This document shows, piece by piece, positions 1 to 34,814 of a stretch of 34,814 nt of DNA (positions are counted from its first letter, which is position 1; every line of letters begins with the position of its first letter). The position numbers and the translations under genes were made by a program. The DNA is taken from the IMG/VR virus record IMGVR_UViG_3300001097_001526, positions 1-34,814 of that record; one strand, written 5' to 3'. This DNA is from a virus. Below the pieces are notes generated by a model. The model saw only the letters and a list, made by a program, of their open reading frames with translations, was not told the origin of the DNA and ran no database searches.

Positions 1-28
1 ATCTAATAAAATGGATATTTTATTAGAT
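1..28. repeat. Perfect 12-bp hairpin, copy 1 of a recurring element
   Basis: ATCTAATAAAAT (1-12) and ATTTTATTAGAT (17-28) are perfect reverse complements around a GGAT loop. The hairpin lies about 18 nt upstream of the start codon at 47, with a GAGAAAGGGG ribosome binding site between them. A very similar arrangement recurs at 21673, and related hairpins occur at 23161, 29806 and 33390. No T-run follows, so it is not an ordinary terminator. A 5'-UTR stabiliser, processing site or protein-binding site is inferred. Confidence 0.7.
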
Positions 29-46
29 AAATGAGAAAGGGGTAAA

Positions 47-265
47 ATGAGAGATATTAATCGTATTGAACCGTTTTTAGAGAAATTAGCCGAGTTATGG
101 AAGCAAAGTCCAGATTTTAGGTTTGGACAACTTATTTATGTGTTAGCGGATAAACTTGATACTAACGATATTTTCTTTCCAGAAGAAGACGCTTGGATTG
201 CTTGTTTTGAAGAATTAATTAAGGTAAAGGAAAAAGAAGGAAATGGAAATAGAGGCACAGTGTAA
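47..265 (+). CDS. Small conserved-looking phage protein, unknown function
   Basis: A 72-residue soluble protein starting at an ATG with a GAGAAAGGGG ribosome binding site. The N-terminal half (RIEPFLEKL..LW..SPDFRFGQLIYVL) resembles a short protein family common in Bacillota phages, for which no function is known to me. There is no signal peptide, membrane segment or metal site. Its end overlaps the start of the next gene, so the two are probably translationally coupled. Confidence 0.75.
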   Translation: MRDINRIEPFLEKLAELWKQSPDFRFGQLIYVLADKLDTNDIFFPEEDAWIACFEELIKVKEKEGNGNRGTV

Positions 266-437
266 AAGAATAGAAGAAGCTTTAAAAAAAATAGACATAT
301 CTTTATATGACAGTTATGGTAAAATGCGTAGTTTCTTATTAGTTATGCAAGAACTAAATGTGGTATGGGGGTTGACCTCTAAAGAACAACAAAATGAAAT
401 TATTCGTAGTTTTAGAATGTGTTTGAGAATAAAATAA
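243..437 (+). CDS. Small hypothetical protein
   Basis: A 64-residue charged, helical-looking protein that I do not recognise. Its ATG lies inside the end of the preceding gene in another frame and follows an AAAGAAGGA ribosome binding site, which is typical of translational coupling. The next gene follows 18 nt downstream. Confidence 0.6.
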   Translation: MEIEAQCKRIEEALKKIDISLYDSYGKMRSFLLVMQELNVVWGLTSKEQQNEIIRSFRMCLRIK

Positions 438-455
438 AAGAAGAAAGGATTAATT

Positions 456-1754
456 ATGTCGGCAAAAGTAAAAGACTTCGTAGAATCATTTGACATGGAA
501 ATACGAAAGCCCAAAATAAAAAATCATAGAGAGCCAGTAGTGCCTATTTTCGAAGTACTGTTAGTTAATGACTTAGACTTTGTAATTAGAAGAAAAACTA
601 AAACAACAGATAGAACGTTAGGAATATTATTAACTCAAGAGAATTTTTACTTGAAAAATAATAAAACAGACGAAATAAAAGTGCCAATAGAAACTGAAAT
701 AGCAAACTTTTTTAGTTATGGGTATTTTAACATAACAAAAGAACTTGCGGAGGTTGATTGGGTTTTAGTAGACTTTACATATATGGATTATACTAGATTT
801 TCAAAGGCAATAGTAAGTTTAATCAGGGATAAACTGAAAAGAGAGCTGTATAAAAACAAAATATTTGGAAATAAATATACTTATTATGGTAAATATATAG
901 AAATAAACAAGAAATTAGGACTGCAAATATTTAAACAAAGCAAGCTGTCTTTAGATACAGGTTTTGCTGAATGTTTTAACATTTTAAAACTATATAGCTA
1001 TGATAAAGCTATTTACTTTCTAGAAAAATCGGTTGACGCTAATGTTTGCTATACTTATACAAAGGATAACTATAGGCAAAATTGTCTTAGTGACCTATGT
1101 AAGAGATATAATCTAGACATAAACAGATTGATTGATTATGTTTTTGAGGACTTATATCATCAAGGTATTTCCACTTGTAATGGTACTATATTAGATATAT
1201 ATTCAGATTATCTAAATATGCAATTGATGTATTATGGAAAGATAAAAGACAGATATCCTAAAGCACTTAAAACACAACACGACATTATGTCCTTACATTA
1301 CTCTTTCTTTAAGAAGTTTAATAAAGAACAAATTCTAGACCACGTTAATTTTTCGTATAATCAATATGCTTATGATAATAAAGACTATTGTATTATACTA
1401 CCAAAAACAACTCAAGATATTGTTAGCGAAGGAATAGCATTAAATCATTGTGTTGCTTCCTATGTTGATAAGGTTCTTAGTGGTAAATCTTATATTTGTT
1501 TTTTGAGAAGCATTGATAATCCTCAAGAATCTTTAGCAACAATAGAAATCGTTGGTGGTGTTATAATGCAAGCAAGAATAAGCTTTAACAAAATGCTTAG
1601 TGACGATAGTTTTAGATTCTTAGTGAAATGGGCAATGGAAAAAGACTTAAAAGTTATGCCAAATATCATAGGTGACAGAAGTTCCGAGTTAAAAATTGAA
1701 CTAGAAAAACAATTTAAAAAAATAATCTTAAAAGAAGAAAAAAAGGGGGAATAA
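456..1754 (+). CDS. PcfJ-like domain protein
   Basis: A 432-residue protein whose C-terminal part (about residues 310-425) matches the PcfJ-like family: an LPKTTQDIVSEG segment, then the LNHCVASY core near 329-336, then YICFLRS, TIEIVGG and VKWAMEK. The family is named after PcfJ of the enterococcal plasmid pCF10 and recurs in phages and conjugative elements; its biochemical role is unresolved. The His-Cys pair in LNHC is the most conserved feature visible. The N-terminal 300 residues match nothing I recognise. The usual plasmid partner PcfK is absent. The ATG follows an AAGAAAGGA site. Confidence 0.8.
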   Translation: MSAKVKDFVESFDMEIRKPKIKNHREPVVPIFEVLLVNDLDFVIRRKTKTTDRTLGILLTQENFYLKNNKTDEIKVPIETEIANFFSYGYFNITKELAEVDWVLVDFTYMDYTRFSKAIVSLIRDKLKRELYKNKIFGNKYTYYGKYIEINKKLGLQIFKQSKLSLDTGFAECFNILKLYSYDKAIYFLEKSVDANVCYTYTKDNYRQNCLSDLCKRYNLDINRLIDYVFEDLYHQGISTCNGTILDIYSDYLNMQLMYYGKIKDRYPKALKTQHDIMSLHYSFFKKFNKEQILDHVNFSYNQYAYDNKDYCIILPKTTQDIVSEGIALNHCVASYVDKVLSGKSYICFLRSIDNPQESLATIEIVGGVIMQARISFNKMLSDDSFRFLVKWAMEKDLKVMPNIIGDRSSELKIELEKQFKKIILKEEKKGE

Positions 1755-1756
1755 AA

Positions 1757-2092
1757 ATGCAATTTTATGGAAATTTTAATGGAAAAGAAATTAAAAGCGC
1801 ATATGAGGGGTTAGTTGTTCTAAGACAAATGGGGAAAAGTGGGGAACTTCCAAAAACAGTAGATTTAACGAGTGCAAGAAAAGAAGTTATGAGCCATTTA
1901 GATACTTGTCAATTAACAAGTAATACTTTCACAATGGAAGAGGTAGAAGCTTTTAATACAAGTAACTATACTATTGTTGACGTTGTTAAAAATGGAATGA
2001 AATTCTATACTTTGAAGAAAATGAAGAATGATGAAGGGTGTGATAAAGAAGATTATGGTTTTAATTGTGAAAATTGCTACAAAGACATCTAA
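1757..2092 (+). CDS. Hypothetical protein, 111 aa
   Basis: Unrecognised soluble protein starting 2 nt after the PcfJ-like gene and using the AAAAAGGGGGA site in that gene's end. The C-terminus carries an acidic, cysteine-containing tail (CDKEDYGFNCENC) with three cysteines, which could bind metal but does not make a recognisable zinc finger. Its position next to PcfJ suggested PcfK, but the sequence does not resemble PcfK. Confidence 0.65.
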   Translation: MQFYGNFNGKEIKSAYEGLVVLRQMGKSGELPKTVDLTSARKEVMSHLDTCQLTSNTFTMEEVEAFNTSNYTIVDVVKNGMKFYTLKKMKNDEGCDKEDYGFNCENCYKDI

Positions 2093-2107
2093 AAAGGAGA
2101 GATAGAC

Positions 2108-2731
2108 ATGAAAGAAAATTTAACGGAAATAGTATTTATTTTAGACGAAAGTGGTTCAATGTATAATTTAGTAAATGATACAATAGGTGGTTTTAATAGC
2201 TTTATAGACGCTCAAAAAGAGGAAGTGGGGGAGGCAAATGTAACAACTGTAGCTTTTAGTACTACTCATAGATATATTCATGAGGGCGTAAACTTAAAGG
2301 ATTTAATAGCCCTAAATAGTAAAGATTATCGCCCTAATGGGGGTACTGCTTTATTAGATACTATTGGGTCTACAATTTTAGATTTAGGGCGTAAATTAGA
2401 TGAGTTAGGTGAAGGTTATAAACCTTCAAAAGTTATTTTTGTAATTACTACTGACGGTGAAGAAAATGCTAGTAGAGAATTCACAAGAGCAAAAATAAAG
2501 GAAATGATTGAACTCCAAACTAATACCTATAACTGGCAATTCTTGTTTTTAGGTGCTAATATTGATGCTGTATCAACAGCGGAGTCATTTGGTATTTTAC
2601 GAAGTTTTGCTTGTAATTATACCGCTAGTTCAGTTGGTACGGAAAGTGTTTATAGTGGACTAAGTAAAACAGTATCTAGTTATAGAGAAGGTGAGGCGGT
2701 CTTAGACGGTTGGAGTGACGAAATAAAATAA
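2108..2731 (+). CDS. VWA-domain protein with complete MIDAS
   Basis: A 207-residue protein that is essentially one von Willebrand factor A domain. The metal-ion-dependent adhesion site is complete: D13-x-S15-x-S17 in DESGS, T80 in NGGTALLD and D116 in TTDGEEN. It has no signal peptide or membrane segment, so it should act in the cytoplasm. Cytoplasmic VWA proteins usually mediate Mg-dependent protein contacts, often with AAA+ ATPases, but no MoxR-type partner is adjacent. Phage versions exist; their role is unknown. The ATG follows AAAAAGGAGA. Confidence 0.85.
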   Translation: MKENLTEIVFILDESGSMYNLVNDTIGGFNSFIDAQKEEVGEANVTTVAFSTTHRYIHEGVNLKDLIALNSKDYRPNGGTALLDTIGSTILDLGRKLDELGEGYKPSKVIFVITTDGEENASREFTRAKIKEMIELQTNTYNWQFLFLGANIDAVSTAESFGILRSFACNYTASSVGTESVYSGLSKTVSSYREGEAVLDGWSDEIK

Positions 2732-2742
2732 GGGGGATAAAT

Positions 2743-2955
2743 ATGTTTTCAATATACGAAGCTTTTTTAGACGAGGAATATTTTCAAGAATTAGAAGACG
2801 CATCAAAAGAAGAACTGATTCAAATGTATAGGGATTTTGTTAGTTTATCTAATGACGTTTCTGTGAGTAATGTTAGTGTTGCTAGAAAACAAGGTTTTCT
2901 AACTTGTAGTATTATAGTAATAATTGCTATTTTTCTTGTGAATATATTAAGTTAG
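2743..2955 (+). CDS. Small tail-anchored membrane protein
   Basis: A 70-residue protein with an acidic, helical N-terminal half and a single strongly hydrophobic segment at about residues 51-69 (LTCSIIVIIAIFLVNIL). With no N-terminal signal, this arrangement predicts a C-terminally anchored inner-membrane protein facing the cytoplasm. The start follows an AAGGGGGA site. Function unknown. Confidence 0.65.
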   Translation: MFSIYEAFLDEEYFQELEDASKEELIQMYRDFVSLSNDVSVSNVSVARKQGFLTCSIIVIIAIFLVNILS

Positions 2956-2983
2956 TAAAGTTGAACAAGATACGATAAAGTTA

Positions 2984-3012
2984 TTGACAAATGTTTGTGA
3001 ATAGTGTATAAT
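2984..3012 (+). promoter_or_regulatory. Consensus sigma70/A promoter
   Basis: TTGACA at 2984-2989, a 17-bp spacer, and TATAAT at 3007-3012. Both hexamers match the consensus perfectly. It drives the leader ORF at 3120 and the recombination/replication genes from 3260. Confidence 0.88.
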
Positions 3013-3119
3013 ATTATTATAGTCATTTAAATATATCGTACATATTGCACAAATGTTACACCCAAATCATTTATTGTTTTACAACATTATAAATAAATAT
3101 TCTAAAAAAGGAGCCACCT

Positions 3120-3182
3120 ATGAAAATCAAAGATGGAGTTATTGTACCCATTAAAAGAAATAAATCTCCAGCACAATCTTGA
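3120..3182 (+). CDS. 20-residue leader peptide or relic ORF
   Basis: ATG at 3120 follows a strong AAAAAAGGAG site and opens a 20-codon frame (MKIKDGVIVPIKRNKSPAQS) ending in TGA at 3182. It lies about 100 nt downstream of a perfect promoter and 77 nt before the SSB-like gene, within the 304-nt gap 2956-3259. It could be a translated leader or the truncated start of a lost gene. Nothing else is visible in the gap besides the promoter. Confidence 0.45.
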   Translation: MKIKDGVIVPIKRNKSPAQS

Positions 3183-3259
3183 GTTGAAATGAACATTAGA
3201 CTACACATACGCATATACAACATAATAAATAAAATCAAACTCTAAAGGGGAAATTAAAA

Positions 3260-4240
3260 ATGGAAGATAGTATTAAAAAATTAGTAAATCAAGTTAAATT
3301 GACAGGTGTTATTGCTGAATTAGAAGTAAGACAAGGCACTCAAAAAGCTAATCCTCAAAAAGGTTCAGTTGCAATGCCTTACATTAGCGTAAAAGGTGAA
3401 ATTCAATTTGGCGCTCAAAAATCAATGAGTAGAAGATTTGAAACATATGTCACTAAGTATAAGAAAAATGGGTCGGAAAATGGCTTATTTCAACCAACAT
3501 TAAATTTTATCTCTACAGCTAAAAGTGTTGCTAAAAGTAGTATGGAAGAAGCTACATTTATTTCAATTCAAGGTGAAATAAAAACAAATGACTATGTTAA
3601 TAAAGATAAGATTTTAAAAGAAGGACTTACTATCAAAGCTACGTTCTTTAACACTGTTGAGACCTATGATATTTCTAAAAGCAAATCGGAAAATCTAGCT
3701 ACGTTAGGGGAGAGTAAAATTGACGTCGAAGGATATATTCAAAGTTACATCCCAGAAATTAAAGGTGAAGAAAGCACTGAAACTGGTAGATTGAAATTAA
3801 ATATTTTAACAACGGATTTCTTTGGGAATATAATCCCTATTAAAAATATTATTGTGCCAAAAGAATTTTTTGAGGACTTCCAAAAGATTTACGGCGAGAC
3901 TCAAACAGCACTTTTCTTCTTATCATACCTTGCAAACAAAGCGGAGTCTAAAGTTGCTACGGTTGGTGGTTTAGGGGTACAAAGAACAACTGATGGAAAA
4001 ACTTATACTGAAATGGTTTTAAGTGGTGCAAATCCCGCTGTTGATTCAGATAGTGAAGTTGGTATTAGTGTAGAAGCAATTCAAATAGCATTGAAAGTTA
4101 GAAAAGAAATGTTAGACGAATTAGTTGTCAAGGGATATCAAGGCAAAGCTACAGCAAGTGCCCCTATGGGAATTGGTACTAAAGGTGGCGTTGTAGCCCC
4201 TAATAATGACCTAGATGACGATGATGACTTACCTTTCTAA
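3260..4240 (+). CDS. Putative ssDNA-binding protein with SSB-type acidic tail
   Basis: A 326-residue soluble protein ending in DDDDDLPF, which closely mimics the DDDIPF tip that bacterial SSB proteins use to recruit partner enzymes. The N-terminus (VKLTGVIAELEVRQG) and the middle (SKIDVEGYIQSYIPE) both look like starts of beta-rich, OB-like domains, so a two-domain ssDNA-binding protein is inferred. It directly precedes a Sak4-type ATPase, and phage single-strand annealing systems are commonly encoded next to an SSB. The ATG follows CTAAAGGGGA. The family assignment rests on tail, architecture and neighbour, not on a recognised domain signature. Confidence 0.65.
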   Translation: MEDSIKKLVNQVKLTGVIAELEVRQGTQKANPQKGSVAMPYISVKGEIQFGAQKSMSRRFETYVTKYKKNGSENGLFQPTLNFISTAKSVAKSSMEEATFISIQGEIKTNDYVNKDKILKEGLTIKATFFNTVETYDISKSKSENLATLGESKIDVEGYIQSYIPEIKGEESTETGRLKLNILTTDFFGNIIPIKNIIVPKEFFEDFQKIYGETQTALFFLSYLANKAESKVATVGGLGVQRTTDGKTYTEMVLSGANPAVDSDSEVGISVEAIQIALKVRKEMLDELVVKGYQGKATASAPMGIGTKGGVVAPNNDLDDDDDLPF

Positions 4241-4254
4241 GATAGAAAGGTAAG
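4228..4254. repeat. Hairpin at the 3' end of the SSB-like gene
   Basis: CTTACCTTTCT (4228-4238) and AGAAAGGTAAG (4244-4254) pair perfectly over 11 bp with a 5-nt loop that contains the stop codon. No U-run follows, so mRNA 3'-end protection or processing between the two genes fits better than termination. Confidence 0.55.
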
Positions 4255-4354
4255 AAGTACATAAATAAGTATATAAATATACAAATATATAATCACATAA
4301 GTATGAACAATTAATAAAAATAAAAAATAAAACATATAAAATAAGGAGACATAA

Positions 4355-5347
4355 ATGGATTTTACACAACCAAGTATTACAATAGTAGAGAAGTCAGCAA
4401 AAGGTAAGAGTTTTTTCATATATGGGACAAATAGAACAGGCAAGACGGCAAATGCGGTTAAGTTCCCAAAACCTTTTGCGATTCCTTTTGAAAAAGGGTT
4501 AAATGCTATTGCGGGATTACCACACGAAATTCCTAATAAGTGGTCGGATACTAGAAATATTACTAAACAGTTCCAAAGACCAGAAGTTAAGGCACTATTT
4601 GATACGATTATAGTTGATACGGCGGATAAAATGGGTGAAATGTTAATAAAGTATATTTGCTCAATACATGGTGTTTCCGCTATTGGTGACGCAAACAATG
4701 GCTTTGGTGCATATGGTGATATTACTAAATACCTTGCTGAGTTCATTGACCCATTGTTGAAAGAAGGATATACAGTAATTATTATTGGACACGAAAGTGA
4801 AAAACAACTTACTGACCCGCAAACTGGCGAGAAATATACTAGAATTATGCCTAGAGGTGATAAGAGAGTTATTCAAGCTATTTCAGACGCGGTGGATATT
4901 ATTGGGTATTGTCAACCTAATGGTTTTGATAGTGAATCAGGTGAAGAAATACTTTCTACAATCTATCTTAAAGACGCAAAGTTTTTCAAGGCTGGCTCTA
5001 GATGGGAATATATGCCTAATTCAGTTTCACCTTTTACCCCAGAAGGATTGACAAATGCATTAATTGAGGCTATTGAAAGACAAGAAAAAGAAGACGGTAG
5101 TGAAAACTATGTTCAAGTTAAAAAAGTTGAAAGTGCCCCTGTTGCAATTAGTTATGATGAAGTTAAGGCTAGGTTAGGTGAGCTATATCGTGCTATTAAA
5201 GAGAAAACAGGTAATTATAACTTAGCTTTAGAGTTAACGGAGAATAAACTTGGCGAAGGTGTTAAGATTAACGATACAACTAAGAAACATCAAGAGATAC
5301 TTGAAGAGTTGATTGACGATATGGAAGAAAGAGTAGCAACTTTATAA
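4355..5347 (+). CDS. Sak4-like RecA-fold ATPase (AAA_24 family)
   Basis: A 330-residue P-loop ATPase. Walker A is GTNRTGKT (residues 24-31), the Walker B-like strand is TIIVDTAD (about 84-91), and a later sensor strand reads VIIIGHE. This matches the phage AAA_24/Sak4 group, shortened RecA-like proteins that promote single-strand annealing together with a phage SSB. The C-terminal 70 residues are charged and helical. It acts on DNA in the cytoplasm, in recombination-dependent replication or repair. The ATG follows ATAAGGAGA; a 114-nt AT-rich gap separates it from the SSB-like gene. Confidence 0.82.
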   Translation: MDFTQPSITIVEKSAKGKSFFIYGTNRTGKTANAVKFPKPFAIPFEKGLNAIAGLPHEIPNKWSDTRNITKQFQRPEVKALFDTIIVDTADKMGEMLIKYICSIHGVSAIGDANNGFGAYGDITKYLAEFIDPLLKEGYTVIIIGHESEKQLTDPQTGEKYTRIMPRGDKRVIQAISDAVDIIGYCQPNGFDSESGEEILSTIYLKDAKFFKAGSRWEYMPNSVSPFTPEGLTNALIEAIERQEKEDGSENYVQVKKVESAPVAISYDEVKARLGELYRAIKEKTGNYNLALELTENKLGEGVKINDTTKKHQEILEELIDDMEERVATL

Positions 5348-5400
5348 AGGTATAAGGTATAAGGTATAAGCTATATAATATATAAACCTTTTGAGGACGG
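5347..5400 (+). repeat. 7-bp tandem repeat and AT-rich intergenic segment
   Basis: Three tandem copies of AAGGTAT (5347-5367) plus AAG are followed by an alternating T/A stretch containing TATAAT at 5374-5379. No matching -35 box lies 17 bp upstream, so I do not call a promoter. Polymerase slippage or a small binding array could explain it. Confidence 0.5.
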
Positions 5401-5420
5401 ATACATATGTTATCTGTCCT
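5393..5420. repeat. Intergenic hairpin before the zinc-ribbon gene
   Basis: AGGACGGATA and TATCTGTCCT pair over 10 bp, with one G-U pair, around a 7-nt loop. Only a short T-run follows (CCTTTCT), so it is at best a weak terminator, and it sits just before the ribosome binding site of the next gene. Confidence 0.45.
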
Positions 5421-5440
5421 TTCTAAGAAAGTGAGGACGA

Positions 5441-5977
5441 ATGGCAAAAGTAAAGGCGAAGAAAGAAAGAAAGGTTAAATGCCCTAAATGTGGTGAATAT
5501 AACGAGAAAATTGTTACAATATTGTATAATAAAAGATACTATTGCGAAGCTTGTTTTGAAGCTACTAAGAATGCCGTAAAACAAGAAACAGATGATTATA
5601 AAATCCTTATTTCATATGTGTGTAGTATTTATAATATAACTATCCCAGACGGTTTGATGTTTAAGCAAATTAAAGAGTTTAAAGATACTTTTGGCTACTC
5701 TTATAAAGGCATGAAAACAACATTACATTATTTTTACGAAATATTAGAAGGAAATGACACAGGTAATAGTAGGGGTCTTGGAATAATACCTTATGTGTAT
5801 AAAGACGCTGTAGACTTTTATAAAACTAAAAAATCAATTAAAGATAGTCTTACTAAAGTGGATATGGACGAATTAAATAATGATATTAAAATAATTACAA
5901 TCAATAAAAAGAGCATAAAACAAAAAGTGGAAGAAGATTATAAAAGACTAGTCTACATAGATATAGAGGAACTATAA
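5441..5977 (+). CDS. Zinc-ribbon phage protein
   Basis: A 178-residue protein with an N-terminal treble-clef or zinc-ribbon site: C14-P-K-C17 and C35-E-A-C38. The remainder is helical (KMKTTLHYFYEILEG-type segment) and unlike families I can name. Its place between a recombination ATPase and the replicative helicase suggests a DNA-binding or helicase-loading accessory role, but this is inference from position only. The start follows GTGAGGA. Confidence 0.65.
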   Translation: MAKVKAKKERKVKCPKCGEYNEKIVTILYNKRYYCEACFEATKNAVKQETDDYKILISYVCSIYNITIPDGLMFKQIKEFKDTFGYSYKGMKTTLHYFYEILEGNDTGNSRGLGIIPYVYKDAVDFYKTKKSIKDSLTKVDMDELNNDIKIITINKKSIKQKVEEDYKRLVYIDIEEL

Positions 5978-5997
5978 GCACCGCAAAGGAGTAAAAT

Positions 5998-6684
5998 ATG
6001 ACAGACAAAGAATTGGCTAGTTATTCAGATAAACAAGCTATTAGAGAAGTATTAGGAAGTTTTTTACAAGAACCCCAATTAATTAGAGAGTATAAAGTTA
6101 CTAAATCGGATTTCCCCGAAAGATTCCATAAAATAATTTTTGCGGGTATCACAAACCTATATAGAAATGGTATCGAGGAACTTGACGCTGTTGCTATAGA
6201 TGAGTATTTATCACATTATGAGATACAATACGAAGCTTTTAAAAAGAATAATAGAGGAATAGAGTTTATTGATAGTGTAAAAGAAATGTCTTTAACCTCA
6301 AATATTCAGTATTATTTTGATAGGTTGAAAAAGTTTTCCTTATTAAGAAGTTGTGTTAAAAATGGCTTTGACGTTTCATACTACTTTAATCCAAATGAAG
6401 TTGACCCTGTTACAATGGAAAATCAAAGAGATAGGTTAGACAATAGTACTAATAACGAAATAGTTGACTATCTTAAGAAGAATTTTTTAGAAGCTGTTGC
6501 ACCTTTTATTATAGGAGCTGGAAGAGATTCTAAAAAAGCAGGTGTTAGTGGTATGGAACAGAAAGAAAGATGGAAAAATGATACAGCTTGGGGATTAGGT
6601 TATGCAAGTCTTTATATGACAACAGTTTTTCATGGAATTAGAAAAAGAAGATTCAATATTATGTCAGCAGGAACAGGGGTAGGT
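5998..6684 (+). CDS. dnaB: DnaB-type replicative helicase, exon 1
   Basis: First exon (229 codons) of a replicative DNA helicase. It holds the DnaB-like N-terminal helical region (DKQAIREVLGSFLQEPQLI, FPERFHKIIFAGITNLY) and runs into the RecA-fold core, ending at G229 of the Walker A motif AGTGVG. The open frame continues into the intron to 6705, adding a meaningless KLIFNK tail. Splicing GGT (6682-6684) to AAA ACC at 7454 restores GTGVGKT followed by RLSIANLA. The full protein would be 532 residues. The start follows AAAGGAG; the product unwinds the replication fork, working with the primase encoded next. Confidence 0.85.
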
Positions 6685-7453
6685 AAACTCATTTTCAATA
6701 AATAAAGGGGTATTATGTTAGAAAAGACTAAAGAAAAGTATGATAAAGGTATGGTACTATATTTAAAAGGAGAATTAAGTTTAGTACAAATTAGTAAGAA
6801 ATTAACGATACATAGAGGGAAGTTTACAGATTACATGAAACAAAATGGGATTGTAATAGTAAATAAACAAAATGAAGCTAGAAAATTGTCCCTAAAAATT
6901 TATTGAATCATTTTGTAAGAGGTTTTATAGACGGTGATGGTTCAATATTTATAAGTCAAGGAAGACCAAGATTCGCAATATATAGTGGTTCTAAAGGATT
7001 TATCCCAGACTTGGTAAAGGAAATGGGTTGGAAACAACTCATAATAAGAAAAGATAAGCAAGCAGAAGTTTATACTACAGAATATAGTGGGAAACAAGTT
7101 TATTACATACTATCTCCTCTTTACGAAAATTCTAATATATATTTAGAAAGAAAATACACCAAATTTATTGAAATAAAAAAGTGCCGTCTTAAGTAGTAAT
7201 ACATAAGAATATAAGTGTGGTATTAAGCAGGAAAGTCCTCCCTCATAGAAAGGATAACCCGAACCGAAGTTTTGAACTTAAAAGTCAAAACAGGGGCAGA
7301 GCATAGAAATTGAAACTGTATCTTAAGGTACAGAATATAATATTTCCAAGAGCCCACGCCACCCAATCAAGTAATGTTGTGGGTGAAAAGATATGCCGAG
7401 CTAATCTGTAATGGATTAGAAGTAAGGATAAAAAGCCTTACGATAACAAACTG
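6685..7453 (+). ncRNA. Group I intron in the helicase P-loop
   Basis: 769 nt. The 5' exon ends in U (GGU) and the intron ends in G (CUG), the group I rule, and this junction alone restores GKT. P7 is visible as GCATA (7301-7305) pairing with TATGC (7392-7396), inside R- and S-like elements; the S region reads AAAAGATATGCCGAG. The core differs from the other three introns here, so it is a separate lineage. The P1 guide sequence could not be identified. It contains a broken homing endonuclease gene close to the 5' splice site. Confidence 0.8.
6715..7196 (+). pseudogene. Degenerate LAGLIDADG homing endonuclease
   Basis: Two frames make up this relic. 6715-6906 encodes an HTH-containing N-terminus (LSLVQISKKLTIHRGKF) typical of intron-encoded endonucleases. 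6882-7196, in another frame, encodes IVPKNLLNHFVRGFIDGDGS, the usual second LAGLIDADG repeat, and ends with LYENSNIYLERKYTKF, the usual end of such enzymes. The first LAGLIDADG repeat, about 100 residues, is absent. An out-of-frame internal deletion near 6878-6890 is the simplest explanation. The intact start has an AAAGGGG site, so a truncated peptide could still be made. Confidence 0.75.
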
Positions 7454-8365
7454 AAAACCCGATTATCTATAGCTAATTTAGCTACGATATGTGCCCCCGC
7501 AATTTACGATAAGCAATTAGGCAAATGGATTAGAAATCCAAATGGAACCGAAAATAGTGGACTGTATGTAGGCACAGAAATGGAGTTGCTTGAAGAAATA
7601 GACCCTATTCTATGGGCATTTATGGCTGATGTCCCACAAGACCATATTGAATATAATACATATGAGGATGGCGAAGAAGCAAGAGTAGACGAAGCAATTC
7701 GGCTACTATGCGACGAAGGTAACATATGGCTAGAATATGTCCCAGAATACGATTTAATGACGTTAGAGGCAATCATAGAAGAACATAAGCTTAAACATAA
7801 GACATCACACGTTTTCTTCGATTATATCCACACAACAATTGAATTATTGAGCGAATTTGCTGAAAAATCAGTGGTTAAAATGGTTGTTAGAGAAGACCAG
7901 GTATTAGCACAAGTATCAACTACATTAAAACATTTTACAAGGAAATATGATATTTCTCTTGATACAGGGACACAAGTTTCTGGGGATTTTAAAAATGCTG
8001 ATAATAGAGATAGCACGATTATTCGTGGTTCTAAAGCTATTGCGGATAAGGGGGATGGATGTTCTGTTGCTATGCCACCTACCGCTATAGAAATGAAGAA
8101 AATAGACGCAATATTAAGAGCAAGAATGGGAAGTCCAAAACCAAACTTAGTAATTTCCGTTTATAAAAACAGAGGGGGGAAATGGAATGACATTAAAATT
8201 TGGTTATATGTTGATTATGGTACAATGAGAGTCTTTGACCTTTTTGTTACCGACAATGATTATAAATTAGATGGGGAAAAGGTTTTAGGATTAAATAAAA
8301 CATATATTAACATTGAAGAAGAAGGAATTGCGTTTGAAAAACCTACTGAGGTAAAAGTTTACTAG
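7454..8365 (+). CDS. dnaB: DnaB-type replicative helicase, exon 2
   Basis: Second exon (303 codons), beginning AAA ACC (K230, T231 of the P-loop). It carries the remaining RecA-fold core: the HVFFDYIHTT Walker B strand, the VREDQVLAQVSTTLKHF helix, TGTQVSGDF and the IIRGSKAIADKGD loop, followed by NLVISVYKNRGGKW. An ATG at 7580 is only an internal methionine, because the frame is open and conserved upstream to the splice site and no ribosome binding site precedes it. The primase gene starts 16 nt downstream. Confidence 0.85.
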   Translation, partial: KTRLSIANLATICAPAIYDKQLGKWIRNPNGTENSGLYVGTEMELLEEIDPILWAFMADVPQDHIEYNTYEDGEEARVDEAIRLLCDEGNIWLEYVPEYDLMTLEAIIEEHKLKHKTSHVFFDYIHTTIELLSEFAEKSVVKMVVREDQVLAQVSTTLKHFTRKYDISLDTGTQVSGDFKNADNRDSTIIRGSKAIADKGDGCSVAMPPTAIEMKKIDAILRARMGSPKPNLVISVYKNRGGKWNDIKIWLYVDYGTMRVFDLFVTDNDYKLDGEKVLGLNKTYINIEEEGIAFEKPTEVKVY

Positions 8366-8380
8366 AAGGAGCGTGATTTC

Positions 8381-9568
8381 ATGTTAAATAAAGACGATGT
8401 GCTAGAGAGATTTGAAACACAACATGTCTTGAAATTAATGGAAGAGGAAGGGGAGTATCCCTTTAAAACCGAGAGTGAAAAAGGTCAAATATGGTTTAAA
8501 ACAATTTGTCATACTGGTGACCTAACTAAGAAAAGCAATAAATTATGCTATTTTGAGGAAAGCAAAACATTCTTTTGCTATACCGAATGTGGTTCAATGA
8601 GTATATTTAACTTCGTTATGCAAGTTAGAGGCGTAGAGTTCTCAAGTGCTGTTGAGTTTATTGGGGAGTTAGTTGGGATGAATCAGAGGGTTGGTCTTGG
8701 TATTACTAGTAATAGAAACAACCACAAAGAAATAAATTCAGAAATGAATATAATTAATAAATATACTAAAATGAGAAATAAAAAACCTAGCCCCCCTTTA
8801 ACTGTTCTTAAAGGAATAAAAAATCCAAACATATTAGATTATTTTGAGAAAGACGTATTCTATGAGGGATGGTTAAACGAAGGTATTGGATTTAAAACTA
8901 TGATTGACTTCAATATTTTATGGTATGAGTCTCAAAAAGCGGTTATAATTCCACATTTTAATCAAAAGGGTAAAATAGTTGGTATTAGAAGAAGAAGCTT
9001 ATTGGAAGAGAACGTAAAAAGTAAATATATGCCACTTATCCTAGAAGGTCAAATGTATGAGCACCCTTTAAATTCAAATTTATACGGTCTGTATGAACAT
9101 ATACAAACAATTAAAAGATTAAGAAAGGTTGTTATTGTAGAGTCCGAGAAAAGTGTATTGTTGGCACATGAATATTATGGCGAAAATACTTTTGTTATAG
9201 CAACATGTGGTTTCAATATATCAAAGTGGCACATAAGGACGTTACTTTCTTTAGGGGTTGAAGAAATTATTATAGGGTTTGACAAAGATTTCGACATAAC
9301 TTCATTTGAAGACGCGGACGCTAAGAGTGCCGTTTTTAAACAGTTTCTTTCATATAAAAAAAGAATAATCTCATTAGCACAGAAATTAACCCCTTATTTT
9401 CGTACTTTTGTACTTTGGGATGAATATAAAAAGTTAGACGTTAAAGACTCCCCTTTTGATAAAGGACAAGAAGTCCTAGAGTTTTTAATGAAAAACAAAG
9501 TAGAAATGACAACAGAGATTGAAGGGTATGAAGAACCTAAAAAACAAACAAATAAAAGGAGAATATAA
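8381..9568 (+). CDS. DnaG-like DNA primase (zinc finger plus Toprim)
   Basis: A 395-residue primase. The N-terminus has a CHC2-like zinc-binding region with C43, H44, C56, C66 and C70 (FFCYTECGSM) followed by SIFNFVMQVRGVEF. The Toprim fold is visible as VVIVESEKS (about residue 250), an ATCGF loop, and IIIGFDKDFD (about 295-302) with the metal-binding acidic residues. It makes RNA primers at the fork and probably works with the helicase immediately upstream. It is shorter than cellular DnaG (about 600 residues) because the C-terminal helicase-binding domain is absent or reduced. The start follows AGAAGGAG. Confidence 0.85.
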   Translation: MLNKDDVLERFETQHVLKLMEEEGEYPFKTESEKGQIWFKTICHTGDLTKKSNKLCYFEESKTFFCYTECGSMSIFNFVMQVRGVEFSSAVEFIGELVGMNQRVGLGITSNRNNHKEINSEMNIINKYTKMRNKKPSPPLTVLKGIKNPNILDYFEKDVFYEGWLNEGIGFKTMIDFNILWYESQKAVIIPHFNQKGKIVGIRRRSLLEENVKSKYMPLILEGQMYEHPLNSNLYGLYEHIQTIKRLRKVVIVESEKSVLLAHEYYGENTFVIATCGFNISKWHIRTLLSLGVEEIIIGFDKDFDITSFEDADAKSAVFKQFLSYKKRIISLAQKLTPYFRTFVLWDEYKKLDVKDSPFDKGQEVLEFLMKNKVEMTTEIEGYEEPKKQTNKRRI

Positions 9569-9569
9569 G

Positions 9570-11015
9570 TTGGAAAAACTATATTGGAAAATAAAACACG
9601 ATTGTAAATTTGACGTAAATGACGATTATATGGAAACAATTCTAAAATCAAAAGGAATTGAGGATATTGGAAGATTTTTAAATGTAAATAAAAACGATAC
9701 TCATAGCCCATCTTTATTTAAAAACATAGATAAAGGATTAGATATATTTCATAATTCTTTAGGAAAAGGGAAGAAAATATATGTACAACCAGACAGTGAC
9801 GTAGATGGATATACATCGTCAAGTTATATGGTACAATTTATAGCGGATGTAAGTCCAGAAACAGAAGTAGTTTTTAGCGTTCACACAAATAAAGAACATG
9901 GTCTATTATATAAAGATATTAAACATTTAGAGAACGTGGATTTATTTATAGTTCCAGACGCAAGTGTTGAGAGTGAAAAGGAATGCTTATTAATTAATGA
10001 GAATTTCACAGCGCCTATATTAATACTAGACCACCATGAGATTATTACTGAAATATTACCGTATACTACATTAATTAACTGTATGGACGGACAATACCCT
10101 AACCCCACATTATCTGGCGTAGGGGTTGTACATAAATTTTGTTTGGCTTATTGCGAGAAATATGGACTAAACGAAAACTATGCCAATCAATTTATAGACT
10201 TAGTGGCTTTAGGTATGATAGCGGATAGTGTAGATATGAGAAACTTAGAAACTAGATACTATACTTTAGAAGGACTTAAAGAAGAAAATAGAAAAAACTT
10301 ATTTATTAAAGAATTATCTAGTAAATTTGCTGACGATATGAAATTGGGACATACAATAACATCTTATGGTTGGGTTTTAGCCCCTAAAATTAACGGGTGC
10401 GTGAGATACGGCAAACCAGAAGAACAGTTAAACTTATTCAGAGCAATGTGCGGTGAAGTCGAAGATTCAGCATATCAACCTAGAAGACCAAATGGCTCAG
10501 ATAAAAGTCTACCTAAACCACCTATTGAAACTCATTCATTGCAAAAGACTATGGCTAGAGTTAGTGCAAATGCAAAAGCAAGACAAGATACAGAAGTTAG
10601 AAAAGTTATGAAAGAAATTGACATTAAAATCGAATCTCAAAAATTACAGCAAGACTCAGTTATTATTGTAGATGGTACTGAATTATTAAAAAAGAAAACT
10701 TTAAGTGGGTTGGTTGCTAACAAACTTACCAACAAATATAAAAGACCTGTTTTGATATTAAATAGAATGGGTGCCAAAAATGTAACGCTTAAGGAAGGGG
10801 CTGTGATTGAGGATATTGAAATTGGTGACGATAGTAATAATTATAATGACTCAAAACTTGAAAAAGCCGATGTTATTGTAAATGAAGATTCAACTAAAGA
10901 ACTTAAAGACGATGATATTATATTTGGTGGTTCCGCAAGAGGGTATTCTAAAGGCAAAATTAAAAACTTAAAAGAATTTATGTTTTCTACTGGTTACTTT
11001 ATTAAGTGTGCAGGT
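9570..11015 (+). CDS. recJ: RecJ-like DHH ssDNA exonuclease, exon 1
   Basis: First exon (482 codons) of a DHH-family phosphoesterase. Motifs are D75-S-D-V-D79-G, the VDLFIVPDAS strand, D154-H155-H156 and DLVALGMIADSVDM, all metal-binding regions of RecJ. I choose a TTG start at 9570 because AAAGGAGA lies 7 nt upstream; upstream ATGs in this frame lie inside the primase gene without a site. The exon ends at CAG|G-T of CAGHAGA; splicing to 11660 restores the GHAGAFG motif. The full protein would be 655 residues. RecJ enzymes degrade ssDNA 5' to 3' in repair and recombination. Confidence 0.85.
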
Positions 11016-11162
11016 TAACATCATGGCCTGAACATGCCTTTTCCTTATTATCGTAAGGGGTATATCCTATATTTGTATATGATATGCTAACGGGGAACCC
11101 TAAGTCTTAAATAGATATGGAAATCCCGTGGGAAAGTTGTTGTATGATTTCAAGAGGTTTAA

Positions 11163-11524
11163 TTGAAAAAATATATATATAAAATTACTAATAAGATTAA
11201 TGGAAAGTCATATGTAGTTCAAACAAGTAATCTAAAAAAAAGATTCCTAGACCATAGAAGAATGGCAAAAAATTCTTCGGCTATTTAAAAAAATTGTCAA
11301 AAACTCTCGTGAATTCATTCATGAGATGAATTGGCTTGAGCGGGAAGCACGTGACTTTAGTCATGTGTAGTTCACAGAGAGCAATAGTAAAGTATGGAAT
11401 AGAGAGTTTTATCTTTGAAATGATAGATTATGGGGAAAACTATAATGAACTAGAAAAAAATATATTAAAAAATAATTATATAACAACTAATCCTGTAACG
11501 ACTATTCCCTTAATAGGGAAGTAG
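11163..11524 (+). pseudogene. Disrupted GIY-YIG homing endonuclease
   Basis: 11163-11288 encodes YIYKITNKINGKSYVVQTSNLKKRF with the family's H and R context, ending in a premature TAA. About 90 nt later the frame resumes with AIVKYGIESFIFEMIDYGENYNELEKN, the expected C-terminal part of the nuclease domain. The second motif is altered (YVV rather than YVG or YIG). A TTG start would have an AAGAGG site. Insertion of a hairpin-rich segment plus point changes has inactivated the gene. Confidence 0.75.
11290..11385. repeat. Two-hairpin insert inside the GIY-YIG relic
   Basis: This stretch does not align with either half of the nuclease. It contains TCTCGTGAAT (11305-11314) pairing with ATTCATGAGA (11317-11326), and CACGTGAC (11348-11355) pairing with GTCATGTG (11360-11367). 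Each stem has one G-U pair. Boundaries are estimated from where nuclease similarity stops and resumes. Confidence 0.45.
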
Positions 11525-11659
11525 AGTCACTACTGATACGTGGCAAGGTTCTAGGAAACGAAGCCTTTGAAAATCGAAACGGGTGTGCATATTTTAAGTT
11601 TTTTACTGTAAAATATGTAAGAGATAGTCTGTGCCATTGGAAACAATGGATTCCACATG

Positions 11660-12181
11660 CACGCTGGAGCTTTTGGTATAGAGATTTGCGATAAAAACAT
11701 TGACAAAGTTAGAAATTTATGTAATAATAAGATAGGCAAGGAAGATTTAGTTACTGTTCATGAAGTAGATTATGAAATTAAAGCTTCAAACCTAAAAAAC
11801 TCAGCAATAAGCGAAGTTGCAGAGGCATATGCGATTTGGGGAAATCAAGTTGACGAGCCTAATTTTGTAATTACAGATGTTGACGTTGACGCAAAAGATA
11901 TTAAAGGTTATGGGGAGCACAATGGTTTTATTAAATTTAAATTTAATGACGTTGACTTTATTAAAAATTATTGCTCAAAAGGGGATATAGATGAATTAAC
12001 GCAATCAGATAGAAACATCTTAGGGGAAAATAAAAAGAAACTTAAGATTACCATTATAGGACATTTTACATTTAATATGTACGAAGGTAATAAATATCCT
12101 CAAGTTAAAATATCTTCGTTCTATAGTGAGGAAAGACTAGAAAAAACAGAGGATGAATTATCTTTTGAAGATGTTTTTTAG
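11660..12181 (+). CDS. recJ: RecJ-like DHH exonuclease, exon 2
   Basis: Second exon (173 codons), beginning HAGAFGIEICDKNIDKV, which completes the DHHA1-type substrate-binding motif after splicing. The remaining residues (ITDVDVDAKDIKGYGEHNGFIKF, KLKITIIGHFTFN) form the C-terminal OB-like region expected in RecJ proteins. An ATG at 11657 overlaps the splice junction and has no ribosome binding site, so independent translation is unlikely. DnaE begins 26 nt downstream. Confidence 0.83.
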   Translation, partial: HAGAFGIEICDKNIDKVRNLCNNKIGKEDLVTVHEVDYEIKASNLKNSAISEVAEAYAIWGNQVDEPNFVITDVDVDAKDIKGYGEHNGFIKFKFNDVDFIKNYCSKGDIDELTQSDRNILGENKKKLKITIIGHFTFNMYEGNKYPQVKISSFYSEERLEKTEDELSFEDVF

Positions 12182-12207
12182 AAAATTAAAAAGAAAGGAA
12201 AATTATT

Positions 12208-13673
12208 ATGCCTAGAGTTAATAAAGAATATATGAGCAATCATAATCATTGCGAAGACTCTAACTTCAAAATGAAAGATTCTGTAATTAGAGCCGAAGAT
12301 ATTGTAAACCACGCAATTAAAATGGGATATAGTGGCGTTAGTATCACAGACCATGAAACATTATCATCACATATTAGAATTTCACAGAGATATCACTACT
12401 TAATGGATTTGAAAAAGAAATATGACGACCCAGATATTGATAATACGTCGGAAGATGAAAAAGAAATGCAAAAAGAAATGTCACTGCTCGAAATCATGCC
12501 TAGCAACTTTAAATTGGGGCTAGGCAATGAAATCTACTTGATTGATGATATAGTAGATGTAACCGAAAACTATGTGAGTGGTGTAACTAAATACTTCCAT
12601 TTTGTATTGCTTCCTAAAAATGCAAAAGGTCACGAACAATTAAGACAAATATCATCTTCCGCTTGGGGTAATTGGTTTAGACAAAATGGGGTTGAAAGAG
12701 TGCCTACTGTGAAAAGTGACCTAGTAAGTATTATAGGTGAGAATAAAGGAAATTTAATTTCTACTAGTGCTTGTCTTGGGTCGGAATTTAGTAAATTAAT
12801 TCTTGATTATGCATATGGATATGAAGGTTCAAAGGTCAAACTACATAGATTTATAACGTGGTGCATAAATACTTTTGGGAAAGAAAACTTTTTTATTGAG
12901 TTACAACCAACTTTTGAAATGCCCCAAGAGGATTTTTTAACTAGTCACCCACAAATAATAGCTAATGTTAATGCTGTTAAAATTGCTAAAGCATATGGGT
13001 TAAGCACTACAGTTACTACAGACTCTCATTATTTGAAAAAAGAACATAGGAAAATTGTGCATGAAGCATATCTACATTCAGACGAAGATAATTCAAACAA
13101 TAGAGAACTTGGTGACTTTTATGCAACAACTTATATGATGAGTAAGAATGAATTGTATGATTTATTGTGTAACCATTTAGAAGAAGAAGACGTTATAAAT
13201 GCTTTTAAAGGAACAATGTTAATACATGATATGATTGAAGATTATGACCTTCATCAAGACGTTATTGTGCCTAGAGATAAGAATATTCCAGAATTTGACG
13301 TTAAAGGTTTATTTGAGGATTGGTATGAAGAATGTCCTTATATAAAAAAATTTGCTGAATCAGAGGACGTCCAAGAGAGATATTTTTTGTACAAGTGTGA
13401 AGAGGGGTTTTTGAATAAAAGACAAGAGTTTAATGACGTGAACATAAAAAGAATTAATATAGAAATGGAAGAAATATGGGAAGCTAGTAATAGAATTAAC
13501 ATGAGAATTGCCCCTTATTATATATTAGTTGAAGTTTTAGTTAATAAAATAATGTGGAATATATCTTATGTTGGGGTAGCACGAGGTAGTGTGACTGGAT
13601 TTTTTGTCGCATATTTGATGGAAATAACGCAAATGAATCCAATAAAATATGACTTACCACATTGGAGACACCT
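12208..13673 (+). CDS. dnaE: DNA polymerase III alpha (DnaE, PHP-containing), exon 1
   Basis: First exon (488 codons plus 2 nt) of a C-family replicative polymerase. The PHP domain is at the N-terminus: NHNHCEDSNF, VSITDHETLSSH, ATTY-linked acidic segments and TTDSHYLKKEHRK. The polymerase core begins with ISYVGVARGSVTGFFVAYLMEI, the conserved GRGS-like nucleotide-binding loop, then NPIKYDLPHWRHL. The frame stops at 13686 in intron sequence. With the other two exons the enzyme would have 1355 residues. The start follows AAGAAAGGA. It copies the phage chromosome; the PHP domain may proofread. Confidence 0.87.
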
Positions 13674-14021
13674 TAAAGTAGCTTAAATTTTAAACTTTTA
13701 CGCTCTCATGAGAGATATCAAAGTTTAAAGTCATTAGAAAAATACAATAGGGGAATATTATAGTAATATAATATGTTAAGTTTTGTGAACACGTTGGTTA
13801 CGTGGTGTTTAGTTAATTCTATGCTAACGGTGAAAGTCTAAGTCCGAAAAGATATGATAATACCGTGCCAAGCAAAAATAAAAAATATTTTTGAAGGTGT
13901 AACGACTATCCCAAAGGGGAGTAAGATGGATAATAACCACCATTTGAAGCGCAAAACACCCAATCATTAAGTTGAGGGTGAAGATATAGTCTAGCCTTTA
14001 TGGAAACATAAAGTATAAGCG
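13674..14021 (+). ncRNA. ORF-less group I intron, first in dnaE
   Basis: About 348 nt. Core elements are clear: TATGCTAACGG, ACCGTGCCAAGC, AACGACTATCCC (R), GAAGATATAGTCTAG (S) and a P9 hairpin CTTTATGGAAACATAAAG. There is no endonuclease gene. Splice sites are chosen from the protein: exon 1 ends CACCT and the next exon starts AAGC, giving WRHL-SKLRPELPD. Alternatives are a 5' site after CACCTT with a 3' site before 14020, or a 3' site before 14025. No fully convincing P1 was found, so the edges are uncertain by a few nucleotides. Confidence 0.75.
13689..13729. repeat. Nested palindrome near the 5' end of the first dnaE intron
   Basis: TTTAAACTTT (13689-13698) pairs with AAAGTTTAAA (13720-13729), and inside it lies the perfect 12-nt palindrome CTCTCATGAGAG (13703-13714). 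The other introns here have no such structure at this place, so it may be an insertion that enlarged the P1 loop. Confidence 0.6.
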
Positions 14022-14046
14022 AAGCAAATTAAGACCAGAGTTGCCT
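14022..14046 (+). CDS. dnaE: DnaE micro-exon (about 25 nt)
   Basis: This segment encodes (L)SKLRPELP between two group I introns. It supplies residues missing between WRHL of exon 1 and DIDLD of exon 3. The resulting spacing, 13 residues between YDL and PD, equals that in E. coli DnaE and in other DnaE proteins with a PELPDIDID-type sequence. Its 3' boundary is secured by the P1 of the second intron (exon TGCCT with GGGCA). The 5' boundary could be 14020, 14022 or 14025. Confidence 0.75.
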
Positions 14047-15067
14047 GAACAATATTGGGCATTGAGTGTGAACCTCGCTAGAGGGTGTGTATAGATAATC
14101 ATATCTATATGCTATCGGTATCAGTTGAATAAGACTTCTATACATGCCTTACAAGGGGATTATAGATATAAAAAAGACGAAGCCACTGACTAAGAAAGCC
14201 TAAAGTCCTATTTTAATAGGATAGTTGGTAATACCGAGCCAAGTTACAGTACAATATATCTCGATATAAAGGGGATATAAAATGAGCGAAAGATTAGCGA
14301 TAATTTATAAAATAACAAATATTAAAAATAATTACATATATGTTGGTTCTACAACAAAAACACTAGAAGAAAGATTTTGTGCACACCTTCATAAGTCAAA
14401 GACAGATTTTGATAAATATCTTCTATATAGTGACCTATTGGAACAAGACGAAAAAGATTTTATAATGGTTGCTTTAGATACTAGTTTGATTAAGCATCGT
14501 TTTATAATTGAGGCATATTGGACTAAAAAATTACTAGAAGAGGGAAATGCTATGTATAATATGAAACAAGGTAATACGCACACGCAAAATACAAAGCAAA
14601 GACTATCTGAATCAAGACAAGCAAGTGGGTTTGATTATTCTTCTAATGAGTTTAAAGATAAAATGAGATTAGCAACCTCTGGAATAAATAATGGTATGTA
14701 TGATAAGAAAGACGAAAATGCCGTAAATGGTAGGATAGTTGTTGCATTGGACGATAATGGTAATGTATTTAAAACATTTAATTCAGTTAAAATGGCAACT
14801 CAATTCTTAAATACAAAAGGACATACCGCATTAGGTAAAGCTTGTAGAAACAACGAGAAATATAAAGGATACTATTGGAAAAAAGAATGGGTTAATCGCT
14901 GATATATTGTACGATAAAAGGTTTAACGACTATTCCGCAAGGAAGTAGATGTAGATTTAAGCACTACATCGAAGCGCATTCACTATTTATTAAAGATAAA
15001 TAGAAGATATAGTCTAATCCCACTATTAAATTAGTGTTAAAGTATCTCGAAAGAGAGGGTATAAATG
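14047..15067 (+). ncRNA. Group I intron, second in dnaE, with endonuclease gene
   Basis: 1021 nt. P1 pairs exon UGCCU with GGGCA (14057-14061), and a P2-like hairpin CCTCGCTAGAGG follows. Core elements are TATGCTATCGG, ATACCGAGCCAAG, AACGACTATTCCG (R) and GAAGATATAGTCTAA (S). P9 is CACTATTAAATTAGTG, with CTCGAAAGAG after it. The intron ends in G15067. Splicing gives CCT|GAT, reading P-D-I-D-L-D. A complete GIY-YIG endonuclease gene occupies a peripheral loop. Confidence 0.88.
14282..14902 (+). CDS. GIY-YIG homing endonuclease, intact
   Basis: A 206-residue intron-encoded nuclease. The catalytic domain shows IIYKITNIKNNYIYVGSTTKTLEERFCAHL (described in parts: IYKITN, then YIYVGST, then LEERF with the catalytic arginine, then the histidine). 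A linker region with NTKQRLSESR follows, and a C-terminal NUMOD-like DNA-binding module reads VVALDDNGNVF, MATQFLN and YKGYYWKK. It would cut intron-free dnaE alleles to spread the intron. The start has its own AAAGGGGA site. It is the only intact endonuclease of the four introns. Confidence 0.88.
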   Translation: MSERLAIIYKITNIKNNYIYVGSTTKTLEERFCAHLHKSKTDFDKYLLYSDLLEQDEKDFIMVALDTSLIKHRFIIEAYWTKKLLEEGNAMYNMKQGNTHTQNTKQRLSESRQASGFDYSSNEFKDKMRLATSGINNGMYDKKDENAVNGRIVVALDDNGNVFKTFNSVKMATQFLNTKGHTALGKACRNNEKYKGYYWKKEWVNR

Positions 15068-17644
15068 GATATAGATTTAGATTCAGAGTCGTCAAAAAGG
15101 CAACAAATATTCCAAGCAATGAAAGATTATTATGGGGTACTTAATGTTTTAAATATTCTTACTTTAAGAACAGAAGGGACTAAAAGTGCTTGTTTAACGG
15201 TTTGTAGAGGTTTTAATATAGACACTGATACTTCACAAGCAATAGCGGATATGATTCCCTTTGAACGTGGGGCAAATTGGTCTTTAAATGATTGCTTTAA
15301 AGGAAATGAGGAAAAGGGAAGAGGTAAACTTACTGAGTTTATAGACGCAATAGCAAAACATGAGGGTTTGAAAGAGGCAATGTTTTTGATAGAAGGTTTG
15401 GTTTGTGGAAGGTCAATTCATGCTTCTGGTGTATATGTTTTCGATAATGGATACTTACTTCAAAATAGTAGAATGAAAGCCCCTAATGGTACTGATATTA
15501 CGTGTTGGACTATGAATGATTCGGATTATTGTGGTGGGTTGAAAATAGACGTTCTTACAATCCAAGCTTTAGATAAAATACATATTACAATGGATTTACT
15601 AGCTGAACATGGATTGATAGAACAACAACCAACAATGAAAGAAACTTATAATAAATATATCCATCCAGACGTTTTAGAATATGAAAATAAAGAAATGTGG
15701 GAAATGTTGGGTGAGAATAATTTAATAGACGCTTTCCAGTTCGATACTGATGTTGGTAGTGACGCGGTAAGAAAGGTTAAACCTACAAATATTTTAGACT
15801 TAGCTGTAGCAAATAGTCTAATGAGGCTTATGGCTGATTTAGGAAATGAAAGCCCCATTGACACCTACGTTAAGTTTAAAAACAATATTACTCTTTGGTA
15901 TAATGAAATGAGAGATTTTGGGCTTAACGAAGAAGACGTTAAAGTAGTTGAAAAACATTTATTAAAATTATATGGGGTTGCTGATACTCAAGAAGTTGTA
16001 ATGCAAATGGTAATGGACGAGAAAATTAGTGGTTTTGATATTCCTTTAGCGAATAAAGTTAGAAAAATTATAGCAAAAAAGAAAGCCTCTGAAATAGATA
16101 GCATGAGAGAATTCTTTTATAAAAAAGCTAAAGAAATAAACCCAACTTCGAAATTAGCCGAATATATATGGGGGGTACAAATTAAACGTCAACTTGGCTA
16201 TAGTTTTAGTCTCAATCACACAATGCCATATTCAGCAATATGTGTACAAGAAATGAATTTAGCACATAGATATAATAAGATATTTTGGAATACAGCTTGT
16301 TTAACGGTAAACGCTGGAGCCGATGAAGATAATGACAATAATAAAACGACTCAATACGGGAAAATCGCCAAAGCTATTAGTGAAATTAGAGGTAAAGGAC
16401 AATTAATGACATTACCAGATATCAATACAGCTAAATTTGGATTCACACCAAATCTTAACACGCAAGAAATAATTTTTGGACTTAAAGGAATTTGTGGTAT
16501 CGGGGACGACACCGCTCAAGCAATAATTAGTAATAGACCATATACAAGTTTAGACGATTTTATGAATAAAATGAACATATATAAAAACGAAGAAACAGAA
16601 AATAAGTTTGGGAATAGTGCTGTTATAACCTTAATAAAAGGTGGTGCTTTTGATAATTTAGAAGGTAAATCTAGGGTTGAAATCATGAAAGATTTTATTT
16701 TGAAAATATCAGACCCCTCTAAAAAATTGACAGCAATTCATATTCCTCACCTAGCTAAATTAAATGTATTTACTAAACAGCAAAAAGCATATGAAGTAAG
16801 ACTTTACAAATTCAAAAAATACGCTTGTTCAAAAGAGTTTTTTGTTAAGAAAACAGGTAAAAGCGATAGTAGTAGTTATTATAGACTTGAAACACAATTT
16901 TCACTTCCATTCTTCTATCAACATTTCGAAACAAATATGTTAGAAGACAAAGATTACTATTATGACGATATTGGAAATGTAGTTGTAAAAAAGGGAAGTT
17001 TAGATAGAGAATATGATAAGCTTATGAAACCTTTTAATGAGTTGATTTTAAGCAATCCTAAGAATTTAGATTTAATTAATAGAGTTAAATTTGATGAGTT
17101 ATGGATGAAACATGCGGTGGGAACCTCTTCTAAATGGGAAATGGACGCATTAAGTTTTTACTATGGCGTTCATGAATTATCACATGTTAATAAAGAAGAG
17201 TATTTAATCTCAAACTTCTTTGATTTACTAGAAGTGCCAACAGGTACACAAACATATTTTTGGAGAGGAAAAGAAAAAGTTAGGTTTACTCTTTGTAGGA
17301 TTTGTGGTACAGTATTAGATACCGATAAGAATAAAAACACAGTAACATTATTGACACCAGAAGGTGTTGTAATGATTAAATACTATAAAGGGAATTTTGG
17401 TTTTTACAATAAAAGAATTTCTCATGTGTTTGAAGGTAGTACAACAAGTAAAGTTCTTGAAGAAAAATGGTTTCGTAGAGGAAATAAGTTGTTAATAACA
17501 GGTTATCGTAGAGGGGAAAGATTCTTTCCTAAAAATTATATTGATTCTGTTTACAAACATAGTACACAACTCATCAAATCAATTGACGAAAATGGTGATT
17601 TGAAATTACAGTCAGAAAGGATAAACGTAGATGAGCTACAATAG
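15068..17644 (+). CDS. dnaE: DNA polymerase III alpha (DnaE), exon 3
   Basis: Third exon (858 codons), beginning DIDLDSESSKR. D498 and D500 of the spliced protein are the catalytic metal ligands of the PDIDxD motif. Further polymerase signatures are SIHASGVYVF, CGGLKIDVLTIQALDKI (third catalytic aspartate region), FQFDTDVGS and GYSFSLNHTMPYS. A helix-hairpin-helix follows at GLKGICGIGDDTAQAI, and an OB-like C-terminus at VRFTLCRICGTVLD. The ATG at 15065 overlaps the splice site and is not the translation start. The end overlaps the RecD-like gene by 14 nt. Confidence 0.87.
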   Translation, partial: DIDLDSESSKRQQIFQAMKDYYGVLNVLNILTLRTEGTKSACLTVCRGFNIDTDTSQAIADMIPFERGANWSLNDCFKGNEEKGRGKLTEFIDAIAKHEGLKEAMFLIEGLVCGRSIHASGVYVFDNGYLLQNSRMKAPNGTDITCWTMNDSDYCGGLKIDVLTIQALDKIHITMDLLAEHGLIEQQPTMKETYNKYIHPDVLEYENKEMWEMLGENNLIDAFQFDTDVGSDAVRKVKPTNILDLAVANSLMRLMADLGNESPIDTYVKFKNNITLWYNEMRDFGLNEEDVKVVEKHLLKLYGVADTQEVVMQMVMDEKISGFDIPLANKVRKIIAKKKASEIDSMREFFYKKAKEINPTSKLAEYIWGVQIKRQLGYSFSLNHTMPYSAICVQEMNLAHRYNKIFWNTACLTVNAGADEDNDNNKTTQYGKIAKAISEIRGKGQLMTLPDINTAKFGFTPNLNTQEIIFGLKGICGIGDDTAQAIISNRPYTSLDDFMNKMNIYKNEETENKFGNSAVITLIKGGAFDNLEGKSRVEIMKDFILKISDPSKKLTAIHIPHLAKLNVFTKQQKAYEVRLYKFKKYACSKEFFVKKTGKSDSSSYYRLETQFSLPFFYQHFETNMLEDKDYYYDDIGNVVVKKGSLDREYDKLMKPFNELILSNPKNLDLINRVKFDELWMKHAVGTSSKWEMDALSFYYGVHELSHVNKEEYLISNFFDLLEVPTGTQTYFWRGKEKVRFTLCRICGTVLDTDKNKNTVTLLTPEGVVMIKYYKGNFGFYNKRISHVFEGSTTSKVLEEKWFRRGNKLLITGYRRGERFFPKNYIDSVYKHSTQLIKSIDENGDLKLQSERINVDELQ

Positions 17645-20078
17645 TAATGAGGATAGGGAATTAGAGAAAATAGTAAAATTTGAAGCGGTTCATCAATTTA
17701 CTTTATTTCCTAAAAAACCTAATATATTAGGTAAAGGGGACTTCACTTGGGGAATAACCAAGTGGGGTGTTATGAAGGTTTTAGAGGGTGAACTAATAGA
17801 AACTAAAGACGATAATATTATTGTATGTGGTGTTTTTGAAAGTGAAATAAATAAAAACTCAACATACACTATTCTTGCAAAAGAAACCGAAAATGAAAAA
17901 CACGGAAAACAATACGAATTAATATATAAGTTTGAGACGTTAGATTTAAAAGGATTGAATAATCAAAAATCATTCCTAAGAACCTTTTTAACAGAAGGAC
18001 AAATTGATGAGATGTATAAGGTTATTGAAAATCCTCTAGTGACTATTGATTCACACGATAAAGAAACGCTTAAAAAAGTTAAAGGAATTGGCAACTATGT
18101 AGTTGAGCGTATTATTGAGAGATATGAAAGAGGTAAAGATTATTGTAAAGTTTATATTGAACTTCATAATTTAGGATTAACCCCTAAGTTTGTTCAACGA
18201 TTAATAGCAAGATATAAAGACGCACAAAAAATAATTGACATTATTAAAAATAATCCATATCAATTAAGTTTTGACGTTGACGGAATTGGATTTAAAACCG
18301 CGGACGCAATAGCATTGAAAAATGGAATGAGTTTAAAATCCCCTAAAAGAATTGCAGGTTTTATTAATTATTATTTAAACGTAATAGGGGAACAAAGTAA
18401 CTCATACGTGTATGCTAATAATCTAACAGCTATAATTTTTGAATCTTTTGGTGGAAAAGACGAGATTTTTGAAGAGTATAAAGACGACGAAAACAATACA
18501 ATAGGTAATAATGTCAAAGAAGCTATTGACGGTTTAGTAAAACAAGGAATTTTAGTTGTATCTGAGAATGAAAATAAGTCTAAAAGAAAAGTTTATTTAA
18601 AAAGATATTATGAATTAGAGTTAGAAATAGCACAACACTTAAAAAGAATTTCACTAGCTAAGAATAATTTTGTGTTTGGGGATTGGCGAGAAACCGTAAA
18701 ACATGAAGAAACTAAGCAAGGTTGGGCATTTACCGACGAGCAATTAGAAGGTATTGAAATGACATTAAAACACCAAGTCAGCTTAATCTCAGGGGGTGCG
18801 GGGGTGGGCAAGACGTCCGTACTAACTGGTGTATTAAATGCATTGGGGGCAATGGAAGATAAGTATAGTTTTTGCCAATGTGCGTTAGCGGGTAAGGCTG
18901 GGGCAAGAATGCAAGAAGTAACTGGTAAAGAAGGGTCTACTATTCATAGATTGTTGGGGTTTAATCCTCAAGAGTTCGGTGGTTTTGATTGTAACGAAGA
19001 GAATCCTTTGGATTATGATATTATCGTACTAGACGAAATATCTCTCGTAGGGGGGGAAATATTTTTATCTTTATTAAAAGCCATTCCTACTGGAAGTAAA
19101 TTAATTATTTTAGGGGATTTATCACAATTAGAATCTATTGGAAGTTTAAATTTAGCTAAAGACTTATTTGACTCTGATTTCATTACAACTTGCAACTTAA
19201 CTAAAATTCACAGACAAGCTGAAAAATCTGGAATTATTGTTTCTTCTTTAAATATAAGAGAACAAAAAACATTTTTTAAAAAATCCGAAATAGGCATAAA
19301 AGTAGTTGGTGAGCTTCAAGATATGATATTTGATTTAAATAAAGAGAGCGACGATATTGCGGAAAAAGCTTTTGGGCATTTTAAAAAATATTGGGGAACC
19401 CCTTTAGTGGATAAAAATATAATGGCAATACAAATACTTTGCCCTGTTAAAGAACGAGGGGACAGTAGTGTTTATGAAATGAACAACTTAGTTCAGCAAT
19501 TTTTAAATCCACAAAGAGGACTTCAACATAAAGAAGAGTTGGTAATAGAACTTTCAAGCAAAAAAACTTTTATATTGAGAGAAGGTGATAAAGTATTAAA
19601 TCTAAAGAATAATTATCAACTTAAAAATTTAGAAGACGAGCCAACACAAATATTTAATGGTTGGACAGGAATAATACGAAGTATTAATAAGTATGACGAA
19701 CTCATTGAAGTATACTTTCCCATAATCAAACAAGGCATTATAGTCCCTTTTAAAGTAGCTAAAAACTCTCTAACGCTAGGATATGCGTCAACTGTACATA
19801 AGTATCAAGGTTCATCCGCAAAGGTTATTATAGGGATATTAGACTACAGTACGCCCCCTAATATGAGAACTAAAGAACTAGTATATACATTATTAACGAG
19901 AGCGGAAGAATTATGTGTGTTAATATGTCAAACAAGTGCATTAAATAGTGCTATAGAAACAAGTGGTGTATCTGATAAAAATACTTTTTTACTGGATATG
20001 TTAGAAGACGATACTATAGAGCCTAAAGTAATAGAAGCAAGAAGTAGTTATACCTACGATACAGATAACGATTGGTAA
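17631..20078 (+). CDS. RecD2-like SF1 helicase
   Basis: An 815-residue superfamily 1B helicase. The N-terminal half contains helix-hairpin-helix segments (LKKVKGIGNYVVERIIERY, FDVDGIGFKTADAIA) as in RecD2/TraA-type enzymes. Walker A is GGAGVGKTS near residue 388 and Walker B is VLDEISLV near 465. GDLSQLESIG and a C-terminal STVHKYQGSS (about 720) are motifs III and V. It would unwind DNA 5' to 3' during repair or recombination, complementing the RecJ-like nuclease. The ATG overlaps the dnaE stop region, implying translational coupling; a GAAAGGA site is upstream. Confidence 0.87.
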   Translation: MSYNSNEDRELEKIVKFEAVHQFTLFPKKPNILGKGDFTWGITKWGVMKVLEGELIETKDDNIIVCGVFESEINKNSTYTILAKETENEKHGKQYELIYKFETLDLKGLNNQKSFLRTFLTEGQIDEMYKVIENPLVTIDSHDKETLKKVKGIGNYVVERIIERYERGKDYCKVYIELHNLGLTPKFVQRLIARYKDAQKIIDIIKNNPYQLSFDVDGIGFKTADAIALKNGMSLKSPKRIAGFINYYLNVIGEQSNSYVYANNLTAIIFESFGGKDEIFEEYKDDENNTIGNNVKEAIDGLVKQGILVVSENENKSKRKVYLKRYYELELEIAQHLKRISLAKNNFVFGDWRETVKHEETKQGWAFTDEQLEGIEMTLKHQVSLISGGAGVGKTSVLTGVLNALGAMEDKYSFCQCALAGKAGARMQEVTGKEGSTIHRLLGFNPQEFGGFDCNEENPLDYDIIVLDEISLVGGEIFLSLLKAIPTGSKLIILGDLSQLESIGSLNLAKDLFDSDFITTCNLTKIHRQAEKSGIIVSSLNIREQKTFFKKSEIGIKVVGELQDMIFDLNKESDDIAEKAFGHFKKYWGTPLVDKNIMAIQILCPVKERGDSSVYEMNNLVQQFLNPQRGLQHKEELVIELSSKKTFILREGDKVLNLKNNYQLKNLEDEPTQIFNGWTGIIRSINKYDELIEVYFPIIKQGIIVPFKVAKNSLTLGYASTVHKYQGSSAKVIIGILDYSTPPNMRTKELVYTLLTRAEELCVLICQTSALNSAIETSGVSDKNTFLLDMLEDDTIEPKVIEARSSYTYDTDNDW

Positions 20079-20094
20079 AAGGAGGAATTAAAAA

Positions 20095-20403
20095 ATGATT
20101 GATAATTACATGGAATATATAATTTGTTCTGCCATATACTATAATGATAAAATAGAATATATTTATCAACCTATAAACATACTTGAGGGATTTGTAGTAT
20201 GTGGAAGAAGACACCATAATATTATAACTACTTCTAAAGTAATTGGGGTAGTTGAACGTCTACAAACTAACCATGCTGAAATTCAAGGGTTTTTAACAAG
20301 TAGAGATAGGTTTGTTGATAGACACGAAGGGGGGCTTATAGCATTTAAAAGTGGACAAACCAAACACCTAAAAAAAGAATTGTGTTCAGAAGACCTATAT
20401 TAA
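20095..20403 (+). CDS. Conserved small phage protein, unknown function
   Basis: A 102-residue protein with the pattern GRRHHNII, then QGFLTSRDRFVDRHEG, then a KSGQT region and a SEDLY end. This pattern recurs in a small protein family of many phages, with no established role. There are conserved histidines and an acidic C-terminus. The start follows AAAAGGAGGA. It ends the long replication transcript; a fresh promoter follows. Confidence 0.75.
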   Translation: MIDNYMEYIICSAIYYNDKIEYIYQPINILEGFVVCGRRHHNIITTSKVIGVVERLQTNHAEIQGFLTSRDRFVDRHEGGLIAFKSGQTKHLKKELCSEDLY

Positions 20404-20425
20404 AACGAGAGTTACGATAAACCCC

Positions 20426-20454
20426 TTGACAAAAGTTGAGGGCTTTGTTATAAT
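20426..20454 (+). promoter_or_regulatory. Consensus promoter with extended -10
   Basis: TTGACA at 20426-20431, a 17-bp spacer, and TATAAT at 20449-20454 preceded by TGT (extended -10). It drives the DUF488/macro-domain pair. Confidence 0.88.
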
Positions 20455-20506
20455 TAAATATAGTCAAATACGTCAATTACATTAAATACATTAAAAAGGA
20501 GAACTT

Positions 20507-20896
20507 ATGTTATTAACTACATATTTCGGTAACATGAAAAAGATACCCACAGACTATACAGAAATAATTATCACAAGATTTCCCCCTAAATGGTTAGACA
20601 CTAAACTTTACAGAGTCGTAGTAGAGTTATCCCCAACACCTAATATTCTATTTAAATATAAGGAAAACGGTGATTGGGGCGTTTATGTAAGAGAATTTGA
20701 ATTGCTTATGGAAACTGATTCTTTTAATAGGCTTTTGAAAAGATTAGCAAAGTCTATAAAAGAGGGTAAGAAATTTTGTTTAGTATGTTATGAGAAAGAT
20801 TATTTACATTGCCACAGATACCTAATAGCTCAAAAAATAAAAATGGACTATGGTATTGAATGGGAAGAAATTGGGATTGCAAAGGGGAATTTATAA
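20507..20896 (+). CDS. DUF488-like protein
   Basis: A 129-residue protein. The C-terminal motif FCLVCYEKDYLHCHRYLIAQ matches the CxxCYE...CHR signature of DUF488-family proteins, and the start (TTYFGNMKKIP, IIITRFPPKW) fits the family fold. The biochemical activity of DUF488 is not settled; the clustered Cys/His suggests metal binding or a nucleotide-related reaction. The start follows AAAAAGGAGA below a strong promoter. The stop overlaps the next start codon by one base, so it is tightly coupled to the macro-domain gene. Confidence 0.8.
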   Translation: MLLTTYFGNMKKIPTDYTEIIITRFPPKWLDTKLYRVVVELSPTPNILFKYKENGDWGVYVREFELLMETDSFNRLLKRLAKSIKEGKKFCLVCYEKDYLHCHRYLIAQKIKMDYGIEWEEIGIAKGNL

Positions 20897-21372
20897 TGTC
20901 AAGATTAAGATTTGAAAATGGGGACTTACTAGAAGCTAAAGAATTAATAAAAATCCACCAAGTTAACTGTCAAAAAACAATGGGTAGTGGGATAGCATTG
21001 CGAATTAAAAACAAATATCCTAGAGTTTTTAATAAATATGTTAAAACTTGTGAAAAGTTTTCACCAAAGGAACTATTAGGAAGGTGCTTAATTGTTGAAA
21101 CAGAAAAAGGCTCTGGGGAATTTATTGCCAATATATTTGGACAGTTAGAATTTGGGGTTGGTTTGCAAACTAATTATAGTGCGTTTGAAAATTCGCTTTT
21201 AATCCTAAAGGGTTTTTTAATTAACAGCGAAAAACTCAAACATATAAAGTCTATAGCATTTCCCTATAAAATAGCTTCTGATAAAGGTGGGGAGGAATGG
21301 GGTAAAATTTTAGAGGTTATAGTTGACGCTTTTTACAATTGGGAAGGTGAAGTTGTAATTTACAAGTTGTAA
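20896..21372 (+). CDS. Macro-domain protein (putative ADP-ribose binding)
   Basis: A 158-residue single macro domain: NGDLLEAKELIKIHQVNCQ (described as the GDLL start, then the HQVNCQ strand), the TMGSGIALRIKNKYP loop that cradles ADP-ribose, IANIFGQ, and IAFPYKIASDKGGEEW. I use ATG 20896 rather than 20860 because AAAGGGGA precedes it and the domain begins there. Such proteins bind or hydrolyse ADP-ribose derivatives in the cytoplasm. Pairing with DUF488 under one promoter suggests a joint role, perhaps against NAD- or ADP-ribose-based defence; that is inference. Confidence 0.85.
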   Translation: MSRLRFENGDLLEAKELIKIHQVNCQKTMGSGIALRIKNKYPRVFNKYVKTCEKFSPKELLGRCLIVETEKGSGEFIANIFGQLEFGVGLQTNYSAFENSLLILKGFLINSEKLKHIKSIAFPYKIASDKGGEEWGKILEVIVDAFYNWEGEVVIYKL

Positions 21373-21399
21373 TTTTAAAAAAACAAAGAAGGGATTATA

Positions 21400-21468
21400 A
21401 TGAAAAATAACTTTACAAAAATCGTGAAATGTATCAAACATATGAAATACTTGATTGCGAAGCAATAG
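21400..21468 (+). CDS. Possible 22-residue peptide
   Basis: ATG with an AAGAAGGG site opens a lysine-rich frame (MKNNFTKIVKCIKHMKYLIA plus KQ) ending in TAG. It may be a genuine small peptide or the 5' remnant of a decayed gene; its amphipathic, basic composition gives no function. Confidence 0.3.
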   Translation: MKNNFTKIVKCIKHMKYLIAKQ

Positions 21469-21672
21469 AAATTGAGCATTCTTCGAAAAACATATAAAAT
21501 AGTATAAATCTGCATAAAATTGTAATAATATGCAAAATAGCAATAAACAGTCAAAAAACACCAAAAAATGTTCTAATAAAATGAAAATTTTAATAATTTT
21601 CAATTTTTTGAAAAAAACGAAAAATTTTCCCTATGCCTATTGGGTTTTAAGGGTACGAAATTTGGGTTTTTC

Positions 21673-21696
21673 CTAATAAAATGAACCTTTTATTAG
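21673..21696. repeat. Recurring hairpin, copy 2
   Basis: CTAATAAAA and TTTTATTAG pair perfectly over 9 bp with a 6-nt loop. As at position 1, a GAGAAAGGGG ribosome binding site and an ATG follow, here at 21729. Confidence 0.7.
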
Positions 21697-21728
21697 ATTG
21701 GTAAAATAACGAGAAAGGGGGGAAAAAA

Positions 21729-22001
21729 ATGAGAGAAATGTATTTATGGCGTTATTATGTGGATTGTGGTAGAGCGGGTAATATTGAGTCGGTTTTTGTA
21801 GCCACTAAACAAGAAATAAAAAACGCTATTGGAAAAGATATTTATTTTGGGGATATATTAGGAAAATACAGTGACGTGTCTGTAAAATTGTTATCTTCTG
21901 AATTTGAAAAACTAGACGTCGATAGTGAAACAGTTATTAAACTATCTCAAATACTTGGGAATACCTGGAGTGGTTACAATCCTTTAGAGTACATAGTATA
22001 A
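21729..22001 (+). CDS. Conserved-looking small phage protein, unknown function
   Basis: A 90-residue soluble protein with YYVDCGRAGNIESVFVAT and IYFGDILGKYSDV segments, which resemble a small phage family of unknown function. No catalytic or metal motif is evident. Its leader carries the recurring hairpin and a GAGAAAGGGGGG site, so it may be co-regulated with the gene at 47. The ABC-GNAT gene starts 21 nt downstream. Confidence 0.7.
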   Translation: MREMYLWRYYVDCGRAGNIESVFVATKQEIKNAIGKDIYFGDILGKYSDVSVKLLSSEFEKLDVDSETVIKLSQILGNTWSGYNPLEYIV

Positions 22002-22022
22002 TTTAAAAACTAAGGAGAAAAT

Positions 22023-23165
22023 ATGAAAATCGAATTAAAATGCAATATAAAAAATGATTTATATAGTGAATATATATATAATGCTTTTGATATACAAAAT
22101 CAAGAAGAAACAATTACTAACGTATTTTACAATCTTGGGGAAGCGAAAACATTTAATTGGAATATAGGAATTATAATTGGGGGGAGTGGTTCTGGTAAAT
22201 CCACAATACTAAATAAATTAGCAAAGAATAGTATTAAGAAAGCTGAGTTTGATAATACTAAATCCTTAATAAGTAATTTCGATTGGCTATCCCCAGAAGA
22301 CGCTACTAAAGTATTAACTTCTATGGGATTGTCGTCAGTCCCTACTTGGTTACGACCTTTTAATCTACTTAGTAATGGGGAACAATATAGAGCTAGTTTG
22401 GCATATATTGTTGCGAAAACTGATAATAATGACGTTATACTTATTGACGAATATACGTCAGTAGTTGATAGGGACGTTGCTAAAGCAATGAGTTACGCCT
22501 TACAGAAATACATAAGAAAAACAAATAAAAGAATTATTCTTGCAAGTTGTCATTATGATATCTTAGAATGGCTTATGCCAGATTGGACTTGTTCACCTTC
22601 CAATGGAGGCATGTTGCAAAAACATGACTATCTTCGGCAAGGAAAGCCAGAAATTGAATTACAAATTAGTAGAACAGAGCCAGATACTTGGAAAATCTTC
22701 AAACAGTATCATTATTTAACAGAAAATGTAAACAAAAGCTGTAAATTTTTACTGTTTGAGTGGGATAATAAACCCGTTGCTTTTTGTGGTATATTAAATA
22801 CCCCAGGAAAAGGTAGAAGTGAAGCTGTAGCTATTAGTAGAATTGTTGTATTACCTGATTATCAAGGTATGGGGATTGGAAGTAAAATATGTAATTTTGT
22901 TGGTGGAATATTTATAAACAACGGACATAAACTATATATAAAAACAGTAAATCCCGCTTTAGGGGAGTATTTTAATAATAGTCCAAAGTGGAGAGGCACT
23001 ACATATAATGGAAAAGGTAGAAAAGAAGAGCAATTTGACAATGAAAAGTATAAAAACAGAGTTACAAGAATATCTTACGCACATGAATATGTGGGTAAAA
23101 AAATTAGTGGATTTGAACATTTGCTTTTGCCAATTGGGGAAATGAGAAAACTTAAAATAAAATAA
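22023..23165 (+). CDS. ABC-type ATPase fused to GNAT acyltransferase
   Basis: A 380-residue two-domain protein. The N-terminal half is a soluble ABC-type ATPase: Walker A GGSGSGKST (about 58-66), the LSNGEQ signature (about 117), Walker B VILIDEYTS and a switch histidine in LASCHYD. No membrane domain exists, so it is not a transporter. The C-terminal half (about 215-380) is a GNAT fold: KIFKQYHYLTENVNKSCKF, KPVAFCGIL, ISRIVVLPDYQGMGIGSKI with the acyl-CoA pyrophosphate loop QGMGIG. Similar fusions occur in phages, and the GNAT part distantly recalls the Mom-type DNA modification proteins. The substrate is unknown. The start follows CTAAGGAG. Confidence 0.8.
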   Translation: MKIELKCNIKNDLYSEYIYNAFDIQNQEETITNVFYNLGEAKTFNWNIGIIIGGSGSGKSTILNKLAKNSIKKAEFDNTKSLISNFDWLSPEDATKVLTSMGLSSVPTWLRPFNLLSNGEQYRASLAYIVAKTDNNDVILIDEYTSVVDRDVAKAMSYALQKYIRKTNKRIILASCHYDILEWLMPDWTCSPSNGGMLQKHDYLRQGKPEIELQISRTEPDTWKIFKQYHYLTENVNKSCKFLLFEWDNKPVAFCGILNTPGKGRSEAVAISRIVVLPDYQGMGIGSKICNFVGGIFINNGHKLYIKTVNPALGEYFNNSPKWRGTTYNGKGRKEEQFDNEKYKNRVTRISYAHEYVGKKISGFEHLLLPIGEMRKLKIK

Positions 23166-23177
23166 ACTTTTTATTAG
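23161..23177. repeat. Short copy of the recurring hairpin
   Basis: AATAAA and TTTATT pair around a CTT loop and run into TTAGAAAGGAGG, the ribosome binding site of the gene at 23195. The shared TTTTATTAGAAAGG core links it to the longer copies. Confidence 0.5.
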
Positions 23178-23194
23178 AAAGGAGGAAAGATTAA

Positions 23195-23548
23195 ATGAGT
23201 TGCGAGGAATTTGATTATGACGAAGAAAATAAAAATAAAGAGAACCGTTTTGAAAGTAAATACCAATTCAATATTAAAGATAAAATTGTTTTGAACAATC
23301 TAAGAGTAATAGATAAACACCAATTTAACAATGAGTTTGGGCTTTCATATTGTCATAAGTTTATTGACGATAATTGGAACGTTTATTTTTGGTTTACTAA
23401 AAAAGCATTATATAAACTAGATAATGAAAATTACGATTGCCATTTTTACAATATAGGGGACGTGATAAGTCTTATGGGAACAGTAATTGACTATGATTGG
23501 TTTGAGGGGATTGAACAAACTAGATTAAAACTTTGTAAGATTGTATAA
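23195..23548 (+). CDS. OB-like domain phage protein
   Basis: A 117-residue protein. After an acidic start, the sequence has alternating strands (KIVLNNLRVID, WNVYFWFTKKAL) and ends in ISLMGTVIDYDWFEGIEQTRLKLCKIV. This GTV-x-D...GI-x-QT-x-L...CK ending is characteristic of small OB-like phage domains in ssDNA-related proteins. A nucleic-acid-binding role is inferred; no enzyme motif is present. The start follows a strong AAAGGAGGAAAG site. Confidence 0.55.
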   Translation: MSCEEFDYDEENKNKENRFESKYQFNIKDKIVLNNLRVIDKHQFNNEFGLSYCHKFIDDNWNVYFWFTKKALYKLDNENYDCHFYNIGDVISLMGTVIDYDWFEGIEQTRLKLCKIV

Positions 23549-23595
23549 TTAAAAGCTTCACTTTAATTTTCTCTTATTTACTTTCGATAAGGTTA

Positions 23596-23624
23596 TTGAC
23601 TTTTACTCTTAAATATGTTATTAT
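23596..23624 (+). promoter_or_regulatory. Promoter with extended -10 and flanking inverted repeat
   Basis: TTGACT at 23596-23601, a 17-bp spacer and TATTAT at 23619-23624, preceded by TGT. CTCTTA (23606-23611) and TAAGAG (23624-23629) form an inverted repeat bracketing the -10 box, a plausible operator. It drives the genes from 23668, probably including the ribonucleotide reductase. Confidence 0.75.
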
Positions 23625-23667
23625 AAGAGAGTAATAGCTAATCAAATCTTAACGAAAGGAGATAAAT

Positions 23668-23937
23668 ATGTATACTGAGCAATTTAATTTTATTCCAAAA
23701 GAAAAATTTCAAATAGCACTTGTGTCTTTTGTAGATATATGTACGAAATTTACTGAGGACATTGACTTGTGTATTGGTGCATATGTTATTGACGCTAAAT
23801 CTATTCTAGGGGTATTATGCTTAGTGGGAAGTTTCAATAGTAAATATACACTGAATTTTATGGGGGAAGCGGAAAATTTGATAAAGTTAAAAACAGCATT
23901 AAATAAAATATGTGTTTTTAACAATAGAAAGTCGTAA
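23668..23937 (+). CDS. Hypothetical protein, 89 aa
   Basis: A soluble protein I do not recognise, with a compact alternating hydrophobic pattern (FVDICTKF, LCIGAYVIDAKSILGVLCLVG) followed by a charged helix. It is first behind its own promoter and has an AAAGGAG site. It lies just upstream of the ribonucleotide reductase, with a tandem repeat between them. Any functional link is speculative. Confidence 0.65.
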   Translation: MYTEQFNFIPKEKFQIALVSFVDICTKFTEDIDLCIGAYVIDAKSILGVLCLVGSFNSKYTLNFMGEAENLIKLKTALNKICVFNNRKS

Positions 23938-23940
23938 GCA

Positions 23941-23975
23941 ATGTTAACGCAAAAATGTTAACGCAAAAATGTTAA
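23941..23975 (+). repeat. 14-bp tandem repeat before the reductase gene
   Basis: ATGTTAACGCAAAA occurs twice in tandem (23941-23954 and 23955-23968), followed by a partial third copy ATGTTAA. Each copy contains the palindrome GTTAAC. Two to three evenly spaced palindromes 25-60 nt before a start codon look like a binding array. Confidence 0.65.
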
Positions 23976-23999
23976 TCTTAAAGGGGAATACTAAAAAAC

Positions 24000-26900
24000 A
24001 TGCAAATAAAAAAAAGAAACGGAACTATAGTGGATTATGACGGAAGTAAAATAGTTTTAGCTATAAAAATGGCTTTAATTGACGCAAAAGTAGAAGATAC
24101 CGAAATGGTTGAAGATATAATAGATAATATTGAAAATGATATCTTAGAAGAAATGGAGGATAGTGACTATATTTTTAATGTTGAAGATATAAGCGACAGA
24201 GTTGAACAATTATTAATGAAATATGGGCTAGGTAATATAGCTAAAAAATACATATTATTTAGAAATAAACAAGCTGAACGTAGAGAATTAGAAGCAAATG
24301 AAACTATCAAGTATAATTTACTTTCAAAAGATTTTCTAAATAAATATAAACATATTAAACCCCCAATGACGGAACTAGGTAATTTAGTATATTACAGAAC
24401 ATACTCAAGATGGATATCAGAAAAAAAGAGAAGAGAATATTGGTGGGAAACTTGTGCAAGAGCGATTGATTTTAATTGTAGTTTACAACCAAGAACCACT
24501 CAAAAAGAAGCGGAAAGCCTCTTTGATAATATGTTTAATTTAAGACAGTTCTTATCTGGAAGAACTTTATGGAGTGGGGGAACCGCCACGTCTTATACTA
24601 ATCCGATTTCACAGTTCAACTGTGCATTTGCGGTAATTGATAATTTCAATATTTACAAAGATTTTTGCTATTTATTAATGCTTGGGGTTGGGGTGGGTTT
24701 TTCTGTTGAAAGAGAATATGTAAATCAACTTCCCAAAATCAGTGGAAGTATTAAATTAAACCAACTTTATTACACACCAATTTTAAATAAAAGCAAAAGA
24801 AAAGAAAACACTGAGTTCAATGTTGTAGCTGACGTATTAGAAATTATTGTTGGGGACTCAAAAATGGGTTGGGCTAATGCTATTGATTATTTTTTAAAAG
24901 CGTTTTATGCAATCGACTTCAAAAATATAAATCATATTATGATTAATTATAATAATGTCAGACCTAAAGGGGAGCCATTAAAAACTTTCGGGGGTACCGC
25001 AAGTGGACATGAAGCCTTAAAAACTATTATTGATAAAACATATGCAATATTAATTAAGAATAATGAAGGCTATAAAAAATTAAAGCCTATAGAAGCAATG
25101 GATATTGCGAATATCATAGCGGAAGGAATCGTTGTAGGTGGTGTTAGAAGAAGTGCTGAAATGTGCTTGTTTGACCATGACGATAAAGAAGTTATGGAAG
25201 CAAAGTCAAATCTTTATATTCAAGAAAATGGTGAATGGAAGTCAAACGGTGAAATTTTACATAGAATGATGAGTAATAATTCAGTTTCTTATTATACTAA
25301 ACCTTCATTAGAAGACCTAAAACTTAGATTTGAAACAATTAAATTAAGTGCGGAAGGTAATTTCTACAATCTTGCTAGTGCTAGACTTAGGAAACGTAAT
25401 GTTAAAGGTTGTAATCCTTCTATGCCAAAAGACGTATTAGTTCAAACAATAGAAGGTATATTCCATATAAACGAACTAGAAGGTAAGGAATTCTACGTCA
25501 AAACTTTAAATGGGGATATTGCAAAAGCCGAATGTTGGTTATCTAGTGACAATGCGGAAGTATTCGATTTAGACTTTAAAGGTAACAGACATACATATGC
25601 GACGTCAAAACATAAATTTCCAGTTATACAAAATGGGAAAATAGTAAGAAAACAAGTTTCAGAATTACAAAAGGGCGACAAAATTCCACTAAATAGAAAT
25701 GAATTACAAGGATACTCTAAAAAACTTTCTTATCAAGACGGACTGTTTGCTGGTATAATGCTTGGGGACGGGTCAATTACGCAAAGAAGTGACGATAATA
25801 GATATGTTGCCTCATTGACAATTTCCGACTTAGACTTAGAGCTGAAAAGCTTTGTTGATAAACATTATTATTCTATGACGGGACTAACATTAACATGGAA
25901 TAGAAGAAATAAAGAAGATAAGTCTCAAGAAACAAACTTTGGAAGACAAGATTTTGTTTATGATTATTTAATAAAAATTTTAGGATTGCCATTATCTAAA
26001 GAAGGAAAGAGACTACCAATAAAAATATGGACAGAAGGTGATAATTACTGTTTAGGTTTTATTGACGGACTGTTCTCAACAGACGGTAATATAGACGTAG
26101 ATAAAAATAGAAAAAGTATAAGAGTGCAATTAACGACAAGCCAACAATTATTAGCGGAAGACGTTCAAAAATTATTGAGTTTCTATGGTATTTCAGCTAA
26201 TATAAAAAGCTGTGAACGAAAAATTACATTTCCAAATGGAAAAGACTACGAGAAATTATACACTATATATGGGGTATATCTATCGAAGTCTCAATCAAAA
26301 AGATTTAATAATATTTTCACATTAACGGCAAAAAGAAAACAAGAATACATAGACGATTTTATGTCTGAAAATGATATAGTAGATAGAAACTACATAGTTT
26401 TAAATACTATAACAAAGAGAAGTGAAGAGCCAGTATGGGATATTACAGTACTTCATGAACAGCACGTATTTCCTTCTCAACATTGCTACACAGGAAATTG
26501 TGGGGAAATTCTTCTAGACTCTGAACAATTTTGTAATTTAACGACAGTAAATGTTATGGCTTTTGTTATAAATGGCAAATTAGACAAAGAACTTTTATAT
26601 GAGGCTCAAAAATTATCCGCAAGAGCTGGATATAGGATAGCTACAATGGAACTAGAGTTACCAGAATGGAATTATATGCAATCTAGAGATAGATTAATTG
26701 GTTGTTCTTTTACTGGTTGGTTTGATATGGTAAATGCAACAGATATGTCACTAGAAGAACAGACAGAGGTTTTAAAAGAAATGAGGAAAGTAGCAAATGA
26801 CGAAGCTAATCAATATGCGGACGATTTAGGTTTAAATAGACCAGAACTAGTAACTTCAATAAAACCAGAAGGAACATTAAGCCAATTACCAACGGTTTCA

Positions 26901-27434
26901 AGTGGATTACATTTCCAACATTCACGCTATTATATTAGGCGAATCAGAATTAATTCTTCTGACCCATTGGTTAAAGTATGTGAAGAACTTGGTTATCCAA
27001 TATTTCCAGAAGTAGGACAAAATATTGAAACTTGTGGAACTAAAGTTATTGAGTTTCCTGTTGAATCCCCAAAAGGTAGAACTAAATACGACGTCTCCGC
27101 AATAGAGCAACTTGAAATTTATAAAATGGTAATGAAAAATTATGTAGACCATAATGCTTCTAATACTATTCATGTTAGACCTAATGAATGGAATGGTGTT
27201 ATTGAGTGGGTTTATAATAATTGGGATATAATAATTGGAATTACATTTATAAGTTTAGATAATAGTTTTTTTCAGTTACTTCCTTATGAGGCAATAACAG
27301 AAGAAGAATATGAAATTAGACGCTCTAAAATGAAAGAGTTTAATCCAGAGCTTTTACAAAAATATGAAATAAGAGAAGAAGAACATGAATTAGATAATTC
27401 AGAATGCACAACAGGGGTCTGTCCTGTTCGGTAG
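24000..27434 (+). CDS. nrdJ: Class II (B12-type) ribonucleotide reductase precursor with intein
   Basis: 1144 codons: a 784-residue reductase interrupted by a 360-residue intein. The N-terminus is an ATP-cone (MQIKKRNGTIVDYDGSKI). FLSGRTLWSGG, SQFNCAFA with the first active-site cysteine, LMLGVGVGFSVE, NPCGEI (after splicing, with the radical cysteine), QFCNLTTVNV and a C-terminal ECTTGVCPVR (C1136 and C1141, the redox shuttle) match monomeric adenosylcobalamin-dependent enzymes of the Lactobacillus leichmannii type. It reduces ribonucleotides for phage DNA synthesis without needing oxygen or a small subunit. The start follows TTAAAGGGGA. Confidence 0.87.
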   Translation: MQIKKRNGTIVDYDGSKIVLAIKMALIDAKVEDTEMVEDIIDNIENDILEEMEDSDYIFNVEDISDRVEQLLMKYGLGNIAKKYILFRNKQAERRELEANETIKYNLLSKDFLNKYKHIKPPMTELGNLVYYRTYSRWISEKKRREYWWETCARAIDFNCSLQPRTTQKEAESLFDNMFNLRQFLSGRTLWSGGTATSYTNPISQFNCAFAVIDNFNIYKDFCYLLMLGVGVGFSVEREYVNQLPKISGSIKLNQLYYTPILNKSKRKENTEFNVVADVLEIIVGDSKMGWANAIDYFLKAFYAIDFKNINHIMINYNNVRPKGEPLKTFGGTASGHEALKTIIDKTYAILIKNNEGYKKLKPIEAMDIANIIAEGIVVGGVRRSAEMCLFDHDDKEVMEAKSNLYIQENGEWKSNGEILHRMMSNNSVSYYTKPSLEDLKLRFETIKLSAEGNFYNLASARLRKRNVKGCNPSMPKDVLVQTIEGIFHINELEGKEFYVKTLNGDIAKAECWLSSDNAEVFDLDFKGNRHTYATSKHKFPVIQNGKIVRKQVSELQKGDKIPLNRNELQGYSKKLSYQDGLFAGIMLGDGSITQRSDDNRYVASLTISDLDLELKSFVDKHYYSMTGLTLTWNRRNKEDKSQETNFGRQDFVYDYLIKILGLPLSKEGKRLPIKIWTEGDNYCLGFIDGLFSTDGNIDVDKNRKSIRVQLTTSQQLLAEDVQKLLSFYGISANIKSCERKITFPNGKDYEKLYTIYGVYLSKSQSKRFNNIFTLTAKRKQEYIDDFMSENDIVDRNYIVLNTITKRSEEPVWDITVLHEQHVFPSQHCYTGNCGEILLDSEQFCNLTTVNVMAFVINGKLDKELLYEAQKLSARAGYRIATMELELPEWNYMQSRDRLIGCSFTGWFDMVNATDMSLEEQTEVLKEMRKVANDEANQYADDLGLNRPELVTSIKPEGTLSQLPTVSSGLHFQHSRYYIRRIRINSSDPLVKVCEELGYPIFPEVGQNIETCGTKVIEFPVESPKGRTKYDVSAIEQLEIYKMVMKNYVDHNASNTIHVRPNEWNGVIEWVYNNWDIIIGITFISLDNSFFQLLPYEAITEEEYEIRRSKMKEFNPELLQKYEIREEEHELDNSECTTGVCPVR
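25419..26498 (+). mobile_element. LAGLIDADG intein in the reductase
   Basis: An in-frame 360-residue insertion (residues 474-833) between NP and CGEI. It begins SMPKDVLVQT (Ser at position 1), has the block B region YATSKHKFPV, and carries two LAGLIDADG motifs, GLFAGIMLGDGSI and LGFIDGLFSTDGNI. It ends VWDITVLHEQHVF and HCYTGN, with Asn last and Cys as +1 extein residue. Excision rebuilds NPCGEILL. The penultimate residue is Gly rather than the usual His. It appears complete and probably active for splicing and homing. Confidence 0.9.
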
Positions 27435-27487
27435 TCACTAGAAATAATAAAAACCACTAAAAAAACATAAAAACAAGGGGAAATAAA

Positions 27488-28057
27488 ATGCTTAACATAT
27501 TTAAAAAGAATGAAAATAAATTTGAAATTATCAGCTTACAACAATTTATCTTAGATTACGCAAAATCAATAGGAAGTGAATTTAAAACAATCGAGGAGAT
27601 TCCAAACGAACTATTTAACGTAGCTTTTTACATTTATAACGAATTAAAACTTCCCCAACGAGCAACAGATGGCTCGGCGGGGTATGATTTATACACACCT
27701 TTTAGTTTTACACTTGCCCCTAATGACGAAATAGCTATTCCAACAGGAATTTGCGTCTCACTTGACAAGAACAAATGGTTAGACGTAAGACCTAGAAGCG
27801 GTTTAGGATTCAAGTATTACCTAAGACTCGCAAATACTTGCCCCGTAATTGACGCGGACTATTTTTACTCTGATAATGAGGGTCATATTTGGATTAAAAT
27901 TAGAAATGAAGGAAATAAAACCTTTTCGGTTACCCAAGGGGACGGATTTGTACAAGGTATTATTTCAGATTTCTATAGAACGTCAGATGATAAAGCGCAT
28001 AAGAAAATCAAAAGAAACGGTGGATTTGGAAGTACCTCTAAGTCAAAGAATAACTAG
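27488..28057 (+). CDS. dut: dUTPase (trimeric type)
   Basis: A 189-residue dUTP pyrophosphatase. Motifs in order are ATDGSAGYDLYTP (I), the VRPRSGLGFK loop (II), an altered motif III region VIDADYFYSDNEG, KIRNEGNKTFSVTQGDGFVQGII (IV, in parts) and the C-terminal RNGGFGSTSK (V), which closes over the uracil nucleotide. It removes dUTP and yields dUMP for ThyX. An extra N-terminal region of about 45 residues (ISLQQFILDYAKSIGSEF) is unusual. The start follows CAAGGGGA, 53 nt after the reductase gene. Confidence 0.9.
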   Translation: MLNIFKKNENKFEIISLQQFILDYAKSIGSEFKTIEEIPNELFNVAFYIYNELKLPQRATDGSAGYDLYTPFSFTLAPNDEIAIPTGICVSLDKNKWLDVRPRSGLGFKYYLRLANTCPVIDADYFYSDNEGHIWIKIRNEGNKTFSVTQGDGFVQGIISDFYRTSDDKAHKKIKRNGGFGSTSKSKNN

Positions 28058-28154
28058 TACATGACTTATGAGAAAACCCCAAACCAAATTTCACTCTACA
28101 TACTTTAACGAATGTAATTGGGGAAAACAGCAAGAAAGGAACATTAAAACGACA

Positions 28155-28325
28155 ATGGAAAGAGAAATTAAGATTAATATATCTGGATATAATGAAGCAA
28201 ATCTATGCAAACTTGAAATTGTGTTTAAAGATGAGTATGGGGAGTTTAAAACATACTCTAAAGAGTGTTTTAAATCTCAAATAAGTGAAATTATAAGTAA
28301 TTGGGCGTTGGAAGCTAAATATTGA
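28155..28325 (+). CDS. Small hypothetical protein, 56 aa
   Basis: An unrecognised, charged protein. An earlier ATG at 28068 in the same frame lacks any ribosome binding site; the internal ATG at 28155 is preceded, rather distantly, by AAGAAAGGAA. Regular beta/alpha patterning (INISGYNEANLCKLEIVFKD) begins at this methionine, favouring the shorter form. Start uncertain. Confidence 0.45.
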   Translation: MEREIKINISGYNEANLCKLEIVFKDEYGEFKTYSKECFKSQISEIISNWALEAKY

Positions 28326-28389
28326 CAGAATGTTAATAAATTAATGACAAAGTTAACAGTAAAACAAACAAAAAGTTAGGGGAATAAGC

Positions 28390-28656
28390 ATGAATAAAAT
28401 AAACGACAAAAAAACACTAATAAATTTACTGTTAAATAGTTCTAGTATTGTACAATTAAACATATCTAAAGAAGAGTATGATAATTATCATATTGGACAA
28501 ATAATAGTACTTGGGAAGATTGAGGGGAAGATATTAAAAGGGAATATAGTTAGTATAGAATGTTCCCCTAGTGAAATATTTAGACATTTAACTACTGAAT
28601 TAACTTATGCTATTAATGTAAAAATATTGGCAAACATACAGATAAACATTCAATAA
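28390..28656 (+). CDS. Hypothetical protein, 88 aa
   Basis: A soluble protein with beta-rich character in the middle (IGQIIVLGKIEGKILKGNIVSI), resembling a small barrel. I recognise no family. The start follows GTTAGGGGA. It is the last gene before the next promoter. Confidence 0.6.
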   Translation: MNKINDKKTLINLLLNSSSIVQLNISKEEYDNYHIGQIIVLGKIEGKILKGNIVSIECSPSEIFRHLTTELTYAINVKILANIQINIQ

Positions 28657-28661
28657 ACCTA

Positions 28662-28690
28662 TTGACAAGACCTTTACTTAGTGATATAAT
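28662..28690 (+). promoter_or_regulatory. Consensus promoter with extended -10 and flanking inverted repeat
   Basis: TTGACA at 28662-28667, a 17-bp spacer and TATAAT at 28685-28690, preceded by TGA. CCTTTACTTA (28671-28680) and TAAGTAAGG (28697-28705) form an inverted repeat, with one bulged base, bracketing the -10 box like an operator. It drives the genes from 28766. Confidence 0.88.
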
Positions 28691-28765
28691 TAATCATAAG
28701 TAAGGGTTTTAAATTTACTAAATACAAGCTATATACTAAAAATTAAAAGAAAGGGGAATTTCAGA

Positions 28766-29398
28766 ATGGAAGAAATTAAAAATCAAATTAGTATTGCTAC
28801 CACGGAACTTTATAGAGTATTTAATGAGTTCAATGTAAAATACTTCGACTCGGAGTTAATAGAGCCTATTATCATCATTCAATCAAGTGGGAAACATAAG
28901 AATACTAATGGTTGGTGTACAAACTATAAAGCATGGTCAAATGAAGAGGAATTGTCAAGAAAATTTGAGATAACAATGACAGCGGAGTACTTGAATAGAC
29001 CTATATACAACGTTATGGGCACACAATTACATGAAATGATTCATCTATATTGTACAGCTAATAATATTGTTGATTGTTCTAATAATAACAGATATCACAA
29101 TAAAAAATTCAAAGAAGAAGCTGAAAAAAGAGGCTTGATTATTGAACATGCTAAGACTATTGGGTGGTCAGTAACAACTTTAACAGAAGAAACGAAACAA
29201 TTTATAGACTCTCTAAACATTAAACAAGACGCATTTAAATTTTTCAGAGAATTACCTATAGCGAAAGAAAAAGAAGTCAAGGGAAAATCTAAAACGCTTA
29301 AATATGAATGTCCTACTTGTCATATTGAAATTAAATCAAAAGAAGAAGTTAAAGTTTTATGTCAAAAATGCAATGTATTGTTCACATTAAAAAACTAA
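28766..29398 (+). CDS. SprT-like zinc metalloprotease
   Basis: A 210-residue SprT-domain protein. The catalytic helix reads GTQLHEMIHLYC, an HExxH zinc site, and is followed by a third ligand candidate in NNRYHNKKF. A C-terminal zinc ribbon has CPTC and CQKC pairs. SprT/Spartan proteins cleave proteins cross-linked or bound to DNA; a phage copy may clear DNA-protein crosslinks or host DNA-bound proteins. The start follows GAAAGGGGA directly behind a strong promoter. Confidence 0.87.
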   Translation: MEEIKNQISIATTELYRVFNEFNVKYFDSELIEPIIIIQSSGKHKNTNGWCTNYKAWSNEEELSRKFEITMTAEYLNRPIYNVMGTQLHEMIHLYCTANNIVDCSNNNRYHNKKFKEEAEKRGLIIEHAKTIGWSVTTLTEETKQFIDSLNIKQDAFKFFRELPIAKEKEVKGKSKTLKYECPTCHIEIKSKEEVKVLCQKCNVLFTLKN

Positions 29399-29429
29399 AG
29401 TCAAATACTAAAATAATAAAGGAGCAACT

Positions 29430-29597
29430 ATGCATTATAAAACAACAGAAAAAGGTTATTATCTATCGTATTTAGACTTAGGAACAACCTTCACCACTAA
29501 AAGCAAAGACAAATCAAAAGACTATTTTGAGGAAGAGCAAGTAAACATGTTAAAAATAGCTAAAATTAAAGGATTAATACTAATAGAGGAGGAATAA
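29430..29597 (+). CDS. Small hypothetical protein, 55 aa
   Basis: A short frame (MHYKTTEKGYYLSYLDLGTT at its start) with a clear AAAGGAG site, lying 31 nt after the SprT-like gene and ending 2 nt before the next ATG. Charged and soluble; no family recognised. Spacing and ribosome binding site support a real gene. Confidence 0.6.
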   Translation: MHYKTTEKGYYLSYLDLGTTFTTKSKDKSKDYFEEEQVNMLKIAKIKGLILIEEE

Positions 29598-29599
29598 AA

Positions 29600-29803
29600 A
29601 TGCAAAAAAGAAATATGTTTTCAATTTGCAAAAATGAAAACTGCTCGAAAAAATCAAGTTGTGCAAGATATGTAGACGAATATGACAGCGATTATATGTT
29701 TGTTCACTTAAAAAACATTTGCAATCAAGAAACAAACTACAAATACTATATATTAGAAGAGTTAAGTCTTCCTACAGAAGAGGTTAAAGAAGAAGTTAAA
29801 TAA
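29600..29803 (+). CDS. Small cysteine-containing protein, 67 aa
   Basis: The N-terminal half has four cysteines in CKNENCSKKSSC and a later ICN, suggesting a small zinc-binding module, with an acidic tail (EEVKEEVK). The GAGGAGGA site lies in the end of the preceding gene, so the two are coupled. Function unknown. Confidence 0.6.
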   Translation: MQKRNMFSICKNENCSKKSSCARYVDEYDSDYMFVHLKNICNQETNYKYYILEELSLPTEEVKEEVK

Positions 29804-29805
29804 AA

Positions 29806-29820
29806 AATAAATTTTATTAG
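29806..29820. repeat. Short copy of the recurring hairpin
   Basis: AATAAA and TTTATT meet almost without a loop and continue into TTAGAAAGGA, the ribosome binding site of the gene at 29836. It repeats the TTTTATTAGAAAGG arrangement seen at 23161. Confidence 0.5.
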
Positions 29821-29835
29821 AAAGGATATTTTAAG

Positions 29836-29985
29836 ATGACAAAAGAACTTAGAGGTAAGATTGAAGACCTCAGACATTTAGTATGGGGGGAAGATATTCA
29901 ACACCCCACAGTACCAGAATACATTGAACATCATATAAGTATTCAAAAGATATTGAAATACATAGACGAAGAAATATTAAATTAA
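29836..29985 (+). CDS. Small hypothetical protein, 49 aa
   Basis: An acidic, helical small protein (LRGKIEDLRHLVWGED, ISIQKILKYIDEE) with an AGAAAGGA site 9 nt upstream. No family recognised. It fills the space between two other small genes on the same strand. Confidence 0.55.
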   Translation: MTKELRGKIEDLRHLVWGEDIQHPTVPEYIEHHISIQKILKYIDEEILN

Positions 29986-30000
29986 ATAAAGGGGGATAAG

Positions 30001-30411
30001 ATAATAAGCAAACAAGAAAAAGAAGGAAAATTGGTAGAATCAATAAACTATTTAATATCAAATACAAAAGTAGATACGGAAAGAATATCTGACGGTAGTC
30101 ATACTTTTGAAGACCTTTATAATCATAGGATTATTTTATATCTATCAATTCTAGGATTAATAAAAGATAATCCAAACTATAAAGTTTGGTATGCACACAA
30201 ACATTCAGACGGAAGTGTATGGAAAGGATGGATTGTTGTTGGGGTGCTAAATATTTTAACAACTGAACAAATATCGTATCATATGGACTCAAAATATGAA
30301 TACATACTAGCTTCAATGAACGTTCTTATGCTAGAATTTGGATTAGTTTGGGACGGATATAGCGCGGACGACGTATTAGATAGACTATTAAATTGGTTTA
30401 CTAAACAATAG
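30001..30411 (+). CDS. WDGH-like conserved phage protein
   Basis: The protein contains SDGSHTFEDLYNHRIILYLSI (in parts: SDGSHTF, LYNHRI), then HSDGSVWKGWIVVG, then SYHMDSKY and WDGYSADDVLDRL. This set of motifs recurs in a widespread phage family of unknown function (WDGH domain). The start is unclear. A TTG at 30031 has a GAAGGA site, but the best site, AAAGGGGG, lies 5 nt before an in-frame ATA at 30001, which reads ATA ATA AGC AAA. No in-frame ATG is available. Length is 126 or 136 residues. Confidence 0.75.
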   Translation: MISKQEKEGKLVESINYLISNTKVDTERISDGSHTFEDLYNHRIILYLSILGLIKDNPNYKVWYAHKHSDGSVWKGWIVVGVLNILTTEQISYHMDSKYEYILASMNVLMLEFGLVWDGYSADDVLDRLLNWFTKQ

Positions 30412-30422
30412 AAAGGGGTAAA

Positions 30423-31010
30423 ATGGCGAAAATTTATTTTAAGTTCGGTGTGATGGGGTCGTCAAAAAGCGCAAATGCTCTTATGACAAAGTTTGACTAT
30501 GAACAAAAAGGAATGAAAGTGGCTTTAATGAAACCACTAGTAGATACTAGAGACGGAGCGAATATAATCAAATCTAGAATTGGACTTGAATCTACCGCTA
30601 TATCTTTTAATGACGAATTTGATTTTATTTGGGACACTGGTTTTAAAAACTACGACTGTATTATTGTAGACGAGTGTCAGTTTTGTACCACTTCGCAAAT
30701 AGAAGAACTGAAACATATCGCTTCTTTCTATAATGTTACTGTATTATGTTATGGACTTAAAACTGACTTTCAATCTCATCTATTCGAAGGAAGTAAAAGA
30801 CTACTTGAATTAGCTGATAGTATAGAGGAAATTAAGTGTATGTGTAAATGTGGAAATAAGGCTATTATAAATGCTAAATTCGACATGAACGGAAAGTTAT
30901 TAATAGAAGGTAGGCAAATAGATATTGGTGGAAATGAAAAATATAAAGCAATATGTTATAAATGTTGGATTAAATCTCAAAACGAACAAGGGGAAGAATT
31001 GAATGAATAA
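30423..31010 (+). CDS. tdk: Thymidine kinase
   Basis: A 195-residue type II thymidine kinase. The P-loop is GVMGSSKS (residues 9-16), in which the usual GKS glycine is Ser; similar loops occur in some Gram-positive and phage enzymes. CIIVDECQF is the Walker B region with the catalytic glutamate, and VLCYGLKTDFQSHLFEG (in parts) is the lasso and ribose-binding area. A C-terminal zinc ribbon has CKCG and CYKCW. It phosphorylates thymidine for the salvage route to dTTP. The start follows GAAAGGGG and the end overlaps the next gene. Confidence 0.92.
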   Translation: MAKIYFKFGVMGSSKSANALMTKFDYEQKGMKVALMKPLVDTRDGANIIKSRIGLESTAISFNDEFDFIWDTGFKNYDCIIVDECQFCTTSQIEELKHIASFYNVTVLCYGLKTDFQSHLFEGSKRLLELADSIEEIKCMCKCGNKAIINAKFDMNGKLLIEGRQIDIGGNEKYKAICYKCWIKSQNEQGEELNE

Positions 31011-31326
31011 AATTACAATTACCCTTCCAAATGGAAGAGTAAATCATATTGGGGATTATCACAAAGAAAAAAATACTCTTGTTTTACCCAAAAAACGTTC
31101 AATCCATTTTATGCATAAGTATAAAGGTTGGGGAATAGACAGAAAGGTTTTAGAGTATTTTGCAACTATCAATAGTAAAATTGCAATACTAGATACTGAA
31201 AATAATAAAAGGTACGAAACGGAAGCTACATATTTTAAGGAAAATGGAATAGTGAATATTTTTCATAATCAAAGAGAAGAAGTTTTCATGAACGAAAAAC
31301 AATTTACAATAGGGAATATTAATTAA
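31003..31326 (+). CDS. Hypothetical protein, 107 aa
   Basis: An unrecognised soluble protein overlapping the end of tdk by 8 nt, with a CAAGGGGA site. It begins KITITLPNGRVNHIGDYHKE and has strands typical of a small alpha/beta domain (KNTLVLPKKRSIHFMHKYKGWGID, in parts). Its position inside the nucleotide-metabolism cluster does not identify a role. Confidence 0.6.
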   Translation: MNKITITLPNGRVNHIGDYHKEKNTLVLPKKRSIHFMHKYKGWGIDRKVLEYFATINSKIAILDTENNKRYETEATYFKENGIVNIFHNQREEVFMNEKQFTIGNIN

Positions 31327-31357
31327 ATTAAAAGGGAAATGAAAGGAATTTAAATAA

Positions 31358-31975
31358 ATGGGCAATAACATAAAGAAAAATAAAATAATTGTAATTGTAG
31401 GATTCAGCAATACTGGTAAAGACTCGGTTTCCATGAAAATAGCAAAGGAGCATGGGTATAATTTTATTATATCAACTACCACAAGACCTATTAGGGAATA
31501 TGAGTCACAAAAAAACCCCTATAATTTTGTTGGTGACGAAGAATTTCAAAAGCTAATAAAAAACGACATGTTAATTGAATATCGTGCTTATAATGCATTG
31601 TTAAATAATATACCCTCAACTTGGTATTATGGGGTAGAAAACAAAGAAGTTGACCCTTCTAAAGATTACATAGTAGTATTAGATATTGTAGGATTAAGGG
31701 GCTTTAAAGAAAAATTTAAAGATAATATTATTTCGTTTTTCTTAGAAGCTGACGAAGACACAAGAAAACAAAGGTGTATTAATAGGGGCGATTTCAATGA
31801 ATTTGAGTGGAATAGAAGACTAGAAGACGATAAAACAAGATTTACTAAAGAAATAATTTATAACGAATTAGACTTTGTTGTAGATAGCTATAATATTGAG
31901 GAAACAGCAAAAGAAATAATGGATTGTATTAAATTTGCTAAAGAGAAAGGGGTTTATAACAACAATGGTAAATAA
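31358..31975 (+). CDS. Guanylate-kinase-like nucleotide kinase
   Basis: A 205-residue P-loop kinase. IIVIVGFSNTGKDSV carries Walker A (GFSNTGKDS). STTTRPIREYESQKNPYNFVGDEEF (in parts: STTTRPIR, YNFVGDEEF) is the GMP-binding region, and YYGV, VVLDIVGLRGF and RCINRGDF (lid arginines) follow the guanylate kinase order. It would convert dGMP or GMP to the diphosphate, feeding DNA synthesis. The start follows GGGAAATGAAAGGAAT. It overlaps the next gene. Confidence 0.82.
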   Translation: MGNNIKKNKIIVIVGFSNTGKDSVSMKIAKEHGYNFIISTTTRPIREYESQKNPYNFVGDEEFQKLIKNDMLIEYRAYNALLNNIPSTWYYGVENKEVDPSKDYIVVLDIVGLRGFKEKFKDNIISFFLEADEDTRKQRCINRGDFNEFEWNRRLEDDKTRFTKEIIYNELDFVVDSYNIEETAKEIMDCIKFAKEKGVYNNNGK

Positions 31976-32528
31976 CAAAAAGTCAATAGCACTTGATATG
32001 GACGACGTATTGAACCCTTTAATTCCTTCGTGGATATTAGAATATAATAGAGATTACAATGATAACCTTCAACCTTCTGATATTACTTCTTGGGACGTTT
32101 GTAATTTTGTAAAACCAGAATGTAATGAAAAAATCTATAATTACCTATTTAAACCCAAATTCTTTACCTATATGAAGCCACAAGAAGACTCAATTGAAGT
32201 AACTAAATGGTTAATAGAGCATTTTAATGTACATGTGGTTACTAACTCACATTACAAAACATGGCAAGATAAGATTGAATGGGTAATTAAATACTATCCT
32301 CACTTACAAGCTGATAAAGGTAAATTCATATGTACATCTGAGAAACACATGTGGAGAGCTGATTATTTAGTAGACGATAATGGTGTTAATATAGAATCTT
32401 TTGCCCCTTATGGAAAAGTTATTTTATATGACAAGCCACACAATCAATATTTAGGGGATAAATATACAAGATTACATAATTGGAAAGAAATTAAAACATA
32501 TTTTGAGAATGAATTACTAGAACAATAA
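31965..32528 (+). CDS. 5'(3')-deoxyribonucleotidase-like HAD phosphatase
   Basis: A 187-residue HAD-family protein. The catalytic motif is IALDMDDVLNP (DxD nucleophile and acid/base), VVTNSH is motif II, and LVDDNGVNIESF with VILYDKPHNQ is the C-terminal acidic motif. The family dephosphorylates deoxynucleoside monophosphates and balances pools. I choose ATG 31965 rather than 31935 because the domain starts there; the AAAGGGG site is about 15 nt upstream. It overlaps the kinase gene end by 11 nt. Confidence 0.82.
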   Translation: MVNNKKSIALDMDDVLNPLIPSWILEYNRDYNDNLQPSDITSWDVCNFVKPECNEKIYNYLFKPKFFTYMKPQEDSIEVTKWLIEHFNVHVVTNSHYKTWQDKIEWVIKYYPHLQADKGKFICTSEKHMWRADYLVDDNGVNIESFAPYGKVILYDKPHNQYLGDKYTRLHNWKEIKTYFENELLEQ

Positions 32529-32554
32529 AACAGTAAAACAATAGGAGAAAAATA

Positions 32555-33223
32555 ATGAATATAATTAAGCCAAGCGTAGAAATTCTAACTAAAGTAGACG
32601 GAAATGAAGTGTTAAAAATGATTGAGGTAGCTGGTAGAGTTTGTTATAAAAGTGAAGATAGTATCACAGAAGACTCCTCTAAAAAGTTTGTAGAAATGCT
32701 AATAAAAAGAGGTCACGAAGCAATGATTGAGCACTACAATATCACAGCAAAATTTGTGTGTGATAGGGGGGTTTCACATGAAATTGTAAGACACAGAGTA
32801 GCCTCATATGCTCAAGAGTCAACAAGATATTGTGATTATAATAAGGATAAATTTGGAAGTCAAATTACATATATTCAGCCTTGTTGGTTTGAAAATGATT
32901 ATAGCAATTATTCATCTAAAGAACTTGAAGAGTTACTTGAGTTAAATGAATTAGAAGAAGAATGGTTAAATGTAATGTACGATACAGAGCAATCATATTT
33001 AAAATTGATAAAATTAGGATGGAAAGCACAACAAGCACGTTCGATACTTCCAAACTCATTAAAAACTGAAATTATCATGACAGCTAATTTAAGAGAGTGG
33101 AGACACTTCTTTAAACTAAGAACAGCTAGTGTAGCTCACCCTCAAATGAGAGAAGTTGCAATTATGTTATTAAATCAAATGAAAATAATGATTCCAATAG
33201 TATTTGACGACATATTAGTATAA
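32555..33223 (+). CDS. thyX: Flavin-dependent thymidylate synthase
   Basis: A 222-residue ThyX. The signature RHRVASYAQESTRYC (about residues 78-92) fits RHRxxSxNxxSxRY with an A-Q variation, and HYNITAKFVCDRGVSHEIV precedes it. ARSILPNSLKTEIIMTANLREWRHFFKLR (in parts: ARSILPNSL, NLREWRHF) supplies the FAD and dUMP contacts. It methylates dUMP to dTMP using NADPH and methylene-folate, taking dUMP from the dUTPase encoded in the same cluster. The start follows ATAGGAG. It is the last rightward gene, followed by a terminator. Confidence 0.93.
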   Translation: MNIIKPSVEILTKVDGNEVLKMIEVAGRVCYKSEDSITEDSSKKFVEMLIKRGHEAMIEHYNITAKFVCDRGVSHEIVRHRVASYAQESTRYCDYNKDKFGSQITYIQPCWFENDYSNYSSKELEELLELNELEEEWLNVMYDTEQSYLKLIKLGWKAQQARSILPNSLKTEIIMTANLREWRHFFKLRTASVAHPQMREVAIMLLNQMKIMIPIVFDDILV

Positions 33224-33271
33224 TTTGACCCAAAGCGTCCAAAACACTAAAAGCACCTAAAATAGACAAAA

Positions 33272-33316
33272 AAAATTAGCCATAATACAAAATATCGTAT
33301 TATGGCTAATTTTCTA
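33272..33316. terminator. Bidirectional rho-independent terminator
   Basis: A perfect 17-bp stem, AAAATTAGCCATAATAC (33272-33288) with GTATTATGGCTAATTTT (33297-33313), and an 8-nt loop. The A-run before it and T-run after it work in both directions. It lies between the rightward thyX and the leftward integrase. Confidence 0.88.
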
Positions 33317-33572
33317 TAAAAACAAAAAAGTAAGGTCGTGATTTCTCAATAGATATTGAGATATTTTTCTGATTTTTTCACTATTTTCCTAATAAAATAT
33401 GGATTTTATTAAGTGGGCGTTTTTAGCTGTATTTTTACTTTTTCATGTATTCTTAACACATATAGCATATTTTTAGCATATTTTTAGCATGTCAAGTATA
33501 CTTTTTATATACTCAACATGCTTTTATTATGCCATTTAATTAATTTAAAACACTAGACTTGAATAAATAGTA
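33317..33572. other. Noncoding region with candidate attP next to the integrase
   Basis: Between the terminator and the integrase stop there is no gene. The region holds another recurring hairpin (TAATAAAAT 33390-33398 with ATTTTATTA 33403-33411), direct repeats and the inverted repeat described separately as a candidate attachment site. Confidence 0.6.
33464..33522. repeat. Candidate attP: arm repeats plus core inverted repeat
   Basis: AGCATGTCAAGTATA (33486-33500) and TATACTCAACATGCT (33508-33522) are inverted with 13 of 15 matches around a 7-bp spacer, CTTTTTA. That is the architecture of a tyrosine-recombinase core site. Directly upstream, AGCATATTTTT is repeated twice with an 11-bp period and runs into the core's own AGCAT, like arm sites. 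It lies 51 bp past the integrase stop codon. Without an attB or a junction this remains a candidate. Confidence 0.5.
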
Positions 33573-34610
33573 CTAACTTGCGGAATACTTAGCATAGGCA
33601 CTTCTTAAAGCTAAATCACTGTATTTTGCATATATACAAGTAGTATTAATATCCTCATGTCCTAGTAATATTTGTAATTCACCTAAATTTCCACCTCTTT
33701 CTAGGTAAAAACATGAAAATGTATACCGAAAAGCGTGGGGAAATATGTTAAGTTCAATCCTATTCCCAATATTATTCAAAACGTCTTCTATACAACGTGC
33801 CCCAATAAATCTGTAAGGACTTCTCTCCCCTATAAATAAATATTCACTATTTCCTTTTCTAGTTTTTAAATACTTTTTTATGTAGTACATCGCTTTTTTA
33901 TTAACATATATTATACGTTCTTTATCCCCTTTCCCCAATACTTTTATAGCACCATTAGAAATATCAGAAATCTTTAAACCAACAACTTCACCAACTCTGA
34001 CACCTGTAGCTAATAAAAACTCCACTACGGCTCTTTCTCTATGGGTTACACAATTATCTCTGATTAATTCTAACTCTTCAATAGTAAGACTTCTTCTTAG
34101 ATTATTAGGTTCTTTTATAGGTTTTAAGTTCTTAGCTGGGTTCTTAGTAATATACTCTTCGTCTTCAAGCCAAACGAAAAACGTTTTTAATTTCCAAACC
34201 ATACTATTAAGAGTTGAAGCTATTACCTCTTTCTTTTTTGTGTCTATATAACACCTCAAATCATAGGTATTAATATCACTTACAGGTTTGTATATAAAAC
34301 TAGCAAAATCAACTAAAAAATACTTATAGTTTTTTAAAGTTCTTATTGATAATCCTTCTAACTTCTTACATGCGATATAATACTTAATCTTCTCTGGCAA
34401 ATCTGTAGTTAACGTTAAGGAGGTTTGTTTTAGAGAAATGTTATAATCATTTAAAGTACTTTCTAAAATGCCTAACATAAGCTTATAACCTAATCCACTG
34501 TCATTATTTAGACTTTTTCCCTCACTGTCTCTAATATCCCCATTGCCCACATTAATTTCATTGATTTTCCCCATAATAGTACTCATAATCTCATTATTAC
34601 AATTACTCAT
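33573..34610 (-). CDS. int: Tyrosine integrase
   Basis: A 345-residue tyrosine recombinase and the only clear minus-strand gene. A core-binding domain (about residues 68-150, YKYFLVDFASFIYKPV) precedes the catalytic domain. Catalytic residues are Arg in TGVRVGEVVGLK, a lysine in the beta-hairpin LGKGDKERII, HAFR with His and Arg, GHEDI with His, and Tyr in CIYAKYS. An N-terminal extension of about 60 residues may bind arm sites. It would integrate and excise the phage genome. The start follows AAGGAG. It runs against all other genes and has its own promoter. Confidence 0.92.
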   Translation of the reverse strand: MSNCNNEIMSTIMGKINEINVGNGDIRDSEGKSLNNDSGLGYKLMLGILESTLNDYNISLKQTSLTLTTDLPEKIKYYIACKKLEGLSIRTLKNYKYFLVDFASFIYKPVSDINTYDLRCYIDTKKKEVIASTLNSMVWKLKTFFVWLEDEEYITKNPAKNLKPIKEPNNLRRSLTIEELELIRDNCVTHRERAVVEFLLATGVRVGEVVGLKISDISNGAIKVLGKGDKERIIYVNKKAMYYIKKYLKTRKGNSEYLFIGERSPYRFIGARCIEDVLNNIGNRIELNIFPHAFRYTFSCFYLERGGNLGELQILLGHEDINTTCIYAKYSDLALRSAYAKYSAS

Positions 34611-34634
34611 TTTTGCGTCTCCTTAGTTATAATC

Positions 34635-34660
34635 TAATATTAAATGTGTCTTTAATATTA
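34635..34660. promoter_or_regulatory. Inverted repeat at the integrase transcription start
   Basis: TAATATTAAA (34635-34644) and TTTAATATTA (34651-34660) are perfect 10-bp arms around a 6-nt spacer. They begin just past the -10 box, so they cover the predicted start of the int transcript: an operator or a leader hairpin. Confidence 0.6.
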
Positions 34661-34662
34661 AA

Positions 34663-34691
34663 AGTATACTACGATATGCAAAATTTGTCAA
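34663..34691 (-). promoter_or_regulatory. Integrase promoter
   Basis: On the minus strand, TTGACA (34691-34686), a 17-bp spacer and TATACT (34668-34663), followed by the inverted repeat and the int start at 34610. Confidence 0.85.
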
Positions 34692-34733
34692 TAGTTTTAT
34701 CGAAAGTTCTATCGTTTTCTGTAAATAATTTTA

Positions 34734-34773
34734 TAAAATCAACATAAATAATTTTCTATTTATGTCGATTTTA
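34734..34773. terminator. Long hairpin upstream of the integrase promoter
   Basis: TAAAATCAACATAAATA (34734-34750) and TATTTATGTCGATTTTA (34757-34773) pair at 16 of 17 positions around a 6-nt loop. A T-rich stretch follows on the plus strand. It may end transcription entering from the right or act as a regulatory site. The last 40 bases of the window show nothing else. Confidence 0.5.
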
Positions 34774-34814
34774 TTTCTCACTAGTGCGCAATATAGTCCT
34801 ATTGTGAATCTAAT

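Follow-up and report, generated by a model that had tools for sequence, protein, structure and literature searches.

In SPbeta (NC_001884), the replication and nucleotide genes run towards sprB, the gene of the recombination directionality factor (RDF), behind which follow attP and then sprA on the opposite strand: the end reads yotM, sprB (+), attP and sprA (−), with 24 bp between attP and the 3′ end of sprA. The same arrangement is described in an excerpt of PMC8270828. For the Tyroviruses (Thrax1 and others), the pertinent sections of PMC9703825 place a putative attP past gp50, in the structural module, where an inverted repeat with perfect arms (11-6-11) and a short core stands directly downstream of a Xer-like gene; phased flanks are not mentioned in those sections. 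The att region of phage 186 carries sites of the RDF Apl, five direct repeats at 10–11 bp spacing beside the core, together with the use of IHF, and tandem repeats one helical turn apart, which are bound by Xis-type factors, are given as a signature of excisionase/RDF sites (extract of PMC7498355).

The window treated here (the whole stretch of DNA that was analysed, 34,814 bases, which is a whole virus record, yet an incomplete genome) ends with thyX (+), a candidate recombination site and the recombinase gene int (−). It shares with SPbeta the end of a replication module on the plus strand, an att-like site just past the 3′ end of the integrase gene and an integrase gene on the minus strand; the two differ in that SprA, as far as the excerpted description goes, is a large serine integrase with an att of other design, whereas int encodes a Xer-type tyrosine recombinase. 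Compared with the site of the Tyroviruses, the arms are imperfect and of different size (15-7-15), the position is that of the SPbeta att and phased flanks are present; attP function is putative in both. The likeness to phage 186 lies in the direct repeats beside the core, present here as two complete units and, in addition, the AGCAT in either arm. With XerA, XerS-difSL and XerH-difH, the protein family and a near-palindromic site are held in common, and the site is linked to the recombinase gene as for XerS. The site is read here, with a probability of roughly 0.6, as the attP core of an SPbeta-like temperate phage, on whose arms a Xer-type integrase would pair and whose phased units would bind an RDF or extra recombinase subunits.

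Phage context

To the left of the window, the virus runs on for 11.7 kb in another contig, and the part of the genome upstream of int lies outside the record. No contig running past the right end was returned by searches of a kind that may leave out very near records, and no match to int was found in the same-virus contigs L009–L011. The polymerase of the window is 45–48% identical to that of SPbeta-group phages (20 among the matches listed) over 99–100% of its length, and 13 ORFs match SPbeta ORFs, one of them as an antisense frame, hence 12; the matches of the replication genes keep the SPbeta order yorF–yorL. Judged by these matches, the window represents the region of an SPbeta-like phage that serves replication and nucleotide metabolism.

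In the relative G004 (49% identity to the window in the polymerase), ORFs read from their sequence as ThyA- and DHFR-like come first; some 1.9 kb further on stands a large serine recombinase, likewise on the + strand, and beyond it lie opposite-strand ORFs that read as lysis-like. No large serine recombinase (PF07508) was found in the window. Three SPbeta-like phages (SPbeta, that of the window and G004) thus have an integrase-type gene near the same junction, two of them in the same orientation, and this is the main reason to prefer attP; the recombinase of G004, on the other strand from int, is a counterpoint to that reading.

Anatomy of the site

The core consists of a left arm AGCATGTCAAGTATA (33486–33500, +), a 7-bp spacer CTTTTTA (33501–33507, no strand), which would serve as overlap and crossover region, and a right arm TATACTCAACATGCT (33508–33522, −), which reads AGCATGTTGAGTATA on the minus strand; the arms pair at 13 of 15 positions. 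Two phased direct repeats AGCATATTTTT (+) adjoin the left arm, the first at 33464–33474, a candidate unit for an excisionase or accessory protein or for an extra recombinase subunit, and the second at 33475–33485, part of an outer symmetry with 33523–33532. The left arm itself opens with AGCAT in the same 11-bp register as both copies. On the right side, the minus strand carries the outer unit GGCATAATAAA (33523–33533), one helical turn beyond the arm and mirroring the left AGCAT units, and then AGCATGTTGAG, so that the arrangement is the mirror image of that on the left. The ladder is therefore two-sided, with GCATA also at 33528–33532 (minus), one turn outside the right arm, and for this reason the inverted symmetry extends to 25-nt arms (19/25 paired). 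GCAT units number three on the left and two on the right, and all three matches to GCATA-N6-GCAT in the window fall inside the site. The stop codon of int lies 50 bp from the right arm. When 33486–33522 is read as minus-strand RNA, both DNA mismatches become G-U pairs and the stem is fully paired, perhaps by coincidence.

The first-pass annotation, which had described a 15-bp imperfect inverted repeat with a 7-bp spacer and two direct repeats in register at 33464–33522, proved exact, and it had rightly set the site just past the 3′ end of int; the outer unit on the right was not part of it.

Tests against chance and copy number

The inverted repeat and the period-11 run were simulated separately, so that the chance figures apply to each alone. 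An inverted repeat of at least 13/15 was obtained in 14 of 2000 dinucleotide shuffles of the 350-bp intergenic stretch with a spacer of 7 and in 45 of 2000 with spacers of 5–9, and arms of 25 nt with at least 19 positions paired (spacer 5–9) in 14 of 2000; the hairpin at 33262–33325 likewise reaches 19 paired positions in 25-nt arms. Over the whole window, one placement was counted at spacer 7 against a mean of 0.16 in 300 whole-window shuffles, and six at spacers 5–9 against a mean of 0.76. These six correspond to four places: the att-like site, the hairpin at 33274, the palindrome at 34735 and one at 21575, and the site at 33486–33522 is not the best palindrome of the window. A period-11 run of at least 16 matches occurred in none of 3000 local and none of 300 whole-window shuffles, and the ladder is the sole run of at least 16 matches in the window at periods 8–13. 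The inverted repeat and the phased repeats each exceed chance, and the core has the form of a tyrosine-recombinase attP, with inverted arms around an overlap of 6–8 bp. The tandem repeats one helical turn apart beside it have the form of an RDF (Xis-type) array as outlined in the extract of PMC7498355, and by this analogy the left ladder fits the Xis-type pattern well.

Full half-sites are present only at the site; among the best eight per source, the next copies in the window score 13/15 and 12/15, and an 11.8-kb stretch that overlaps the window and extends to its left offers nothing above 12/15. No second full copy of the site was found in 46.5 kb of the virus (window plus 11.7 kb leftward).

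The recombinase gene

The gene int (33573–34610, −) encodes a protein of 345 aa assigned to the Xer-type tyrosine recombinases from Pfam, NCBIfam, PHROGs, catalytic residues and a structural model. The residues R205, K227, H292, R295, H318 and Y327 are all present, with roles taken from the Cre/XerH/lambda Int table in an excerpt of PMC10516654, and are common to the relative in a Terrisporobacter phage. The Pfam family Phage_integrase is matched at E 4.3e-28, a SAM-like core-binding domain is also present and the PHROGs label is 'integrase'. XerA, XerC and XerD head the NCBIfam matches, each below its cut-off; XerA (NF040815) scores 193.5 against a cut-off of 220 bits, so that int stands outside the curated XerA family and differs from XerA in this respect. 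Among solved structures, archaeal Xer and XerA are the closest relatives. By its sequence, the product of int is catalytically complete as a tyrosine recombinase, and of the Xer type, which supports the first-pass naming of the gene as int.

No Arm-DNA-bind family was found in the product (Pfam, E up to 0.001), and the N-terminal arm-binding domain of an integrase acting on a lambda-type attP is accordingly lacking at this threshold. The model (six sequences; mean pLDDT 77.7, pTM 0.49) shows both domains that were to be expected, with an N-terminus that is weakly predicted, of low confidence and mainly two helices; Foldseek put XerA at the top and also matched lambda Int, XerH and Cre. Because of the pTM of 0.49, the model adds little beyond the sequence. 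A strong sequence match to a promoter, TTGACA-17-TATACT (11/12), lies upstream at 34663–34691 (−), and a 17-bp perfect hairpin with a T tract on the minus strand at 33270–33315, separate from the site, is the likely int terminator.

Related recombinases are 25–42% identical to int. No site of this sequence was found beside them at 22 loci (18 + 4; L015 and L017 are near-identical, and L003, L004 and L016 are without flank or broken), the flank scan having been confined to the stronger relatives, with weaker ones such as L051–L053, L061, L062 and L064 left out; since a common site is not expected at this identity, its lack is weak evidence either way. The scan used gave a palindrome at 10 of the 18 and 3 of the 4 loci, several terminator-like, and none at 8 of 18 and 1 of 4, so that finding a palindrome next to a gene of this kind is uninformative on its own. 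The L004 relative, from a viral record, matches in two pieces in different frames and probably represents a disrupted gene.

The closest named relative (41%), from Terrisporobacter phage TPELB_ph1, stands in the tail-lysis region of a phage with a second annotated integrase, and the family is therefore not always an integration enzyme. Three of the five fetched plasmid relatives adjoin restriction specificity (S) genes, a neighbourhood from which other functions are suggested for this branch of the family. Of the SPbeta proteins, YomM, YopP and MrpR were considered as close homologues and rejected (YomM 28% over 158 aa, YopP and MrpR no better than chance). The palindromes past yomM (best 12/13, loop 8) were read as terminators, none being like the site.

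Searches for partner sites and host

Two core patterns gave 0 matches each in viral_contigs. With the 121-bp site as query, 37 phage records matched at E up to 10, the best 10 at E 0.1 and in unrelated genes, and 66 plasmid records, the best 10 at E 4; int together with the site had no plasmid match at E 1e-5. In a sample of 398 genomes from a single phylum, matches at E up to 0.05 were met in 85 and were scattered along the query; six of them, in six genomes, were exact over 18–19 bases, and those in G517, G610 and G526, which touch or span the spacer, were potential attB candidates. Twelve genome loci were examined: the five best and seven with an exact or near-exact stretch touching the spacer. 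Scored over the whole 37-base core, the seven match at 21–25 of 37 bases and pair at 3–8 of 15 arm positions, and neither a tRNA, an integrase relative nor a common gene was evident within the 2.2–3.0 kb taken at each; a tRNA or integrase relative was likewise lacking at the five best loci. The genome matches are read as chance. No attB, attL or attR was thus found in the partial data searched (viral, phage, plasmid and 398 genomes of one phylum). The polymerase, too, was without a match in the 398 genomes at E up to 1e-150, a search uncontrolled by a known positive, and on this ground the host may well lie outside the sample.

Rfam gave nothing at gathering scores. Against two sequences of the 28-bp XerCD dif, the best window matches were 19/28 and 18/28 and lay about 9 kb from the site, so that no dif of this kind was evident.

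Interpretation as attP

On the preferred reading, the Xer-type integrase would bind the two inverted 15-bp arms as a pair, cut at the edges of the 7-bp spacer and exchange strands with a host attB whose core resembles it. Beyond the arms, the AGCAT units in 11-bp phase would most likely bind a small RDF or extra recombinase subunits, by which the DNA would be bent and the direction set. For these repeats, an excisionase or extra recombinase subunits are more likely than a lambda-type arm domain: binding of the ladder by a separate arm domain of the integrase is unsupported because no such domain was found, and extra subunits are possible because AGCAT is common to arms and ladder.

The attP proposal of the first-pass annotation is thus retained on the strength of anatomy, position and the SPbeta-like arrangement, and loses lambda-type arm binding. 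Its suggestion that one protein binds core and arms was weakened, if taken in the lambda sense, by the Pfam result, by the Xer-like family, by the low-confidence N-terminus of the model and by the one-turn spacing of the direct repeats, which is typical of excisionase/RDF sites; the identity of AGCAT in arms and ladder, on which it had been built, is confirmed and leaves room for extra recombinase subunits at the ladder.

Taken as a whole, the site is a plausible candidate attP of a known sort, whose particular traits are the two-sided ladder and the exchange of a tyrosine for a serine integrase at the SPbeta att position. No report of such an exchange was met in a limited literature search, and reports may exist. 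A fuller version, in which a Xer-type module replaced the serine integrase at an SPbeta-like att and extra recombinase monomers on the two-sided AGCAT half-units, with no excisionase, set the direction without a lambda-type arm domain, is quite unlikely. If the attP reading is right, the locus provides a Xer-type phage integrase with a recombination site that is short and can be tested, and serine and tyrosine integrase types would have been swapped at one fixed place in SPbeta-like phages; compact pairs of recombinase and site are useful as tools. The general view is unchanged by the site alone.

Alternative explanations

A dif- or lox-like resolution site, at which the Xer-type recombinase would act on two copies in dimers or concatemers of a phage genome kept as a plasmid, with no integration, is unlikely, and is suggested by the Xer-like recombinase, by the nearly symmetric core and by the ~84 kb plasmids of B. 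subtilis (including that of strain NCIB 3610, presumably pBS32), which carry a polymerase 41% identical to that of the window. XerS is genetically linked to its own dif site in streptococci and lactococci (PMC2731167, in part), and a plasmid lifestyle has been suggested for the Tyroviruses, clustered with SPbeta-like phages at a predicted subfamily level, with their palindrome past a Xer-like gene (same sections of PMC9703825). The position of the cassette, which is that of attP and integrase in SPbeta, argues against it, as does a PHROGs scan of 20 of the 40 translated window ORFs, in which none was labelled as a gene for partition or plasmid maintenance. Phased outer repeats, moreover, are not known as part of a minimal dif or lox site.

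The attP reading also has to contend with a better palindrome upstream of the int promoter (34733–34774, no strand; 18-6-18, 17/18 paired), an operator or a rival recombination site. That this is the real recombination site, with a regulator bound at 33486, is very unlikely: its pairing and its 6-bp spacer speak for it, but it is without a flanking period-11 ladder, its arms are almost pure A/T, it is placed at the other end of int from where SPbeta has its attP, and it stands some 40 bp before the int −35 box, a fitting place for an operator.

A little less probable again is an operator function of the site at 33486–33522 itself, with a repressor, possibly a catalytically dead recombinase like MrpR of SPbeta, on the palindrome and phased units. 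MrpR is described as a recombinase-fold repressor that binds a repeated element (excerpt of PMC10516654), the phased repeats of phage 186 are also regulatory sites (extract of PMC7498355) and weak promoter-like matches overlap the site. Against it, promoter-like matches in the region are no commoner than in shuffles (10 against a mean of 10.6), the site is located beyond the ends of two genes, and it lacks the further full copies in the 46.5 kb that a dispersed operator would have. An RNA hairpin acting as terminator or stabiliser at the 3′ end of the int transcript is the least credible, since the stable minus-strand fold with its two G-U pairs (−26.9 kcal/mol, z −8.9) has no T tract behind it, draws no call from the terminator scan, competes with the T-tract hairpin already present at 33270–33315 and leaves the direct repeats unexplained by RNA folding.

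Other features of the virus

A short hairpin of the form CTAATAAAAT(4–6 nt)ATTTTATTAG, or half of it, is repeated between genes and sometimes stands just before a ribosome-binding site. Copies were located in the window at 3–28, 21573–21700 (two), 29811 and 33389–33412, and in the same-virus contig to the left (L036) near 8749 and at 11346–11384 and 11696–11727; the hairpin is unlike the two annotated SPbeta palindromes. As the window starts in this hairpin and ends in ATCTAAT, the assembly may have broken in it, and a copy may lie on each side of the int cassette.

At 5998–8365, the DnaB-like helicase gene is split in two, with small ORFs between that resemble a homing endonuclease, which by sequence is a probable intron or intein. 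The DNA polymerase III alpha at 12208–17644 is split by a GIY-YIG endonuclease gene, and in G004 the two polymerase halves likewise enclose an endonuclease, 50% identical to that of the window. To the left of the window, L036 carries at 3032–4294 an ORF resembling an RNA-guided nuclease of the IscB type. The ribonucleotide reductase ORF at 24000–27434 matches its family in two stretches, and residues 476–741, which match helicase/terminase families, might form an intein-like interruption.
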